Of a DNA stretch of 64,000 nucleotides, positions 1 to 64,000 are shown in pieces (within the stretch, counting starts at the first letter, position 1; each line of letters opens with the position of its first letter). The notes beneath the pieces are model-generated. The model saw nothing but the letters and a program-made list of their open reading frames with translations. It did no database searches and had not been told where the DNA came from. Source of the stretch: Palleronia pontilimi (GTDB lineage: Bacteria; Pseudomonadota; Alphaproteobacteria; Rhodobacterales; Rhodobacteraceae); NCBI RefSeq assembly GCF_016412875.1, contig NZ_JAEKPD010000013.1, forward strand, positions 1 to 64,000, in the 5' to 3' direction. The translations under genes were made by a program, and so were the position numbers.

Positions 1-111
1 TGTCAGCGCCTCTTATTCTGCAAGGGCCGCGACAGGGATGGCTGGCCCGTTTCAACAACGCGCGCTGATTAGCGACACGGGGCGCGAAACGCAAGCGGGT
101 CTTGGGCGCGC

Positions 112-723
112 TCAGCCGCCGGGCGCCGCGATGGCCGCGGCCCCGCGGGCGTTCAGCGCGCTGCGGTCGAAATCGATGCGCGGGCTGCCGGGCTTGGGCG
201 TGAACCAGTCGGGGTTCTGGCGCAGCCAGTTTTCGAGCGCGCGGGCGCCTTCGGTGACCAGGTTCTGCAACTGTTCGTCCTTGCCGCGCGCCAGTCCCGA
301 TCCGATCAGCGGCGCGGTGTTCTGCAGCCCTTCGAAGGCGGTGATGCGCTTGGGCTTGTCGTTCAGCCGCGCTTGGGTCGCGTTGTCGTAGATGTTGACC
401 TCGAAGATCAGGGCGGATTTCGGCGTATAGACCACCGGCAGGCCGGGCTGGGCCAGCACGTAGCCGCCGATGGCGATCCCGAGGTGGTAAAGCCCGTCGC
501 CGTCGTAGCGGCCCAGCCGCTGCTCGATCGCCGCCTGCAGCGCGCCGGTCAGCTCGGCCGGGGTGGCATCGCGCGAGAACGGGCCCTTTTCCACGTCGCG
601 GGCCTGCACGATGTTGTAGCCCAGGCGGAAGTCGCCAAGCTCGGGTCGGGTGCCGGTGGCATCGTCGGCGACGCAGGCCGTGAGCAGCAGCAGCGCAAGC
701 GCGGCAAGGCATCTGGCGATCAT
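112..723 (-). CDS. Conserved lipoprotein of unknown function
   Basis: A 203-residue protein with a lipoprotein signal: a short charged start, a run of Ala/Leu and a lipobox ending LLTAC at about residue 19, so it should be lipid-anchored in the envelope after processing by signal peptidase II. I do not recognise the family. The mature part is mixed alpha/beta with a YNIVQARDV segment near the start and a Pro/Ala-rich C terminus. The start is the ATG that begins this signal sequence; the same frame stays open far upstream, but that extension is Arg/Pro-rich shadow of parC. It lies 11 bp downstream of parC on the same strand and is probably co-transcribed with it. Confident as a gene and a lipoprotein, not in any function. 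Confidence 0.8.
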   Translation of the reverse strand: MIARCLAALALLLLTACVADDATGTRPELGDFRLGYNIVQARDVEKGPFSRDATPAELTGALQAAIEQRLGRYDGDGLYHLGIAIGGYVLAQPGLPVVYTPKSALIFEVNIYDNATQARLNDKPKRITAFEGLQNTAPLIGSGLARGKDEQLQNLVTEGARALENWLRQNPDWFTPKPGSPRIDFDRSALNARGAAAIAAPGG

Positions 724-734
724 GGGTGGATCCT

Positions 735-3050
735 TCAGGTAAACGTGTTGTCGCGCGGGAAGCCGCGGGGGGCCATGCGCCCGGCGCCGGCGCGCTTGCC
801 GACCCATTCGGCCAGCTCGGTCTGGGTGCGGGTGCGCCCGGCGGGATCGAGCCACGAAAGGCCGTCGGCCAGGGTGAAGGTGGTGGCGTCGGACAGGCCG
901 CCATCCTTGAACTTTTGCAACCTCACGCCCTTGCCGCGGGCCATTTCCGGTAGCTCGTCCAGCGGGAAAACCAGAACTTTGCGATTTTCGCCCACCGTGG
1001 CGACGTGGTCGCCGGTGACCGGCTTGGCCAGCAGCGCGGTGGTGGGCGCGCGGACGTTCAGCACCTGCTTGCCCGCGCGGGTCTGGGCGATGGCGTCGTC
1101 TTCGGGCAGGATGAACCCGTCGCCGGCACTCGAGGCCACCAGCAGCCGCTCGCCGGGGCGGTGGATGCGCAGGGTGACGATCTGCGCCTCGTTGGGCAGG
1201 TCGACCATCAGGCGCACCGGCTCGCCCATGCCGCGCCCGCCGGGCAGGCTGGAGGCGGGCAGCGTGTAGAAGCGCCCGTTCGAGCCCATGAGCAGCAGCC
1301 GGTCGGTGGTTTCGGCGTGGAAGATGAAGCGCGGGCCGTCGCCGTCCTTGAACTTCAGCTCGCGGCCCAGGTCGATATGGCCGGTCATGGCGCGGATCCA
1401 GCCCATCTGGCTGCAGACCACGGTGATCGGCTCGCGGTCGATCATGGCTTCGATCGGCACGTCCTCGACCTCGCCCGCCTCGGCGAACTGGGTCAGCCGC
1501 GCGCCGCGCGCGTAGTCCTTGCCGAACTGCTTGCGGGTCTCGCGCAGCTGGTCGGTGATGCGGTCCCACTGGACGCCGGGGGTCGCCAGCAAGTCTTCCA
1601 GATCGGCGCGCTCAACCAGCAATTCGTCGCGCTCGCGCTTCAATTCCAGCTCTTCCAGGCGGCGCAGGGCGCGCAGGCGCATGTTCAGGATGGCCTCGGC
1701 CTGCACGTCGCTGAGGTCGATCTCGTCCGTGCCGGGCAGCGGCGAGACGTAATCCGTCTCGTCCGTGGCGCGGGGCGGAACGCTGCCCCAATCCTGGTGC
1801 ATCAGCGCCTGCTTGGGGTCGTCGTCGTAGCGGATGATGTCGATCACGCGGTCGAGGTTCAGGAAGGCGATGATGAAGCCTTCGAGCACTTCCAGCCGGT
1901 GGTCGATCTTGTCCAGCCGGTGCTGCGAGCGGCGCTGCAGCACGTCGCGGCGGTGGTCCAGAAACGCGCGCAGCACTTCCTTCAGCGAACAGACCTTGGG
2001 CGTGCGCCCGTCTATCAGCACGTTCATGTTCATGGCGAAGCGCGTTTCCAGGTCGGACTGCTTGTAGAGCATGTTCATCAGCACGTCCGGATCCACGCTG
2101 CGCGACTTGGGCTCGAGGATCAGTCGGATGTCTTCGGCGGACTCATCCCGCACGTCGGCCAGGATCGGCAGCTTCTTCAGCTGGATGATCTCGGCGATCT
2201 TTTCGATCAGCTTGGACTTCTGAACCTGGTACGGGATCTCGGTCACGACGATCTGCCACTGGCCGCGGCCCAGATCCTCGATGTCCCATTTGCAGCGCAG
2301 GCGAAATCCGCCGCGACCGGTGCGGTAGGTTTCGGCCATGCTTTCAGGGCTTTCGACGATCACGCCGCCGGTGGGGAAATCCGGGCCTTTTACGCATTTC
2401 AACAACGTGTCGTCGCGGGCGTCGGGCGTCTTGATCAGGTGGATGGCGGCGTCGCAAAGCTCGACGATGTTGTGGGGCGGGATGTTCGTCGCCATGCCCA
2501 CGGCGATGCCGCTGGAGCCGTTGGCCAGCAGGTTCGGAAAGGACGCGGGCAGGACCACGGGCTCGGTCAGGGTGCCGTCGTAATTATCCCGGAAATCGAC
2601 GGCGTTTTCGGACAGCCCTTCCAGCAGCGCCTCGGCCGCTTCGGTCATGCGGGCTTCGGTGTAGCGCGACGCGGCGGGGTTGTCGCCGTCGATATTGCCG
2701 AAATTGCCCTGCCCGTCGACCAGCGGGTAGCGGACGTTGAAATCCTGCGCCAGCCGCGCCATCGCGTCGTAGATGGCGGCGTCGCCGTGCGGGTGGTAGT
2801 TGCCCATCACGTCGCCGCTGATCTTGGCGGATTTGCGGAACCCCCCGTTCGAGCCCAGCCGAAGCTCGCGCATGGCGTAGAGGATGCGGCGGTGCACGGG
2901 CTTCAGGCCGTCGCGCGCGTCGGGCAGCGCGCGGTGCATGATCGTCGACAGGGCATAGGTCAGGTAGCGCTCGCCGATGGCGCGGGACAGCGATTCGGTC
3001 AGCGCATCGGGCGCGGGCGTGTCGTCTGTGTCGGGGCCATCGTCGCTCAT
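735..3050 (-). CDS. parC: DNA topoisomerase IV subunit A
   Basis: The ATP-driven decatenase subunit that cuts and rejoins DNA to separate daughter chromosomes; it partners with ParE, which is not in this window. At 771 residues it has the usual ParC length. The winged-helix/tower region carries the catalytic tyrosine in [10 protein letters not shown] (Tyr130), with the arginine-rich [12 protein letters not shown] motif before it and the C-terminal beta-pinwheel after about residue 510. I chose the ATG giving [10 protein letters not shown] because family members start near this point; an in-frame TTG 81 bp upstream would add an atypical basic leader. At the quinolone-determining site the motif reads HGDAAIYDA, with Ala91 where E. 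coli ParC has Ser80 and Asp95 where it has Glu84. ParC rather than GyrA by length and by the short C-terminal domain. Confidence 0.93.
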
Positions 3051-3117
3051 GCAGATTGGGATACCGGGCCGGTTGGGGGCGGTAAAGGACAAGTTTTCGC
3101 TATTTCGCGCGAACTTT

Positions 3118-3147
3118 TTGACGCTTGGCAAGTTTGTGACGTGTTAA
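3118..3147 (+). promoter_or_regulatory. Candidate sigma70-type promoter for the SH3-domain gene
   Basis: TTGACG is followed after 17-18 bases by GTGTTA/TGTTAA, in the short divergent gap between parC and the SH3 gene. A start site about 6 bases beyond would give a leader of roughly 25 bases ending in the AGGAA ribosome site at 3166-3170. The -35 box is good and the -10 box is poor, so this is a weak prediction. Confidence 0.3.
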
Positions 3148-3179
3148 CCTTTGCGTGATCAACACAGGAAATGAAAACG

Positions 3180-3686
3180 ATGATTCGCATGACGCTTGCC
3201 CTGTTGATGTGCATCGGCCTGACGATGGTCATGCTGGGGCGGGACGTGGACGGGCCGGAAGGCAGCGACCAGCCCGTCATGGACGTGGCAAAGGCCGCGA
3301 GCAATCCGACCGATCTTGGCACGTCGCAGCGCCTGGCCCTGGACGACGAGATCGGCGCGATCGAACGCGCCCTGAGCGCCACCGCCGCGCCCAGACCGCA
3401 GGTGCAGCCCGCCGGCGTGCAGACGGCCAGCGTGCAGACCGCGAGCGTGCAGAGCGTCGGGCCGACGACGCTGCAGCCCATGGGCCAGCTGCATTACGTG
3501 ACCGGCAACCGGGTCAACGTGCGCTCGGGCCCGTCGACGGCGAACGACGTGGTGGACCAGGTGGTGCGCGACCAGCGGGTCGAGGTGCTGGACGAAACAC
3601 CCGATGGCTGGATGCGCATCCGCATCGTCGATACCGGGACCGAAGCCTTCATCTTCGGCCGCTTCCTGGCGCCCCTGGCGGGCTGA
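3180..3686 (+). CDS. SH3 domain-containing exported protein
   Basis: A 168-residue protein with an N-terminal hydrophobic segment (about residues 3-20), a low-complexity linker with repeated Val-Gln-Thr-Ala-Ser units (about residues 80-98), and a C-terminal bacterial SH3 domain. That domain is recognisable from YVTGNRVNVRSGPSTANDVV and the GWMRIRI strand, with the closing FIFGRFLAPL. Such domains usually bind cell-wall peptides, so a periplasmic, membrane-tethered envelope role is inferred. The start is the second of two in-frame ATGs: AGGAA lies 9 bases before it, whereas the upstream ATG is only one base from that site. It is followed by a strong intrinsic terminator, so it forms its own transcript. 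Confidence 0.85.
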   Translation: MIRMTLALLMCIGLTMVMLGRDVDGPEGSDQPVMDVAKAASNPTDLGTSQRLALDDEIGAIERALSATAAPRPQVQPAGVQTASVQTASVQSVGPTTLQPMGQLHYVTGNRVNVRSGPSTANDVVDQVVRDQRVEVLDETPDGWMRIRIVDTGTEAFIFGRFLAPLAG

Positions 3687-3711
3687 ACCCGCCCTTGCGG
3701 ACAGGCTGGCA

Positions 3712-3737
3712 CCGCCCCTATCTGGGGGCGGTTTTTT
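3712..3737 (+). terminator. Rho-independent terminator after the SH3 gene
   Basis: A 7-bp G/C stem (CCGCCCC / GGGGCGG) with a 6-base loop is followed directly by six T residues. It lies 25 bp after the stop of the SH3 gene and before the SDR gene, so the SDR gene probably has its own promoter or depends on read-through. Confidence 0.85.
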
Positions 3738-3758
3738 CTTGCGCCGAAGGGGGCCGCG

Positions 3759-4586
3759 ATGACACGCACGATCCTGATCACCGGATGCTCGTCCGGCATC
3801 GGGCTGGACGCGGCGCTGACGCTGTCGCGGCACGGCTGGCGGGTCTTCGCGACGGTGCGCGACGATGACAGCGCGGCGCGGCTGGAGGCTTCGGGCATCG
3901 ACGTGGTGCGGATGGAGATGGCCGACGCGGACAGCATCGCGGCGGGACTGGACGCCGTGCTGGCGCGAACCGGCGGCACGCTGGACGCGCTTTACAACAA
4001 CGCCGCCTTCGCCTGCCCCGGCGCGGTCGAGGATCTGCCGACGGACGCCCTGCGCGCGGTATTCGAGGCCAACGTCTTCGGCCTGCACGAGCTGACGCGG
4101 CGCGTGATCCCGGTGATGCGGGCGCAGGGGCACGGCCGGATCGTGCAATGCTCGAGCGTGCTGGGTTTCGTGCCGATGAAGTGGCGCGGTGCCTACGTCG
4201 CCAGCAAGTTCGCGCTGGAGGGGCTGACCGACACGCTGCGGATCGAGATGCGCGACACGTCGCTGCACGTCATCACGCTGCAGCCCGGACCCATCGCGTC
4301 GCGGATCCGGGCCAATTCCATCCCGCATTTCGAGCGCTGGATCGACTGGAAGGCGTCGCCCCGCCGCGCGCAATACGAAGGCAGCCTGCTGAAGCGGCTG
4401 TACGAGCCGGACGGCAAGGACCGGTTCCAGCTGCCCGCGTCGGCGGTGAGCGCGGTGCTGCTGCGCGCGCTGGACGCGCCGAACCCGCGGCCCCATTACC
4501 GGGTGACGCTGCCCACGCACCTGATGGCCACCGCCCGCAGGCTGTTGTCGCAGCGCCACCTGGACGGTCTGATCGCGCGCGGCTGA
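3759..4586 (+). CDS. Short-chain dehydrogenase/reductase family oxidoreductase
   Basis: A 275-residue classical SDR: NAD(P)-binding TGCSSGIG at residues 8-15, the strand motif NNA at 80-82, the catalytic serine in the QCSSV stretch (about 132), and YVASK with Tyr146 and Lys150. An arginine near the end of strand beta2 (ATVRD) favours NADP(H). The long C-terminal region after residue 190 places it with the SDRs resembling retinol/17-beta-hydroxysteroid dehydrogenases; the substrate cannot be read from sequence. It stands alone between a terminator and the next small gene. Confidence 0.85.
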   Translation: MTRTILITGCSSGIGLDAALTLSRHGWRVFATVRDDDSAARLEASGIDVVRMEMADADSIAAGLDAVLARTGGTLDALYNNAAFACPGAVEDLPTDALRAVFEANVFGLHELTRRVIPVMRAQGHGRIVQCSSVLGFVPMKWRGAYVASKFALEGLTDTLRIEMRDTSLHVITLQPGPIASRIRANSIPHFERWIDWKASPRRAQYEGSLLKRLYEPDGKDRFQLPASAVSAVLLRALDAPNPRPHYRVTLPTHLMATARRLLSQRHLDGLIARG

Positions 4587-4665
4587 TCCCGCGTCGAACG
4601 GCCACCCTTCGCTTTTGCCGCAAGCTCGGCTAACTCTCGTCGAAACCGCTTGAAGGAGGGCAGCC

Positions 4666-4872
4666 ATGTTCAGCGACCCGTTATTCGTCCTAGTCGTCAT
4701 CGCCGTGCTGGCGGTGCTGGCGATCCTGCTCATGGGCATCAGCTCGTTCGGGAAGGGCGGCGAGGCGAACGCCAAGAACTCCAACAAGTACATGCGCTGG
4801 CGGATCTACGCCCAGGGCATCGCGATCGTCATCATCCTGATTTTCGTCTTTTTCCGCCGCACGGGGGGCTGA
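4666..4872 (+). CDS. HIG1-like two-helix membrane protein
   Basis: A 68-residue inner-membrane protein with two hydrophobic helices (about residues 5-25 and 47-62). The linker carries a KNSNKYMRWRIYAQG motif that resembles the HIG1 (hypoxia-induced) domain signature found in respiratory supercomplex factors. An AAGGAGG ribosome site sits a few bases before the ATG. It is 3 bp from the adenosyltransferase gene and almost certainly in one operon with it; I recall this pairing as common in Rhodobacteraceae. A respiratory-chain accessory role is inferred from the domain only. Confidence 0.8.
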   Translation: MFSDPLFVLVVIAVLAVLAILLMGISSFGKGGEANAKNSNKYMRWRIYAQGIAIVIILIFVFFRRTGG

Positions 4873-4875
4873 ACC

Positions 4876-5448
4876 ATGGTCGTTCTGAACAAGATCTACA
4901 CCCGCACCGGCGATACCGGCGAAACCGCCTTGGGCAACGGCCAGCGCGTCGCCAAGCACAGCACGCGCGTCACCGCCTACGGCACGGTGGACGAGGTGAA
5001 CGCGACCTTCGGCATGGCGCGGCTGCACGCGTCGGGCGAGGTCGAGGAGCAGATCGCGCGCATCCAGAACGACCTGTTCGACCTGGGCGCGGACCTCTGC
5101 CGCCCCGAGATGGAGAAGGACGCGCAGGCGGAATACACGCCGCTGCGCATGACCGACGCCCAGACCGACCGGCTGGAGCGCGAGATCGACGCCATGAACG
5201 AGGCGCTCGAGCCCTTGCGCAGCTTCATCCTGCCTGGCGGCAGCGCGCTGTCGGCGCATCTGCATCTCTGCCGCACGGTCACGCGCCGGGCCGAGCGTCT
5301 GACGATGGAGCTTGCGGGGCTGGAACAGGTGAACCCCGCCGCCGTGCGCTACCTGAACCGGCTGTCGGATTGGTGCTTTTGCGCCGCGCGCATCGCCAAC
5401 GATGACGGCCGCGCGGATATCCTGTGGAAGCCGGGCGCGAACCGCTGA
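4876..5448 (+). CDS. pduO: PduO-type cob(I)alamin adenosyltransferase
   Basis: Transfers the adenosyl group of ATP to cob(I)alamin to form adenosylcobalamin, the cofactor of methylmalonyl- and ethylmalonyl-CoA mutases. The 190-residue protein shows the PduO-family hallmarks: the N-terminal ATP loop TRTGDTGETALG (about residues 8-19), YGTVDEVNA (about 35-43), FILPGG and the C-terminal LNRLSDWCF helix. It follows the HIG1-like gene by 3 bp and precedes etfBA, so it sits among genes of acyl-CoA metabolism and at a distance from the corrin-ring cluster at 45-55 kb. The family is distinct from CobA/CobO-type enzymes. Confidence 0.93.
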   Translation: MVVLNKIYTRTGDTGETALGNGQRVAKHSTRVTAYGTVDEVNATFGMARLHASGEVEEQIARIQNDLFDLGADLCRPEMEKDAQAEYTPLRMTDAQTDRLEREIDAMNEALEPLRSFILPGGSALSAHLHLCRTVTRRAERLTMELAGLEQVNPAAVRYLNRLSDWCFCAARIANDDGRADILWKPGANR

Positions 5449-5463
5449 TCCCGCAGGGCGGGA

Positions 5464-5505
5464 CCGCGCGTTCCGATCTGCGGAACACGCGCGGCCGTGA
5501 CACGG
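5464..5505 (+). terminator. Tandem hairpins between pduO and etfB
   Basis: Two adjacent inverted repeats. The first pairs CCGCGCG-TTCCG with CGGAA-CA-CGCGCGG, about 12 bp with a two-base bulge. The second is CCGTG-A-CACGG. There is no T tract, so it may terminate by Rho, protect mRNA ends, or be a protein site near the etfB promoter. The structure is clear; its role is inferred. Confidence 0.4.
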
Positions 5506-5594
5506 CGTCATAGCGTCCCGAAGGGTCGTTTTTCCCTGTCACCGCACGGCCCAAGGCGCTACTTCCTTGTCCAATTGGATGAGGAGATAGGCTC

Positions 5595-6356
5595 ATGAAG
5601 ATTCTCGTGCCCGTGAAGCGGGTGATCGACTACAACGTGAAGGTGCGCGTCAAGGGCGACGGATCGGGTGTGGACCTGGCCAACGTCAAAATGTCCATGA
5701 ACCCGTTCGACGAGATCGCCGTCGAGCAGGCGATCCGCATGAAGGAAGCGGGCAATGCGGACGAGATCGTCGTCGTGTCGATCGGCGTGAAGCAAAGCCA
5801 GGAAACCCTGCGCACCGCGCTGGCCATGGGTGCCGACCGCGCCATCCTGATCGTCGCCGCCGACGACGTGCACACGGATATCGAGCCGCTGGCCGTCGCC
5901 AAGCTGCTGAAGGCCGTGATCGACGAGGAACAGCCGGGCCTGGTGCTGTGCGGCAAGCAGGCCATCGACAACGACATGAACGCCACCGGGCAGATGCTGT
6001 CGGCGCTGCTGGGCTGGAGCCAGGCCACCTTCGCGTCGAAGATCGACATCGACGGCGATCACGCGCTGGTCAAGCGCGAGGTCGATGGCGGGATGCAGAG
6101 CATCCGCGTGAAGATGCCGGCCGTGATCTCGGTCGATCTGCGCCTGAACGAGCCGCGCTACGCGTCGCTGCCCAACATCATGAAGGCCAAGAAGAAGCCG
6201 CTGGATGAAAAGACCGCCGCCGATTACGGCGTCGACGTCTCGCCGCGGCTTGAGATCGTCAAGACCGCCGAGCCCGCCGAGCGCAAGGCCGGCATCATCG
6301 TCGAGTCGGTGGATCAACTGGTCGAGAAACTGAGAAACGAAGCGGGGGTTATCTGA
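5595..6356 (+). CDS. etfB: Electron transfer flavoprotein subunit beta
   Basis: The AMP-binding subunit of ETF, which takes electrons from acyl-CoA dehydrogenases (such as Mcd in this window) and passes them to ETF-ubiquinone oxidoreductase. The 253-residue length is normal. It opens with the typical [18 protein letters not shown] and contains [13 protein letters not shown], the LGADRAILI region and [11 protein letters not shown], the adenine-nucleotide loop. A GAGGAG ribosome site precedes the ATG. Its stop codon overlaps the etfA start in TGATG, which implies translational coupling and the 1:1 stoichiometry of the heterodimer. Confidence 0.96.
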
Positions 6357-7282
6357 TGGCTGTTCTTCTTCTGGCCGAGGTCGACAACGGCGCGCTGAAC
6401 ATGGACGCGACCGCAAAATCCGTGACCGCCGCCGCCAAGCTGGGCGACGTCACCATCCTGTGCGCGGGCGAAAGATGCGCCGATGCGGGCAAGGAAGCCG
6501 CCACCATCAAGGGTGTCGCCAAGGTGCTGGTCGCCGAGGATCCGCTTTACGGGCACCGCCTGGCCGAGCCGACGGCGGCGCTGCTGGCGCACCTGGCGGC
6601 CGATTACGACCACATCGTCGCGCCCGCCACCACCGATGCCAAGAACATCCTGCCCCGCGTCGCGGCGCTGCTGGACGTGATGGTCATCACCGACGTGTCC
6701 GGCGTGGTCGATGCCGACACGTTCGAGCGCCCGATCTACGCGGGCAACGCGATCCAGACTGTGAAGTCGAAGGACGCCAAGAAGGTGGTGTCGATCCGCA
6801 CGTCGACCTTCGAAGCTGCCGAGACCGGGGGCGATGCGCCCGTGGAGACGGTTGCGACCGCGGCCGCGCCGGGCCTGAGCGAATGGGTCGAGGATCACGT
6901 GGCCGAGTCCGACCGCCCCGATCTGACCAGCGCGGGCGTGGTGGTGTCGGGCGGCCGCGGGGTCGGCTCGGAAGACGATTTCGCGCTGATCGAGAAGCTG
7001 GCCGACAAGCTGGGCGCCGCCGTCGGCGCGTCGCGCGCGGCGGTCGATTCGGGCTTCGCGCCCAATGACTGGCAGGTGGGACAGACCGGCAAGGTCGTGG
7101 CGCCCGATCTTTACGTGGCCATCGGCATTTCCGGCGCGATCCAGCACCTGGCGGGCATGAAGGACAGCAAGGTCATCGTCGCGATCAACAAGGACGAAGA
7201 GGCGCCGATCTTCCAGGTGGCCGATTACGGGCTGGTCATGGACCTGTTCGAAGCCGTCCCGGAGATGACCGAAAAGGTCTGA
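6356..7282 (+). CDS. etfA: Electron transfer flavoprotein subunit alpha
   Basis: The FAD-carrying subunit of ETF. At 308 residues it has the standard two-domain build. The C-terminal FAD domain is visible as [14 protein letters not shown] (about residues 196-209), [21 protein letters not shown], the [11 protein letters not shown] loop and [13 protein letters not shown]. It is coupled to etfB by one overlapping base and followed 24 bp later by a strong terminator, so etfBA ends here. Confidence 0.96.
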
Positions 7283-7306
7283 CCGGCAGCGTCCGCGCAC
7301 ATCGAC

Positions 7307-7335
7307 ACGGCCCGCCCGACCCGGCGGGCCGTTTG
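7307..7335 (+). terminator. Intrinsic terminator after etfBA
   Basis: A perfect 10-bp inverted repeat (ACGGCCCGCC / GGCGGGCCGT) with a 6-base loop is followed by TTTGTC. It separates etfA from the convergent DUF6473 gene, which ends a few bases later, and may serve both strands. Confidence 0.8.
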
Positions 7336-7339
7336 TCGT

Positions 7340-8212
7340 TCAGGCGGTGCGCTGGGCGAGTTGGCTCAGGATGTCGGGCTCGTCCCCGATGAGCGGCGCG
7401 ATCGCGTCGCGCAGCGCGTCGGCGATGTTCTGATGCGCCCGCGGGCCCGGCACGCGCAGCGCGGCGTCGCGCTCGTCCGGGGCGAAATGCTTGCCTTCGA
7501 GCGCTTCTTCCATGGTCGACGACTGGTCCAGGACCTCGATCGTGGCGCGGATCCGGCCGCGCAGGCTGCGCAGCATGGCCCGCGTGACGAAGGGCGGATC
7601 GCCGTCGCAGACCGTGTCGGTGGGGTCGTCCGGGCTGCGGTCGCCGATCCACACCAGGATCACGTCGCCGCCGATCCGCGCGGTCAGCTGGTTCATGCGC
7701 GTGACCCAGAGCTTCTGCAACTCGTCGCGCACCACGGCGAAGCGGCGCTCGGACGCCTCGAACAGATCGTTGAGCAGGTGCCGGACAAAGAAATTCTGGC
7801 TGAGGTCGAGCTCGGGGAAGACCCGGCGCATGAATTCGGACTGCCGGACCACGCGATCGTTGCGGCGCGAATGCACGGTGTAGAACTTGTTGCGCAGCAT
7901 ATGGGCGCCGGGCACCGCGATGACCGTCAGCCTGGCGCCGCGCGCCAGGTCCATCACCGTCTGGTCGCCCATCCACGCATCGGGGCCGGAATTGACCGCG
8001 GCCAGGTTGATGCAGGGCATCCCCAGCGCCGCTTCCAGCCGCGCGGGATAGGGCCGTTCGACGAACTGGCCGAAAGTCTCGATCCCGCCCAGCACGGCGA
8101 TGTAGTCGTCGCCGTCCAGGTCGCAGCGCGGACCGCGACAGATCAGTCTTGATGCGCCGTAATTGCACGGCGCATAATCGAGCGCGTCCGCGCCCCGTTC
8201 CACCTTTTCCAT
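7340..8212 (-). CDS. DUF6473 family protein
   Basis: A 290-residue soluble protein that I recognise as the DUF6473 family of Rhodobacteraceae. It has the YGASRLICRGPR start motif, the AVLGGIETFGQFVERPYP stretch, INLAAVNSGPDAW, and FYTVHSRRNDR. The GGxETFG segment and later conserved Asn/His residues resemble SGNH/GDSL-type hydrolase cores, and members often sit near sulfotransferase-like or capsule genes, but no activity is established to my knowledge. Convergent with etfA and divergent from the hydroxybutyryl-CoA dehydrogenase gene. The gene is certain; no function is proposed. Confidence 0.75.
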   Translation of the reverse strand: MEKVERGADALDYAPCNYGASRLICRGPRCDLDGDDYIAVLGGIETFGQFVERPYPARLEAALGMPCINLAAVNSGPDAWMGDQTVMDLARGARLTVIAVPGAHMLRNKFYTVHSRRNDRVVRQSEFMRRVFPELDLSQNFFVRHLLNDLFEASERRFAVVRDELQKLWVTRMNQLTARIGGDVILVWIGDRSPDDPTDTVCDGDPPFVTRAMLRSLRGRIRATIEVLDQSSTMEEALEGKHFAPDERDAALRVPGPRAHQNIADALRDAIAPLIGDEPDILSQLAQRTA

Positions 8213-8387
8213 CTCTGCCCCTCACGGCTTTGATTTCGCCACCCGAGGGACACCATCGCAGACAGCCGTTGGGAAATTCCTAAGGCGCGAATTCGTCTTG
8301 AATTGTCCCGATCATCGCGCCTTGCATCGCCCCCGAGCGCGCGCATAAGGTCCGCGCGACAGCCGGTGCGCGGAAGGGATCACGACC

Positions 8388-9263
8388 ATGGAAATCAAGA
8401 GTGTGGGCGTCATCGGCGCGGGCCAGATGGGCAACGGCATCGCCCATGTCTGCGCGCTGGCGGGCTACGACGTGCTGCTCAACGACGTGAAGGCCGAGGC
8501 GCTGGACAAGGCGCTGGAGCTGATCGGCGCGAACATGGATCGCCAGGTCAGCCGCGAGAAGATCACCGCCGCCGACCGCGACGCGGCCATGCAGCGGATC
8601 GCCACGACCACGACGCTGACCGACCTGGGCCAGTCCGACCTGGTGATCGAGGCCGCGACCGAGCGCGAGGCGGTGAAGGACGCGATCTTTTCCGAGCTGG
8701 TCCCGGCGCTGAAGCCCGACACGATCCTGACGTCGAACACGTCGTCGATCTCGATCACGCGGCTTGCGTCGCGCACCGACCGGCCCGAGAAGTTCATGGG
8801 CTTTCATTTCATGAACCCCGTCCCGGTGATGAGCCTGGTCGAGTTGATCCGCGGCATCGCCACCGACGAGGAGACGTTCGAGGCCTGCATGGGCGTGGTC
8901 GAGCGGCTGAACAAGACCGCCGCCACGGCCGAGGATTTTCCCGCCTTCATCGTCAACCGCATCCTGATGCCGATGATCAACGAGGCGGTTTACGTGCTGT
9001 ACGAAGGGGTGGGCAACGTGCGGTCCATCGACAAGGCGATGAAGCTGGGCACGAACCACCCGATGGGCCCGCTGGAGCTGGCCGATTTCATCGGGCTCGA
9101 CACCTGCCTTGCGATCATGAACGTGCTACATGACGGGCTGGCCGACACCAAGTACCGCCCCTGCCCGCTGCTGACGAAATACGTGGAAGCGGGCTGGCTG
9201 GGGCGCAAGACCGGGCGCGGCTTCTACGATTATCGCGGCGACGAGCCGAAGCCGACGCGCTAG
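8388..9263 (+). CDS. 3-hydroxybutyryl-CoA dehydrogenase
   Basis: Oxidises (S)-3-hydroxybutyryl-CoA to acetoacetyl-CoA with NAD(P). The 291-residue single-function enzyme has the Rossmann motif GVIGAGQMGNGIA (about residues 7-19), the SNTSSISI catalytic serine segment, the catalytic histidine in GFHFMNPVPVM, and the C-terminal helical domain with MKLGTNHPMGPLELADFIGLD. GAAGGG lies 9 bases before the ATG. Its context (ETF upstream, PHB-type esterase and Mcd elsewhere in the window) fits butyryl/crotonyl-CoA and PHB metabolism. hbdA, paaH and fadB2 names are all used for this family, so no symbol is assigned. Confidence 0.93.
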   Translation: MEIKSVGVIGAGQMGNGIAHVCALAGYDVLLNDVKAEALDKALELIGANMDRQVSREKITAADRDAAMQRIATTTTLTDLGQSDLVIEAATEREAVKDAIFSELVPALKPDTILTSNTSSISITRLASRTDRPEKFMGFHFMNPVPVMSLVELIRGIATDEETFEACMGVVERLNKTAATAEDFPAFIVNRILMPMINEAVYVLYEGVGNVRSIDKAMKLGTNHPMGPLELADFIGLDTCLAIMNVLHDGLADTKYRPCPLLTKYVEAGWLGRKTGRGFYDYRGDEPKPTR

Positions 9264-9270
9264 GCGCCCG

Positions 9271-10191
9271 TCAGTCGTCCAGCGCCAGCGTGTGGGCGCG
9301 CAGCCACGCCATGAAGCCGCGCGGATCGTTTTCGAAGGCGCGGATCCTGTCGGGGTCGATCGGGGCGCCCACGACGGGGGATTGCGGCTTGTTCAGCGCG
9401 CGCACGACCTCGTGCAGCAGAAGGCCCTGGCGCAGGATCGGCGAGATCTTGTCGGCCACCTGGTAGGCGCGCGAGTTCTGGCCGGGAAAGCGGATCGGCA
9501 CGACGGCCGCACCCGACCGCTGGATCATCTTGGCGGTGAAGGGGTTCCAATCCGCCTCGATCACCGGGCCGAAGGCCGTTTGCGACGTGGCCACGACGCC
9601 GGACGGGAACAGCACGATGCAGCCGCCCTGCCCCAGATGCGCCATCGCCGCCTTGCGCATGGCCAGGCTTTGCTGAAGCGCGTCGGCTTCGTGGGCGAAG
9701 GGCACCGGGATCATGAATTGCTGGATCTCGCCCACGCCGGTCAGAAGCGACCGCGTCAGGATGCGGTAATCGGTGCGCCTGCGCCCGATCAACTGGCCCA
9801 GCACCAGGCCGTCCACCAGCCCGTGCGGATGGTTCGCGGTGATGACCAGGGGGCCGTCGGCGGGGATGCGGTCGACCTGTTCCTGGGGGGTGTGAACGGC
9901 GATCCCCATGACGTCGAGCGCCTGGTCCCAGAAGGGCTGGCCGTAGGGCACGCCCATGGCTTCGAAGCGGCGGATCAGGGTCAGCAGCTTCAGCTTGCCG
10001 GTCGCCATTTCCATCGACTTGATGGCGAGCCTGTGGGCCGGGTTGGTGAAGGTGTTGGCGTAGCTCAGGCGGCGGTGGTCGTAGGCCTCGTCCGCCAGGT
10101 TCGACCCGTCGCCTTGCGTTGCCATGTCTCGGGACTTGCTGCGGGCGCTGCGCGGCATCAGCACTGCGCGGACCTGGGAGCTGTCGGACAT
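9271..10191 (-). CDS. Lysophospholipid acyltransferase family protein
   Basis: A 306-residue PlsC-type acyltransferase expected at the inner membrane, moving acyl groups to a lipid acceptor. The HX4D motif is present as NHPHGLVDG (about residues 120-128), followed by a basic stretch RRTDYRILT and the substrate-site motif FPSGVVAT. Longer than minimal PlsC proteins, like a group of PlsC-like proteins common in Rhodobacterales. The start giving MSDSSQVRAV has AAAAGG about 8 bases upstream; the frame extends further without a ribosome site. It is immediately downstream of the HPr gene with a 22-bp gap and could be the last gene of that operon. Acceptor lipid unknown. Confidence 0.85.
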   Translation of the reverse strand: MSDSSQVRAVLMPRSARSKSRDMATQGDGSNLADEAYDHRRLSYANTFTNPAHRLAIKSMEMATGKLKLLTLIRRFEAMGVPYGQPFWDQALDVMGIAVHTPQEQVDRIPADGPLVITANHPHGLVDGLVLGQLIGRRRTDYRILTRSLLTGVGEIQQFMIPVPFAHEADALQQSLAMRKAAMAHLGQGGCIVLFPSGVVATSQTAFGPVIEADWNPFTAKMIQRSGAAVVPIRFPGQNSRAYQVADKISPILRQGLLLHEVVRALNKPQSPVVGAPIDPDRIRAFENDPRGFMAWLRAHTLALDD

Positions 10192-10213
10192 GGTTCTGCC
10201 TTTTCGGCTGGAC

Positions 10214-10483
10214 CTACATGCCTTCGCCGAATTTGTCGGCAACGAGCGCTGAGATCGCATCGGCCAGTTCCCGAGCCTCGGGCCCACTGGTTTCGACGTC
10301 GATATAGGTTCCGCGGCAAGCTGCCAACATCAAAAGGCCCATGATGCTGTCGCCCGACGCACTGGCGCCGTCGCGGCTGATTTCGGCCTGGGCGTCGAAA
10401 TTCTCGACCGTTTCGACCAGCTTCGCCGACGCGCGCGCGTGCAGGCCTTTTTCGTTCACGATCTCCAGCCGGGCTTTCGTCAT
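10214..10483 (-). CDS. ptsH: HPr family phosphocarrier protein
   Basis: An 89-residue phosphocarrier of the incomplete (PTS-Ntr-like) phosphotransfer chain of alphaproteobacteria, which does regulation and not sugar uptake. His15 lies in the GLHARAS active site, and Ser46 in GDSIMGLLML is the expected target of the HprK encoded four genes upstream. It follows the EIIA gene with a single base between stop and start, completing a chvI-chvG-hprK-rapZ-EIIA-HPr run. EI is not in the window. Confidence 0.95.
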   Translation of the reverse strand: MTKARLEIVNEKGLHARASAKLVETVENFDAQAEISRDGASASGDSIMGLLMLAACRGTYIDVETSGPEARELADAISALVADKFGEGM

Positions 10484-10484
10484 G

Positions 10485-10904
10485 TCAGCCCTTCGACGCC
10501 GCGACGCGCAGATCGGGGGCGGGATCGGCCATGGCGTCGAGATACTTGCGCCCGGCCATCAGGCCCGCCTGGACCGCTTCCTGCACGGGCAGGTGGCGCG
10601 ATTTGGCCAGCTTGATGAGCAGCGGCAGGTTCGCGCCATAGACGATGCGGCGGTTGTCGGCGCTGCTGGCGCGCAGGCTGAGGTTCGAGGGCGATCCGCC
10701 GAACATATCGGTGGCGATGACGACCCCGTCGCCCGTATCCACCGCGTCGGCAGCATCGCAGATTTCGGACTGTTTCGCGACGCGGTCGCATTCGGGCTCA
10801 ATCGAGATCGCCAATATGCCATCCTGCGGTCCGACCACGTGTTCGACGGCGGCAAGAAGCTCCTGCGCCAATCCTCCATGTGCCACGATGACGATGCCGA
10901 TCAA
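10485..10904 (-). CDS. PTS EIIA component, mannose family
   Basis: A 139-residue stand-alone EIIA of the mannose (ManX/AgaF) fold. The phosphorylated histidine is His9 in GIVIVAHGGLAQEL, and the second conserved motif is TDMFGGSPSN (about residues 65-74). No EIIB or EIIC transport genes are present, so it is likely a regulatory phosphate acceptor from HPr, as known for the EIIA-Man/Ntr proteins of Rhizobiales and Rhodobacterales. Overlaps the rapZ stop by 4 bases and is one base from the HPr gene. Confidence 0.9.
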   Translation of the reverse strand: MIGIVIVAHGGLAQELLAAVEHVVGPQDGILAISIEPECDRVAKQSEICDAADAVDTGDGVVIATDMFGGSPSNLSLRASSADNRRIVYGANLPLLIKLAKSRHLPVQEAVQAGLMAGRKYLDAMADPAPDLRVAASKG

Positions 10905-11809
10905 GGCCCAGATCCCCTGCCTGTCCCACGCCCCATTCCGGCGTGGCGTTCAAGCTCCCTATGACGAGTTGACACCCGCCACCCTTTTTCTGCAAGTGCA
11001 AAGGCCAGTTTTTCCGCAACGGCAACCGATCGGTGTTGCCCTCCGGTACACCCCATCGCGATGCCCAGGCTTGTCTTGCCCTCTTCGACATAGGCCGGAA
11101 GCAGCGACAGGACCAGTTCGCAGAGCTTTTCGAAGAACGGGCCGAAGCGCGGATCGTCGGTGACGTAGCGCGCGACCGCGTCGTCCAACCCGCTATGGGC
11201 CCGCAGGGACGCCTCCCAGTGGGGATTACGCAGGAAGCGCAAATCGAAAACCAGATCAACCCCGCTGGGCAGGCCGCGCTTGTAGGAAAACGACTGCACC
11301 GACAGCGCGAGCCCGGGCGTGTCGGCGCGGCCGAAGAGCCGCGTGATTTCGGCGCGCAGCTGGTGCGGGCTGAGGTCAGAGGTGTCGATCAGCATCTCGG
11401 CGCGGGCGCGGATCGGCGCCAGCAGCTCGGCCTCGCGCGCGATGCCTGCGGCGGGGGTGTCCTGAGGGGCCAGCGGATGGCGGCGGCGGGTTTCGGAATA
11501 GCGCCGTTCCAGCACATCGTCATTGGCGTCGAGATAGAGGATCTCGCTTTTGGTATCGGGCAGGTCGGGCAGCCGGGCGATCAGCTGGAGCATGGCGGCG
11601 GTCGAGAAGTCGCGGTTGCGCGCATCGATGCCCAGGGCCAGTCGGCGCGGGGTTCCGTCGGGGACCAGCAGACGCTCGACCAGCGACAGGGGCAGGTTGT
11701 CGATGGCCTCGAACCCCATATCCTCGAGCGCGTGGATCGCGGTGGAGCGCCCGGCGCCCGAGGGGCCGGTGACAAGGATCACTTCGGTGTCTTGGCTGTA
11801 GCTGGTCAT
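10901..11809 (-). CDS. rapZ: RNase adapter protein RapZ (YvcJ family nucleotide-binding protein)
   Basis: A 302-residue P-loop protein. The N-terminal nucleotide site is GPSGAGRST (about residues 15-23), with Arg in place of the usual Lys, followed by AIHALEDMGFEAIDNLP, and the C-terminal domain has FSYKRGLPSGVDLVFDLRFLRNP and GCTGGQHRSV. In E. coli RapZ guides RNase E to a small RNA controlling GlmS; in alphaproteobacteria it sits in this PTS block and its targets are not established. Overlaps hprK and EIIA genes by 4 bases each, so translation is coupled. Confidence 0.93.
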   Translation of the reverse strand: MTSYSQDTEVILVTGPSGAGRSTAIHALEDMGFEAIDNLPLSLVERLLVPDGTPRRLALGIDARNRDFSTAAMLQLIARLPDLPDTKSEILYLDANDDVLERRYSETRRRHPLAPQDTPAAGIAREAELLAPIRARAEMLIDTSDLSPHQLRAEITRLFGRADTPGLALSVQSFSYKRGLPSGVDLVFDLRFLRNPHWEASLRAHSGLDDAVARYVTDDPRFGPFFEKLCELVLSLLPAYVEEGKTSLGIAMGCTGGQHRSVAVAEKLAFALAEKGWRVSTRHRELERHAGMGRGTGRGSGP

Positions 11810-12243
11810 GGCCTATCGGCGCGTCCTGCCTTCAGATATTGCAAGATTGCCCATAATAAATCGGGGTTTCCGCGGCCGTGGACAAGGGGGCCGGTCCAGC
11901 CGCGCGCGGACCAGGTGCGGTGGGGCGGCAGGCGGTCCGGCTCGTCCCGGTCGAGATCCACGACCAACCTGATCCGCGTGGGCGGCGCGGGGGTCGCATT
12001 CAGGATGCCGACGCCGCGCGCCTCGATCCGGCCCAGGATGCTGGCGGGCGCCCAGGCGATGAGGTCGGCGCCCCGTCGCCCCAGGCAGGTGCGGTCGTCC
12101 GCGACCAGGTGGAATCCGTGGGCCAGAAGGCCCAGGGCCAGGCGCGATTTGCCGGTGCCCGACGCGCCCAGGATCAGCACGCCCGATCCGTCCAGGGCTG
12201 CGGCGCTGGCGTGAGCGACCAGCGGCGCGGCGGACGGTGTCAC
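11806..12243 (-). CDS. hprK: Short HPr kinase/phosphatase (C-terminal domain type)
   Basis: Phosphorylates Ser46 of HPr. At 145 residues it is the short alphaproteobacterial form that consists only of the kinase domain, without the N-terminal half of Gram-positive HprK. The Walker A site GASGTGKS is at residues 26-33, followed by LVADDRT and the GRIEARGVGIL motif that corresponds to the HprK signature. Lies between chvG and rapZ with ATGA-type overlaps on both sides. The link between a two-component system and HPr is a conserved arrangement in this class. Confidence 0.9.
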   Translation of the reverse strand: MTPSAAPLVAHASAAALDGSGVLILGASGTGKSRLALGLLAHGFHLVADDRTCLGRRGADLIAWAPASILGRIEARGVGILNATPAPPTRIRLVVDLDRDEPDRLPPHRTWSARGWTGPLVHGRGNPDLLWAILQYLKAGRADRP

Positions 12244-13961
12244 ACCGGCAGGCCCACGACGAAGCGCGCACCCAGCGGCTGGGATGTCGGATCGGCGTCG
12301 GTGGGCTGGATGTTTTCCGCCCAGATGACGCCGCCATGCGCTTCGACGATCTGTTTCGAGATGGCCAGGCCCAGGCCGGAATTGTTGCCGAACTGGCCTT
12401 CGGGGCGTTCGGAATAGAAGCGGTTGAAGATCTTGTTCAGCGCGCTTTCAGGGATGCCGGGGCCGGTATCCTCGACCACCACGAGCACACGGTTTTCTCG
12501 CCTGCGCGCCCAGATGCGAATGGCGTCGCCATCCTCGCAGAACGAGATCGCGTTGGTGATGAGGTTGACGAAGACCTGGGCCAGGCGGCTTTCGAGACCT
12601 TCGATGACAATCGGGTCCTTCGGCAGGTCGGCGATGAACTCGACGCCCTTTTCGCTGGCGTCCCGGCTGAGATAATCGGCGAGATTGCTGAGCATGGACA
12701 GAAGGTTGAAGCATTCCTCGTCCTCCTTGACCAGCTCGCTGTCCAGCCGCGAGGCGTTGGAGATGTCGCTGACCAGCCGGTCGAGACGGCGCACGTCGTG
12801 GTCGATCACGTCCAGCAGCTTGTCGCGATGCTCTTCCTTCTTGACGAAGCGCAGCGAGCCCACGGCCGAGCGCAGGGACGCGAGGGGGTTCTTGATCTCG
12901 TGCGCGACGTCGGCGGCGAATTGTTCGTTGGCGTCGATCCGGTCGTAGAGCGCGGCCACCATGCCGCGCAGGGCGCCCGACAGGCGGCCGATTTCGTCGG
13001 GGCGCGCGGTCAGGTCCGGGATCCGGACGCGGCTGGGCTTCACGGTGCGGGCGTTCTTGTCGCGCCCGATCTCGGCCGCGGCGGCCAGGTCCGACAGCGG
13101 GTTGGCGATGGTCGAGGCCAGCACCAGGCTAAGCCCGATGGACACCAGGATGGCGATGACGAACATCTGCAGCACCTGCTCGCGTTCGGAGCGCACCAGG
13201 CTGTCGATTTCGCCGGCCCCGGATGTGAGCCCCACGACGCCTAGGATGCGGCCATCGTACATGATGGGCGAGGCGACGGCGAAGACGGTGCTGCCGTCGC
13301 GCACCAGCTCGGTTTCGACCTGGATTTCGCCGCGGAAGGTGCGCGCGACCAGCGCTTCGGCCAGGCGCGCGGTTTCGGCGGCGTCGATCTGGGAGCGGTT
13401 GAGCGACAGGACGCTGGACAGGGCCGTCCAGATGCGGTCGAGCCCGTCGGTAATGACCGTTTCGCGCGTGTCCTTCACGCCGCCGACCACCGGGACCGGC
13501 GCACGGTCGGGCATGTCGCGGGTCGTGGCGATGATCCGCTGGTCGCGGTCGAAGACGAAGGCTTCGCTGTTCGGGTTCAGCTTGGCCATCCGCAGCGTCG
13601 CCACCGCGTCAAGGCCCAGGCCGAACCGGGCGTCCGGATCCTGCAAAAGCTGGGCTTCGAACGCGCTGGTCAGAAGAGCGGCCTCGTTCACCAGGGCCGC
13701 TTCGCGCTGCAGCACCAGCGAATCGCGGAACGGATTCAGGAACAGAACACCCGTCACGAGCACCAGGATCGCGAGCAGGTTGAAGGTGATGATCTTGCGC
13801 GCCAGGGGCGAGCGGTTGATCGAGATCAGGCCACGGCGTTCGTGCCGATTGCGCAATTCGCGCTCGGCCGTGGCGTCCGCACGAACCCAGTCTTCGCCCA
13901 GCACGACTTTCGCCTGCTGGGGGTCGCGCCGTGGAACGTCCACTTCTGTCGCCATGGCCAT
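12240..13961 (-). CDS. chvG: Envelope-sensing histidine kinase ChvG
   Basis: A 573-residue inner-membrane sensor kinase. It has TM1 at about residues 56-76, a periplasmic sensor, TM2 at about 264-285, a HAMP linker, and a HisKA domain with the phosphorylated His354 in DVAHEIKNPL. The ATPase domain follows with N box VNLITNAISF, G1 box DTGPGIP and G2 box GNNSGLGLA. The start MAMATEVDVP has GAAG 9 bases upstream and begins 4 bp after the chvI stop. Family knowledge (ChvG/ExoS/BvrS) ties it to acid and envelope stress and to host or surface interaction. It phosphorylates the ChvI encoded immediately upstream. Confidence 0.94.
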   Translation of the reverse strand: MAMATEVDVPRRDPQQAKVVLGEDWVRADATAERELRNRHERRGLISINRSPLARKIITFNLLAILVLVTGVLFLNPFRDSLVLQREAALVNEAALLTSAFEAQLLQDPDARFGLGLDAVATLRMAKLNPNSEAFVFDRDQRIIATTRDMPDRAPVPVVGGVKDTRETVITDGLDRIWTALSSVLSLNRSQIDAAETARLAEALVARTFRGEIQVETELVRDGSTVFAVASPIMYDGRILGVVGLTSGAGEIDSLVRSEREQVLQMFVIAILVSIGLSLVLASTIANPLSDLAAAAEIGRDKNARTVKPSRVRIPDLTARPDEIGRLSGALRGMVAALYDRIDANEQFAADVAHEIKNPLASLRSAVGSLRFVKKEEHRDKLLDVIDHDVRRLDRLVSDISNASRLDSELVKEDEECFNLLSMLSNLADYLSRDASEKGVEFIADLPKDPIVIEGLESRLAQVFVNLITNAISFCEDGDAIRIWARRRENRVLVVVEDTGPGIPESALNKIFNRFYSERPEGQFGNNSGLGLAISKQIVEAHGGVIWAENIQPTDADPTSQPLGARFVVGLPV

Positions 13962-13965
13962 CGGC

Positions 13966-14667
13966 TTATTCTTCGTTGTAGCGGTAACCGATGCCGTAAA
14001 GCGTTTCGATGGCCGAGAATTCGTTGTCGACCGAGCGCATCTTCTTGCGCAAACGCTTGATGTGACTGTCGATCGTGCGATCGTCGACATAGACCTGGTC
14101 GTCGTAGGCCACGTCCATGAGTTGGTCGCGCGATTTCACGAAGCCGGGCCGCTGGGCCAGCGCCTGGAGCAGCAGGAATTCGGTCACGGTCAGCGACACG
14201 TCCATGCCCTTCCATGCCACCGCGTGGCGGGCCGGGTCCATCTTCAGCTCGCCGCGCTGCATTACCTGGCTGGCTTCGGATTCGGTCACTTCTTCGCCCG
14301 ACAGCACTTCCTGGCGGCGCAGGAGGGCGCGGATCCGCTCGACCAGAAGGCGCTGCGAAAACGGCTTTTTCACGTAATCGTCGGCGCCCATGCGCAGGCC
14401 CAGAACCTCGTCGATCTCGTCGTCCTTCGAGGTCAGGAAGATCACCGGCATCGTGCTTTTCTGGCGGACGCGCTGCAGCAGGTCCATGCCGTCCATGCGC
14501 GGCATCTTGATGTCGAACACGGCCATGTCCGGCAGCTTGCGGTTGAAAGCGTCCAGCGCCTGCTGTCCATCGTTGTAGGTTTCGACTTCGAAGCCTTCGG
14601 CTTCGAGGGTCATGGCGACGGATGTCAGGATATTCCTGTCATCGTCCACCAAGGCTATCCTTGACAT
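13966..14667 (-). CDS. chvI: Response regulator ChvI
   Basis: A 233-residue OmpR-type regulator: receiver domain with acidic pocket VDDD (residues 7-10), phospho-acceptor Asp52 in FDIKMP and Lys about 102, then a winged-helix DNA-binding domain ending [26 protein letters not shown]. First gene of a minus-strand run chvI-chvG-hprK-rapZ-EIIA-HPr. It faces pckA across a 312-bp gap, the same arrangement as in Rhizobiales, where ChvI orthologues influence pckA and acid-induced genes; a direct effect here is inferred. Confidence 0.95.
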
Positions 14668-14979
14668 GGGAGTCGTCCTTTTACTGCGCGATCTTGTGCC
14701 TGGTCGTCATTATATTTTTCCCTCATATTCCGTCGTTGACGCCCGCAAGGCAACAGATTTCGCGAATCACCCGTCGCCAATGCCCGATATTTGGCACCAA
14801 ATTCCTTAATGCTGACTAAATTGCCTCAGTCACGCGCGGCGGGGGCTGATTGCGCTAACCTGAAAATGTTTGCGGTAACGGTCGAAAAACAGCCTTTTTG
14901 AGGGCTTTTGTTATGCTAACAGGCTGCACAGGTCGCGACATTCTTGTCCAAGACAATCGTTCACAGGAGCCCCGACGCC
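14668..14979. promoter_or_regulatory. Divergent regulatory region between chvI and pckA
   Basis: 312 bp without a gene, distinctly richer in A+T than its surroundings. Near pckA, a TATGCT sequence (about 14913) could be a -10 box, but no good -35 precedes it, suggesting an activated promoter. A short AGCC/GGCT hairpin followed by TTTT lies just before it. On the minus strand TTGCCT and GAATAT are 17 bases apart and could drive chvI. I see no clear direct repeat for ChvI that I could defend. Confidence 0.45.
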
Positions 14980-16578
14980 ATGACTGACGGTCGCTGCAAC
15001 CCCGATCACACGCTCGAGCACCAAGGCATCACCGGGCTGAAATCGGTCCGCTACAACCTGACCGAGCCGCAATTGATGGAAGCGGCCCTGGCGCGCGGCG
15101 AGGGCAAGATCGGCCAGGGCGGAACGCTGCTGGTGACGACGGGCAAGCACACCGGCCGATCGCCCAAGGACAAGTTCGTGGTCCGCACGCCGTCGGTGGA
15201 AGACAGCATCTGGTGGGAAAACAACCCGCCCATGGATCCCGCGAAGTTCGACGCGCTGCACGCCGCGATGCTCGAGCACATGAAGGGGCGCGACTATTTC
15301 GTGCAGGACCTGTTCGGCGGCGCGGATCCCGCGCACCGGCTGGACGTGCGCGTCGTCACCGAGCTGGCCTGGCATGGCCTGTTCATCCGCCACCTGCTGC
15401 GCCGCCCCGAGCGCGACGCGCTGAACGAGTTCGTCGCGGATTTCACCATCATCAACTGCCCCAGCTTCCGGGCCGACCCGCAGGCGCATGGCTGCCGCTC
15501 GGAGACGGTGATCGCGCTGAATATCGAGGCCAAGCTGATCCTGATCGGCGGCACCGAATACGCGGGCGAGAACAAGAAGTCGGTGTTCACGCTGCTGAAC
15601 TACCTGCTGCCCGCGAAGGGCATCATGGCGATGCATTGCTCGGCCAACCACGCGCCGGGCAACCCCGTCGACACGGCGGTGTTCTTCGGGCTGTCGGGCA
15701 CCGGCAAGACGACGCTGTCGGCGGATCCCGCGCGCGTACTGATCGGCGACGACGAGCACGGCTGGTCGGACCGGGGCACCTTCAACTTCGAAGGCGGCTG
15801 CTACGCCAAGACCATCGGCCTGGACGCCGAGGCCGAGCCGGAGATCTACGCCACGACCCGCAAGTTCGCCACCGTGATCGAGAACATGGTCTATGACGAA
15901 GAGACGCGCGAGCTGGATTTCAACGATGACAGCCTGACGGCCAACATGCGCTGCGCCTATCCGCTGGAGTATATCTCGAACGCGTCCGAGACGGCGCTGG
16001 GCGGGCACCCCAAGAACGTCATCATGCTGACCTGCGACGCGTTCGGGGTGCTGCCGCCCATCGCGCGACTGACGCCGGCGCAAGCGATGTACCACTTCCT
16101 GTCGGGCTTCACCGCAAAGGTGGCAGGCACCGAGCGCGGCGTGACCGAGCCTCAGCCCACGTTTTCGACCTGCTTCGGCGCGCCCTTCATGCCGCGCCGC
16201 CCCGAGGTCTACGGCGACCTGCTGCGCAAGAAGATCGCCAAGCACGGCGCGACCTGCTGGCTGGTGAATACCGGCTGGACCGGCGGCGCGTTCGGCGAAG
16301 GCCAGCGGATGCCGATCAAGGCGACGCGGGCGCTGCTGACGGCGGCGCTGGACGGATCGCTCGAGCGGGCGCCGTTCCGCAAGGATCCGAATTTCGGCTT
16401 CGACGTGCCCACCGCCGTGGCCGGGGTGCCCGACGTGCTGCTGAACCCGCGCCGCACCTGGGACGACGGCGCCGCCTACGATGCGCAGGCGGCGAAGCTG
16501 GTGAAGATGTTCGCGGACAATTTCGCGCAATACGAGACCCATATCGACGACGATATCCGGGCGATCGCGCTGGGCTGA
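14980..16578 (+). CDS. pckA: Phosphoenolpyruvate carboxykinase (ATP)
   Basis: Converts oxaloacetate and ATP to phosphoenolpyruvate and CO2, the entry to gluconeogenesis during growth on C2 and C4 acids. The 532-residue enzyme has TGRSPKDKF (about residues 58-66), [14 protein letters not shown], the kinase-1a loop [11 protein letters not shown] at 237-247, the kinase-2 loop LIGDDEHGW and the NTGWTGG motif. The start [10 protein letters not shown] has AGGAG 10 bases upstream; a TTG 36 bp earlier lacks a site. It is a single-gene transcript closed by a hairpin, divergent from chvI. Consistent with ethylmalonyl-CoA-pathway growth indicated by mcd nearby. Confidence 0.96.
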
Positions 16579-16585
16579 GGCGGCG

Positions 16586-16612
16586 GATCATCCCGGGTTT
16601 ACCGGGATGATC
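16586..16612. terminator. Bidirectional hairpin between pckA and the TauE-like gene
   Basis: A perfect 11-bp inverted repeat (GATCATCCCGG / CCGGGATGATC) around the loop GTTTA lies between two convergent genes, ending 4 bp before the stop codon of the minus-strand permease gene. There is no T tract, so termination is probable from position and stability but not proven. Confidence 0.65.
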
Positions 16613-16616
16613 GGCG

Positions 16617-17387
16617 TCAGCCAAGCACGCCGCGGCGGATCAGGTTGAGACCGGCGATGACCAGCACCCACAGGGTCGCGCGGCGGAATTTCTCCTGGTC
16701 CATCCGGTCGCCGAGGCGAAATCCGACCCACATGCCCAGCGCCGCGGGCGCCAGCAGGAAGACCGAGAAGGGCAGTGTGTCGTCGTTCAGGATGCCCGAT
16801 TGCAGGTGGCCCAGCAGCAGCGCCGCCGATCCCATCCCGTAGACCACCCCCTGCACCGCCATCTGGCGCGCTTTCGGCGTGTCGAGCGCCAGCAGGTAGA
16901 GCACCGTGGGCGGCCCCCAGGTGCCCGCCAGCCCGCCAAGGATGCCCGACGCCATGCCCAGCCCCCAATCGGCCTGGGTGCGGCGATGGGGCGGGATGCT
17001 GAAGCGCAGTCCGAGCAGCTGCATCACCGACAGCGCCACGACGGGCACGCCCAGCACCACGTACATCGCCCGCGCGGGGATCACGGTCAGGAATTGCGCC
17101 GAGATCAGGATCATCACGCACACGATCCCGACATAGCGGCGATACTCGACCGCCGCGCGCCACGAATCCGCCAGCCCCGCGCGCAGGATCTGCAGCCCGT
17201 TCGACAGGAAGATCGGCAGGACGATGCCCGCGACCACCAGCCGCGGCTCGACCAGCACCGAGATGCCGGAAATCATCACCAGCGGCATGCCGAAGCCGAC
17301 CGATCCCTTCACGAATCCCGAAATAAGCGTCACCATGGCCGCGTAGAGCAATATCCCCGGTGACAGCAGGTCGGTCAGAACATCCAT
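16617..17387 (-). CDS. TauE/SafE family permease
   Basis: A 256-residue inner-membrane protein with about eight hydrophobic segments and the two-repeat TauE/SafE layout: LISGFVKGSVGFGMPLVM near the N terminus and GLGMASGILGGLAGTWGPPTVLYLLA in the second half. The family exports or imports sulfite, sulfoacetate or other anions; substrate is not predictable here. The ATG giving MDVLTDLLSP was preferred to one 57 bp upstream that would add a polar leader. It stands alone, convergent with pckA and divergent from mcd. Confidence 0.85.
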   Translation of the reverse strand: MDVLTDLLSPGILLYAAMVTLISGFVKGSVGFGMPLVMISGISVLVEPRLVVAGIVLPIFLSNGLQILRAGLADSWRAAVEYRRYVGIVCVMILISAQFLTVIPARAMYVVLGVPVVALSVMQLLGLRFSIPPHRRTQADWGLGMASGILGGLAGTWGPPTVLYLLALDTPKARQMAVQGVVYGMGSAALLLGHLQSGILNDDTLPFSVFLLAPAALGMWVGFRLGDRMDQEKFRRATLWVLVIAGLNLIRRGVLG

Positions 17388-17541
17388 GCCGCTTTCATGT
17401 CGCGGCGCGCCGCACTTTGGAAGGGCAAATGGCGCCTGCGTCATATTCGTGCGAACCGGGGCGTGCTATTGAAATCTTGTTGCGCGCGCCGCGCTGCCGC
17501 GCTAGGTGCCTTCGCAACCGCAGAATAAAGGAGCCCGCGCC

Positions 17542-19233
17542 ATGCCCCATGACGGCCAGGACATGACCGATCTCGTCGCCCCCAGCCCGGTGCTGGACGA
17601 CCTTCTGGCGACCACCGCCGCCACCCTGCCCGCTTTGGACACGCTGCTGGTCACCGCGACCGATCGCGTCCGCGCTCGGGTCACCGACGGCGAAAAGGTT
17701 TCGGCCCGGCTGGTCGAGGCGCACCAGACCGCGGCGCACGGGCTGGCGTGGCTGGGCACCTACGTGCAGGCGCTGCACCAGATGCAGGCCTGGGCCGAGC
17801 GGCTAGAGGCCGACGGCACCTTCCGCGAGCTCGAACAGCTGATCCACCAGATCGCCTTCGGGGAATACCTGAGCCAGATCGCGGGCGGCATTCCCATGAG
17901 CCAGGGCGAAATCCTGCGCCTGCCCGATCTGGGGCTGAACGCCAACGACATCGCGCCGCTGGCCACGGCCGAGATCACGCGGCTGTCGCTGACGGGCAAC
18001 ACCCAAAGCGCGCGCACCCGGCTGGTGGCGCTGATGCAGGAGCAGTCGGCCGAGATCACCGTGGGCCGATCGGGGCTGGACGACGAGCTCGAGATGATCC
18101 GCGAGCAGTTCCGCCGCTTCAGCGTGGACCGGGTCGAGCCGCACGCGCACGAGTGGCACCTGAAGGACGAGCTGATCCCGATGGAGATCATCGGCGAGAT
18201 GGCCGAGTTGGGCGTGTTCGGCCTGACCATCCCCGAGCAATACGGCGGGTTCGGGCTGTCGAAGGCGTCCATGTGCGTGGTCAGCGAAGAGCTGTCGCGC
18301 GGCTATATCGGCGTGGGCAGTCTGGGCACGCGCACGGAAATCGCGGCCGAGCTGATCCTGTGTGGCGGCACCGAGGCGCAGAAGGAAAAGTGGCTGCCGG
18401 GCCTGGCGTCGGCCGAGATCCTGCCGACGGCGGTGTTCACCGAGCCCAACACGGGCTCGGATCTGGGATCGCTGCGCACCAAGGCCACGCGCGACGGCGA
18501 CGACTGGGTGCTGAACGGCAACAAGACCTGGATCACCCATGCCGCGCGCACGCAGGTGATGACGGTGCTGGCGCGCACGGTGCCCGGCACCAGCGATTAC
18601 CGCGGTCTGAGCATGTTCCTGGCCGAAAAGACCCCCGGCACGGATGACGCGCCGTGGCAGGATCCCGGCATCTCGGGCGGCGAGATCGAGGTGCTCGGCT
18701 ACCGCGGCATGAAGGAATACACGGTCAACTTCGACGATTTCGCCGTGAAGGGCGAGAACCTGCTGGGCGGCGAGGAAGGCAAGGGCTTCAAGCAGCTCAT
18801 GGAGACGTTCGAGAGCGCCCGCATCCAGACCGCCGCGCGCGCCATCGGCGTGGCGCAATCGGCGCTGGACGTGTCGATCAAGTATGCCAACGACCGCAAG
18901 CAGTTCGGCCAGTCGCTGATCGCCTTCCCGCGGGTCAGCGGCAAGCTGGCGATGATGGCGGTCGAGATCATGATCGCGCGCCAGCTGACCTATTTCAGCG
19001 CGTTCCAGAAGGACAACGGCAAGCGCTGCGACCTGGAAGCGGGCATGGCGAAGCTCTTGGGCGCGCGGGTGGCGTGGGCCGCGGCCGATAACGGGCTGCA
19101 GATCCACGGCGGCAACGGCTTCGCGCTGGAATACAGCATCAGCCGGATCCTGTGTGACGCGCGGATCCTGAACATCTTCGAAGGGGCCGCCGAGATCCAG
19201 GCCCAGGTTATCGCGCGCCGCCTTCTGGGCTAG
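17542..19233 (+). CDS. mcd: (2S)-methylsuccinyl-CoA dehydrogenase
   Basis: An FAD acyl-CoA dehydrogenase of the ethylmalonyl-CoA pathway, which oxidises methylsuccinyl-CoA to mesaconyl-CoA during acetate assimilation and passes electrons to ETF. The 563-residue length is the clue: a helical N-terminal extension of about 165 residues precedes the normal acyl-CoA dehydrogenase core, as in Rhodobacter Mcd. In the core are FGLTIPEQYGGFGLS, TEPNTGSDLGSLRTKA, WITHAART, the FAD/CoA-binding helix and LQIHGGNGFALEYSISR, then FEGAAEIQ. AAGGAG lies 8 bases before the chosen ATG. Ordinary short-chain acyl-CoA dehydrogenases are about 385 residues, which argues against them. Confidence 0.88.
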   Translation: MPHDGQDMTDLVAPSPVLDDLLATTAATLPALDTLLVTATDRVRARVTDGEKVSARLVEAHQTAAHGLAWLGTYVQALHQMQAWAERLEADGTFRELEQLIHQIAFGEYLSQIAGGIPMSQGEILRLPDLGLNANDIAPLATAEITRLSLTGNTQSARTRLVALMQEQSAEITVGRSGLDDELEMIREQFRRFSVDRVEPHAHEWHLKDELIPMEIIGEMAELGVFGLTIPEQYGGFGLSKASMCVVSEELSRGYIGVGSLGTRTEIAAELILCGGTEAQKEKWLPGLASAEILPTAVFTEPNTGSDLGSLRTKATRDGDDWVLNGNKTWITHAARTQVMTVLARTVPGTSDYRGLSMFLAEKTPGTDDAPWQDPGISGGEIEVLGYRGMKEYTVNFDDFAVKGENLLGGEEGKGFKQLMETFESARIQTAARAIGVAQSALDVSIKYANDRKQFGQSLIAFPRVSGKLAMMAVEIMIARQLTYFSAFQKDNGKRCDLEAGMAKLLGARVAWAAADNGLQIHGGNGFALEYSISRILCDARILNIFEGAAEIQAQVIARRLLG

Positions 19234-19245
19234 GCGCGCGCCGAC

Positions 19246-19278
19246 AAGGGGACCGAGGGCGCGCTTTCGGTCCCTTTT
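19246..19278 (+). terminator. Intrinsic terminator after mcd
   Basis: An 11-bp stem (AAGGGGACCGA / TCGGTCCCTTT, one G-T pair) with a 10-base loop ends in a T run, 12 bp after the mcd stop. The A/T flanks of the stem would allow use from the opposite strand, where the doxX-like gene ends 11 bp further on. Confidence 0.8.
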
Positions 19279-19289
19279 CCTTGCGCGGT

Positions 19290-19766
19290 CTAGCTGTCCA
19301 GTTTCAGCGCCCTGTCCAGCGACAGAGCGCCCGGGCCGCGCGCGATCAGCGCAAGGAAGCACACCGCCCAAAGTCCATGCGTCACCCAGGCGTCGGGATA
19401 GACGAAGACCTGGATCACCAGCGTCATCGTCAGCAGCGCCAGGGCCGACAGCCGCGTGGCGAGGCCCAGCGCCAGCGTGACCGAGAAGACGTGCTCGGCC
19501 AGCGTTGCCAGCACCGCGGCCAGGGCCGAGGGGATCAGCGGCAGCGCGTATTCGTTCTCGAACAGCCAGAAGGTGCTGTCGGCGATGGCGAACCCGTCGA
19601 CCTTTGTGCGGGCCGAGGCCCAGAAGATCCAGGCGGGGACCAGGCGGGCCAGTAGCGCGGGCACGGTCCAGGGGATCCGGTCGAAGAGGTCGCTCAGCGA
19701 TCGCGTCAGGACCCGGGCGCGGGCCGGTTCGGTGGCGGGGCGGTCAGCGGTGCTGGTCTGGGTCAT
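19290..19766 (-). CDS. DoxX family membrane protein of the bufferin operon
   Basis: A 158-residue protein with four predicted membrane helices; the DoxX signature region [24 protein letters not shown] opens the hydrophobic part (about residues 37-60), and [22 protein letters not shown] is the central helix pair. Last gene of the bufA-bufB-bufC run, overlapping bufC by 4 bases. DoxX proteins frequently accompany bufferin-type (DUF2282/DUF692/DUF2063) operons; a redox or quinone-linked role at the membrane is assumed from the family, not shown. Confidence 0.85.
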
Positions 19767-20521
19767 GGGAACCTCGTGTTCTGGAAAGGGGCTGTGCCGA
19801 CGATCAGGCCGTGGCGCAGAAGGGTGGACAGGGTTCGGGCGATCTGGTCCTGATCCGCGTGGGCCAGGGCCGCGCCCATGGGTTTTCCCGCGGCAAGCGC
19901 GCCGATCATCCGGAATGTCGGCGGGTCGAGCGGCAGCACCGGCACGTCGCCCGCGTCGCGGAAGATCAGCGCCGCCTCGCCCCCGGCGGGCAGCGGGGCG
20001 GGATCCGCGCCGGGCTGGTTGGCGCGCCAGATCGACACCACGGGATAGTCCGAGCCGAGCAGGTGAAGGCAGGGATGCAGCGTCAGCGCCACGCGGTCGG
20101 GGTCATGGGCCGTGGCGTCCGCGAAGGCAGCGGGCGTCAGCGCAGCCGCGTCGGCGGCGTGGAAGGCCAGCCCGCGCGCCCATTCCAGCCGCGCCACGTC
20201 GGGCAAATAGGCCAGCCGCCGGGCTGGCGGGAACCCGTCGAGGAAATCGGCGAACGCGGCGCCGTATACCGCGATGACCGGAGAGCGGGGCGGGTGGGCC
20301 CGGATGAAGACACCGGCCACGGCATCGAAGAAGCGCGCGCCGACCAACCTGCGGATGACCGGAAAGCGCTGCGACAGCGCGTCGGTCAACGAATGCTGCA
20401 CCGTGTTGCGATAGACCGCGAAGCGCCGCGCCACATCCCCGGTCGCGATGACGCCCGGCGGCACGCCTGTGCCGGTCAGCGCGGCCCCGAACGCGGCCTG
20501 CAGCTCACGATGCGCGGGCAT
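19763..20521 (-). CDS. bufC: Bufferin partner protein BufC (DUF2063, putative DNA-binding-domain family)
   Basis: A 252-residue protein of the HvfC/BufC (DUF2063) family. The N-terminal helical domain shows [29 protein letters not shown] (read here as RFAVYRNTV then [13 protein letters not shown], about residues 33-62), a hallmark of the family; the C-terminal half carries the [17 protein letters not shown] motif. The database label DNA-binding is historical: the known role is as partner of the MNIO enzyme in modifying the precursor peptide. Overlaps bufB by 17 bases and the DoxX gene by 4. Confidence 0.88.
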
Positions 20522-21359
20522 GGCGCACCCCGTCGAGGATCGCGTCGGCGCGCCGCGCCTCGGCCAGCAGGACCGGAAGGTCGGGCACGTCGTTGTCCCA
20601 TTCGATCAGGGTGGGCAGCGGTCCGGTCGCGGCGATGGTTTCGGCGTAAAGCGTCCAGACCGGGTCCGCCACCGGTGCCGCGTGGCTGTCGATGAGCAGC
20701 GGGCCCGACGGCAGGTCTTCGGCATCGTGCCCGCCCAGGTGGATTTCGCCCACGGCGTGCAGCGGGAAGACGGACAGGTAGGCGCGCGGGTCGGCCACGT
20801 GGTTGGTGCAGCTGACGAAGACGTTGTTGATGTCGAGCAGCAGGCCGCAGCCCGTGCGCCGCGTGATTTCGGCCAGGAAGTCGGTTTCGGCGAGGGTCGA
20901 TGCCTCGAACGTCAGGTAGGTCGAGGGGTTTTCCAGCAGCATCGGTCGGCCCAGCGCGGTCTGCACCTGGTCGATATGCGCGCAGACCGTCGCCAGGGTC
21001 GCGTCGTCGTAGGGCAGCGGCAGAAGGTCGTTGAGAAAGGCGTCGTCGTGGCTGGACCAGGCCAGGTGCTCGGAAAAGCTATCGGGCTGGTAGCGGTCGC
21101 AGAGGGTCCTGAGACGGGCCAGGTGGGTGGCGTCGAGCGGCCCCGCGCCACCGATGGACAGGCCGACGCCGTGGACCGACAGCGCGTAATCGGCGCGCAG
21201 GGCGGCCAGCTGGGCGTGCGGCGGGCCGCCCGCGCCCATGTAGTTCTCGGCGTGGATCTCGATGAAGCCGAGGCCCGTCCGGGTCGCGTGCAGCCCGTCG
21301 AAATGGGCGCGTTTGAAGCCGATGCCGGTGGCGGGGGGAAGTCCGGTGGGGAAGCTCAT
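20505..21359 (-). CDS. bufB: MNIO-family enzyme BufB (DUF692), bufferin maturase
   Basis: A 284-residue multinuclear non-haem iron oxidative enzyme of the DUF692 family. The TIM-barrel residues that hold iron are visible as EIHAENYMG (about 33-41), [11 protein letters not shown] (about 61-71), [38 protein letters not shown] and IEWDNDVPD. In characterised bufferin systems this enzyme converts cysteines of the precursor into oxidised heterocycles. It lies between bufA (83-bp gap) and bufC (overlap), exactly the known order. Confidence 0.92.
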
Positions 21360-21442
21360 GGCGGGCCTTTCCGTCTGGGGATGAGTGGATCACGCGCGCC
21401 GCGACCCCTGGGGGGAAACGTGTCGCGGCGCGCGGGGCTGGA

Positions 21443-21742
21443 TTACGCGGGACGATCACGCTCCAGCGGCTCGAGCGACCCCATGCGGGCGCTGCCGTCG
21501 GCCATGGCGGGAAGCTCGATGTCGGTGCAGCTGCCTTCGGGAACCAGCGTCCAGGCGTTGCCCTGGTAGTCGATGGTCGATGTGCCCGCGCAGGTGGTGC
21601 CGGGACCGGCGGCGCAGTCGTTTTCACCGGCGAGCGAAACGCCGTAGCACTTCACCATGTCCTGGGCGCTGGCGGCACCGGCCAGTCCGCAGGCGCCGGC
21701 AATGGCAAGGGCAAGGGTGGCGGTGGTCCTGTTGGTTTTCAT
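21443..21742 (-). CDS. bufA: Bufferin precursor peptide (BufA1/DUF2282 family)
   Basis: A 99-residue exported precursor. The signal peptide (about residues 1-26, ending ASAQ) is followed by a mature peptide with four cysteines: Cys32 in KCYGVS, Cys43 and Cys51 in the [13 protein letters not shown] core, and Cys72. This matches the four-cysteine layout of copper-binding bufferins, in which the inner cysteines are oxidised by BufB. Expected role: periplasmic copper sequestration. Transcribed from an ECF-type promoter 56 bp upstream that matches the one before the divergent sigma gene. The 83-bp gap to bufB may allow different expression of the peptide and its enzymes. Confidence 0.9.
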
Positions 21743-21797
21743 GTGGGTCGTCTCCCGTGATGTGTCGGCGCCCCCAATGGCCGCCGATGCAGGTCAG

Positions 21798-21823
21798 TTC
21801 GCGCCGGGGGGCGGCATCGTTAC
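21798..21823 (-). promoter_or_regulatory. ECF-type promoter of the bufferin operon
   Basis: On the minus strand GTAACG is followed by exactly 16 bases and then CGAA, ending 56 bp before the bufA ATG. The same arrangement occurs on the plus strand before the sigma-factor gene 88 bp away. The GTAAC / CGAA pair resembles the sigma-F promoter I recall from Caulobacter metal-stress genes. Confidence 0.7.
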
Positions 21824-21910
21824 ACGGCTCGCGTCTTGGTGATCGGCTGAAATCCCGGGCGCCGGGACGGCGGACGTGGCGAGATTGCGTGATTTTTCGC
21901 GCGCCGGGCT

Positions 21911-21936
21911 GTAACATTCGGCACCGGTCCCGCGAA
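21911..21936 (+). promoter_or_regulatory. ECF-type autoregulatory promoter of the sigma-factor gene
   Basis: GTAACA, a 16-base spacer and CGAA, matching the promoter of the divergent bufA. CGAA ends only 9 bases before the ATG, so a start site 6-8 bases downstream would give an almost leaderless message; an AGG lies 5 bases before the ATG. This implies positive autoregulation of the sigma factor. Confidence 0.68.
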
Positions 21937-21945
21937 TAGGACAGC

Positions 21946-22530
21946 ATGGACGACCCCCGCGATCTTCGATGGGCCAACCTGCTCCGCCGCGCCAACCGGG
22001 GCGAACGGCAGGCTTACCTGATGTTTTTGCGCGAAATCGCGCCGGTGCTGCGCGGCGTTATCGTGGCGCGGGGCGGTGCGCGGATCGACGACAGCGAGGA
22101 CATCCTGCAGAACACGCTGATCGCCATCCACGAAAAGCGCTACACGTGGCGCGATGGCGATCCGGTGGCGCCCTGGCTCTATTCCATCGCGCGCTACAAG
22201 ACCGCCGACGCGTTCCGCCAGAGACGCCGCAACCGCGCCGATCCGCTGGACGGCGTCGAGCTGACGACACCGGACGACGCGACCGTGGATCCCAGCGTAT
22301 CGTACGATCTGGACCGCCTGCTGGCCGGTTTGGACGACACGTCGGCGCATATCGTGCGCGAAATGAAGCTGCGGGGCGCCAGCGCGGCCGAGACCGGCGC
22401 CCCGCTGGGCATGAGCGCCGGTGCGGTGCGGGTGGCGCTGCATCGCGCGCTGGCAAGATTATCGAGCCGCGTGGGCCAGCCGGACGCCCCGCCGCGGACA
22501 AGCAAGGAAAAGACCCATGAGAACCGATGA
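21946..22530 (+). CDS. sigF: ECF RNA polymerase sigma factor, SigF-like (NrsF-controlled type)
   Basis: A 194-residue ECF sigma factor. Region 2 shows DDSEDILQNTLIAIHEKRYTW (read DDSEDILQNT then IAIHEKRYTW) and PWLYSIARYKTADAFRQRRR, the -10 recognition helix; region 4 includes AAETGAPLGMSAGAVRVALHRAL, the -35 helix-turn-helix. It directly precedes a six-helix NrsF-type anti-sigma factor with a 14-base overlap, and is divergent from the bufferin operon. Both flanks carry the same promoter pattern, so it most likely drives the bufferin genes and itself in response to metal stress, as SigF does in Caulobacter. Confidence 0.88.
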   Translation: MDDPRDLRWANLLRRANRGERQAYLMFLREIAPVLRGVIVARGGARIDDSEDILQNTLIAIHEKRYTWRDGDPVAPWLYSIARYKTADAFRQRRRNRADPLDGVELTTPDDATVDPSVSYDLDRLLAGLDDTSAHIVREMKLRGASAAETGAPLGMSAGAVRVALHRALARLSSRVGQPDAPPRTSKEKTHENR

Positions 22531-23155
22531 CCTGATCGCCGCACTGGGGGCCGAGCCTTCGCCGGTGCGCCCGGTCCCGCTGGGGCGGGTCGTGCTGGGC
22601 GCGCTGGCGGTGGGCGGCGCCGTCACAGGCGCGCTGTTCGCGGCGTTCTGGGGGGTGCGGATGGATCTCTCGGCGGTGCTGTTCGATCCGTTCCTGCTGG
22701 CCAAGACGCTGCTGCCCCTGGCGCTGGGCGTGCTGGCGGTGCCGGTGGGCCTGGCCAGCATCCGCCCCGGTGGGGTGACGCGCGCGGCGGCGGGCTTGTG
22801 GTTGGTGCCGGTCGTGCTGGTGGGGCTGGTGGCCGTGGCGCTGTGGGTCACGCCGCCCGCGCTTTGGTGGACGTCTTTCGTGGGGCATTCGATCGCGACG
22901 TGCCTGCCGTCGATCTTCCTGCTGTCGGTGCCCGTCAGCGCCGCCCTTCTCGCAGCCTTCCGCAGCGGCGCGCCCGAGCATCCGGCGCGCGCCGGGGCCG
23001 CCGCGGGGCTGATCGCGGCCGGTGTGTCCGCGGCGATTTACTCGGTCTATTGCACCGAGGACTCGCCGCTGTTCTACGCGGCGTGGTACACGCTGGCGAT
23101 GGCGGCGGTGATCGGCGCATCGGCGCTGGCCGGACGCCACCTGCTGCGCTGGTAG
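22517..23155 (+). CDS. nrsF: NrsF family anti-sigma factor (DUF1109)
   Basis: A 212-residue inner-membrane protein with six hydrophobic helices, the layout of DUF1109/NrsF anti-sigma factors. Two cysteines, Cys129 in HSIATCLPS and Cys179 in SVYCTEDSP, lie at nearly the same positions as the paired cysteines that Caulobacter NrsF needs for metal sensing. The ATG has AAGGAA 7 bases upstream, inside the end of the sigma gene, so synthesis of the two is coupled. Expected to hold the sigma factor at the membrane until copper or another oxidising metal acts on it. Confidence 0.88.
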   Translation: MRTDDLIAALGAEPSPVRPVPLGRVVLGALAVGGAVTGALFAAFWGVRMDLSAVLFDPFLLAKTLLPLALGVLAVPVGLASIRPGGVTRAAAGLWLVPVVLVGLVAVALWVTPPALWWTSFVGHSIATCLPSIFLLSVPVSAALLAAFRSGAPEHPARAGAAAGLIAAGVSAAIYSVYCTEDSPLFYAAWYTLAMAAVIGASALAGRHLLRW

Positions 23156-23177
23156 GATGGCCCGAAAGGACGTTTCC

Positions 23178-23573
23178 ATGCGGATCGCGATATCGCTGGT
23201 GATCGCCGGGCTGGCCCTGTCCGCCTGCCGCGGCGACGAGACGATTTCGGCCTTCGCCCCGCCCGAGACGGTGTTCGCGCTGCGCAGCCTTGACGGGACC
23301 CCGGCCGCGGCCCGTGCGACGATCCGGTTCCCGCGGCCCGGTGAGGTCACCGGCACCGGGCCCTGCAACGCCTTCTCGGCCGCGCAGACGGCCCCCTATC
23401 CGTGGTTCGCGCTGGGGCCGATCCGCGCCACGCGGCGGGCCTGCCCCGAACTGGGGGTCGAGGCCGCGTATTTCACCGCGCTGAAGCAAGCCACGATCGC
23501 CGAGGTTTCCGGCGACACGCTGATCCTGTCGGATCCCGGCGGCCCCGAGCTGGTGTTTCAGGCCGACAACTGA
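23178..23573 (+). CDS. META domain-containing lipoprotein
   Basis: A 131-residue protein with a lipoprotein signal ending LALSACRG (lipobox Cys at about 17), then a META/HslJ-like domain: the VTGTGPCNAFSA motif corresponds to the conserved GCN segment, with a second cysteine in RRACPELGVEAAYF. The start is the ATG preceded by AAAGGA 7 bases upstream. It is 22 bp after nrsF and therefore probably in the sigma-factor transcript; META proteins are often envelope-stress or heat-shock associated. Its 3' end overlaps recO of the other strand by 16 bp. Confidence 0.8.
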   Translation: MRIAISLVIAGLALSACRGDETISAFAPPETVFALRSLDGTPAAARATIRFPRPGEVTGTGPCNAFSAAQTAPYPWFALGPIRATRRACPELGVEAAYFTALKQATIAEVSGDTLILSDPGGPELVFQADN

Positions 23574-24289
23574 CGCGCCAGGCGGCCGATCAGCCGCGCG
23601 CGGGCGGCGGGAAACGGACGGTCGCCGAGCGATGCGGACAGCCAATTGGTCAGGAAATGGCCGGTCAGGCCCAGCCCCTCCAGGAGCTCGGACGCGCTGG
23701 CCGGACCCTGCCCCAACAGGCAGGCGGGCAAGGGCAGCAGGCGCGGCGCCCAATCGCCCGCGGCGTCGCGCGACACCGCGCGCCCCGTGCGCGGCGACAC
23801 GAAGGCCAGATCCTCGCGACTGCCGGTGAGCGCGCACCGCGTCAGGTCCAGCCCGAAGCCAAGCTGTTCGAGCAGCTCCATCTCCCAGAACAGATAGGCG
23901 AGCGGCCAGTCGCCATCCGTCCCCATCCGGTCGAGCAGGTCGACGCTTTGGGCGTAAAGCCGCGGCTGTGCCTCGCGCTCGGGCAGGACATGGCCCAGGA
24001 TCGCGGTCACCGCGCTGAGCCCGGCCAACGCCAGCGGGTCGCCCAGAAGGCCTGCGCGCGAGCGCACGGGCTCGACCGTGAAGGCCCCCATGTGATCCTC
24101 GAGCCGCGCGCGCCAGCGGAACGCCATCTGCGCGCCGGGCTGCAGCAAGGGGCCGAGCCTGCGCCCCGCCCCGCCGCGCACGACGCCCAGGTGCCGCCCG
24201 TGGCCCGGCGTCAGCGCCTCGACGATGGCGTTGCCTTCACCGTGCTTGCGCGCCGCCAGCACGACCCCTTCTTCGGACCATTCGATCAG
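23558..24289 (-). CDS. recO: DNA repair protein RecO
   Basis: Recombination mediator that loads RecA on gapped DNA with RecF/RecR. Family features are the OB fold beginning IEWSEEGVVLAARKHGEG, HGRHLGVVRGG, and the helical domain with WPLAYLFWEMELLEQLGFGLDLTRCALTG. RecO normally starts with Met-Glu-Trp; here the expected ATG is ATC. The only initiator that keeps this first strand is a CTG just before it (AAAGGG lies 8 bases upstream), giving 243 residues. A GTG nine codons later gives a shorter, conventional start that loses the first strand. The C-terminal end overlaps the META gene. Last gene of the acpS-to-recO cluster. Confidence 0.85.
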   Translation of the reverse strand: MIEWSEEGVVLAARKHGEGNAIVEALTPGHGRHLGVVRGGAGRRLGPLLQPGAQMAFRWRARLEDHMGAFTVEPVRSRAGLLGDPLALAGLSAVTAILGHVLPEREAQPRLYAQSVDLLDRMGTDGDWPLAYLFWEMELLEQLGFGLDLTRCALTGSREDLAFVSPRTGRAVSRDAAGDWAPRLLPLPACLLGQGPASASELLEGLGLTGHFLTNWLSASLGDRPFPAARARLIGRLARQLSA

Positions 24290-24303
24290 GGCGCCGTCCC
24301 TTT

Positions 24304-24328
24304 CCCATCTTTGTTCTCGAAAATATCC
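24304..24328 (+). repeat. Dispersed intergenic repeat, copy 1
   Basis: CCCATCTTTGTTCT, three bases (CGA), AAATATCC. One of five copies in the window; this one lies between the DUF1491 gene and recO, overlapping the leader of recO. It differs from the other four after the core (ATGG in place of CGG). Confidence 0.8.
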
Positions 24329-24355
24329 ATGGCCCGCCGCCCCCTGCCCGCGACG

Positions 24356-24685
24356 TCACTCGAGACCGGGCGCATCCAGCAGGTGCCGCCCGGCGCGGTC
24401 CTCGACCTCGACGACCCAGAGGTCTGGATCGAAGCGCCGCTGCGCCGCGACCGAGGCCGACACCTCGGCCTCGGTGCCCGCCATCAGCTCGACCCAGACC
24501 CGCGCGCCGCTTTGCAGATCGAAACTGCGCTGGAACACGCGCGCCTGTCCATCGAGCGTGGCGACAACGATCATCACCGCCCCCGCCGTGGCGTCCCCCT
24601 TGGCGGCGATGAAGGCGGTGATGCCTTCGCCTTCGAGCCTGCGCAGGTAGGCGCGGACCCAGAAATCCGCGGTCAGCCGCGCCAC
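24356..24685 (-). CDS. DUF1491 family protein
   Basis: A 109-residue soluble protein that matches the DUF1491 family of alphaproteobacteria: it begins LTADFWVRAYLRRLEGEGI, contains KGDATAGAVMI and an acidic-basic ending with RRFDPDLWVVEVEDR. The gene regularly sits between era and recO in this group, which supports the call. A role linked to ribosome or membrane maintenance could be guessed from position, but nothing in the sequence shows it. Confidence 0.82.
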   Translation of the reverse strand: MARLTADFWVRAYLRRLEGEGITAFIAAKGDATAGAVMIVVATLDGQARVFQRSFDLQSGARVWVELMAGTEAEVSASVAAQRRFDPDLWVVEVEDRAGRHLLDAPGLE

Positions 24686-24721
24686 CCGCGCCCCCGAATT
24701 TTCGGCGAAAATTCGCGCCCC

Positions 24722-25627
24722 TCACCCGCCATCGCGGATGTCCAGGCCGATCTCGCTGTAACGCTCGGCCTCGTCCAGCCAGCCGGGCCGCACCTTGACC
24801 TGCAGGAAGAGGTGGATCTTGCGGCCGGTGAATTCTTCCAGGTCCGCCCGCGCCGCCTGGCTGATCGCCTTGATCGTTTCGCCCTTCTTGCCCAGCACGA
24901 TGCCCTTGTGGCCGTCGCGGATCACGTAGATCACCTGGTCCACGCGGGCCGAGCCGTCCTTGCGCTCTTCCCAGTTCTCGGTTTCCACCGTCAGCTGGTA
25001 GGGCAGTTCCTGGTGCAGCCTAAGCGTCAACTTCTCGCGCGTCATCTCGGCCGCGATCATGCGCAGCGGCAGATCGGCCAGCTGGTCTTCGGGATAGAGC
25101 CACGGACCCTCGGGCACCGCGTCCGCCAGCCAGGCCTTCAGGTCGTCAACCCCGTGCCCCTTCTCGGCCGAGATCAGGAACGTCTCGGCGAAGGCGTAGC
25201 GGTCGTTGAGTTTCTTCGTCAGGCCCAGCAGCACCGGCGCCTCGACCCGGTCGATCTTGTTGATGGCCAGCACCACCGGCGCGGTGATCTGCCGCTCTTC
25301 CAGTGTCGTCAGGATCGTCTCGACCCCGTCGGTCAGGCCGCGATGCGCCTCGACCAGCAGCACGACGATGTCGGCATCGGATGCGCCGGACCACGCCGCG
25401 GCGACCATGGCGCGGTCCAGGCGGCGGCGCGGCTGGAACAGGCCCGGCGTGTCCACGAAGACCAGCTGCGACTGCCCGGCCATGGCCACGCCGCGGATCC
25501 GCGACCGCGTGGTCTGCACCTTGTGGGTCACGATGGCGACCTTGGCGCCCACCATGCGGTTGAGGAGCGTGGATTTGCCCGCGTTGGGCTCGCCCAGAAG
25601 GGCGATCACTCCGGCGCGTGTGGTCAT
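24722..25627 (-). CDS. era: GTPase Era
   Basis: A 301-residue GTPase that binds the 3' end of 16S rRNA and helps 30S assembly. G1 is GEPNAGKST at residues 12-20, G3 is DTPG, G4 is NKID, and the C-terminal KH domain has the VIYVIRDGHKGIVLGKKGETIK signature (read RDGHKGIVLGKKGETIK). Normal length. It follows rnc in the usual cluster, but here bciA on the other strand and a permease gene have been inserted between the two. Confidence 0.95.
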   Translation of the reverse strand: MTTRAGVIALLGEPNAGKSTLLNRMVGAKVAIVTHKVQTTRSRIRGVAMAGQSQLVFVDTPGLFQPRRRLDRAMVAAAWSGASDADIVVLLVEAHRGLTDGVETILTTLEERQITAPVVLAINKIDRVEAPVLLGLTKKLNDRYAFAETFLISAEKGHGVDDLKAWLADAVPEGPWLYPEDQLADLPLRMIAAEMTREKLTLRLHQELPYQLTVETENWEERKDGSARVDQVIYVIRDGHKGIVLGKKGETIKAISQAARADLEEFTGRKIHLFLQVKVRPGWLDEAERYSEIGLDIRDGG

Positions 25628-25717
25628 GGGGCGACTCCTTGATGGGTGGCAGGCGACGGGTCTAGCCGAAACCGATGGCTATGGCCAGATCGCGCGCGCG
25701 GGCCTAGGGTCGCGGCC

Positions 25718-26689
25718 ATGCGGATCTTCCTTCTGGGCGCCACGGGCACGATCGGACGCGCGACCTGCGCGGCGCTGCTGGCGCGCGGGCACGCGGTGGT
25801 GTGCCTTGTCCGGCCCGGCGCCGCCGCCCTGCCCGTCGGCGCGATCCGGCGTGAGGGCGATGTCACCGATCCCGCGTCCCTGCGGCGCGACGGCGTGGCG
25901 GGCGAGCGGTTCGACGCGCTGGTGTCCTGCCTGGCCTCGCGCACCGGCGCACCCGATGACGCCTGGGCGCTGGATCACCGCGCGACCGTCGACGCGTTGG
26001 CGGCGCTGCGGGATGCGGGTGCGCGCCGCATGGTCCTGCTGTCTGCCCTGTGCGTGCAGAAGCCCCGCCTGGCCTTCCAGCACGCCAAGCTGGCCGCCGA
26101 GCGCGCCATCATCGACAGCGGGCTGGCCTATTCCATCGTCCGCCCGACCGCATTCTTCAAATCGCTCTCAGGGCAAATCGACCGGTTGCGGGCGGGCAAG
26201 CCCTTCCTGGTGTTCGGCGATGGCCGGTTGACCGCCTGCAAGCCGATCAGCGACCGGGACCTGGCCCAATACCTCGCCGATTGCCTCGAGCGCGACGACC
26301 GGCGGGGCCGCATCCTGCCCATCGGCGGGCCCGGCCCCGCCATCACCCCGCTGGCGCAGGGGCGGATGCTGTTCGAACTGCTGGACCGGTCGCCGCGCTT
26401 TCGCCGCGTGCCGCCCGGGCTTCTGGGCCGGATCGCGGCGAGCCTGGGCGTCGCGGGCCGCATCGCCCCGCGCCTGCGCGCAAAGGCGGAATTGGCCCGG
26501 ATCGGGCAGTATTACGCGACCGAGTCGATGCTGGTCTGGGACGGCACGCGCTACGATGCGGATGCCACGCCCGAGACCGGGAGCGATACCCTGCGCGACC
26601 ATTACGCGCGGCTGATCCGCGAGGGCGGATCGGCCGATCTGGGCGCTCACGCGGTTTTCGGTGCGCGGCCGGACCGCACCAGGGTGTAA
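25718..26689 (+). CDS. bciA: Divinyl (proto)chlorophyllide 8-vinyl-reductase BciA
   Basis: An NADPH-dependent enzyme that reduces the C8 vinyl group during bacteriochlorophyll synthesis. The 323-residue protein starts with an atypical-SDR Rossmann motif FLLGATGTIGRATCAAL (residues 3-19), then GDVTDPASLRRDG, ALVSCLASRTGAP, VQKPRLAFQHAKLAAE, SIVRPTAFFKSLSGQ, VFGDGRLTACKPISD and the C-terminal GQYYATESMLVWD. From memory these blocks match Rhodobacter BciA closely. It is on the opposite strand within the rnc-era cluster, and its 3' end overlaps the EamA permease by 43 bp. No other photosynthesis gene is in the window. An NAD(P)H-binding protein of other function is the alternative. Confidence 0.85.
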   Translation: MRIFLLGATGTIGRATCAALLARGHAVVCLVRPGAAALPVGAIRREGDVTDPASLRRDGVAGERFDALVSCLASRTGAPDDAWALDHRATVDALAALRDAGARRMVLLSALCVQKPRLAFQHAKLAAERAIIDSGLAYSIVRPTAFFKSLSGQIDRLRAGKPFLVFGDGRLTACKPISDRDLAQYLADCLERDDRRGRILPIGGPGPAITPLAQGRMLFELLDRSPRFRRVPPGLLGRIAASLGVAGRIAPRLRAKAELARIGQYYATESMLVWDGTRYDADATPETGSDTLRDHYARLIREGGSADLGAHAVFGARPDRTRV

Positions 26690-27531
26690 AGCCCGCTGCC
26701 CACGATCAGCGTCGCGCCGATCAGGGTCAGCGCGCCGGGCCGCTCGCCGAACAGGATCGCGGCCAGGACCAGCGCGACCAGCAGGCGCGAATAGCGGAAG
26801 GGGGCCACGACCGACACCTCGCCCGTGCGCATGGCGCGGGTCAGCGCCGTGTAGGCCGCGACGCCCACAATGCCCGCGCCCAGGAGCAAGAGCGTGGCCC
26901 GTGGGTCGGGCAGGCGCGGTGTCGCTTCGAACGCGGTGATGAGCAGCCCGGCCAGCACGACCATGGCGAAGCCCGACGTGCCCAGCTGCCACGAAGACAG
27001 GCCCGGCGCGCTGGCGCGGGTGGCCAGGTCGCGCCCGGCGAAACCCAGCATCCCGGCCACGGCGAAGAGCAAGGTGGGCGAGAACCCTTCGCCGAAGGGG
27101 CGCAGGATCATCAGCACGCCCGCGAAGCCCACGCCCATGGCGATCCAGCGGCGCGGGCCCACCCGCTCGCCCAGCACCGCGGCCGCCCCCAGGGTCACGA
27201 CCAGCGGCGCGGCCTGCAGGATGGCGGAGGTGGTCGACAGCGGCGCGAAGGCCAGTGCCAGCGCGTAGAACAGGCGGCCCGATAGCTCGAACACCGACCG
27301 CCAGCCCATGGCGGCGCTGAAGAAATGCGGCGACCAGAGCGGATCGCCCGCCCGCACGCACAGCGCGGCGAAACCGGTGAACCCGAAGACGCCGAAGAGG
27401 ATCGTCCCGATCCCGGGCGACACGCTGGCGGTGGCGGCCTTGAACAGCGCGTCCTCGATCCCGAAGCCGACCATGGCCAGCACCATGAACGCGCTGCCCC
27501 AGAGGTTCGCGCGGGGCGCGGCATGGCTCAC
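26647..27531 (-). CDS. EamA/DMT family permease
   Basis: A 294-residue inner-membrane protein with ten hydrophobic helices in two EamA repeats (about residues 10-140 and 150-290), the drug/metabolite transporter layout; [21 protein letters not shown] and [20 protein letters not shown] are the paired EamA signatures. Substrate unknown. Starts with GTG inside GTGA at the rnc stop, so translation is coupled to RNase III. It is an insertion in the normal rnc-era order. Confidence 0.85.
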
Positions 27532-28205
27532 GCCAGTCGGTCCAGCAGGGCCTGGGCCGCCTGTTGCTCGGCCGTGCGCTTGTTGGGGGCCTTGGCCTGC
27601 GCCGTCTCGCCGGTCTTCAGGCGCACCTCGATGGTGAAGACGGGCGCGTGGTCGGGGCCTTCGCGCGCGATCTCGGAATAGCTGGGCGGCGGCAGCTTGC
27701 GGCCCTGCGCCCATTCCTGCAGCGATGTCTTGGCGTCGCGGCTGTCGGCCTCGACCGTCTTGATCCGGCTGCCCCAGAGCCGCAGGATCACCGCCCGGGC
27801 CGCCGCGAAGCCCGCGTCGCGATAGACGGCGGCGATCACGGCTTCCATGGCGTCGGCCAGCAGGGCTTCCTTGCGGCGCCCGCCGGACAGCATTTCCGAC
27901 CGGCCCAGCCGCAGCACGGCGCCCAGCGCGACCTCGCGCGCGACATCGGCGCAGGTTTCCTTGCGCACGAGCGCGTTGAAGCGCGGGGCCAGCTGGCCCT
28001 CGGGCGCGTCGGGGTCGGCTTGCAGCAGCGCCTCGGCCATGACGAGGCCCAGCACCCGGTCGCCCAGGAATTCCAGCCGCTGGTTGTCGGGCCGGGTCTG
28101 AGACGCGATCGAGCCATGGGTGAGCGCGCGGATCAGCAGGCCCGGATCGGCGAAATCATGGCCGAGCCGCGCGGCGAAGGCCGTCTGCTCGGCCGAGAGC
28201 TTCAT
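27528..28205 (-). CDS. rnc: Ribonuclease III
   Basis: Cleaves double-stranded RNA in rRNA precursors and antisense pairs. The 225-residue protein has the RNase III signature [13 protein letters not shown] (about residues 39-51) with its Glu and Asp metal ligands, the second acidic patch [11 protein letters not shown], and a C-terminal double-stranded RNA-binding domain from about residue 155 ([25 protein letters not shown]). Start overlaps the lepB stop as ATGA. Confidence 0.95.
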
Positions 28206-28987
28206 ACGATCTTTTCGAAGAACCTGTCCGCGCGCCAGGTCCAGAAGAACAGCATCGAACGTCCGGCGGACGAGAACATCACCCGGTCCGCGCGGCCGAT
28301 CAGGTTTTCGAAGGGCACGAAGCCCACGCCCAGTGCGCTGGGGCTGACGCGGCTGTCGGTCGAGTTGTCGCGGTTGTCGCCCATGAAGAAATAATTGCCC
28401 GGCGGCACCGTGTAGACCGGCGTGTCGTCCAGGCGGCTGTCGCGGATGTTCAGGATGTTGTGCGAGGTGCCGCCCGGCAGCGTCTCGATGAAGCGTTCCT
28501 TCACGCAGTCGCCGCCCAGGCCGACGCCCGCATTGGCGCATTGCGGCAGGTTGCCCACCGGGCCCTGCTTCTCGAACGTCTCGACGAAGGTGCCCGCCGG
28601 TTCCTGCGGCGCGGCTTCGCCGTTGATGTAGAGCACGGCGTCGCGCACCTGGATCGTGTCGCCGGGCAGGCCGATCAGGCGCTTGATGAAGTCGCTGCCG
28701 GTGACGGGGTGGCGGAACACGACCACGTCGCCGCGATCGGGCTGCGCGCCGAGCCAGCGGCCGTCGATGAACTTGCACATGGAAAACGGGCACGAATGCT
28801 CGGAATATCCGTAGGCCATCTTGTTGACGAACAGGAAGTCGCCGACCAGAAGCGTGTCCTTCATGGATCCCGACGGAATCCAGAAGGGCTGGAAGAACAG
28901 CGTGCGGAAGATGCCCGCGATCAGAAGGGCATAGACGATGGTCTTGACCGTCTCGAAGACGCCTTCCTTCTTTTCGGCCTTGGCCAT
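28202..28987 (-). CDS. lepB: Signal peptidase I
   Basis: Membrane-anchored serine protease that removes Sec signal peptides. The 261-residue protein has one N-terminal membrane segment (about residues 14-34), the nucleophile Ser41 in PSGSMKDTL, and the general-base Lys102 in [11 protein letters not shown]. It closes with [11 protein letters not shown]. Between the deaminase and rnc; coupled to rnc. Confidence 0.95.
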
Positions 28988-29048
28988 CCACGCACCCTTC
29001 CCTGAAAACTGCTGCTACATGAGAGGCCGCGCGTGAGGTGTCAAGCGA

Positions 29049-29534
29049 TCAGCCATCCGCCCCGGTGTCGCCCTTGGCGTAAAGGCGCAGGATGTCGTCT
29101 TCCATGACGTGGCCCGCCCAGTCGAAGTCGCGGTCGGCGGCCTTGGCGAAATCGTCGAGCGTCAGCCCGTGGAACTGGAAATACCCGTCACCGACATGGG
29201 GCCTGCCCGCGGCGAAGACCAGCCGCGCGATCCCGGCGAAGGCCATGGCGCCGAGGCACATCTCGCAGGGTTGCAGCGTGGTGACCAGGGTGTGGCCCTG
29301 CAGGTCGTGGCGCCCCAGGTGCTTGCAGGCGGCGGCGATGGCGACGATTTCGGCGTGGCGGGACGGGTCGTGGTCCAGATGCACCTCGTTGTCGCCCCAG
29401 GCGATGGTGTCGTCGCCGTCCATGATGGCCGCGACGATGGGCGCGTCATGGCCGCCTTTGGCCAGGCCCTGGGCGCGGGTGATGGCGCGGGCCAGGGTGC
29501 CGCGTTCGGCTTCGGTGGGTTCGATCTGGGCCAT
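29049..29534 (-). CDS. Nucleoside/base deaminase (cytidine-deaminase fold)
   Basis: A 161-residue zinc deaminase. The zinc and proton-shuttle residues are seen in RHAEIVAI (His-Ala-Glu, about residues 60-67) and the PCEMC motif (about 90-94). The length and the C-terminal helix resemble guanine deaminase and related nucleoside deaminases more than tRNA adenosine deaminase. Base preference is not decided by sequence. It occupies the gap between acpS and lepB, which is usually short or absent in this cluster. Confidence 0.85.
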   Translation of the reverse strand: MAQIEPTEAERGTLARAITRAQGLAKGGHDAPIVAAIMDGDDTIAWGDNEVHLDHDPSRHAEIVAIAAACKHLGRHDLQGHTLVTTLQPCEMCLGAMAFAGIARLVFAAGRPHVGDGYFQFHGLTLDDFAKAADRDFDWAGHVMEDDILRLYAKGDTGADG

Positions 29535-29614
29535 GCGCGCGGTTCCCCGGGGTTGCGTCGCAGGCTAACGCGACCCGACCGGGGCGGTTCCGGCGCCGTG
29601 CTGGCGCGCGATCC

Positions 29615-29642
29615 CCCATCTTTGTTCTTCCAAATATCCCGG
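29615..29642 (+). repeat. Dispersed intergenic repeat, copy 2
   Basis: CCCATCTTTGTTCT, spacer TCC, AAATATCC, then CGGCGC. Lies between acpS and the deaminase gene. Confidence 0.85.
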
Positions 29643-29680
29643 CGCAACGCCGGTCCGTGGGACAACACCCGCAGCGGGGA

Positions 29681-29701
29681 CAGAAAATCCTAGATTTTCT
29701 G
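29681..29701. terminator. Palindromic hairpin spanning the acpS stop codon
   Basis: A 9-bp perfect inverted repeat (CAGAAAATC / GATTTTCTG) whose 3-base loop is exactly the stop codon of acpS. It may be a terminator or mRNA-end stabiliser for acpS; there is no separate T tract beyond the stem. Confidence 0.4.
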
Positions 29702-30106
29702 CGCCTGCCCCGCAGGGCGTGCCTCGATCACGACGAAGGCCTGGGCCCAGGGGTGGTCGTCGGTCAGGGTGACGTGGATGATCGCCTCGTATCCCGGGGG
29801 GGTCATTTCGGACAGCCGGTCGGCCGCCCAGCCGGTCACGTGCATCACCGGCTGTCCGGTCTGCAGGTTCGACACCGCCATGTCCTTCCAGGCGATGCCC
29901 ATCCGCAGACCCGTGCCGAGCGCCTTCGAGCACGCTTCCTTCGCGGCCCAGCGCTTGGCGTAGGTGCCCGGCGTGTCGGCGCGCCGCTCGGATTTGGCCT
30001 GCTCGACCGGCGTGAAGACGCGGTTGCGGAACCGGTCGCCGAACCGTTCGAGCGTGCCCGCGATCCGGTCGATATTGGCCAGGTCGGTTCCGACGCCCAG
30101 GATCAT
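29690..30106 (-). CDS. acpS: Holo-[acyl-carrier-protein] synthase
   Basis: Transfers 4'-phosphopantetheine from CoA to ACP. The 138-residue protein has [15 protein letters not shown] with Asp8 as metal ligand and [16 protein letters not shown] with the second ligand Glu (about 57). I chose the ATG that gives MILGVGTDL because it matches the family start; the same frame runs 26 codons upstream through the dispersed repeat and is unlikely to be translated. First gene of the acpS-lepB-rnc-era-recO cluster here. Confidence 0.93.
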
Positions 30107-30163
30107 CGCAGCACCGGCCGCCGCGAGGATGGGGCGACCGTCGCGCCCGTTGCGGGCCGGGCG

Positions 30164-30191
30164 CCGGGATATTTTCGAGAACAAAGATGGG
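30164..30191 (-). repeat. Dispersed intergenic repeat, copy 3 (inverted)
   Basis: The only copy in the reverse orientation: read on the minus strand, CCCATCTTTGTTCT, spacer CGA, AAATATCC, CGGCGC. Located just upstream of acpS and downstream of tupA. With copy 2 it brackets acpS as an inverted pair about 520 bp apart. Confidence 0.85.
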
Positions 30192-30209
30192 GGATGGCGC
30201 GCATGGGGG

Positions 30210-31013
30210 TCAGCCGGGTGCCGCGGGGGCGGCGTTGAAAGTGAAGAGCTGCTGGCCGTCGATCGTGTAGCCGTCGATCAGCTCTTGCGCCCGGGGGCCG
30301 GTCAGCCAGCCCTTCAGTTGCAGCGCCAGGTCGTGCGCCACGGAGGGGTGACGTTCGGGGCTGACCGGGATGTAGGCGTATTGGTTGAAGAGGACCGGAT
30401 CGCCCGAGAAGAGCAGCGCGAGGTCGCCCTTGTTGGCGAAGTTCAGCCAGCTGGCGCGGTCGGCCAGGATATAGGCGCCCATGCCCGACGCGGTGTTGAG
30501 CGCAGCGCCCATGCCCGCGCCGACGGGGCGATACCAGTCGCCGCCCGGATCGATGCCGATGCCCGACCAGAGCGACACTTCCTTGCGGTGGGTGCCGCTG
30601 TCGTCGCCGCGGCTGACGAACGGGGCCTGCAGCTCGGCGATGGCGCGCAGCGCGGCCCCTGCCGTGTCGGCGGCCGAGATATCGGCGGGGTCGTCTTCGG
30701 GACCGATGAGCACAAAATCGTTATACATGATCTCGGTCCGCCCGGTGCCGTAACCCGCGGCGACGAAGGCGTCTTCCGCCGCTTTCGAGTGGACCAGGAT
30801 CGCGTCCACGTCGCCCGCCTCGCCCAGCCGGAGCGCCTGGCCGGTGCCCACGACCAGGAGCTGAACGTCGATGCCGGTGTCTTCCGCGATGGCCGGAAGC
30901 AGAACTTCGGCCAGCCCGGAATTCTGGAACGACGTGGTCACCGCCAGCTTCAGGGCGTCCGCCTGGGCCAGCGTGGCGCAACAGCTCAGGAAAATGGCCA
31001 GAAGCAGTTTCAT
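30210..31013 (-). CDS. tupA: Tungstate ABC transporter substrate-binding protein
   Basis: A 267-residue periplasmic binding protein with a signal peptide (about 1-18, ending AQA). The family-specific features are the oxyanion pocket [15 protein letters not shown] (about residues 26-40), [35 protein letters not shown] and [12 protein letters not shown]. These separate TupA from sulfate or molybdate proteins (ModA). Last gene of tupB-tupC-tupA with an ATGA overlap with tupC. Molybdate as a second ligand cannot be excluded. Confidence 0.88.
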
Positions 31014-31714
31014 TCCAGGATGTCCCCTCGCAGGTAGGCGCGCGTTTCGGGTTGCGCCGGTTGGTCGAAGAATTGCGGCGCGGGCGCCGTTTCGCGGATC
31101 TGCCCATTAACCAGCAGCCACGCGTCGTCCGCAAGACGCCGTCCTTGCGCAATATCGTGTGTGGACATCACGATGCGCGTGCCCGCGTCGCGGGCGGCCT
31201 TCAGCAGATCCTCGATCTCGCGGGTCGAGCGGCCGTCGAGGTTCGACGTGGGCTCGTCCAGGAACACCAGTTCGGGATCGCGGATCATCGCGCGGGCGAT
31301 GGCGAGCTTCTGGCGTTCGCCGCCCGAGAGGCGTCCGGCGGGTTGGTCCAGGTGGTCTTCGAGCCGGATCCGCGCGGCCCAGTCGCGGATCCGCTCGGCC
31401 CGCTCGGCGCGGGACCTGCGTTGCAATTTCAGCGGATAGGCCAGGTTGGCCGCGACCGAGCGGCGCAGCACGATGGGCGTCTGGAACACGAAGGCCTGCG
31501 CGCCGCGCGCGTCGTCGCCATCGTGCGACACGGTCCCCGCGCTGAGCCTCACGATGCCGTGCAGCACCTTCAGCAGCGTGGTCTTGCCCGCGCCGTTGGG
31601 ACCCATGAGCACGGTCAGACCGCGCCCCGCCAGCGTCAGCGACACCGGGCCAAGGATGACGTGCCCGCCGCGGCGGACGCAGGCGTCGCGCAGGGTGATG
31701 GGCAGGACGCTCAC
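31010..31714 (-). CDS. tupC: Tungstate ABC transporter ATP-binding protein
   Basis: A 234-residue ABC ATPase: Walker A GPNGAGKTT (about residues 38-46), signature LSGGERQKLAIARAM, Walker B LVFLDEP and the switch histidine in MSTHD. Starts with GTG overlapping the tupB stop as GTGA, so the permease and ATPase are coupled. The cognate partner proteins on either side identify its substrate class. Confidence 0.88.
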   Translation of the reverse strand: MSVLPITLRDACVRRGGHVILGPVSLTLAGRGLTVLMGPNGAGKTTLLKVLHGIVRLSAGTVSHDGDDARGAQAFVFQTPIVLRRSVAANLAYPLKLQRRSRAERAERIRDWAARIRLEDHLDQPAGRLSGGERQKLAIARAMIRDPELVFLDEPTSNLDGRSTREIEDLLKAARDAGTRIVMSTHDIAQGRRLADDAWLLVNGQIRETAPAPQFFDQPAQPETRAYLRGDILE

Positions 31715-32415
31715 CACCGGCCCTCGCTTTCGGTGCGGCCCAGGTAATGCGTGGCCAGGTTCACGGCCAGCGCCAGCGCGATCAGCACGAACCCGAGGCC
31801 CAGCGCCAGCGCGAAGTCGCCGCGCCCGGTTTCCAGCGCGATGGCCGTGGTCAGCACGCGGGTCTGGTGTTCGATATTGCCGCCGACGATCATGATCGCG
31901 CCCACTTCGCCGATGGCGCGGCCGAAGCCCGCCAGCGCCGCCGTCAGAAGCGAGCGGCGCCCGTCCAGGATCAGCGTGCCCACGCGCTGCAGCTTGCCGG
32001 TGTTCAGCGAGATCAGAAGATCGTGATACTCGGCCCAGAGATCGCGCATCGCCTGGTGGGTCACCGACGCGATCAGCGGCGTGATGATGATGACCTGCGC
32101 GATGATCATCGCCGTGGGCGTGAACAGAAGCCCCAGCACGCCGAAGGGCCCCGAGCGCGACAGCAGGATATAGACGATCAGCCCGACCACCACCGGGGGC
32201 AGGCCCATCAGCGCGTTCAGCACCGCGATGACGGTGCGGCGATAGCGGAAGCGCTGGATCGCCAGGAACGTGCCCAGCGGCAGCGCGATGGCGCAGGCGA
32301 TGACCAGCGCGCTCAGCGTCACCTGGAGCGAGCGCAGCGAGATTTCGACGAGGTCCGCGTCCGCCGTGATGATCAGCCGGAACGCCGCTGCGATCCCGGC
32401 CCAGATATCGCCCAT
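31711..32415 (-). CDS. tupB: Tungstate ABC transporter permease
   Basis: A 234-residue permease with about five to six membrane helices, matching the TupB/WtpB group: VTLSALVIACAIALPLG at the start of the transmembrane domain and the ABC-coupling EAA-like loop ALAGFGRAIGEVGAIMIVGGNIE. First gene of the operon and the only one with a free upstream region (76 bp to the 3' end of the cellulose cluster). No regulator gene is adjacent. Confidence 0.88.
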   Translation of the reverse strand: MGDIWAGIAAAFRLIITADADLVEISLRSLQVTLSALVIACAIALPLGTFLAIQRFRYRRTVIAVLNALMGLPPVVVGLIVYILLSRSGPFGVLGLLFTPTAMIIAQVIIITPLIASVTHQAMRDLWAEYHDLLISLNTGKLQRVGTLILDGRRSLLTAALAGFGRAIGEVGAIMIVGGNIEHQTRVLTTAIALETGRGDFALALGLGFVLIALALAVNLATHYLGRTESEGRW

Positions 32416-32491
32416 GGGCCTGGTGCCTGTCCTGTCGAGATGACCGCGGGGCTTGTCCCAAGCCGCGGCCCGCCTGTCAATCGCGCGCGGA

Positions 32492-33904
32492 TCAGTTCAG
32501 GGCGGCCCGCAATCCGCTGCGGGTTTCGGGCGTGGCCAGCTGGTCGTGCAGCTCCTGGAAGATCATCGTGGCGGTCTTGCGGTCGCCCGAATTCAGGTAG
32601 GCGTAGCCGCGCATGATCGCGAGGTCCCGCCGGATGCCGCCGGTCAGCCGTTCCAGCGCGTCGAGATAGGCGATGGCGTCGCGGTATTCCTTGCGCTGGA
32701 AGGCGCGCACGCCGCGCTGGTCCAGGATGATGGTTTCGACGTCCAGGCGCTGCTCGTCGGTCAGGCTGGTGGTGGCGGCCAGCCGGGCGGCGTCTTCGGT
32801 CATCTGGTTGGCGAGCATGGCCAGCACCATGCCGAAGCGGGCGTCGCGGTCCACGGTGGCACCCAGCCCGGCGGTCGAGGCGACGCGGAAGGCCGCCAGC
32901 GCCTCGAGCGAGCGGTCCTGGTTGTAGGCGCACCACGCCCGTTCATAAAGCACGTCGACTGAGCGCGGGTCGGTCGAGTTGGCCAGGCATTGCGTCCAGG
33001 CGCCCGCCTTGGCGGCGCTGCGCACGGCGGCCAGGCGCGTGTCGCCGGACTTGCCCAGCCGCCCCGAGCGGGGCGGGGTCGGGGCCTGGGACGCCTCGGC
33101 GGTCTGCTGGGGCTCGGTCGCGCGGCGGCTGGTCTGGGCGGTGGCCCGGTCCTGCGCGGGGGTGTCGTCTTGGGCCGGTTTGCCCGCCAGCAGGTTCTGC
33201 TCGGCCACCGTGAGCGAGCGCAGCGCGCCGGGGCGGCGGGCCTTGGCGAAGGATGCAAGCTCGCGCAGCTCGGCGGCCGTCGCGATGGCGCTGGATTTCT
33301 GCAAGGTCGCCACCAGCACGCCGGTGTCGGTGCAAGTGCCCAGCACGCCGCGATAGGTCTGGAGCGCCGCGGCCTTGTCGCCCACCTTGGTCTGCATGAG
33401 CGCCAGTTGCCACGCGTTGTTCACGCGGTCGCAGCGCAGGATGCCGGGGTTGTTGCGGGCCACGGCGATGGCGGCATTGGCGTCGCCGCGGCCGATGGCG
33501 CGGTCGAACTGGGTCTGGGTCTCGGCGGTGGCCAGCAGGCGCGTCATCTCGGCGGGCGGGGTCCAGTCGGGATAGACGGTCTGCAGGTGTTGCAGGCGGC
33601 CCCGCGCGGCTTCCAGGTTGCCGATCTCGATCAGCCGCCAGATCCGGTTGGCGTCGTCGCCCGGTCCTTCGCCGGAGGAATTGGTCGCGGCGTTCAGGCG
33701 GGTCAGATCCTCGGGCGGGACCCAGTCGGGATGGAGCGTGCGCAGGCGCTGCATCTCGGCGCGGGCGGCCTTGGCGTCGCCCTGCTCGACGTAATAGGTC
33801 AGCGCGCGCAGCTCGGCGGGGCTGAGATCGCGGGCGGCCAGGGGGCCGCCGAGCGTGACGGCCAGCGCAAGGCCGATCAGCGGGGCAAGACGGGTGCGGG
33901 TCAT
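32492..33904 (-). CDS. TPR-repeat protein of the cellulose operon (BcsK/BcsC-position protein)
   Basis: A 470-residue periplasmic protein: signal peptide (about 1-24, ending LAARD), then repeated TPR-like helix pairs in two blocks (about residues 25-210 and 330-465) around a Gln/Thr/Pro-rich linker. The two N-terminal repeats share an LHPDWVPPEDLTRL / VYPDWTPPAEMTRL unit. In enteric bacteria this operon position is BcsC, a TPR plus outer-membrane beta-barrel protein; here there is no barrel, as for the BcsK-type TPR proteins of alphaproteobacterial operons. Overlaps bcsZ by 4 bases. Probably links the synthase to the cell wall or to a separate porin. Confidence 0.75.
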   Translation of the reverse strand: MTRTRLAPLIGLALAVTLGGPLAARDLSPAELRALTYYVEQGDAKAARAEMQRLRTLHPDWVPPEDLTRLNAATNSSGEGPGDDANRIWRLIEIGNLEAARGRLQHLQTVYPDWTPPAEMTRLLATAETQTQFDRAIGRGDANAAIAVARNNPGILRCDRVNNAWQLALMQTKVGDKAAALQTYRGVLGTCTDTGVLVATLQKSSAIATAAELRELASFAKARRPGALRSLTVAEQNLLAGKPAQDDTPAQDRATAQTSRRATEPQQTAEASQAPTPPRSGRLGKSGDTRLAAVRSAAKAGAWTQCLANSTDPRSVDVLYERAWCAYNQDRSLEALAAFRVASTAGLGATVDRDARFGMVLAMLANQMTEDAARLAATTSLTDEQRLDVETIILDQRGVRAFQRKEYRDAIAYLDALERLTGGIRRDLAIMRGYAYLNSGDRKTATMIFQELHDQLATPETRSGLRAALN

Positions 33905-34959
33905 ATGGGGAAGCATTCTGGAAGCACCTCCATCTGGGCGAGATAGGTGAACATCTGCAGGGTGGCCGGGTAATAGGGCTGGTCGGTCGAGAACGGCGGC
34001 ATGGACGAGCCCGGCGCCTTTTCGACGGCGCAGGCCGCCAGCGACGCGATGGCGGCGTAGCCGGGGGCGGAACTGGTTTCGGTGATCGCGCTGCCATCGG
34101 CTTTCACGACCGTGGCCGATTGCCCGGCGGGCAGAAGCCTGTCCGCGGCATGGGCGCGGACGACGACCGGGTGGTCGGCATCGCCCGACCAGATCATCCA
34201 GAGCGGGACACGCAACGCTTCGTAGCCGGAATCGGACGAGAAGCCTTCGGGCGCGCCGATGCCGTCGGCGCTGATCTGAATCCAGTCGGGGATCGGGCCG
34301 GTGCGGGCCATGTCGGCCAGCATTTCCACGCCGTCTTCGGCCGCGATACCCAGCGCGCCGACCCCGTGGTTCAGCGCCAGCTCGCGCATGGCGCGCGGGA
34401 AGTAGTAGGACGGGTTGACCACGATGCCTTCGTCCTTGCGGAACCCGAAAGCGCCGGGCAGCAGCAGCTGCACGCCGTCCTTGCCGGGATGGGCGACCAG
34501 GCAGCTCGCCACCAGGTCCGCCGCGACCGCGCCCGCTTCCTCGGAAAGCTCGGGGCGCGCGAAGACGCGGCCGCCGCGCGACAGGGCCCAGGCGTAGAAC
34601 AGGTCGCCGTCGGACGCGTTGTTGGTGTCGGGCACGGCGGTTTCGGCATCGGGCAGCCAGCGCCAGGCCAGAAGCGCGTCGTCGCGGATCGCCAGGTTGT
34701 CGCGGGTCCAGCCATGCATCGCCTCGAACGCCTCGCGGTCGCGCAGGGCGGTCGCCAGCACCATGCCGTAGCCCTGGCCTTCGGAATGGCTTGCGCCGTC
34801 TTGCAACGCGTCGATCACCCGGCCCGACGGGTCGAGATAGGCGGTCTTCCATGCCTCCCAAGCGGGGTGCAGGGGGTGACGCTCTTGCGCGGCGGGGGCG
34901 CGGGTCGCCAGGCTCAAGGGAAGGGCGCCCAGCGCGGCAAGGACCTGGCGGCGGTGCAT
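33901..34959 (-). CDS. bcsZ: Cellulose synthase-associated endoglucanase, GH8
   Basis: A 352-residue periplasmic cellulase of glycoside hydrolase family 8 that trims nascent cellulose. A twin-arginine-like signal (HRRQVLAALGA) opens the protein. The catalytic acid is Glu60 in SEGQGYGM and the base is in NNASDGDLFYAW (Asp117). Other family blocks are WMIWSGD and GYAAIASLAAC. The start overlaps the bcsB stop in TGATG; the stop overlaps the TPR gene. Confidence 0.9.
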   Translation of the reverse strand: MHRRQVLAALGALPLSLATRAPAAQERHPLHPAWEAWKTAYLDPSGRVIDALQDGASHSEGQGYGMVLATALRDREAFEAMHGWTRDNLAIRDDALLAWRWLPDAETAVPDTNNASDGDLFYAWALSRGGRVFARPELSEEAGAVAADLVASCLVAHPGKDGVQLLLPGAFGFRKDEGIVVNPSYYFPRAMRELALNHGVGALGIAAEDGVEMLADMARTGPIPDWIQISADGIGAPEGFSSDSGYEALRVPLWMIWSGDADHPVVVRAHAADRLLPAGQSATVVKADGSAITETSSAPGYAAIASLAACAVEKAPGSSMPPFSTDQPYYPATLQMFTYLAQMEVLPECFPI

Positions 34960-37301
34960 CAGTCGTTTCTCCGGGTGAGGACGACCAGCCGAAGCGCGAT
35001 CGCGGCGAAGACAAGGGCCATGCCGAACAGGATGGCGGCGAAATAGACGGGACGCCAGGACGCGTAATTGCCCAGGATCGGGCGGAAATTGGCGATGGTG
35101 ATCTGTTCCTGCAGCTGCGGCATCCGGCGGGTGTCGGCCCAGTTGCGCCAGATGTTGTCGTGGCCCAGCACCGACATCTGCCCGTTGGGACCGGCGATGG
35201 TGCGCCGCGCCGACGCGATCATCGACGCGACCTCGGCGAAGGCCACGTCAGGGCCGAGCACCAGCCACAGCGCGTTCGGTTGGGTCGCGTCGAGCTGCAT
35301 CAGGATGGCCCGCCCGCGCTGGCCCGACAGCCATTCGGTGGCGGCGCGGTCGGCATCGGGAAACAGCCGTTCGCGCACGGCATTGGCCGACGCGCCCCAA
35401 TTGGCCAGGGCCTGCCCGAAGAGGCCGTTATAGCCGTCGCGTTCTTCGACGGTGCCGATGTCGAAGATGCTGTCGCCGGGCAGCGCGCCGATGCGCCCGC
35501 CGGGATCGGTGGCGGGCAGGTCGATCCGCGGCGGGATCGTCAGCACGTCGCGCAGCGCCAGCCGCGAGAAGGTGTAGTCGCCCAAGGGCAGCCGCGTCAG
35601 CTGGTCGCTGGTCAGCACTTCGAGCCGGGTCGAGCCGCGCGCGGGCGCGCCCAGCGCCGTTACCAGTGCCAGCCGGTCGGCCATGCCCATGTCGCCCACG
35701 GAAAGCTGCGACAGCTGGATGTTGCCGGCCCGAAGCCGCGCCACCGCCTGCCGGATATCGGGCAGCCGCATCTTGGGCGAGCTGGGCACCGTCAGGGTCG
35801 AGCTGCCGCGGATTTCGAGCTTGGGGAAGGCTTCGGTCGGGCAGGCATAATCGGTGGGCGAACCGGGGATCATGGCTTCGAATTGCAAAAGGTTCGGGCC
35901 TTCCTTCAGCAGGTCGGCCTGGAACTTCACCGGGAATTGCTCGATCGGTTTGCCGCCTTCGTCTTCCAGCGGCAGCAGGCGCACGGTTTCGCCGTTGACC
36001 TTGATCAGGAGCTGGGAGTTCTCGGGCAGGTTGCGCGCGTAGGCGTAATCGAGATGCAGGATCGCCTTTTGCGCGGTCAGGATCAGCCAGTCGCGGGGCA
36101 GCGTGAAGACCTGGGGGCGGCTGAAATAATGGCTGGACGTGGTGACGGTATCCAGCCCGATTCGGTCCAGGCGCACCGGCTCGCCCGCTCTGAGCGCCGT
36201 CTCGGCGCCGATGCTGACGCCGGTGGTGCGGCGCGCGGTGGCACCCGCCCCGGCCATCAGCCCTTCCAGCACGCCGGTCAGGTCGGCCTCGACCCGGTCC
36301 AGGTCGCCCTGGCTGGTATCCACGTGCAGCACCAGAACCTCGGCGCCGTCGCCCGCGCGGCGGAACTCGGCCTGACTGAACGGCGTGGCAGCGCCGCCGA
36401 CGGTGGCCGGGATCAACGTGATGCGCGCATGCGACGCGCCCGCGGCGCCGCCGAGTTGCGCCACGTCCCAGACGGGGCTGTCGGTGTAGGACAGCGTGTG
36501 CCCGCCCACCAGCTTGCCCAATTGCAGGGCCACGGCGTCCAGGACGGGCCGGGCCCAGATCGAGATGCCCGCCGGGTCGCGCAGCTCGACCGGGTTGCCA
36601 TCGGCCGCGTCGCGGGCGACGGCGGCCAGGAAGTCGGCGGGCCCCGAGCTTTGCGAGGGCGCGTCGATCAGCGCGCCCGAGTTCGAGAGATCGATATCGG
36701 TCCACAGGTCGAACGCCGCGTCGGGGCCGCAATAGATGCGGTGGACCTGCTTCATGGCCAGCCGCACGGTGTTGAACCCGGCCTGCCACGCGGTTGCCGG
36801 CACGCCCACGGTGTCCGGCGCGTCGCCGGGCGCCTTGCCCAAGGTGAATTCGCCCATGGACACGTCGTTGACGAACACCTCCATCACCGAGCGTTCGGGC
36901 AGCACCGCGATGCCGCTATCGTGGTCGAGGATCAGCGCGCCGGGCGGCTGGCCCTGGGGCAGGAACAGCGAGAACTCGGCGCTGGGATATTCGCCCTGCA
37001 GGCGCAGCGTCTTGTGGCCCGGCAGGATCGGCAGCGGCGACAGCAGCGGCGCCAGGATCGGGCCGCGCGGGTCGGTGGCACCACCGCCGTCCTGCGCTGC
37101 GCGGGTGCGTTCCAGCCGCCCTGCCCCCTGGCCCAGCGGGTCGAGCGGCGCGTCGAGGATCGGCTGGCCCGGCGGCGATCCGGCATCGGTGGCGCCGAAG
37201 GACGGGATGACGATCACCTGGTCGTCCTGCGCCAGCGCGGTGCCGCAGAGCGCCAGCGCGGCGAGGCCCGCCAGCGCGATCCGTCCGGGCCGCGCGCTCA
37301 T
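34959..37301 (-). CDS. bcsB: Cellulose synthase regulatory subunit BcsB
   Basis: A 780-residue periplasmic subunit that guides the glucan and activates BcsA through its single C-terminal membrane anchor (about residues 755-773, VYFAAILFGMALVFAAIALRL). Signal peptide at about 1-24. Carbohydrate-binding and flavodoxin-like domains alternate, with YCGPDAAFDLWTDID and PTDYACPTEAFPKLEIRG as recognisable BcsB blocks. Coupled to bcsA by an ATGA overlap and to bcsZ by TGATG. The N-terminal linker (about residues 35-95) is unusually rich in Pro/Gly. Confidence 0.92.
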   Translation of the reverse strand: MSARPGRIALAGLAALALCGTALAQDDQVIVIPSFGATDAGSPPGQPILDAPLDPLGQGAGRLERTRAAQDGGGATDPRGPILAPLLSPLPILPGHKTLRLQGEYPSAEFSLFLPQGQPPGALILDHDSGIAVLPERSVMEVFVNDVSMGEFTLGKAPGDAPDTVGVPATAWQAGFNTVRLAMKQVHRIYCGPDAAFDLWTDIDLSNSGALIDAPSQSSGPADFLAAVARDAADGNPVELRDPAGISIWARPVLDAVALQLGKLVGGHTLSYTDSPVWDVAQLGGAAGASHARITLIPATVGGAATPFSQAEFRRAGDGAEVLVLHVDTSQGDLDRVEADLTGVLEGLMAGAGATARRTTGVSIGAETALRAGEPVRLDRIGLDTVTTSSHYFSRPQVFTLPRDWLILTAQKAILHLDYAYARNLPENSQLLIKVNGETVRLLPLEDEGGKPIEQFPVKFQADLLKEGPNLLQFEAMIPGSPTDYACPTEAFPKLEIRGSSTLTVPSSPKMRLPDIRQAVARLRAGNIQLSQLSVGDMGMADRLALVTALGAPARGSTRLEVLTSDQLTRLPLGDYTFSRLALRDVLTIPPRIDLPATDPGGRIGALPGDSIFDIGTVEERDGYNGLFGQALANWGASANAVRERLFPDADRAATEWLSGQRGRAILMQLDATQPNALWLVLGPDVAFAEVASMIASARRTIAGPNGQMSVLGHDNIWRNWADTRRMPQLQEQITIANFRPILGNYASWRPVYFAAILFGMALVFAAIALRLVVLTRRND

Positions 37302-39727
37302 CGGCCCGCCCCCGCCGCGGCGAAGCTGTGCAGCGCGGGCTCGCCCGGCGCGGCGGTCTTGGCGGCGGGCGCGTCGCGGCCCTTGTCGTCGTCGGGCTTG
37401 AAATGCTCGATCGAGAAGGTCGGCTGGCGCCCGTCCTCGTAGCCCGCGAAGACCTGTTCGTGGATCAGCGGCTCTTCGGTGACGTGCGCGTTCAGGCGGC
37501 GCGCCTCGGCCGCCTTGCGGCGCGCGGGCTCGGCCATCAGTGCCTTCAGCGTGGTGAACGTGCCGGTGACCGACAGCCGCAGGATGTAGCCCAGCCCGCC
37601 CAGCAGGCCCATTTCGTGGAAGTAATGCTCGCGCCGGGCGGCCCAGCGGCTGGACTTGCCGTAGATCATCTGGCCGATGGTTTCGGCGACGATGTTGGGC
37701 TGGTCCTCGTCGTATTCGATGCCCACCAGGATCGCCTTGTCCTCGCGCCGGGTCCAGCGGATGTGGCCCGCGATGGGATGGGCCAGCGCGGGGGCTTCGG
37801 CCAGCGCGGGCAGCACCTTGATCGGCGCGCCTTCGGTGATCTGGCCGGGCGCGATGCCCTCGTCGCTGACGATCTTCACCTGCATCCCCGACAGCGAGCC
37901 GTCGAGCACGACGCCGCCGAGCTTGCGGTTGGGATGGCCCGCCAGCGCCACCAGCGCGGGCTCTTCCAACGGCACGCGCGGGGCGCCGCGGCGCTGCTGG
38001 GTTTCGCGCAGACAGGGCAAGGCCGCGCCGATCAGGATCAGGTTGAACACCGCCCAGCCGCCCACGACCTGCAGCACCTCGCGGTCGCCGGGGAACAGGT
38101 AGTAGCGGATGCCCGCCGCCACGACGCCCGCCACCATCAGCGCGAAGGTCCACAGCAGGGGGCCGGCGATGGGGGTGATCGACGCCTCGTCCAGCGTTTC
38201 GTCCTTGGCGGTCACGTTGAACTTGGCGCCCCGGGGCTTCAGGAAGGTCTTCAGCACCGCGCGGCTGAGATAGGGCGCCTGCGCGGTCTCGTAGAGCTCG
38301 GACATGAGCGGCCAGCGCGACCGGTTGAACAGCGCGTTCTGCACGATGAAGGAGGTGGCGACATAGGTCGCCATGTAGGCCACGACCTCGGACCGGGTGG
38401 CGACGAAGATTTCCAGCCCGAAGAACAGGTAGCACAAAGGCGCCAGCAGGAAGGTCATGCGGATGATCGGGAAGAACCAGAAGGTCATCGAGTTGATGTA
38501 GCAAAGCCGCTGGGTGACGCCCAAGCCCTTGCGCATCAGGGGATTTTTCAGCAGCAGCATCTGCATCATCCCCGCCGCCCAGCGCCCGCGCTGTTCGATG
38601 AAGCTGGTGAAGGTTTCGGGCTGCAGACCCGCGATCATGGCGCGGTTCACGTAGATCGAGCGCCAGCCGGTGGCGTGGATGTCGAGCGCGGTTTCGGCGT
38701 CCTCGGTGATCGTTTCGCCCGAGAAGCCACCGACGCTGTCGAGCGCGCGGCGGCGGATCAGCGCGGCCGAGCCGCAGAAGAACGTGCCGTGCCAACGGTC
38801 GAGGCCACGGTGAACGTGGCCATAGAACATCTCGTTCTCGGGGGGGCAATTGTCGACCAGGCCGACATTGCGCATGATCGGGTCGGGGTTCAGGAAGAAA
38901 TGCGGCGTCTGGACCAGGAACAGGTCTTCGTGCTTCACGAAATACCCCGCGGTCCTGGCCAGGAAATCCCGGCTGGGCACGTGATCGGCGTCGAACACGG
39001 CCACCAGATCGCCGTCGAGCCGCTCGAGCGCCGCGGACATGTTGCCGGCCTTGGCGTGCTCGTTCCTGGCGCGGGTGGAATAGACCACCCCCAGATCGGC
39101 GCAGAGCGCCTGCAGTTCTGCGCGGCGCTCGGCGGATTGCTTGGATTTCTGCGGATCGTCGCTGGCGATCCGTTCATCCGTGCCGCCGTCGTCGCAGAGC
39201 ACCACGCACATCTTGTCGGGCGGGTAGTGCATGTTGCGCGCCGCCGCGAGGGTGATCTTCAGCATCGACGCGGGCTCGTTGTAGCTGGGCACGAGCACGT
39301 TGACTGTGGGCAATTCGTCGACCCGGACCGTGGGCGGCATTGGCCGGGTCAGCGGATCGGAGGTCATGAAGGCGGTCAGGAAGAAGATGCAGATCGCGTA
39401 GGTCTCGGTCAGCAGCAGCAGCGTGGCGAAGACCAGCGAGATCGGCGAATCGAGGCCCGGCAGCGTTTCGGTCACGCGCCAGATCCAGTAGCGCAGCACC
39501 ATGGCGCCCGCGATCGACAGCAGCGCGAAACGCGGGGCGGCCTGGTCGGCAAGCGGGCGCAGCAGCACCACGCCCAGCACGCCCGCCACGCCCAGCAGCG
39601 CCTGCGCCCAGGTCGAGATCGGGATCGACGCCAGCACCACGCAGACGAAGCCCACCACCAGCCACAGGCTGATCCAGATCGCGTGGCCCAGGGGCAGTTG
39701 CCGCTTTCTGTTGAAGAAATCGGCCAT
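37298..39727 (-). CDS. bcsA: Cellulose synthase catalytic subunit BcsA (c-di-GMP activated)
   Basis: Inner-membrane processive glycosyltransferase making beta-1,4-glucan from UDP-glucose. In the 809-residue protein the GT2 residues are DDG at 179-181, DAD at 246-248, TED at 341-343 and QRGRW at 379-383, with about eight membrane helices around them. The PilZ domain has R580-x3-R584 after QQR and DGSLSG at 609-614, so it should bind c-di-GMP; Glu371 is positioned to bridge to Arg580 as in Rhodobacter sphaeroides BcsA, whose numbering it follows exactly. A C-terminal tail of about 60 residues is acidic and variable. TGATG coupling to bcsN. Confidence 0.96.
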   Translation of the reverse strand: MADFFNRKRQLPLGHAIWISLWLVVGFVCVVLASIPISTWAQALLGVAGVLGVVLLRPLADQAAPRFALLSIAGAMVLRYWIWRVTETLPGLDSPISLVFATLLLLTETYAICIFFLTAFMTSDPLTRPMPPTVRVDELPTVNVLVPSYNEPASMLKITLAAARNMHYPPDKMCVVLCDDGGTDERIASDDPQKSKQSAERRAELQALCADLGVVYSTRARNEHAKAGNMSAALERLDGDLVAVFDADHVPSRDFLARTAGYFVKHEDLFLVQTPHFFLNPDPIMRNVGLVDNCPPENEMFYGHVHRGLDRWHGTFFCGSAALIRRRALDSVGGFSGETITEDAETALDIHATGWRSIYVNRAMIAGLQPETFTSFIEQRGRWAAGMMQMLLLKNPLMRKGLGVTQRLCYINSMTFWFFPIIRMTFLLAPLCYLFFGLEIFVATRSEVVAYMATYVATSFIVQNALFNRSRWPLMSELYETAQAPYLSRAVLKTFLKPRGAKFNVTAKDETLDEASITPIAGPLLWTFALMVAGVVAAGIRYYLFPGDREVLQVVGGWAVFNLILIGAALPCLRETQQRRGAPRVPLEEPALVALAGHPNRKLGGVVLDGSLSGMQVKIVSDEGIAPGQITEGAPIKVLPALAEAPALAHPIAGHIRWTRREDKAILVGIEYDEDQPNIVAETIGQMIYGKSSRWAARREHYFHEMGLLGGLGYILRLSVTGTFTTLKALMAEPARRKAAEARRLNAHVTEEPLIHEQVFAGYEDGRQPTFSIEHFKPDDDKGRDAPAAKTAAPGEPALHSFAAAGAGR

Positions 39728-40431
39728 CAGTTGCGGGTTGGGGCGGCGAAGGGCGAGAGGTTCTTCAGCTTGACCGACGAGCGGCCGGGACCGACACCGG
39801 GCGCCGCGCCGATGTTCTGCGCCAGGATCGGGGCAAGCGCGTCCTGCGCGCGGCCCGGCGCGCAGTTGCGCAGCAGGACATCGACGGCGTCGGCCTTCAC
39901 CGGAAGGGGCTTCGCGCCCTTGCCGAGCGAGCGGACGGCCAGCACGCACACGGTCTGGGGGCCGACCTGCTGGTCGATCCAGAAATAGGTGCCCATCGCG
40001 TCCGAGCCGGTCTTCATGTTGCGGTTGGTCAATTGCGTGAAGGGATAGGGCACGCCGCCGATATCCGACACGAAGCCTTCAAGGTTGAACCGACCGCCGG
40101 TCAGGCCGCCGGAGGTGCGCGAGCGCAGCAGCACGAAATTGTCGCCCTTGAGCGTGCTTTGATTGGCCAGCGCGATGCGCTGCTCCTGGGTGCTGCCCAG
40201 GTCGCGCTGCAGGGTCAGCAATCCGCCCGGCACGTAGACCCACGACCGCGACGCATCGACCATGCGGTACTGGGTGGTGGTCATGCGGTCCTGCAGGCTG
40301 TCCGAGCGGATGATGCCGGGCGCCGCGCACGCGGTCGCCACGGCGCAGACAGCCGCGAGCGCCGCCATGCGACGCGCGTTGGACCGGATGCGCGCCGCGG
40401 CGCGAACCAGAAGATCAACCCCAGTTGTCAT
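39727..40431 (-). CDS. bcsN: Cellulose biosynthesis protein BcsN (lipoprotein)
   Basis: A 234-residue envelope protein; the N-terminal region has a basic stretch then MAALAAVCAVATAC with a lipobox Cys at about residue 35. The middle carries YRMVDASRSWVYVPGG and SGGLTGGRFNLEGFVSDIGG, which I recognise as BcsN, a component confined to alphaproteobacterial cellulose operons. First gene of bcsN-A-B-Z-TPR. The start is uncertain: no clear ribosome site precedes this ATG, and a start nearer the hydrophobic segment would still retain the lipobox. Confidence 0.8.
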   Translation of the reverse strand: MTTGVDLLVRAAARIRSNARRMAALAAVCAVATACAAPGIIRSDSLQDRMTTTQYRMVDASRSWVYVPGGLLTLQRDLGSTQEQRIALANQSTLKGDNFVLLRSRTSGGLTGGRFNLEGFVSDIGGVPYPFTQLTNRNMKTGSDAMGTYFWIDQQVGPQTVCVLAVRSLGKGAKPLPVKADAVDVLLRNCAPGRAQDALAPILAQNIGAAPGVGPGRSSVKLKNLSPFAAPTRN

Positions 40432-40921
40432 ACCCGTCGGTCAAAAAAACCGCTCCTTCCCCACGAACCGCTTTGCGCGATCCGCCAGAAAGCGACAGTC
40501 GGACCATGGACTGGCCGATCGGTCGCTGCTCTGTGCCTCATTGCTCGTCCGGATGCAGAAACACCCTTCCGCGATTTTGCGGATTTATTTTGTCCGAAAA
40601 GAACATATCGAATGTGGACTGGGTAGGGCAAATTCATGGCACGCCTGCGCTGCGGGCGGCAAGTGACGGAAAGAACACGCCGAAACCGGGCGTCGCGGCG
40701 GGCCTGATCGGGCGGGACGCACCGCTTGCGTCACTGCAGTCCGGGGGGCCGGATTGCGTGTTTTTCTCGGATTCTTCGGGGATATTGGGGCGAAGTCGGC
40801 GGCGGACTTCGGTCGGCGCCTACGCCCGCAGGGGGGGCCGAAGCGTCCCCGGCCGTGGAGCGGGGACGCTGGGGATGGGAGGTCCGGGCGGCCGCTGGAC
40901 GACGCCGCGGCCGGGCGGGCC
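40432..40921. promoter_or_regulatory. 490-bp gap between trcR and the cellulose operon
   Basis: No convincing gene. Reading leftwards it should hold the end of the trcR transcript and the promoter of the bcs operon. The half next to bcsN is relatively A+T-rich (runs of A, TTTATTTTG), which suits a promoter, but I cannot name a convincing -35/-10 pair. The half next to trcR is very G+C-rich with two inverted repeats: one pairing CGAAGTC with GACTTCG (40791-40811), and the hairpin listed separately. Confidence 0.4.
40842..40870 (-). terminator. Candidate transcript-end hairpin downstream of trcR
   Basis: A perfect 10-bp inverted repeat (AGCGTCCCCG / CGGGGACGCT) with a 9-base loop, about 50 bp after the trcR stop. 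No T tract follows on the minus strand, so it may stop transcription with Rho or protect the mRNA end. Confidence 0.45.
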
Positions 40922-41677
40922 TTAGGTGTCGTCGTCGTCCCGCGGGCCGTCGGGCAGGTTGAAGAAGCTGTCGGCGTCGCTGACGTCGCGGTCGTCCTTT
41001 TCCTCCAGCTCTTCGCCGGTATCGCTCAGGCTGAAGGTTTCCAGCCCCGAGATCGCCGACGGCATCTTCGGCTCGGGATCGCCGCCCAGCGACTGCTCGG
41101 TCGAGACCAGTTTGCGGCGCTCGTCGTCGGTCATCACCGCGCCTTCGCGGGCCTTCTTGGCGGCGGCCTTCTGCACCTGCAGGTCCAGCTCGGACTGCTT
41201 GCACAGGCCCAGGGCGACGGGGTCGATGGGCTCGATGTTGTTGATGTTCCAGTGCGTGCGCTCGCGGATCGCCTGGATCGTCGGCTTGGTGGTGCCCACC
41301 AGCTTTGAGATCTGGGCATCCGCCAGCTCGGGGTGGAACTTCACCAGCCACAGGATCGACGCGGGCCGGTCCTGGCGCTTGCTGAGCGGCGTGTAGCGCG
41401 GCCCGCGGCGCTTTTCTTCGCCCAGGGCGGCGGGATTGAACTTCAGCTTCAGCTTGTGGGCCGGGTCCTTTTCGGCCTTGTCGATCTCTTCCTGGGTCAG
41501 CTGATTGTTGGCGACCGGATCGAAGCCCTTGACGCCCGCGGCCACGTCGCCGTCGGCGATGCCCTGCACTTCAAGCTCGTGCAGACCGCAGAAATCGGCG
41601 ACCTGCTTGAAGGTCAGCGTGGTATTGTCGACCAGCCAGACGGCGGTGGCTTTGGCCATGATCGGTTTGTCGGACAT
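40922..41677 (-). CDS. trcR: Cell cycle transcriptional regulator TrcR (DUF1013)
   Basis: A 251-residue protein of the DUF1013 family, renamed TrcR for its role in alphaproteobacterial cell-cycle transcription. Helix-turn-helix content is visible in LTFKQVADFCGLHELEVQGIADGDV and in DAQISKLVGTTKPTIQAIRERTHWN; the C-terminal 60 residues are acidic and low in complexity, ending in Asp repeats. The ATG chosen (MSDKPIMAKA) has GGGAG 9 bases upstream and is preferred to another 15 bp earlier. It is divergent from the RNase T2 gene. Confidence 0.88.
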   Translation of the reverse strand: MSDKPIMAKATAVWLVDNTTLTFKQVADFCGLHELEVQGIADGDVAAGVKGFDPVANNQLTQEEIDKAEKDPAHKLKLKFNPAALGEEKRRGPRYTPLSKRQDRPASILWLVKFHPELADAQISKLVGTTKPTIQAIRERTHWNINNIEPIDPVALGLCKQSELDLQVQKAAAKKAREGAVMTDDERRKLVSTEQSLGGDPEPKMPSAISGLETFSLSDTGEELEEKDDRDVSDADSFFNLPDGPRDDDDT

Positions 41678-41809
41678 CGCTCGTGCTCCCATTCAGACAT
41701 GTCTTCCCCGTGGCCCGGATCAGAGGCCGGGCCGGTCAGGCCCAAGTTCGCATTGTCGGGGAACTCGGGGAGGATATAGTCACTGTCGGCCCTTTAGGAA
41801 AGACCCCAA

Positions 41810-42442
41810 ATGCTGCGCTTGCTGGTCGTGCTATCGCTACTGCTGCCCGCGCCCCTGCGCGCGCAGGACCGCGCCGGGGCGTTCGATTACTACGTGCTGG
41901 CGCTGTCGTGGTCGCCCACCTGGTGCGCAATGGAAGGCGACGCGCGCGGCGCGGCGCAATGCGACGCGGGTGCCGATTTCGGCTGGGTTCTGCACGGGCT
42001 CTGGCCGCAATACGAGCGGGGCTATCCGCAATATTGCACGCTGCGCCTGGGCGATCCGTCGCGCCGCGACACCGCCGCCATGGCCGACATCATGGGCGGC
42101 CCCGGGGCGGCATGGTACCAGTGGAAGAAGCACGGACGCTGCGCGGGGCTGGCGTCCGACGAGTATTTCGCGCTTGCCCGCGACGCGTTTGCAAGCGTCG
42201 CCCGGCCGCAGGTGTTCCGAGACTTGGCGGAGCCCGTGAAACTGCCCGCGCGGGTGGTGGAAGAGGCGTTCCTGAAGGAAAACGCGCAGCTGTTTCCGGA
42301 CGCGCTGACCGTCACCTGCAAATCGCGCCGCATCCAGGAGGTGCGCGTGTGCCTGACCCGCGACCTGGCCCCGCGCCGCTGCGGCGACGACGTGATCCGG
42401 GACTGCACCCAGCGCGACGCGCTGATGGACCCGATCGAATGA
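41810..42442 (+). CDS. Ribonuclease T2 family protein
   Basis: A 210-residue exported ribonuclease of the T2 family: signal peptide at about 1-18 (ending LRAQ), six or more cysteines for disulfides, the CAS I motif WVLHGLWPQ with His62, and CAS II as WYQWKKHGRC with His109. The glutamate that normally precedes the tryptophan in CAS II is glutamine here, so activity may be lowered or use another base. Periplasmic RNA salvage is the usual role. The stop overlaps the AMP-ligase start (ATGA). Confidence 0.85.
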   Translation: MLRLLVVLSLLLPAPLRAQDRAGAFDYYVLALSWSPTWCAMEGDARGAAQCDAGADFGWVLHGLWPQYERGYPQYCTLRLGDPSRRDTAAMADIMGGPGAAWYQWKKHGRCAGLASDEYFALARDAFASVARPQVFRDLAEPVKLPARVVEEAFLKENAQLFPDALTVTCKSRRIQEVRVCLTRDLAPRRCGDDVIRDCTQRDALMDPIE

Positions 42443-43521
42443 GGTTGCACCGCCACCCCGGCGCGCGCCTTGTCGCGGGCGACGATGGCGGGCTGCTGGA
42501 CATCCTGGGCGCGGGGCTGGATTTGCGCGCCGACGGGGGCGGGCTGCGGGCCGACGGGGGCTACGGCACGTGGATCGAGGTCGCCACGGGCGGGACCACG
42601 GGCGCGCCGAAGATCCTGCGCCGCAGTGCCCAAAGCTGGATCGCGTCGTTCCGGATCAATGCGCGCCTGTTCCACATCACGCCCGAGGCCCGCGTGGCGT
42701 GCCTGAGCGTCATGGGCCATTCGATCGCGCTGTACGCGCTTTGCGAAGCCGCGCATCTGGGCGCGGGCCTTCTGGCGCTGGGGGGCATGCGCCCCGACCG
42801 GCAGGCCCAGGCGCTGCGCGCCCACGCCGCCACGCATCTGTGGCTGACGCCGACGCAGATCCGCCAGATCGCCCGGCACGGCCCCTTCCCGGCGCTGCGC
42901 CACGTCCTGGTCGGCGGCGGCGCGCTGGACGGGGCCGCGCGGTGGCTGGCGCGCGACGCCTTTCCGCGCGCGCGCATCGTGCCGTTCTACGGCGCGTCCG
43001 AGACTAGCTTCATCACGCTGGACGCGGCCCCCTATCCCGGCGTCGAGATCGCGCTGGATGAACGCGGGCTGATCCGCGTGCGCTCGCCCTATCTCTTCGA
43101 CGGATATGTCAGCGGGGCCGATCCGGACCTGCGGCGCGACGGCGACTGGATCAGCCTGGGCGAGTTGGGCGCCTTCGCCGCGGACGGCGCGCTGGAGGTG
43201 CTGGGCCGCGTGTCGCGACAGGTCAATATCGCCGACCGGTTGGTCAGCCCCGAAGCGGCCGAGCGGGTGCTGGCCGAGGCCGCAGGGGCCGCGGTCGCGG
43301 TCGTCGCTCTGAGGGACCCGGCGCGCGGCCACCGCCTTGTCGCGATCCGGGAAGGGGCGCCCGATGCCGCGCTGGATGCGCGGCTTCTGGGCCAGTGCCG
43401 CGCCCGGATCGGGGCCGCGTCCACGCCGCACCGGATGGTCGCGCTGCCGGTGCTGCCGACGCTGCCGTCGGGCAAGCCCGATCTATGGGCGCTGACGCGC
43501 AGCCTGACGCATCCCGCATGA
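42439..43521 (+). CDS. Short AMP-binding (acyl-CoA ligase-type) enzyme
   Basis: A 360-residue adenylate-forming enzyme, shorter than usual (about 500) because the N-terminal 150 residues are missing. The P-loop-like motif is IEVATGGTTGAPK (about residues 46-58), followed by a YGASETSF A5 motif, GDWISLGELGAF with the conserved Asp, and a C-terminal hinge lobe ending PTLPSGKPDLWAL, where Lys can serve the adenylation step. It overlaps the RNase T2 and thiolase genes by 4 bases each. Together with the thiolase homologue it suggests activation and thiolytic or Claisen chemistry on an unknown carboxylic acid. Confidence 0.8.
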   Translation: MRLHRHPGARLVAGDDGGLLDILGAGLDLRADGGGLRADGGYGTWIEVATGGTTGAPKILRRSAQSWIASFRINARLFHITPEARVACLSVMGHSIALYALCEAAHLGAGLLALGGMRPDRQAQALRAHAATHLWLTPTQIRQIARHGPFPALRHVLVGGGALDGAARWLARDAFPRARIVPFYGASETSFITLDAAPYPGVEIALDERGLIRVRSPYLFDGYVSGADPDLRRDGDWISLGELGAFAADGALEVLGRVSRQVNIADRLVSPEAAERVLAEAAGAAVAVVALRDPARGHRLVAIREGAPDAALDARLLGQCRARIGAASTPHRMVALPVLPTLPSGKPDLWALTRSLTHPA

Positions 43522-44600
43522 GCGACACCGCCATCCTGGCCGCGTTCCGCACGCCGGTGGCCCCCCGCGGCGGCGCGCTGGCCGGGCTGGACATCCACGC
43601 GCTGGCCGCACCGGTGATCCGCGCCTGCCTGCGCCACGCGGATGTCGCGCCGCACGAGATCGACGAGCTGATCCTGGGCAACGCGCTGGGCGCCGGGGGC
43701 AATCCCGCGCGGGTCGCGGCGCTGGCGGCGGGGCTGCACGAGCGGGTGGCGGGGCTGACGATCGACCGGCAATGCGTCAGCGGCCTGGACGCGGTTCTGC
43801 TGGGCGACGCGCTGATCCGGGCGGGCCGGGCGCGGCTGGTGCTGGCGGGCGGGGCCGAAAGCTATTCGCGCCGCCCCCTGCGCGCGCGTGGCACGGCTGC
43901 GGCGCCGCGCTTTTACGACCGGCCCGCCTTCGCGCCGCCCGGCATGCCCGATCCCGACCTGGCCGAAGCCGCCGCGGCGCTGGCGCGGGCCGACGGGATC
44001 ACCCGCGACGCGATGGCGGCCTACGCGGTCGCCAGCCACGCGAGCGCGCGCGCGGCGGATCTGACGGCCGAGCTTGTCGCGGTGGCGGGACTGGCGCGGG
44101 ACAGCTTCACCCGCGCCCTGTCGTCCGCCACGGCCGCGCGCGCGCCGCTGCTCTGCGACCCGATCACCACCGCCACCGCCGCCGTGGCCGCCGATGGTGC
44201 CGCGCTGCTGCTCCTGGGTCCCGCCCACATGGCGCCGGACGCGCCGCGCATCGTCGGCGGCTGCACCCTGGGCGGGGATCCCGCCACGCCGCCGCTGGCC
44301 CCGCTGGCCGCGATCCAGGACACGCTGAGCCGCGCGGGCGTCACGCCAGCCGACCTGACGGCCGTGGAAATGATGGAGGCCTATGCGAGCCAGGCCATGG
44401 CCACCGTCGCGCGCTGCGGGATCGATCCCGCAAGCGTCAATCGCGGCGGCGGCGCGTTGGCGCGGGGCCATCCCATCGGCGCCTCGGGCGCGGTCAACGC
44501 GGTGCGGCTGGTCCATGAGCTCGGGCGCGGCCCGGGACTGGGATTGGCCGCGATCGCGGCGGCGGGCGGCCTCGGGACAGCTTTGTTGCTGCGCGCCTAG
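43518..44600 (+). CDS. Thiolase-superfamily protein lacking the second catalytic cysteine
   Basis: A 360-residue member of the thiolase fold. The acyl-accepting Cys86 is present in DRQCVSGLDAV and the His318 in GGGALARGHPIGASG, but the C-terminal motif, normally Cys-x-Gly-Gly-Gly-x-Gly, reads AAAGGLG, with Ala347 in place of the base Cys. Reverse thiolysis by the standard mechanism is therefore doubtful; condensation or a lipid-transfer-like role is possible. Translationally coupled to the AMP-ligase. The 3' end overlaps the next minus-strand gene by 4 bp. Confidence 0.82.
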   Translation: MSDTAILAAFRTPVAPRGGALAGLDIHALAAPVIRACLRHADVAPHEIDELILGNALGAGGNPARVAALAAGLHERVAGLTIDRQCVSGLDAVLLGDALIRAGRARLVLAGGAESYSRRPLRARGTAAAPRFYDRPAFAPPGMPDPDLAEAAAALARADGITRDAMAAYAVASHASARAADLTAELVAVAGLARDSFTRALSSATAARAPLLCDPITTATAAVAADGAALLLLGPAHMAPDAPRIVGGCTLGGDPATPPLAPLAAIQDTLSRAGVTPADLTAVEMMEAYASQAMATVARCGIDPASVNRGGGALARGHPIGASGAVNAVRLVHELGRGPGLGLAAIAAAGGLGTALLLRA

Positions 44601-44959
44601 CGGCGGGCGATTTTTGGCGCGGCCAGCTGAAGGACGACAGGTGGGATCCGCTCGAAATCCACCGGCGGCGCGTCGCCGCAGGCGGTGAAGCGCTTGAATT
44701 CGAAGCGATGTTCGGCCCCGTCCAGCGTGCCCGAATAGACCAGGCACCAGCCGAGCAGGGCGTCGCCCTCGTAAAGCTCGACGAGGCCGCGCAGGTGCCG
44801 CGCGTCGGATGCGTCGACCGAGAACCCGGTGCTCCAGCGGCGGCGCACCGGCAGGCGGCGATTGTTCGACACCACCGCCAACTGGGCGTCCGATCGCGGC
44901 TTCGGGATGCGCGATGCGCCCACGGATGCCAGTAGATCCTTCGACAGATAAGCGCTCAT
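44597..44959 (-). CDS. Conserved hypothetical protein
   Basis: A 120-residue soluble protein of a small family that I recall only from Rhodobacteraceae: a basic centre (NNRRLPVRRRW), then LRGLVELYEGDALLGWCLVYSG and a closing FEFKRFTA segment with an acidic Pro-rich end. No membrane segment, no known domain. I took the ATG giving MSAYLSKDLL; the frame is open for another 46 codons with poor content. It lies between the thiolase gene (convergent) and cobM and reads in the direction of the cob genes, but is probably not part of their pathway. Confidence 0.6.
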   Translation of the reverse strand: MSAYLSKDLLASVGASRIPKPRSDAQLAVVSNNRRLPVRRRWSTGFSVDASDARHLRGLVELYEGDALLGWCLVYSGTLDGAEHRFEFKRFTACGDAPPVDFERIPPVVLQLAAPKIARR

Positions 44960-45014
44960 CCCGACGTCCCCCCAAACGTGCTCCCTGTCGAAGATGTCGC
45001 AGTCGGGGATCAAA

Positions 45015-45785
45015 TCAAGCTTTTTGCACCCTTGGCCGAAGAACATGGGGGATCGCGGGATCGTAGAGCGCCGAGTCGCTGAAATCGCCGACCTCACCCA
45101 GCGCGGGCCCGACCAGGATCAGCGCCGTGCGGGTGATCTTTTCGGCGCGCACGCGTTCGCGGATATCCGACAGCGTGCCGCGCAGGAACGACTGGTCCGG
45201 CCAGCCCACCCGGTAGGCCACGATGACGGGGCAGTCGGGCCCGTAGAACGGCACCAGCTGGCGCTCGATCTCGCGCAGGGCGCGGATGCCCAGGTGGATG
45301 GCCAGCGTGGCGCCCGAGCGGGCGAAGTTTTCCAGCGTCTCGCCCGGCGGCATGGACGTGGATTTCATGCTCATGCGGGTCAGCACGATGGATTGCGCAA
45401 CGCCCGGCACCGTCAGTTCCTGGCCCAGCGCCGCGGCGGCGGCGGCGTAGGCGGGCACGCCGGGCACGATCTGGTAGTCGATCCCGTCGGCGCGCAGGCG
45501 CCGGATCTGCTCGGCGATGGCGCCGTAAAGCGACGGATCGCCGGAATGGACCCGCGCCACGTCCTGCCCCTTCGCATGGGCCGCGACGATCTCGGCATGG
45601 GTGTCGTCCAGCGTCATGGGGGCAGTGTCCAGCACCCGCGCGCCTGCGGGCGCCTCGGCCACCACGGCCTGCGGCACCAACGATCCCGCGTAAAGGCAGA
45701 CCGGGCAGGCCCGGATCAGGCGCTGGGCCTTGAGCGTCAGAAGCTCCGGGTCACCGGGACCCGCGCCGATGAAATAGACCGTCAT
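45015..45785 (-). CDS. cobM: Precorrin-4 C11-methyltransferase
   Basis: SAM-dependent methylation of precorrin-4 at C11 in the corrin pathway. The 256-residue enzyme has the tetrapyrrole-methylase start VYFIGAGPGDPELLTLKAQRLI, the SGDPSLYGAI SAM loop (about residues 82-91), PGVPAYAAAAAALG and the LAIHLGIR strand. Last gene of the minus-strand run cobH-cobL-cobI-cbiG/cobJ-cobM. The aerobic (CobM) and anaerobic (CbiF) versions are homologous; neighbours favour CobM. Confidence 0.93.
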   Translation of the reverse strand: MTVYFIGAGPGDPELLTLKAQRLIRACPVCLYAGSLVPQAVVAEAPAGARVLDTAPMTLDDTHAEIVAAHAKGQDVARVHSGDPSLYGAIAEQIRRLRADGIDYQIVPGVPAYAAAAAALGQELTVPGVAQSIVLTRMSMKSTSMPPGETLENFARSGATLAIHLGIRALREIERQLVPFYGPDCPVIVAYRVGWPDQSFLRGTLSDIRERVRAEKITRTALILVGPALGEVGDFSDSALYDPAIPHVLRPRVQKA

Positions 45786-45828
45786 GCCGATTCACCTTTC
45801 CAGAAATACCTATGGCGCACCCCCCGCC

Positions 45829-47607
45829 TCATAGCCCGGCCTTCCGGGCATAGCCGCGCGGCGTGTACATGCGCGGGCCTTCGCCCGAGCGCACCAGCCG
45901 CGACTGGGACGAGCCGACCAGCACCACGGTCAGCATGTCCACCTCGTCCACTTCGAGCGCGTCGAGCCTGCGATAGCGGATCTGTTCCTCGGGCCGCCCC
46001 AGCGACGATGCCAGCAGCACGGGCGTGTCGGCGGGGCGGTGCTGGAGCAGGATCTCGCGCGCCTCGGCCAGCAGGGTCCGCCGCCGCTTCGACACCGGGT
46101 TGTAGAAGGCGATGACGAAATCGCCCTCGGCCGCCGCGTGCAGGCGTTTCACGATATCCTCGCGCGGGGTCAGCAGGTCCGACAGCGAGATCGCGCAGAA
46201 GTCATGGCCCAAGGGCGCCCCCGCCCGGGCCGCCGCGGCCTGCAGCGCCGAGATGCCGGGCGACGAGATCACTTCGGCCCGCCGCGCCGCGTCGCTCACG
46301 CCTTTCTCGGTGCGGTCGAGCAGCTCGAAGACCAGCGCGCCCATGGCATAGATCCCCGCGTCGCCCGAGCAGACCAGCGCCACGTTGCGCCCCTCGCCCG
46401 CCAGTTCCAGCGCGTGGCGGCAGCGGTCCTCCTCGCCGCCCAGGGGGAAATCGTGGCGCTCTTTCCCGCCGGCCAGCGGACCCAGCAGGTCGATGTAAAG
46501 CCCGTAGCCCACCAGCGTGTCGGCATCGGTGATCAGGCGGCTGACCTCGGGCGTGCGCCACGCGGACTGGCCCGGCCCGATCCCCACCACCGACAGCCGG
46601 CCCCGCGCGCGGCCCGGCAGCTCGACCAGCGGCACGGGCGACAGGGCCAACGCGGCGGTGGCATGGGCGGTCTTGCGTTTCGCCACCAAAAGCCGCGCAT
46701 CGGGGCCCGCGCCCGCCAGCGCCGCGTTCTCGCTGACCCCGTGGGTGCCGATCTCGGCGAAGACCACGTCCGACGGCGTCGCGCTGCGCGGTGTCTCGGC
46801 CTCCAACTCGGCCGCGGTGAACAGGCGCAATTCGCGCCCCAGCCGCATCGCCACCGCCAGGATAGCGGGCTCGTCGGCCTTCAGGTCCACGCTGGTCACG
46901 CAGGCCACGGCCCCCGGCGCGATTTGCGCCTCGTCCAGGACGCGGGTCACAAGCTCGGCCATCTCGTCCACCGGGCAGTCGCGCGACGCGCCCAGGCCCA
47001 GCACGGCGACCTGCGGGCGGAACACCAGCCCCTCGCCGCCCGGCGCGGTCTGGCACGTCAGGACAGGCCCCGACCCGCGCGGCAGACCGGCCAGCCACGG
47101 GGCGTCGCCCTCGACACGCGCGGACTCCCCGGCCAGAAGCCGCGCCATCACGTCCTTCGCGTCCTCGGGGTTCTCCAGCACGTATCCCGGCGGCGGCGCA
47201 TCCAAAGCCACGCCCAGCGCGATGTCGCCCGCCGTGGTCACCGCCGCGATGCCGCCCAGCGCCCGCGCGATATCGCCCGCCAGCCGGTTCGCCCCGCGAT
47301 GCCCGCCCAGCAGCGGCACCACCACCGCGCCGTCGTCGCTGACCGACACGACCGGCGGCTCAGCCCGCTTGTCCGACAGGATCGGGGCGACGGCGCGGAT
47401 CAGGATGCCGCTGGCGCAGACGCCGACAACGGGCGTTCCCGCCGCGAACAGGTCGCGCGCGTGGTCCAGCGCGTTGTCGAACCAGGCATCCGCCCGCGCG
47501 ACCCGACCCGCGCGCCCGTGCACGGGGCAGCCCAGCACGGCCGCGACGCGATGCGCGGTGTCTTCGCCCGCGCGCGACAGCGCCAGGACCACGGGTGTCA
47601 AAGCCAC
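45829..47607 (-). CDS. cobJ: CbiG-CobJ fusion: cobalamin biosynthesis protein CbiG / precorrin-3B C17-methyltransferase
   Basis: A 592-residue two-part protein. Residues about 1-335 are a complete CbiG: N-terminal VCASGILIRAVAPIL and VVPLLGGHRGANRLA, a middle part, and the C-terminal GLGASRDCPVDEM and IGTHGVSENAAL. CbiG opens the ring-A lactone of cobalt-precorrin-5A in the anaerobic route. Residues about 338-592 are CobJ/CbiH (VVGIGPGQ, CSGDAGIYAMG, SSPGISALQAAAARAG, FYNPVSKRR), which contracts the ring and methylates C17. Overlaps cobI by 10 bases. Fusing the ring-contraction and lactone steps in one chain suggests substrate channelling; a full CbiG with Cob-type neighbours is notable. Confidence 0.9.
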   Translation of the reverse strand: MALTPVVLALSRAGEDTAHRVAAVLGCPVHGRAGRVARADAWFDNALDHARDLFAAGTPVVGVCASGILIRAVAPILSDKRAEPPVVSVSDDGAVVVPLLGGHRGANRLAGDIARALGGIAAVTTAGDIALGVALDAPPPGYVLENPEDAKDVMARLLAGESARVEGDAPWLAGLPRGSGPVLTCQTAPGGEGLVFRPQVAVLGLGASRDCPVDEMAELVTRVLDEAQIAPGAVACVTSVDLKADEPAILAVAMRLGRELRLFTAAELEAETPRSATPSDVVFAEIGTHGVSENAALAGAGPDARLLVAKRKTAHATAALALSPVPLVELPGRARGRLSVVGIGPGQSAWRTPEVSRLITDADTLVGYGLYIDLLGPLAGGKERHDFPLGGEEDRCRHALELAGEGRNVALVCSGDAGIYAMGALVFELLDRTEKGVSDAARRAEVISSPGISALQAAAARAGAPLGHDFCAISLSDLLTPREDIVKRLHAAAEGDFVIAFYNPVSKRRRTLLAEAREILLQHRPADTPVLLASSLGRPEEQIRYRRLDALEVDEVDMLTVVLVGSSQSRLVRSGEGPRMYTPRGYARKAGL

Positions 47608-48299
47608 GGATCGTCCCCCTTGTTGAGCAGGATCATCGAGAAATACGGCGCCGCCTCTGGTGCCTCGGCCAGCGGGCAGATCCGCTCGTTCGGCAGGGTC
47701 GCGCGCTCGACATAGACGGCGCGGTCCAGAAGGCCCAGCCGTCCGATCACGTCACGGATCTTCGGCAGATGGCGGCCGACCTTCATCACGGCGACCGCCT
47801 CGGCCCCCGCGATGCGCGCTTCCAGCTCAGCCGCGGACAAGGGGCCGGGCAGGATGGTCACCCGCTCGTTGCGGGCGGCCAGCGGCAGCGCGGCCCGCGC
47901 CGACGCGGCCATGACCGACGACACGCCCGGCACGATCTCGATCGCGAACCGATCCTTCAGCCGCGCGTGCAGGTACATGAACGAGCCGTAGAAGAACGGA
48001 TCGCCCTCGCAGAGGCACACGACGTCGCGGCCGCCCGCCAGCGCCGCACCGATCCGCGCGGCCCCGTCGTCATAGACGGCCTGGGCGGGCGCGCGGTCGC
48101 CGCGCATGGGCAGGTCCATGACGATCTCGTCGCAGCCTTCGGGGATCAGGTCGGCCACGATGGCGCGCGCGAAGCTGGGCGCGCCCGCCAGCGTCGGATA
48201 GGCGATCACCGATGCGCCCGCGACCAGCCGGGCCGCCTTGCGCGTCACCAGGCCCGGATCGCCCGGGCCGACCCCGACGCCGTAAAGCACGCCGCTCAT
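47598..48299 (-). CDS. cobI: Precorrin-2 C20-methyltransferase
   Basis: First committed SAM methylation of precorrin-2, at C20. The 233-residue protein starts LYGVGVGPGDPGLVTRKAARLV, has CLCEGDPFFYGSFMYLH (about residues 97-113) and PGVSSVMAASARAALP. Its stop lies within cobJ. A dispersed repeat occupies the 79-bp gap to cobL upstream. Confidence 0.93.
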   Translation of the reverse strand: MSGVLYGVGVGPGDPGLVTRKAARLVAGASVIAYPTLAGAPSFARAIVADLIPEGCDEIVMDLPMRGDRAPAQAVYDDGAARIGAALAGGRDVVCLCEGDPFFYGSFMYLHARLKDRFAIEIVPGVSSVMAASARAALPLAARNERVTILPGPLSAAELEARIAGAEAVAVMKVGRHLPKIRDVIGRLGLLDRAVYVERATLPNERICPLAEAPEAAPYFSMILLNKGDDPWL

Positions 48300-48331
48300 C
48301 CGCGCCGAGCCCGGAACGGCGCGCGGCCTGT

Positions 48332-48359
48332 CCCATCTTTGTTCTCACAAATATCCCGG
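48332..48359 (+). repeat. Dispersed intergenic repeat, copy 4
   Basis: CCCATCTTTGTTCT, spacer CAC, AAATATCC, CGGCGC; between cobL and cobI. Transcription of the cob operon would read its complement. Confidence 0.85.
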
Positions 48360-48378
48360 CGCAGCGCGTGACAGGGGC

Positions 48379-49581
48379 TCATCGCTTGATCAGGCTCCAC
48401 TGGGTCACGGGCATGGCCGGGCGCCAGCCGCGAAACCGGCCCACGCCCTCGGCGCGCGCGGATTGCAGGCGGACCAGTTGGCCGCCGTGCCGCGCGTGCA
48501 GCGCGCCCAGGACGCCCTCGCTTTCCAGCGTCACCGCGTTGGCCACCAGCCGTCCCAGGGGCTTCAGCCGGTCCCAGGCCGCGTCGAACACGTCCTTGCC
48601 CAGGCCGCCGCCCAGGAACACCGCGTCGGGCGCGTCGAGCCCCTGCAGCGCGGCGGGCGCCGTGCCGTCGATCAGTTCGAGCTTCGGGGCGCCCAGCGCC
48701 AGCGCGTTGGCCGCGGCCATGGCCCGCCGGTCGGCGCGCGGCTCGATGCCGATGGCGCGGGCGTAGCGGGCGGCGCGCATCCATTCCACCGCGACCGAGC
48801 CGCAGCCGGTGCCCACGTCCCACAGCAGCGCGCCGCGCATGGGCATGAGCTTGGCCAACGTGACCGCGCGGACCTCCTGCTTGGTCATGGTGCCGTCGTG
48901 CTGGAACAGATCGTCGTCCAGACCCGGCACGCGCGGCAGCAGCGCCGCGTCCGGCGCCGCGACGCAGTCCACCGCGAGCGTGTTGAAGGCGGGCACGACA
49001 TGGTTCCAGCTTTCGGCCACGCCGTCGAAGCGAGCTTCCTCCGCGCCGCCCATGTTGGCCAGCACCGTCATGGGCGAGCCGCCAAAGCCGCGCTCGGTCA
49101 GGAAGGCGGCGATGCGGGCGGGCGTCTCGGCGCCGGTGGTCAGGATCAGCAGCCGCGCGTCGGGCTGAATGAAGGCGATCATCTGCTCGACCGGACGGCC
49201 GTGGACGGTCAGGGTTTCCACGTCGGCCAGCGACCAGCCCAGCCGGGCGGCGGCCAGCTGGAAGGCCGAAAGCTGCGGGTGGTACAGGATCTCGCGCGCC
49301 GGGATCGCGCGGCCGATCCGCGCGCCCACCGAGAACCAGAGCGGATCGCCGGTGGCCAAGACGACCACGCGCCTGCCTCGATAGCCTTTCAGCATGTCGA
49401 TCAGCGCGTCGAAGGGCGACGGCCAGGCGACGCGCTCGGCCGTGACGCTGTCCGACAGGCGGTGGTGGCGATCGCCGCCGACGATGATCTCGGCCGCCTC
49501 GAGCACGGCGCGGGTGGCCGGGGACAGCCCCGCCATGCCATCTTCGCCGATGCCCACGATATGCAGCCAGACGTCAGACAT
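48379..49581 (-). CDS. cobL: Precorrin-6Y C5,15-methyltransferase (decarboxylating)
   Basis: Bifunctional 400-residue enzyme. The N-terminal CbiE-like part (about residues 1-200) has VGIGEDGMAGLSP and the VVVLATGDPLWFSVGARI loop for C5 methylation. The C-terminal CbiT-like part (about 215-400) has TKQEVRAVTLAKL and a Rossmann SAM site LLWDVGTGCGSVAVEWMR, for C15 methylation and decarboxylation of the C12 acetate. CobL being one chain is typical of the aerobic-type pathway. Confidence 0.94.
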   Translation of the reverse strand: MSDVWLHIVGIGEDGMAGLSPATRAVLEAAEIIVGGDRHHRLSDSVTAERVAWPSPFDALIDMLKGYRGRRVVVLATGDPLWFSVGARIGRAIPAREILYHPQLSAFQLAAARLGWSLADVETLTVHGRPVEQMIAFIQPDARLLILTTGAETPARIAAFLTERGFGGSPMTVLANMGGAEEARFDGVAESWNHVVPAFNTLAVDCVAAPDAALLPRVPGLDDDLFQHDGTMTKQEVRAVTLAKLMPMRGALLWDVGTGCGSVAVEWMRAARYARAIGIEPRADRRAMAAANALALGAPKLELIDGTAPAALQGLDAPDAVFLGGGLGKDVFDAAWDRLKPLGRLVANAVTLESEGVLGALHARHGGQLVRLQSARAEGVGRFRGWRPAMPVTQWSLIKR

Positions 49582-49584
49582 GGG

Positions 49585-49643
49585 GACCCGGATTTTTCGA
49601 AAAATCCGTCCAATTTTCCGGTAGGAAAATTGCGCCCCGGGTC
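49585..49643. repeat. 59-nt three-arm palindromic element between cobL and cobH
   Basis: An outer stem GACCCGG (49585-49591) pairs with CCGGGTC (49637-49643). It encloses an 18-bp perfect palindrome GGATTTTTC/GAAAAATCC (49590-49607, sharing GG with the outer stem) and an 8-bp hairpin AATTTTCC-GGTA-GGAAAATT (49612-49631). The outer stem reaches into the cobH stop codon. The compact design is like REP/MITE-type elements or an RNA processing signal inside the cob transcript. Confidence 0.7.
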
Positions 49644-50277
49644 ATCCGCCTGTCTCCAGGCCCGACGCCAGTGCATTCACCGCCGCCGACGCCATCGCGG
49701 AGCCGCCGCGCCGCCCCTTCAGGCACACGTAGGCGCAGCCGCGGGGGTCGCGGGCCAGCTCGGCCTTGGATTCCGCCGCACCGACGAAGCCCACCGGGAA
49801 GCCAAGGATGACGGCGGGGCGCGGGCCGCCCGCGTCCAGCATCTCGAGCAGGTGGAACAGCGCCGTTGGCGCGTTGCCGATGGCGACCACCGCGCCCGCC
49901 AGGCGGTCGCGCCAGAGCTCGACCGCCGCCGCCGAGCGGGTGGTGCCCAGGCGCCGGGCCAGGTCCGGGACGCGCGGGTCGTTGAGCGTCACCACCACGT
50001 CGTTGCCCGCGGGCAGGTGGCGGCGGATGATCCCCGCGCCCGCCATTTCGCAATCGCACAGGATCGGCGCGCCCGCCGCCAGCGCCGCCCGCCCCGCGTC
50101 GTGGGCGTCCGGCGAGAATGCCAGGCGGTCGGCGATCTCGACCATGCCGCAGGCGTGGATCAGCCGGATCGCCAGCGCGTCGAGCCCGGCCGGGAACCGG
50201 TCCAGCCGCGCCTCGGACCGGACGGTCGCGAAGCTTTGGGCGTAGATGGCGGCTGGGTCTTTTTCGTAGGGGCGCAA
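49642..50277 (-). CDS. cobH: Precorrin-8X methylmutase
   Basis: Moves the C11 methyl to C12 to form hydrogenobyrinate. The 211-residue protein contains the catalytic-histidine region IRLIHACGMVEIA (about residues 37-49), ILCDCEMAGAGI, and GNAPTALFHLLE, with the VGFPVGFVGAAESKAEL stretch. Full length; between cbiX and cobL. Confidence 0.95.
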   Translation of the reverse strand: MRPYEKDPAAIYAQSFATVRSEARLDRFPAGLDALAIRLIHACGMVEIADRLAFSPDAHDAGRAALAAGAPILCDCEMAGAGIIRRHLPAGNDVVVTLNDPRVPDLARRLGTTRSAAAVELWRDRLAGAVVAIGNAPTALFHLLEMLDAGGPRPAVILGFPVGFVGAAESKAELARDPRGCAYVCLKGRRGGSAMASAAVNALASGLETGG

Positions 50278-50305
50278 ATGGGGTGCCTTTTGCTTGCGTC
50301 GGATG

Positions 50306-50333
50306 CCTCCGGCGGAGGTATTTTTGGAAAGAT
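50306..50333 (+). repeat. Second repeat type: CCTCC hairpin with TATTTTTGGAAAGATG
   Basis: A small hairpin CCTCC-GGC-GGAGG is followed by TATTTTT and GGAAAGATG, between cobH and cbiX. A degenerate relative of its 3' half (TCACCTTTCCAGAAATACC read on the plus strand) occurs at 45792-45810 before cobM. I recall similar CTCCGGCGG-plus-T-run elements as common between Rhodobacteraceae genes. Confidence 0.5.
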
Positions 50334-50343
50334 GAAGTACCGG

Positions 50344-51531
50344 TCAGGGCTTCATCTTGCGGGCGCTTTCGGGGCCCAGCGGGTGATGTGCGTGGGGATA
50401 GGTCGCGTGGTGATGGTGGTGGTGGTCGTCGTGATCGTGGTGGTGATGATGCTGCGCCTCAAGACGACAGAGGCCGGTGCAGAACGTGTCGCAGAGCGCG
50501 CAATCGGCCACGTTCGAGCCGGGCGCATTGGCGCCCTGGCCTTCCACGTGGTGGTGGTGGCTTTCCTGGACCGCGCCGACCTCGGCCTCGAACCCCAGCA
50601 CTTGCGTGCGGTACTTGCACAGCACGCAGGTGGGCGGCGGCACCGGGCCCGCGGCGGGGTGGTCGAGGCTCATCCGTTCGGCGGGCGCGATGTGGCGGTG
50701 GGCGCCGCCTTCGAGCTCGAGCACCTGTTCGCGGAATGGGCAGATGCCGCAATTGGGGATGGGCTGGCCGGTGTTCAGCTCCATCACCCGCTCGGCGAAA
50801 GTGTCGAGCACCTGCGCATGGTCGCCCAGATAGCCCGCCTTGACGAAAGCGATTTCGGGATGCGCGGCGGCGACACGGTCGGTGAAGCCGTAGATGCGGT
50901 CGATCAGGATGCCCGAGAACAGGAAATAGGGGAACACCACGACGCGCCTGTAGCCGAGCCGGGTGACGTGTTCGAGGCACGGCTCGACCAGCGGGAAGGT
51001 CACGCCGCTATAGCCGACCTCGTGCCAGCCGAAGCCGATGCCCTCGTGCAGCATCCGCGCGATCTTGGCGACGTTGCCGTTTGCGTCGGGGTCGGACGCG
51101 CCGCGGCCGATCACCACCAGGCAGGTGTCGTGCAGGTCGACCTTGCCGTCTTCCGCATCGGCGCGGGCCACGGCGTCGCGGATCCGCGCGGCGGCGGCGG
51201 CGATCATCTTCGGATCGATCCCCAGCTCGCGCCCGTAGCGGATGTCGATGCCGTGCTTTTCCGCATAGGTGTTCAGCACCGTGGGGATGTCGTTCTTGGC
51301 GTGCATGGCCGCGAAAAGCATGCCCGGGACGGCCAGGATGCGGTCGCACCCTGCGTCGCGCAGCCGGTCCAGCCCGTCGCGGATCACCGGGTTGGCGAAT
51401 TCCAGGTAGCCGTAATCGACCAGCCAGTCCGCGGGCAGGCGGGCGGGCAGCTTTTCGGCCAGCGTCGCGAATTCGTCCACCGCCGACTGGCTGCGCGAGC
51501 CGTGGCCGCAGATCATCACGCCGGTCTTCAT
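50344..51531 (-). CDS. cbiX: Sirohydrochlorin (cobalto)chelatase CbiX, long form with Cys-rich and His-rich tail
   Basis: A 395-residue chelatase that inserts cobalt into a tetrapyrrole. The two CbiX half-domains span about residues 1-250, with catalytic His10 in ICGHGSR, His77, and LGYRRVVVFPYFLFSG. The tail is unusual: paired cysteines at 261/264, 302/305 and the cluster 344/347/351/355, which could hold an Fe-S centre as reported for long CbiX proteins, then an HHHHV motif and a histidine/aspartate run at 361-383 (12 of the first 15 residues are His) that could store cobalt or nickel. Overlaps the DUF6732 gene by 4 bases. Confidence 0.92.
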   Translation of the reverse strand: MKTGVMICGHGSRSQSAVDEFATLAEKLPARLPADWLVDYGYLEFANPVIRDGLDRLRDAGCDRILAVPGMLFAAMHAKNDIPTVLNTYAEKHGIDIRYGRELGIDPKMIAAAAARIRDAVARADAEDGKVDLHDTCLVVIGRGASDPDANGNVAKIARMLHEGIGFGWHEVGYSGVTFPLVEPCLEHVTRLGYRRVVVFPYFLFSGILIDRIYGFTDRVAAAHPEIAFVKAGYLGDHAQVLDTFAERVMELNTGQPIPNCGICPFREQVLELEGGAHRHIAPAERMSLDHPAAGPVPPPTCVLCKYRTQVLGFEAEVGAVQESHHHHVEGQGANAPGSNVADCALCDTFCTGLCRLEAQHHHHHDHDDHHHHHHATYPHAHHPLGPESARKMKP

Positions 51532-51737
51532 GCGGATTGCTCGGGCGTGGTGTCGTCGGCTGCGGTGTCGTCCTTGCGGGCCTTGCGATCCTTGGCCGCT
51601 TGCCAGAGCCCGATGCCCAGCGCGATCCCCACCGCGGCCCCGGCGATCCAGTGATCGTGGCCCGCCAGCGCGCCCAGATGGCCTGCATGGGCAAAGGCCG
51701 GACCGGGGACCGTCAGCAAAAGACAGGCGTATCGCAT
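51528..51737 (-). CDS. Small DUF6732 family membrane protein
   Basis: A 69-residue protein: signal-like N terminus (about 1-18, ending AFAH), a HAGHLGALAGHDHW histidine motif, one membrane helix (about residues 32-48) and a charged Lys/Asp/Thr tail. I recognise it as DUF6732 of Rhodobacteraceae, found with cobalt or B12 genes. The ATG has AGGAG 8 bases upstream. It is the first gene of the minus-strand cob transcript and overlaps cbiX (ATGA). The exported His residues suggest metal handling; not proven. Confidence 0.78.
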   Translation of the reverse strand: MRYACLLLTVPGPAFAHAGHLGALAGHDHWIAGAAVGIALGIGLWQAAKDRKARKDDTAADDTTPEQSA

Positions 51738-52005
51738 GGAGGCGTCTCCTTCGGCGGGCGGGGCCATCGGGCGCGCCGGGTCTTGCCCTGACGATACCAC
51801 GCTGCCCCCCCGGTCTGGGTCGGGTGCGTCGTGGCCACCTGTCCGGCCCCTTGGGTTGCGGGGCGTCGTCGCGCCCGCCTTACACCCGCCGGGCGGCCCA
51901 TGCAAAGCGATATGCGCTTGGTGCATCCGCGCACAGCCGCTTCGCCCTGCCCCGGCGGGCGCGCGGCGCTATCTTTCGGACCGTAAGGACATGGAAGGAC
52001 AGGAC
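51738..52005. promoter_or_regulatory. Divergent region between the cob operon and the Ecm4-type gene
   Basis: 268 bp with no gene; it must carry promoters for both directions. Looking for a cobalamin riboswitch on the minus strand I found only fragments (CCGCAACC, GGTGGCCAC) and not the AGCC-GGAGACC box or the GCCACTG loop, so I do not call one. A short palindrome, GCGCCCGCC / GGCGGGTG, and CGATATGC-like A+T islands are present but not diagnostic. Confidence 0.4.
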
Positions 52006-52980
52006 ATGGGCAAGCTGGTGGACGGCGTCTGGCGCGACGAGTGGTACGATACCGACAGCACGGGCGGCGAGTTTCGACGCTCGACCTCGAGCTATCGCAA
52101 CTGGATCACGGCCGACGGCAGCGCGGGTCCGTCGGGCGAAGGCGGGTTCAAGGCCGAGCCGCATCGCTATCACCTCTATGTCTCGTATGCTTGCCCCTGG
52201 GCCAATCGCGCGCTGTTCTTCCTGGCGCTGAAGGACTTGCAGGACATCATCCAGGTGTCGGCCGTGCATCCGCACATGCTGGGCGACGGCTGGACGTTCG
52301 AGACGGACTTTCCCGGCACGACCGGCGACCGGGTTTACGGCTTGCCCTTCGCGCGCGACCTGTACCTGCGGGCCGATCCCAAGACGTCGGGTCGCGTGAC
52401 CGTGCCGATCCTGTGGGACCTGCAGCGCGAGACCATCGTCAGCAACGAATCGTCCGAGATCATCCGGATGCTGAATTCGGCCTTCGACGGCATCACGGGA
52501 AATACCGACGATTACTGGCCCGAAGAGCTGCGGGACGCGATGGAGCCTGTGAACGACCGCATCTACGACACGGTGAACAATGGCGTCTACAAGGCGGGCT
52601 TCGCGACCACGCAAGCCGCCTATGACAAGGCGGTGCATCCGCTCTTCGACAGCCTGGACTGGATCGAGGGGATCCTGTCCGAAAACCGCTACCTCATGGG
52701 CGACTGCATCACCGAGGCCGACTGGCGCCTGTTTTCCACCCTGGTGCGGTTCGACCTGGTCTATCACCTGCACTTCAAGTGCAACCGCAAGCGGATCGTG
52801 GATTACCCCAACCTGTGGGGCTACACGCGCGAGCTCTACCAGTGGCCGGGCATCGCCGACACGGTGCATTTCGACCATATCGTCGAGCATTACCACTACA
52901 GCCACGAGACGATAAACCCGCACCGGATCATCCCGATCAACCCGGTGATCGACTGGACCGCGCCGCACGGGCGCGGCTGA
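52006..52980 (+). CDS. Glutathionyl-hydroquinone reductase / Ecm4-type glutathione transferase
   Basis: A 324-residue enzyme of the Omega/Xi GST class, which reduces glutathionyl-(hydro)quinones. The N-terminal thioredoxin-like half has the catalytic cysteine in SYACPWANRALFFLALK (about residue 63), then a GSH-binding SNESSEIIRML; the C-terminal helical half ends in HYSHETINPHRIIPINP, typical of the family. AAGGA lies 6 bases before the ATG chosen. First gene of a plus-strand set with DUF1636 and cobC-cobD; the biochemical link to B12 synthesis is not obvious. Confidence 0.88.
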   Translation: MGKLVDGVWRDEWYDTDSTGGEFRRSTSSYRNWITADGSAGPSGEGGFKAEPHRYHLYVSYACPWANRALFFLALKDLQDIIQVSAVHPHMLGDGWTFETDFPGTTGDRVYGLPFARDLYLRADPKTSGRVTVPILWDLQRETIVSNESSEIIRMLNSAFDGITGNTDDYWPEELRDAMEPVNDRIYDTVNNGVYKAGFATTQAAYDKAVHPLFDSLDWIEGILSENRYLMGDCITEADWRLFSTLVRFDLVYHLHFKCNRKRIVDYPNLWGYTRELYQWPGIADTVHFDHIVEHYHYSHETINPHRIIPINPVIDWTAPHGRG

Positions 52981-53020
52981 GCCCTTGCCCCGGCCGCCCG
53001 GATCGGGTTCAAGCACGGCC

Positions 53021-53395
53021 ATGAGCACCACCTGGATCACCATCTGCGACACCTGCAAGCGCGACGGCTGGGACGCCGGGGGCGCGGGGCAAACCGATGG
53101 CGAGGTGCTGGCGGCACTGGTCGAACGCGCGGCCGAGGGGCGGGGCGTGCGGACGCGGCGGGTGTCGTGCCTGATGGGATGCAGCCACGGCTGCAACGTC
53201 GCGATCCAGGCGGCGGGCAAGCTGGCCTACACGCTGGGCAAGTTCGCGCCCGAACCCGGGGACGCGCAGGCTATCGTCGATTACGCGGCGCTGCACGCCG
53301 AAAGCGACTGCGGGCAGGTGCCCTATCGGCAATGGCCGCAGGGCGTGAAGGGGCATTTCATCACGCGCCACCCGCCACTTCCGGACGATGGCTGA
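53021..53395 (+). CDS. DUF1636 family metal-binding protein
   Basis: A 124-residue protein of the DUF1636 family, with a thioredoxin-like ferredoxin look: CDTCKR at the N terminus and CLMGCSHGCNVAIQ in the middle give five cysteines, likely for a [2Fe-2S] or metal site; a later cysteine is in ESDCGQV. The family is repeatedly found next to CobW or other B12 genes. Its last 8 bases overlap the start of cobC, so it is in the same transcript. A cobalt or Fe-S chaperone role is inferred. Confidence 0.85.
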   Translation: MSTTWITICDTCKRDGWDAGGAGQTDGEVLAALVERAAEGRGVRTRRVSCLMGCSHGCNVAIQAAGKLAYTLGKFAPEPGDAQAIVDYAALHAESDCGQVPYRQWPQGVKGHFITRHPPLPDDG

Positions 53396-54329
53396 GCCAC
53401 GCGACCACGGCGGCGGGCTCGACGCGGCGATTGCGCGGTGGGGCGGTGCACGGGCCGACTGGCTGGATCTCTCGACCGGGATCAACCCGGTGCCCTATCC
53501 GCTGCCGCCGCTGGCGCCGGACGCGTGGACGGCCCTTCCCGACCGGGCCGCCATGGGGCGCCTGCTGGACGCGGCCCGGGCCTTCTGGCGGGTGCCCGAG
53601 ACCGCCCGGATCGTCGCGGCTCCCGGCGCGTCGGCGCTGATCGCCGCCCTGCCCGGCATCCTGCCCGACGCCCCCGTCCACATCCCCGCGCCCACCTATA
53701 ACGAGCATCGCGCCGCCTTCGCCGCGCATGGCGCGCGCTTCGGCGACGCGACCGCCCCGATCCAGGTGCGGGTGCATCCGAACAACCCGGACGGGCGCTG
53801 GCTCGCCGCACGGCCGGACGCGCGGATCGCTATCATCGACGAAAGCTTCTGCGACGTGGCGCCCGACCGCTCGCTGATCGCGCACACGGCGCAGCCCGGC
53901 ACGATCGTGCTGAAAAGTTTCGGCAAATTCTGGGGGTTGGCGGGGCTGCGGCTGGGCTTTGCCATCGGGCACGGGGCCACCCTCAGCGCGCTGTCCGACC
54001 GGATCGGCCCCTGGGCCGTGTCGGGCCCGGCGCTCGAGGTGGGCGCCGCGGCGCTTGGCGACACCGCATGGGCCGAGCGCACCCGGACGCGCCTGGCCCA
54101 CGACGCCGAGCGGCTCGACCGCATCGTCACCGGCGCGGGGCTCACGCCAATGGGCGGGACGACGCTGTTCCGCCTTTACGCCTGCCCAACGGCCGCGGCA
54201 TGGCACGAATGTCTGGCACGCCACCGCATCCTGTCGCGCGTCTTTCCCTACGACGCGACCTGGCTGCGCCTGGGCCTGCCCCGCCCCGACGCCTTCGACC
54301 GCGTCCGCGCCGCCTTCGCAAAGCCCTGA
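53388..54329 (+). CDS. cobC: L-threonine-O-3-phosphate decarboxylase
   Basis: PLP enzyme that makes (R)-1-amino-2-propanol phosphate, the linker of the nucleotide loop. In the 313-residue protein the class-I aminotransferase fold is shown by WLDLSTGINPVPYPLP, APGASALIAALP, VHPNNPDGRW, IDESFCDV and the PLP lysine in LKSFGKFWGLAGLRLGF (about residue 170). Overlaps the DUF1636 gene; a dispersed repeat separates it from cobD. In E. coli-style naming this enzyme is CobD. Confidence 0.92.
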   Translation: MAEPRDHGGGLDAAIARWGGARADWLDLSTGINPVPYPLPPLAPDAWTALPDRAAMGRLLDAARAFWRVPETARIVAAPGASALIAALPGILPDAPVHIPAPTYNEHRAAFAAHGARFGDATAPIQVRVHPNNPDGRWLAARPDARIAIIDESFCDVAPDRSLIAHTAQPGTIVLKSFGKFWGLAGLRLGFAIGHGATLSALSDRIGPWAVSGPALEVGAAALGDTAWAERTRTRLAHDAERLDRIVTGAGLTPMGGTTLFRLYACPTAAAWHECLARHRILSRVFPYDATWLRLGLPRPDAFDRVRAAFAKP

Positions 54330-54347
54330 GCCCATGCGCCGTCCCGC

Positions 54348-54375
54348 CCCATCTTTGTTCTTCCAAATATCCCGG
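54348..54375 (+). repeat. Dispersed intergenic repeat, copy 5
   Basis: CCCATCTTTGTTCT, spacer TCC, AAATATCC, CGG; in the 63-bp gap between cobC and cobD. Confidence 0.85.
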
Positions 54376-54392
54376 ACCGACGCCCCCTGCCC

Positions 54393-55310
54393 TTGCGACG
54401 GTTCGCCAGCGTGACGCTGTTCGCGGCCCTTCTGCTCGACGCCGCGCTGGGCGAGCCGCGCTGGCTGTGGGACCGCGCGCCGCATCCGGCCGTGCTGATG
54501 GGGCGCCTGATCGGCTGGTGCGACGCGCGGTTCAACCGGCCGCCCGCGAAACCCGCGGGCATCGCGACGGTCGCGGCGCTGGTGGTGGGCGCGGCCCTCG
54601 CCGGGCGCGTCATCGAGGTGCTGCCCGGCGGCGCGCTCTGGTCGCTGCTGCTGGCCGCGATCCTGCTGGCCCAGCGCAGCCTGGCCGATCACGTGCGCGC
54701 GGTGGCCACCGCCCTGCGCCGCTCGACCGATGAGGCGCGCCACGCCGTCGCGCAGATCGTCGGGCGCGACACGGACGCGATGGATGGGGCCGCCATCGCG
54801 CGGGCGGCCATCGAATCGGGGGCCGAGAACCTGTCGGACGGCGTCGTGGCGCCCGCCTTCTGGTTCGCGCTGGCGGGTCTGCCGGGGCTGCTGGTTTACA
54901 AGATCGTGAACACCGCCGATTCGATGGTCGGCTACCGCACGCCGCGCCACGCCGATTTCGGCTGGGCCGCCGCCCGGCTGGACGACGTGCTGAACTGGAT
55001 CCCGGCGCGCCTGACGGCGCTGCTGATCCTGCTGTCCCACGGCCGACCGGGGCTGTGGCGCCGCGTCCTGCGCGATGCGCCGCTACACCGCTCGCCCAAT
55101 GCAGGCTGGCCCGAAGCGGCCATGGCGGCCGTGCTGGGCGTGGCGCTGGCGGGGCCGCGCTCGTACGACGGGCAGCTGCGCGACTTTCCGTTCGTGGGCC
55201 CCGAGGGCCACCGCGACGCGGGCGCGGACGACATCGAGCGCGCCACCGCTGCACTGTGGCGCAGCTGGGCGCTGATGGTGGGCATCGTCGGGCTGGTCGC
55301 GGTTCTCTGA
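54393..55310 (+). CDS. cobD: Adenosylcobinamide-phosphate synthase
   Basis: Membrane enzyme that attaches aminopropanol (phosphate) to cobyrate (CbiB in enteric naming). The 305-residue form has about four to five membrane helices and family blocks [29 protein letters not shown] (read as [11 protein letters not shown] and [11 protein letters not shown]), [28 protein letters not shown] and [14 protein letters not shown]. The start is uncertain: TTG at this position gives a leader of the usual length; a GTG 18 bp downstream is the alternative, and neither has a good ribosome site. Confidence 0.9.
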
Positions 55311-55370
55311 TCTTGCCCCGGCGGGCGCACCTGCTAGCTAGGCGCCGAAATTCCCACGACGGAGCCTTCC

Positions 55371-56543
55371 ATGCGTCTGATCCCCCTCGCCGCGACACTG
55401 ACCCTGCTGGCCGGCGTCGCCAGCGCCCAGCCGCAATGCGGCGGCAGTTTCGCCGATTTCCGCGCCGCCATGCAGGACGCGGCCATCGCGCGCGGCGTCG
55501 CGCCGGACACCGCCCGCGCGTTCTTCGACGGCACGCGCCAGGACGACGCCACGCTGGCGGCCGACCGCAAGCAGGGCGTCTTCACCCTGCCCTTCACCGA
55601 GTTCGCGCGCCGCCTGATCAGCGCCGACCGGGTCACCCGCGGGCGCGCCAATGCCGAGCGCTACGCCGACACCTTCGCCGCCATCGAGCGCGACTACGGC
55701 GTGTCGCGCGGCGTGCTGCTGGCCTTCTGGGCGTTCGAGACCGATTACGGCGCGTTCCAGGGCGACTTCAACACGGTCAATTCGCTGATGACGCTGGCCC
55801 ATGATTGCCGCCGCCCCGAGCTGTTCCGCCCGCAGGTCTTCGCGGCGCTGGAGCTTTTCGCGCGCGGCGCGCTGGATCCCGACACCACCACCGGCGCCTG
55901 GGCGGGCGAGATCGGGATGGTGCAGATGCTGCCGCAGGACATCATCGAGAACGGCGTCGATGCCGACGGCAACGGCACGGTGGATCTGAAGACCTCGCCG
56001 CGGGACGCGCTGAGCTCGGGCGGCAAGATGCTGCAACATTTGGGCTGGCGCGCGGGCGAGCCGTGGCTCGAGGAAGTGGACGTGCCGGGCAGCATGGATT
56101 GGAGCCTGGCCAATATCGACACGACCCTGAGCCCGTCGGAATGGGCCGCTTTGGGCGTCACCCCGCGCGACGGCGGGTGGGACGCGGATCTGCCCGCGTC
56201 GCTGGTGCTGCCGCAGGGCCGCAACGGCCCGGCCTTCATCGCCTACCCGAATTTCAACGTCTTTTTCGAGTGGAACCAGAGCTTTACTTACGTCCTGACC
56301 GCCGCCTATTTCGCCACCCGGCTGGAGGGCGCGCCGGTCTTCGACGCTGGCAACCCGCCGCCGCCGCTGTCGGGCGCGCAGATGCGGGACTTGCAGCAGA
56401 AGCTGGCCGCGCGCGGCCATGACGTGGGCGAGGTCGACGGCATCCTCGGCGCGGGCACGCGGTCGGCGGTGCGGGCCGAGCAGCAGCGGCTGGGCCTGCC
56501 CGCCGATGCCTGGCCCACGACCGAGCTTTTGAACGCGCTTTAG
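55371..56543 (+). CDS. Lytic murein transglycosylase (MltB-type) with peptidoglycan-binding domain
   Basis: A 390-residue periplasmic enzyme that cleaves peptidoglycan with formation of 1,6-anhydro ends. It has a signal peptide (about 1-17, ending GVASA), an SLT/MltB domain (about 20-310) whose catalytic Glu lies in LAFWAFETDYGAFQGDFNT, and MVQMLPQDIIENGVDADGNG. A C-terminal PG-binding domain follows (about 330-388, LQQKLAARGHDVGEVDGILGAGTRSAVRAEQ, read LQQKLAARGHD then DGILGAGTRSAVR). Convergent with the C45 gene, with which it shares 4 bp. Confidence 0.92.
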   Translation: MRLIPLAATLTLLAGVASAQPQCGGSFADFRAAMQDAAIARGVAPDTARAFFDGTRQDDATLAADRKQGVFTLPFTEFARRLISADRVTRGRANAERYADTFAAIERDYGVSRGVLLAFWAFETDYGAFQGDFNTVNSLMTLAHDCRRPELFRPQVFAALELFARGALDPDTTTGAWAGEIGMVQMLPQDIIENGVDADGNGTVDLKTSPRDALSSGGKMLQHLGWRAGEPWLEEVDVPGSMDWSLANIDTTLSPSEWAALGVTPRDGGWDADLPASLVLPQGRNGPAFIAYPNFNVFFEWNQSFTYVLTAAYFATRLEGAPVFDAGNPPPPLSGAQMRDLQQKLAARGHDVGEVDGILGAGTRSAVRAEQQRLGLPADAWPTTELLNAL

Positions 56544-57667
56544 GGACGCGCGGCGTCGGGCACGAACAGCGCCCCGAAGGCCGCCCAGTCCATCCGTCCC
56601 GCGCGCGCTTCGTCCAGCCAGCGGCGGGCGCGGTCGCGGCGGGAGTCGGGCACGAACGCCACCAGGTCTTCCAGCGGAACCTCGGTCCGGGGCGCGTCGC
56701 CGAAGGTGACGGTCACGCTGGTCTCGTCGAAGGCGTGCAGGCTTTGCGCCATCTCGATGTCGGGCCAGATCAGCCGCATCGCGCGGGTGCCGGGCCTGTA
56801 TTCGGCGGTGAAGAGCGTGCCGAACCCGCCCGCGAAATCGGTCTGGTAGAGCGGCGCCCTGCCGAAGGCCGCGACCGCGGCGTCGCCTTCGTCCTTGCGG
56901 GTGACGCGGGTCAGGGCGGCCAGGCGTTCGACAGTCCGGGTGAACTCGGCTTTCAGCGGCAGGGGGCGGTCGAGCTGGTGGTTCGTCGCCACCGCGCCGG
57001 GGCGCAGGACGATCCCGCCGCCCGCGTGGACCTCGACCGACTGGACCCTGCCTTCGGCGTCGGCCAGCACCAGGTTGTAGTCCATGTGCGATGGCACCCG
57101 GTCCAGCACGTCCAGCGCCTGCGGCACGTCGCGGCAGGTTTCCAGCAGGTAGCGCAGGATCGTGCAGATGCCGAAGCCTTGCCCCACGCGCTCGGTGCCG
57201 CCGAAGGCAAGTGCCACCGACAGGCCGTGCTCGTTTATGCCGTCCGACAGGCCCCACAGGAATTCGACCATGCCCATGACGGGCGTGCCGGTCCACGCGC
57301 TGCGCAAAAGGAACCCTTCGTTCAGGTCCGGCGACAGGTCGTAGTTGCGGATCAGGCGGGTGTCGTCGCCATCCGAGAGGGCGGCCAGCGAGCAGCCGCC
57401 CAGATAGGCGGGCGGGCACCAGGTGGACAGGAACCGTGCCGCCAGGTCGCCGCCGCCCGCGAGCCGGGTCAGGTCGCGGTGGACCGGGACCAGCTCGGGC
57501 ATATGCTCGGCCAACGCGGCCTCGCAGGCCTGGCGGGACGGCCCCGACGCGCCGCCACGGGCTTCGAACCAGGCGCGGTACTCGGGCCAGCAGGCATCCC
57601 AACGGGCGCGCCACTTGGCGCCGGGGAGATCCTCGGCGATGGCATCGAAGGTCATGGAATGGGTCAT
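56540..57667 (-). CDS. C45 family autoproteolytic acyltransferase/hydrolase
   Basis: A 375-residue Ntn-hydrolase of the acyl-CoA:6-aminopenicillanate acyltransferase (peptidase C45) family. The expected self-cleavage site is Gly-Cys in YLGGCSLAAL (Cys about 112); after it are RNYDLSPDLNEGF, SDGINEHGLSVALAFGG and YNLVLADAEGRVQSVEV. Substrate not predictable; members cleave amides and acyl-amino acids. The ATG has AAGGG 8 bases upstream and overlaps the stop of the esterase gene (ATGA), so the two are coupled. Confidence 0.85.
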   Translation of the reverse strand: MTHSMTFDAIAEDLPGAKWRARWDACWPEYRAWFEARGGASGPSRQACEAALAEHMPELVPVHRDLTRLAGGGDLAARFLSTWCPPAYLGGCSLAALSDGDDTRLIRNYDLSPDLNEGFLLRSAWTGTPVMGMVEFLWGLSDGINEHGLSVALAFGGTERVGQGFGICTILRYLLETCRDVPQALDVLDRVPSHMDYNLVLADAEGRVQSVEVHAGGGIVLRPGAVATNHQLDRPLPLKAEFTRTVERLAALTRVTRKDEGDAAVAAFGRAPLYQTDFAGGFGTLFTAEYRPGTRAMRLIWPDIEMAQSLHAFDETSVTVTFGDAPRTEVPLEDLVAFVPDSRRDRARRWLDEARAGRMDWAAFGALFVPDAARP

Positions 57668-58596
57668 GTGCGTGTCCCTTGAGCATCGAAGAAGCGCAGC
57701 ATCTCGGCCGAGGCGCCGGGCCCCTTGGGGTCGGCGTAGCTGCCGCCCGCGCCGCCGCCGAACCACGCATGGCCCGCGCCCTTGACCAGCCACAGCTCGG
57801 ACGTGTCGCTGGTCAGGCGGGTCCAGGATCGCCCGTTGCCGCTTTCGGAGGTCTCGATCCCGTCGCCGGGCACCAGCATCCGCGCGTTGCGCGGCGACAC
57901 CGTGGTATCCGACGTGCCGTGGAAGACGATGGCGGGGACGCGGGGCGCCCGCCCGGTGCCGCCCGCGCGCATGGCGGCGAAGGCGGCGTTCACGTCCTGC
58001 GCCGCGCCCGCGGGCAGGCCGGAATGGACGCCGATGGCGGCGAAGAGCTCGGGGTGGGTGTCGGCCAGCACGGCCGCCATGGCGCCGCCCGCCGACAGCC
58101 CGGCCACGAAGATCCGGTCGCCCACGTCGAATTCGGTGGCCAGATCACGGGCGAGGTTGGCGAGCATCTCGGCCTCGCCACCGGTGCGGGACTGGTGCGC
58201 GGGCAGGAACCAGTTCCAGCACGATTGCGCGTTCTGGGCGGCGGTCTGGGCGGGATAGGCGACGACGAACCCCGCATCCTCGGCCAGCGCGTCCATGCCG
58301 ACGCCGCGGGCGAAATCTTCTGGCGTCTGGGTGCAGCCGTGCAGCATCAGCACGACGCCGCGGGCAGGCCTGGTGGGCACGAACAGCCGGTAGCTCCGCG
58401 CCCCGCCGCTGCAGGCGTGACGGCGTGACTGGATGCGCGCGTCGGTGTGGACCGGCGGGGCCTTCAGCGGCGGGGCCTGCGCGGGCAGCGGTTGGCCGCC
58501 CAGCGCCGACTGGATGATCGCCGTGGCGGCACCGGGATCGCCCGCGCGCGTGGCCTCGAGCGCCTGGCGCATGGCCTGCGAGAATTCTTCGTTCAT
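57664..58596 (-). CDS. PHB depolymerase family esterase
   Basis: A 310-residue alpha/beta hydrolase of the LpqC/poly(3-hydroxybutyrate) depolymerase-type esterases. The oxyanion-hole segment is VVLMLHGCTQTPEDFARG, the nucleophile is in AGLSAGGAMAA (Ser about 170), and the catalytic His in KGAGHAWFGG. There is no signal peptide, and an N-terminal helical segment of about 60 residues resembles phasin-like or PHA-granule-binding extensions. Coupled to the downstream C45 gene. Substrate (PHB oligomers, acyl esters) not settled. Confidence 0.85.
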   Translation of the reverse strand: MNEEFSQAMRQALEATRAGDPGAATAIIQSALGGQPLPAQAPPLKAPPVHTDARIQSRRHACSGGARSYRLFVPTRPARGVVLMLHGCTQTPEDFARGVGMDALAEDAGFVVAYPAQTAAQNAQSCWNWFLPAHQSRTGGEAEMLANLARDLATEFDVGDRIFVAGLSAGGAMAAVLADTHPELFAAIGVHSGLPAGAAQDVNAAFAAMRAGGTGRAPRVPAIVFHGTSDTTVSPRNARMLVPGDGIETSESGNGRSWTRLTSDTSELWLVKGAGHAWFGGGAGGSYADPKGPGASAEMLRFFDAQGTRT

Positions 58597-58642
58597 GGGG
58601 TGGAAGACCTTTCCGTCAATGGGCGCTTTCGGGCGGCCCGGT

Positions 58643-59059
58643 TCATACCATGCGATCCTTAAGGACCGACTTCACCGCCGTGGGCGCCTGTAACGATCCC
58701 AGCACGCTGAGCGAGCCGATGACCTGCGCCGCCAGTTCGGGCGACACGTCGTCGGCGATCCGGGCAAGGCCCAGCACCCGCAGGTGCAGCGTCTCGCCCG
58801 CGTCGCGCATGGCTTCCAGGTCGGCGCGGCTGAGGTCGATCAGCCCCATTTCCACCTGGTGGCGGGCGACCGATTGCTCGACCGCGCGCGCATCCGTGAC
58901 GAGTTGCGCGCGGATCGCGGCGCGAATGAAATCGGAGCGGTTGGTGTAGAAGCCCTCGCGCACCAGCAGGTCGATCCGGCCCAGGTCCACGTGGCCCAGG
59001 TTGATCGTGAGTTTTTCCGTATCGGCGCTGCGATCCGGCAGTCGGTGTATCTTGGGCAT
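58643..59059 (-). CDS. Ribbon-helix-helix (CopG-type) transcriptional regulator
   Basis: A 138-residue protein. The N-terminal part has the RHH layout: a strand TEKLTINLGHVDLGRIDLLVREG and helix FYTNRSDFIRAAIRAQL, similar to CopG/ParD proteins. The C-terminal 80 residues are helical with an LLGLSVLGSL-like end and no known ligand domain. It lies 46 bp upstream of the esterase-C45 pair on the same strand, so it probably controls that operon and itself. No toxin gene partners it, so it is not obviously an antitoxin. Confidence 0.82.
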   Translation of the reverse strand: MPKIHRLPDRSADTEKLTINLGHVDLGRIDLLVREGFYTNRSDFIRAAIRAQLVTDARAVEQSVARHQVEMGLIDLSRADLEAMRDAGETLHLRVLGLARIADDVSPELAAQVIGSLSVLGSLQAPTAVKSVLKDRMV

Positions 59060-59191
59060 CTACTTACCATCCACTTGGATGTTCTATGGATGATCTTCCC
59101 GGGCCGAACTGTCAATGGCCAATCATAACGCGCCATGACGAATTTGGGTCGGACTGCTATGATCGCGGGCGAAACATTCGGGAGGCGTGGC

Positions 59192-59878
59192 ATGAAACGC
59201 TCGCAGATCAATGCAATCATGGACGACGCGCGCGCGCTGATCGAACGCCACGGCTTCGTGCTGCCGCCCTTCGCAGACTGGACGCCCGATGAGTTCGCGA
59301 AGCGCAAGGACGCGGCGCGGCATGTCATCGATTCGCGCTGCGGCTGGGACATCACCGATTACGGCAAGGGCGATTTCGACGCGATGGGGCTGTTCCTGTT
59401 CACCCTGCGCAACGGGCTTCTGTCGGACCTGCAGCGCGGCGGCGGCATGTGCTACGCGGAAAAGCTGCTGATCTCGCGCCGCGACCAGCTGAGCCCGACC
59501 CATACCCACGCCATCAAGGCTGAGGATATCATCAACCGGGGCGGCGCGACGCTTGTGGTCGAGCTTTACGGGTCGGACGGCGACGGCAATTTCGACGATA
59601 CCGCGGGCGGCACGGTGCTGTGCGACGGGATCGCGCGCGATTTCGGCCCCGGCGAGAAGTTGCAGCTGGCCCCGGGCGAAAGCGTCACGCTACGGCCGGG
59701 CGACTGGCACGCGTTCTGGGGCGACGGCGGCGACGTGCTGATCGGCGAGGTTTCGACCGTGAACGACGACGAGACCGACAACATCTTCCGCGATCCCATC
59801 GGCCGCTTCGCGCAGGTCGAGGAAGACGAAGCCCCCCGCCACCTGCTGGTCAGCGACTACGCCACCTGGCTGGGCTAG
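59192..59878 (+). CDS. D-lyxose/D-mannose-type sugar isomerase
   Basis: A 228-residue cupin-fold isomerase interconverting D-lyxose and D-xylulose (or D-mannose and D-fructose). The metal site is read from KLLISRRDQLSPTHTHAIKAEDII, with the paired His residues and Glu (about residues 90-105), and a later His in GDWHAFWGDGGD. GGAGG lies 6 bases before the ATG selected; an in-frame ATG 57 bp upstream is less likely. A single gene, divergent from the RHH regulator; its stop overlaps the last codon of the flavin oxidoreductase gene (4 bp, CTAG). Real substrate unknown. Confidence 0.85.
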   Translation: MKRSQINAIMDDARALIERHGFVLPPFADWTPDEFAKRKDAARHVIDSRCGWDITDYGKGDFDAMGLFLFTLRNGLLSDLQRGGGMCYAEKLLISRRDQLSPTHTHAIKAEDIINRGGATLVVELYGSDGDGNFDDTAGGTVLCDGIARDFGPGEKLQLAPGESVTLRPGDWHAFWGDGGDVLIGEVSTVNDDETDNIFRDPIGRFAQVEEDEAPRHLLVSDYATWLG

Positions 59879-61911
59879 AGCGTGCGGACCAGCCGGAGCG
59901 CGTCGTAGATCGCCGCGTGGGTGTTGCGCGCGGCCACGGCGTCGCCGATGCGGAAGAGCTGGAACGCGCCGTCGGGGTTGCGGGTGACGGTCTGCGGCGC
60001 GCCCGCGACGAGGGCTTCGTAATCGACCTCGCCCCCGTTGGTCGCGTCGCGCGTCAGCTCGAAATAGAGGTCGTCCAGGGGCCGCGTGCCGTGGTTGACG
60101 ATGACCTGGTCGACGTCTCGGGTCCGCTTGAAATCGCCGTAATCGCTGCCCAGCGTGGCGCGCAGCGCGTTGCCGTGGCGCTCGACGGCGTCAAGCTTCC
60201 ACATGACCGTGGTCGTCACGTCGCGCTGTTGCAGCACGCGCATGGAGGGCGTCAGCGACATGGCCATGACCTCGGGGGCGAAGGCGCGGTCGCGGGTGGT
60301 GATCTCGACCCGCGCGCCGGTCTCGGCGATGCGCTCGGCGGCTTGCAGCCCGGCGTAGTCGCCCGCGTCGTCGTAGATCAGGACGTTGTCGCCCGGGCGC
60401 ACGTCGCCCGACAGGATGTCCCACGTGGACGCCACCAGGTCGTCGCCTTCGTCCAGCACTTCGGTATGCGGCAGGCCGCCGGTGGCGATGATGACGACGT
60501 CGGGCGCGTCTTCGCGGATCGTGTCGGCGTCGGCGAAGCTGTTGAAGCGGAAGGTGACGCCCAGCCGGTCGCATTCGGCGTGGCGCCACTGGATCAGTTG
60601 CAGCATTTCCGAGCGGCGCCTGGTCTGCGACGACAGGCGGACCTGCCCGCCGGGATCGTTCGCGGCCTCGTGGACGGTGACTTGATGCCCGCGCAAAGCC
60701 GCCACGCGCGCGGCTTCCAGACCGGCGGGACCGGCCCCGACGACGACCACGCGGCGGGGCGTGTCGGTCTTGGCGACCTGGTGCGGCTGCTCGATCTCGC
60801 GGCCCGTGGACGGGTTGTGCAGGCACAGCGCCATGCCCCCCTGGTAGATCCGGTCGAGGCAATAGTTCGCGCCGACGCAGGGGCGGATGCGATCCTCGGT
60901 GCCCGCCATGATCTTGGCGACGATATGCGGATCGGCCATGTGGGCGCGGGTCATGCCCACCATGTCGAGCTTGCCGGACGCGATGGCGTGGCGCGCGGTG
61001 GCGACGTCCTGGATCTTGGCGGCGTGGAAGGTCGGAAATTGCGTGGCCGCGCGGATCTCGCCCGCGAAGTCCAGGTGCGGTGCGCTGGCCATGCCCTGCA
61101 CCGGGATCAGGTCAGAGAGGCCCGGATCGGTGTCGATATGGCCGCGCACGATGTTTAGGAAATCGACCATGCCGCTGTCCTTCAGGCGGCGCGAGATTTC
61201 CATGCCTTCGGTCTTGTCGATGCCGCCCGGCTGGCATTCGTCGCCCGCGTAGCGCACGCCGACGATGAAATCGGGGCCGACCCGCTGGCGGATGGCGGCG
61301 AGCGTATCGAACAGGAACCGCAGGCGGTTGTCGAGCGGGCCGCCATAGGGGCCGTCTTGGGCGTTGGTGAGCGGCGAGGTGAACTGCTCGATCAGGTGGC
61401 CGTAGGCTTCCAGCTCGATCCCGTCGAGACCCGCGGCCTGCATCCGCTCGGCCGCGTCGGCGTAATCGCGGATGATGCGCGCGATGTCCCAATCCTCGGC
61501 GCATTTGGGAAAGGCGCGGTGCGCGGGCTCGCGCTCGTAGCCTGCCGACACGACCGGAAGCCAGTCGCCCTTGTCCCAGCGGGTGCGGCGGCCCAGATGG
61601 GTGAGCTGGATCATCACCGCGCAGCCGTGGTCGTGGCATTCGTCCGTGAGCTTCGCCATCCAGCCGACCACCTCGTCCTGCCAGGCCAGCACGTTGTTGA
61701 AGACCGGCGGGCTGTCGCGCGACACCGACGCCGAGCCCGCCGTCATGGTCAGCGCGACGCCGCCCTTGGCCCGTTCCACGTGGTAGGCGCGGTAGCGGTC
61801 CTTGGGCATCCCGTCCTCGGGATAGGCGGGTTCGTGGCTGGTGATCATCAGCCGGTTCTTCAGCGTCAGGTGCTTCAGCTGGAAGGGCTGGAGAAGCGGA
61901 TCGTTGGACAT
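59875..61911 (-). CDS. Old Yellow Enzyme-type Fe-S flavoprotein (dimethylglycine/stachydrine demethylase-like)
   Basis: A 678-residue enzyme. Residues about 1-370 are an NADH:flavin oxidoreductase (OYE) TIM barrel with FMN; residues about 375-420 hold the Fe-S cysteines CVGANYC and ALCLHNP; and about 425-678 are an FAD/NAD-binding domain with VVVVGAGPAGLEAARVAALRG. This is the DgcA/StcD layout, which removes methyl groups from N,N-dimethylglycine or N-methylproline. Last gene of the run Rieske oxygenase-reductase-OYE, which supports betaine demethylation. Confidence 0.85.
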   Translation of the reverse strand: MSNDPLLQPFQLKHLTLKNRLMITSHEPAYPEDGMPKDRYRAYHVERAKGGVALTMTAGSASVSRDSPPVFNNVLAWQDEVVGWMAKLTDECHDHGCAVMIQLTHLGRRTRWDKGDWLPVVSAGYEREPAHRAFPKCAEDWDIARIIRDYADAAERMQAAGLDGIELEAYGHLIEQFTSPLTNAQDGPYGGPLDNRLRFLFDTLAAIRQRVGPDFIVGVRYAGDECQPGGIDKTEGMEISRRLKDSGMVDFLNIVRGHIDTDPGLSDLIPVQGMASAPHLDFAGEIRAATQFPTFHAAKIQDVATARHAIASGKLDMVGMTRAHMADPHIVAKIMAGTEDRIRPCVGANYCLDRIYQGGMALCLHNPSTGREIEQPHQVAKTDTPRRVVVVGAGPAGLEAARVAALRGHQVTVHEAANDPGGQVRLSSQTRRRSEMLQLIQWRHAECDRLGVTFRFNSFADADTIREDAPDVVIIATGGLPHTEVLDEGDDLVASTWDILSGDVRPGDNVLIYDDAGDYAGLQAAERIAETGARVEITTRDRAFAPEVMAMSLTPSMRVLQQRDVTTTVMWKLDAVERHGNALRATLGSDYGDFKRTRDVDQVIVNHGTRPLDDLYFELTRDATNGGEVDYEALVAGAPQTVTRNPDGAFQLFRIGDAVAARNTHAAIYDALRLVRTL

Positions 61912-61922
61912 GAAGCGGCCTT

Positions 61923-62989
61923 TCAGATGTCGAGCGTGACGTCGCCGATGGGGTGCGAGCAGCAGGCCAGCACGTAGCCTTCCGCGATCTCGTCTTCGGT
62001 GATGCCGCCGTTGTGGACCATGTGCACGTCGCCCGCGATCTTGCGGGTCTTGCAGGTGCCGCAGACGCCGAAGGTGCAGCCCGTGGGCAGGCGCACGCCG
62101 CTGGTCTTGGCCGCGGCCAGCAGGGTTTCGGTCTGGCGCATCCGGGCGGTCTTGCCGGAGCGGGCGAAGCTGACCTCGACCGCCTCGGCCGCGTCGGGCA
62201 CCACGTCTTCGGGCGCGTCGGTCACGTCGGCGATGGGGGCGTGGAAACTTTCCTGGTGGTAGCGGTCCATGTCGTAGCCGAGGCCCGCCAGAGCCTCGCG
62301 GACCGCGCGCATGAAGGGTTCGGGGCCGCAGCAGAACACCTCGCGCTCCAGGTAGTCGGGCGCGACCAGGCCCAGGATCAGCTGGTTGAACTGGCCCTTG
62401 ATGCCGGTCCAGGGGGCGTAGGGGTCGGCCTGTTCGACCACCCATGTCAGCGCGATCCCGGTGGAGCGCGACGCGATGTGTTCCAGCCGTTCGCGGAAGA
62501 TGATTTCCGACGGGCGGCGCGCGCAGTTCAGGAACACGATGTCGGGGTCGGCGCCCGCGTCGTACATCTGCGTGGTCATCGACATCATCGGCGTGATGCC
62601 GGACCCCGCGCTGATGAACAGGTATTTCGCCGCCGGGTGGACGTGGTGCGAGAAGTCGCCGCCCGGCCCGGTGGCCTTGATCGCCATGCCGGGGCGCAGG
62701 TGGTCCAGCATCCAGCGCCCGCCGATGCTGTCGGGCTGGGCCTTGACCGTCACCGTCAGCGACGTGGGCCGCGAGGGCGCGGACGAGATCGTGTAGGTCC
62801 GGTGCAGCGGCCCGCCGGGCACCGGCAGCTCGAGCGTGACGAACTGGCCCGGCTTGAAGTGAAAGAGCGCGCCCGATTGCGGGCGGAAGGTGAAGGTCGC
62901 GGTGTTGGCCGTCTCGGGCAGGACGTTGACGCAGGTCAGCGCCTCGGAATCGGTCCAGAAGGCCAGCGCGGGGGGCGTATCGGGGCGCA

Positions 62990-62990
<1 letters not shown>
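61923..62990 (-). CDS. Rieske oxygenase reductase, hybrid FNR/[2Fe-2S] type (GbcB-like)
   Basis: A 355-residue electron-transfer protein. The N-terminal ferredoxin-NADP reductase module has the flavin motif RTYTISSAPSR (about residues 59-69), GPGGDFSHHV and the nucleotide site ISAGSGITPMMSM; a C-terminal plant-type [2Fe-2S] domain has cysteines in LPTGCTFGVCGTCKTRKIAGDV and the later CCSHP. Delivers electrons from NAD(P)H to the neighbouring Rieske oxygenase. Starts one base inside the oxygenase stop codon (TAATG), so the two are coupled. Confidence 0.88.

Positions 62991-64000
<1,010 letters not shown>

Follow-up and report, generated by a model that had tools for sequence, protein, structure and literature searches.

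In Caulobacter crescentus, the operon corresponding to the one described here is SigF-dependent and is induced by chromate and cadmium; NrsF acts as a negative regulator whose two conserved cysteines matter, and SigF is found in the soluble fraction after dichromate (passages of PMC3511200). According to the same passages, resistance to chromate and cadmium is independent of sigF, and sigF lacks strong autoregulation by metals, its operon being modestly induced by dichromate. Strong induction of the sigF operon has been reported for copper, with all six genes responding under four conditions (two values passing a laxer test only), and a sigF::Tn5 mutant is copper-sensitive (passages of PMC8224329). 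The related gig cluster of Cupriavidus metallidurans has, in the same source, no effect on copper resistance, although further determinants may hide one. Chromate, cadmium, H2O2 or HOCl are the signals for other ECF16/NrsF pairs (for H2O2 and HOCl, passages of PMC8315932 and PMC3420878). As for the peptides, passages of the MNIO landscape survey record sigma factor and NrsF genes in Buf1 and not in Buf2 clusters (PMC12452194), and copper peptides carrying thiooxazoles have been grouped as captophorins (abstract of PMC13097082).

The locus of Palleronia pontilimi analysed here, lying in a window of 64,000 nucleotides (the whole stretch of DNA under study), is a complete and ordinary copy of this already known system. 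The module itself is documented biology; what the analysis adds is the pair of predicted promoters with a predicted one-locus regulon, the patchy occurrence of NrsF and the older origin of the adjacent META gene.

Gene content and protein families

An earlier note on this DNA had inferred a self-contained module in which a bufferin operon is controlled by a divergent SigF-NrsF pair, and this is supported: protein families, promoter motif, a genome-wide scan and the published Caulobacter data all agree with a bufferin-1 operon of this kind. Profile searches placed bufA, bufB, bufC, doxX, the ECF sigma gene, nrsF and the META gene where they had been claimed (Table 1), with matches to all the families for which HMM searches had been proposed, namely DUF2282, DUF692/MNIO, DUF2063 and DUF1109 (now NrsF). 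The buf genes and sigF-nrsF are divergent, with a gap of 203 bp between bufA and sigF. Few-base overlaps are shared by bufC with both bufB and doxX; sigF and nrsF also overlap and are followed by META, to which recO is convergent.

Table 1. Features of the P. pontilimi bufferin locus, with positions in the window.
Feature	Positions	Strand	Evidence
doxX, membrane protein of the DoxX family (buf operon)	19290..19766	-	PF07681, E 1.1e-15
bufC, DUF2063 protein partnering the MNIO enzyme	19763..20521	-	PF09836, E 5.5e-25
bufB, MNIO bufferin maturase	20505..21359	-	NF050167 (MNIO_BufB), 379.9 bits; PF05114, E 5.5e-104
bufA, Buf1-type precursor, signal-like N terminus, four conserved Cys	21443..21742	-	PF10048 (DUF2282), E 1.1e-23
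Predicted ECF16/SigF promoter of bufABC-doxX	21798..21824	-	TGTAAC-N17-CGAA
Predicted ECF16/SigF promoter of sigF-nrsF	21910..21936	+	TGTAAC-N17-CGAA
sigF, ECF sigma factor	21946..22530	+	PF04542 and PF04545 over cut-off
nrsF, anti-sigma factor with Cys129 and Cys179	22517..23155	+	PF06532, E 4.9e-48, 164.1 bits (cut-off 26.8)
META-domain lipoprotein	listed ORF 23157..23573; preferred start 23178	+	PF03724, E 1.9e-17

The locus holds what characterises a Buf1 cluster, that is a DUF2282 precursor (the only DUF2282 gene in the genome), a BufB-type MNIO scoring above the cut-off of 310 bits of the BufB-specific NCBIfam model, a DUF2063 partner and a DoxX gene. BufA had been described as a four-cysteine peptide: these residues lie at positions 32, 43, 51 and 72 and each is kept in 100/100 related loci, and NrsF carries Cys129 and Cys179, the very positions named in the earlier note, conserved in 81/82 and 82/83 related loci, respectively (all counts being per locus, with several loci possibly from one genome). 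An additional Cys18 of BufA falls within its N-terminal signal-like stretch, a putative signal peptide assigned by eye. A simple hydropathy scan of NrsF, which is not a topology prediction, gave ten peaks, several of them overlapping, and is compatible with six helices.

More specific NCBIfam models scored under their cut-offs: BufA against BufA2 (19.6 bits, cut-off 60), BufC against HvfC (63.5 bits, cut-off 142), DoxX against HvfX (54.9 bits, cut-off 80) and NrsF against the equivalog NF042994 (86.5 bits, far under the cut-off of 300); for this reason the finer labels BufA2, HvfC, HvfX and NrsF equivalog are not claimed. The sigma factor scored 158.8 bits against NF009165, under the cut-off of 198, and it is judged to be of the ECF16 type from its promoter and its partner. 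The locus combines a two-cysteine NrsF/DUF1109 anti-sigma factor with predicted (T/C)GTAAC-N17-CGAA promoters at both the target and the sigma genes, as in SigF-NrsF (ECF16) systems.

Predicted SigF promoters in the genome and in relatives

The motif TGTAAC-N15-CGCGAA occurs once per strand in the gap between bufA and sigF, facing outward, and these are the 2 matches in the window, for which shuffles lead to an expectation of 0.02, the whole genome also counting 2. With the looser ECF16 form TGTAAC-N16..18-CGAA the 3.72 Mb genome again totals 2 matches, both at the locus, the backward-read control giving 4. When one mismatch was permitted, the genome scan returned 5 extra matches (7 in total), which were left uncounted because the backward control yields 11. 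The locus motif equals the ECF16 consensus (T/C)GTAAC-N17-CGAA published in PMC8315932. Since the two ECF16 matches are the sole ones, the direct SigF regulon is predicted to consist of this locus alone, as far as a genome listed as 98.98% complete and motif scans that can miss weaker promoters allow.

Among relatives, 80 named loci were kept, and the 40 with divergent sigF and bufA matches served as promoter sample. The motif GTAAC-N15..18-CG(A/T)A was present on the buf side in 37/40, on the sigF side in 39/40 and on both in 36/40, a last figure that is partly fitted, since the motif was loosened after viewing the same loci and the consensus paper was looked up after the loosening. A both-sided motif was found in none of the loci in each of 200 single-base shuffles, and the spacer measured 17 in 68 of the 76 sites. 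The strict earlier pattern, with 3/40 divergent loci per side and 1/40 on both, is too narrow for relatives. In the 58 NrsF-bearing genomes described below, a narrow early pattern has 37 places in 25 genomes, many of them distant from the NrsF locus, and it is unspecific when taken alone, because the backward control in these genomes is no lower. The divergent layout is not the only one among the named loci, as sigF-nrsF may instead follow doxX on the same strand (e.g. L082, L093 and L099).

The predicted sigF promoter ends 9 nt upstream of the annotated ATG at 21946, a spacing also seen in a Loktanella locus (L078), and transcription is predicted to begin about 3-4 nt ahead of this ATG. In Bradyrhizobium EcfF, transcription begins 6 bp past the -10 box, and translation is presumed to start at a downstream codon, for a protein of 170 residues (passages of PMC3420878). 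By the EcfF pattern, P. pontilimi sigF would have either a near-leaderless message or a start at the ATG at 22021, leading to 169 residues.

Distribution of the module and origin of the META gene

NrsF exceeded the Pfam cut-off in 20/100 relatives and, with a patchy distribution, in 53/394 genomes of the family (P. pontilimi included in both counts). None of 13 congeners had NrsF over the cut-off, one (G012) showing a single short match below it. DUF2282 was found in 1/13 congeners (G001), where bufA-bufB-bufC lie at a different place, on another contig, in a stretch that matches neither sigF nor nrsF over the part retrieved.

At the site itself, three congeners (G004, G007 and G013) have the gene order TauE-ACAD-META-recO-DUF1491-era, and neither buf nor sigma genes were matched in the interval from ACAD to META. 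The same block is on one contig of a genome of another genus (G126), which carries NrsF beside DUF2282 on a different contig. In the remaining congeners TauE adjoins recO (G006, G011), ACAD adjoins recO (G010), or no TauE, ACAD or META match falls within 1.5 kb of recO (G001, G002, G003, G005, G008, G009 and G012); G001 and G008 carry META elsewhere. Of 50 META hits, the surroundings of 20 in other genomes of the family were examined. ACAD was matched in 5/20 stretches (L162, L163, L172 at about 1.6 kb, L176 and L177), and recO adjoins META in 3/20 (L162, L170 and L172) and lies 1.4 kb off in L176. Both were missing from 14/20, five of which (L160, L161, L167, L174 and L175) had no match to the P. 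pontilimi META.

As relatives possess ACAD-META-recO without the module, META is an older, itself variable resident of the site, and on these gene orders it is no part of the module by descent. The buf-sigF module thus appears to have landed beside an older META gene, and we infer that insertion in the P. pontilimi lineage is a simpler reading than loss elsewhere. An ancestral module, cleanly lost from the other lineages of the genus, would agree with its host-like composition and with an NrsF that is widespread, though patchy, across the family; it is nevertheless unlikely given that NrsF passes the cut-off in no sampled congener, that the one congener with DUF2282 has it at a different place, and that the block without the module inside extends to another genus. 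Composition gives no sign of transfer, since module and window are alike in GC content (0.706 and 0.692, respectively). No convincing flanking repeats were found at the module edges, and no RNA families between 17000 and 25000. A 17-nt inverted pair of 88% identity (19413-19429 and 23188-23204), inside the doxX and META coding sequences, was taken as chance.

For META, the ATG at 23178 is the better start, with GAAAGGA upstream and a lipobox LSAC, both seen by eye; it stands 22 nt past nrsF on the same strand, with what looks like its own ribosome-binding site. META adjoins NrsF in P. pontilimi alone among 58 NrsF-bearing genomes, namely 49 of the 53 NrsF-positive family genomes (P. pontilimi included) plus 9 of the same class, the partial-hit genomes G170, G199, G214 and G268 being excluded; in G050 the two genes share a contig about 8 kb apart. 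With this count, META was rejected as a conserved SigF-NrsF partner. The earlier note had regarded it as an unusual third gene added to the sigma unit. This placement is confirmed and rare, but in relatives META stands as the older gene beside ACAD and recO. No paper naming both 'META domain' and 'NrsF' was found in the searched collection, and passages covering 12 of 26 places in the Buf1 survey make no mention of a META-domain gene (PMC12452194).

META may be transcribed from the sigF promoter by read-through, judging from its placement. A weak terminator scan gave 2 sites (1.9 expected from shuffles), none of them between nrsF and META. It is conceivable, and we put it forward tentatively, that insertion of the module before META captured the lipoprotein gene into the SigF regulon, making an old envelope protein inducible by metal stress in this lineage; if true, this would be a natural example of regulon growth through insertion. 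A functional role for META within the copper response, as a recruited periplasmic lipoprotein that was kept because it helps under metal stress, seems improbable: its close, same-strand position behind nrsF and the uninterrupted interval in the terminator scan would suit such a role, but the single occurrence beside NrsF and the module-free block in three congeners and G126 speak against it, as does the modest dichromate induction of the Caulobacter sigF operon (passages of PMC3511200), though its induction by copper is strong (passages of PMC8224329). Position behind a patchily distributed module is, in this case, weak evidence for shared function.

Proposed function and comparison with known systems

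The following reading joins what the sequences show, namely the genes in their order, the conserved cysteines, two promoter motifs that occur nowhere else in the genome, a patchy distribution and relatives that have the ACAD-META-recO block but no module in it, to what published relatives suggest for inducer, sigma release, peptide chemistry and copper binding. Very probably, this is a Caulobacter-type bufferin-1 system, either newly acquired or retained where congeners have lost theirs, sitting between the ACAD gene and META-recO. In the resting cell SigF would be held at the inner membrane by NrsF. Excess copper, or another thiol-reactive stress, would act on Cys129 and Cys179 of NrsF and set SigF free, a release on metal stress exemplified in Caulobacter with dichromate (passages of PMC3511200). 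Free SigF would then read the two predicted ECF16 promoters, those of bufABC-doxX and of sigF-nrsF itself; BufB and BufC would turn the two inner cysteines of BufA into thiooxazoles, and the peptide, exported via Sec, would bind periplasmic copper.

By analogy with Caulobacter, copper is the likely inducer. A system mainly induced by oxidative or chlorine stress, with NrsF as redox sensor and copper secondary, would fit the two-cysteine ECF16 pairs that answer H2O2 in Bradyrhizobium, where Cys179 is needed, and HOCl in Brucella (passages of PMC8315932 and PMC3420878). We nevertheless consider it quite unlikely, because methionine sulfoxide reductase genes recur in the oxidant regulons (passages of PMC8315932) while the P. 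pontilimi ECF16 matches face bufABC-doxX and sigF only, and because copper induces the Caulobacter system even though Msr genes belong to its regulon (passages of PMC8224329). P. pontilimi offers a minimal case, having one sigma factor, one anti-sigma factor, two predicted promoters, a single DUF2282 gene and no other predicted target, so that inducer and function could be studied free of the second buf operon and the Msr genes that complicate Caulobacter.

The pairs EcfF-OsrA of Bradyrhizobium and BcrS-AbcS of Brucella have the same promoter consensus and the same Cys129/Cys179 as the P. pontilimi pair, but they have been connected with resistance to oxidants or hypochlorite, and DUF2282 is absent from the main text of their reports (passages of PMC8315932 and PMC3420878). 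Closer is the C. crescentus locus CC3252-CC3257 (nrsF, sigF, DUF2282, DUF692, DUF2063, DoxX), which has in common with P. pontilimi the gene set, the divergent order, the promoter type and the conserved NrsF cysteine pair (C131/C181 in C. crescentus, C129/C179 in P. pontilimi). The two differ in the META gene, which stands behind nrsF in P. pontilimi, unlike in the Caulobacter locus, and in the regulon, to which Caulobacter SigF adds a second buf operon and a cluster of methionine sulfoxide reductase type, whereas P. pontilimi has no further ECF16 promoter match. With the Buf1 clusters, as described in passages of PMC12452194, the locus shares DUF2282, MNIO, DUF2063, DoxX, sigma factor and NrsF, that is a core without difference.

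Start and predicted promoter of sigF

Since the predicted ECF16/SigF promoter ends 9 nt upstream of the annotated sigF ATG, the gene would either give an almost leaderless message or be translated from a downstream start at 22021. An identical 9-nt promoter-to-ATG spacing was found in a Loktanella locus (L078).

Coordinates of the features discussed
Feature	Sequence	Position	Strand
Promoter to downstream start of sigF	window	21910-22023	+
Predicted sigF promoter	window	21910-21936	+
Annotated sigF ATG	window	21946	+
Possible downstream sigF start	window	22021	+
bufA-bufB-bufC	congener G001, contig C46 (L157)	11-1743	

Variability beside recO in the genus

The recO-adjacent site differs among the congeners: recO is directly adjoined by TauE in L064 and L067 and by an acyl-CoA dehydrogenase gene in L072, and no META match was found in these three loci.

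buf and sigF-nrsF in other genomes

Congener G001 has bufA-bufB-bufC on a different contig, where the fetched stretch contains no match for sigF or nrsF. A different arrangement, in which doxX is followed on its own strand by sigF-nrsF and the pair is not divergent from bufA, occurs in L082, L093, L098, L099, L107, L108, L124 and L130.
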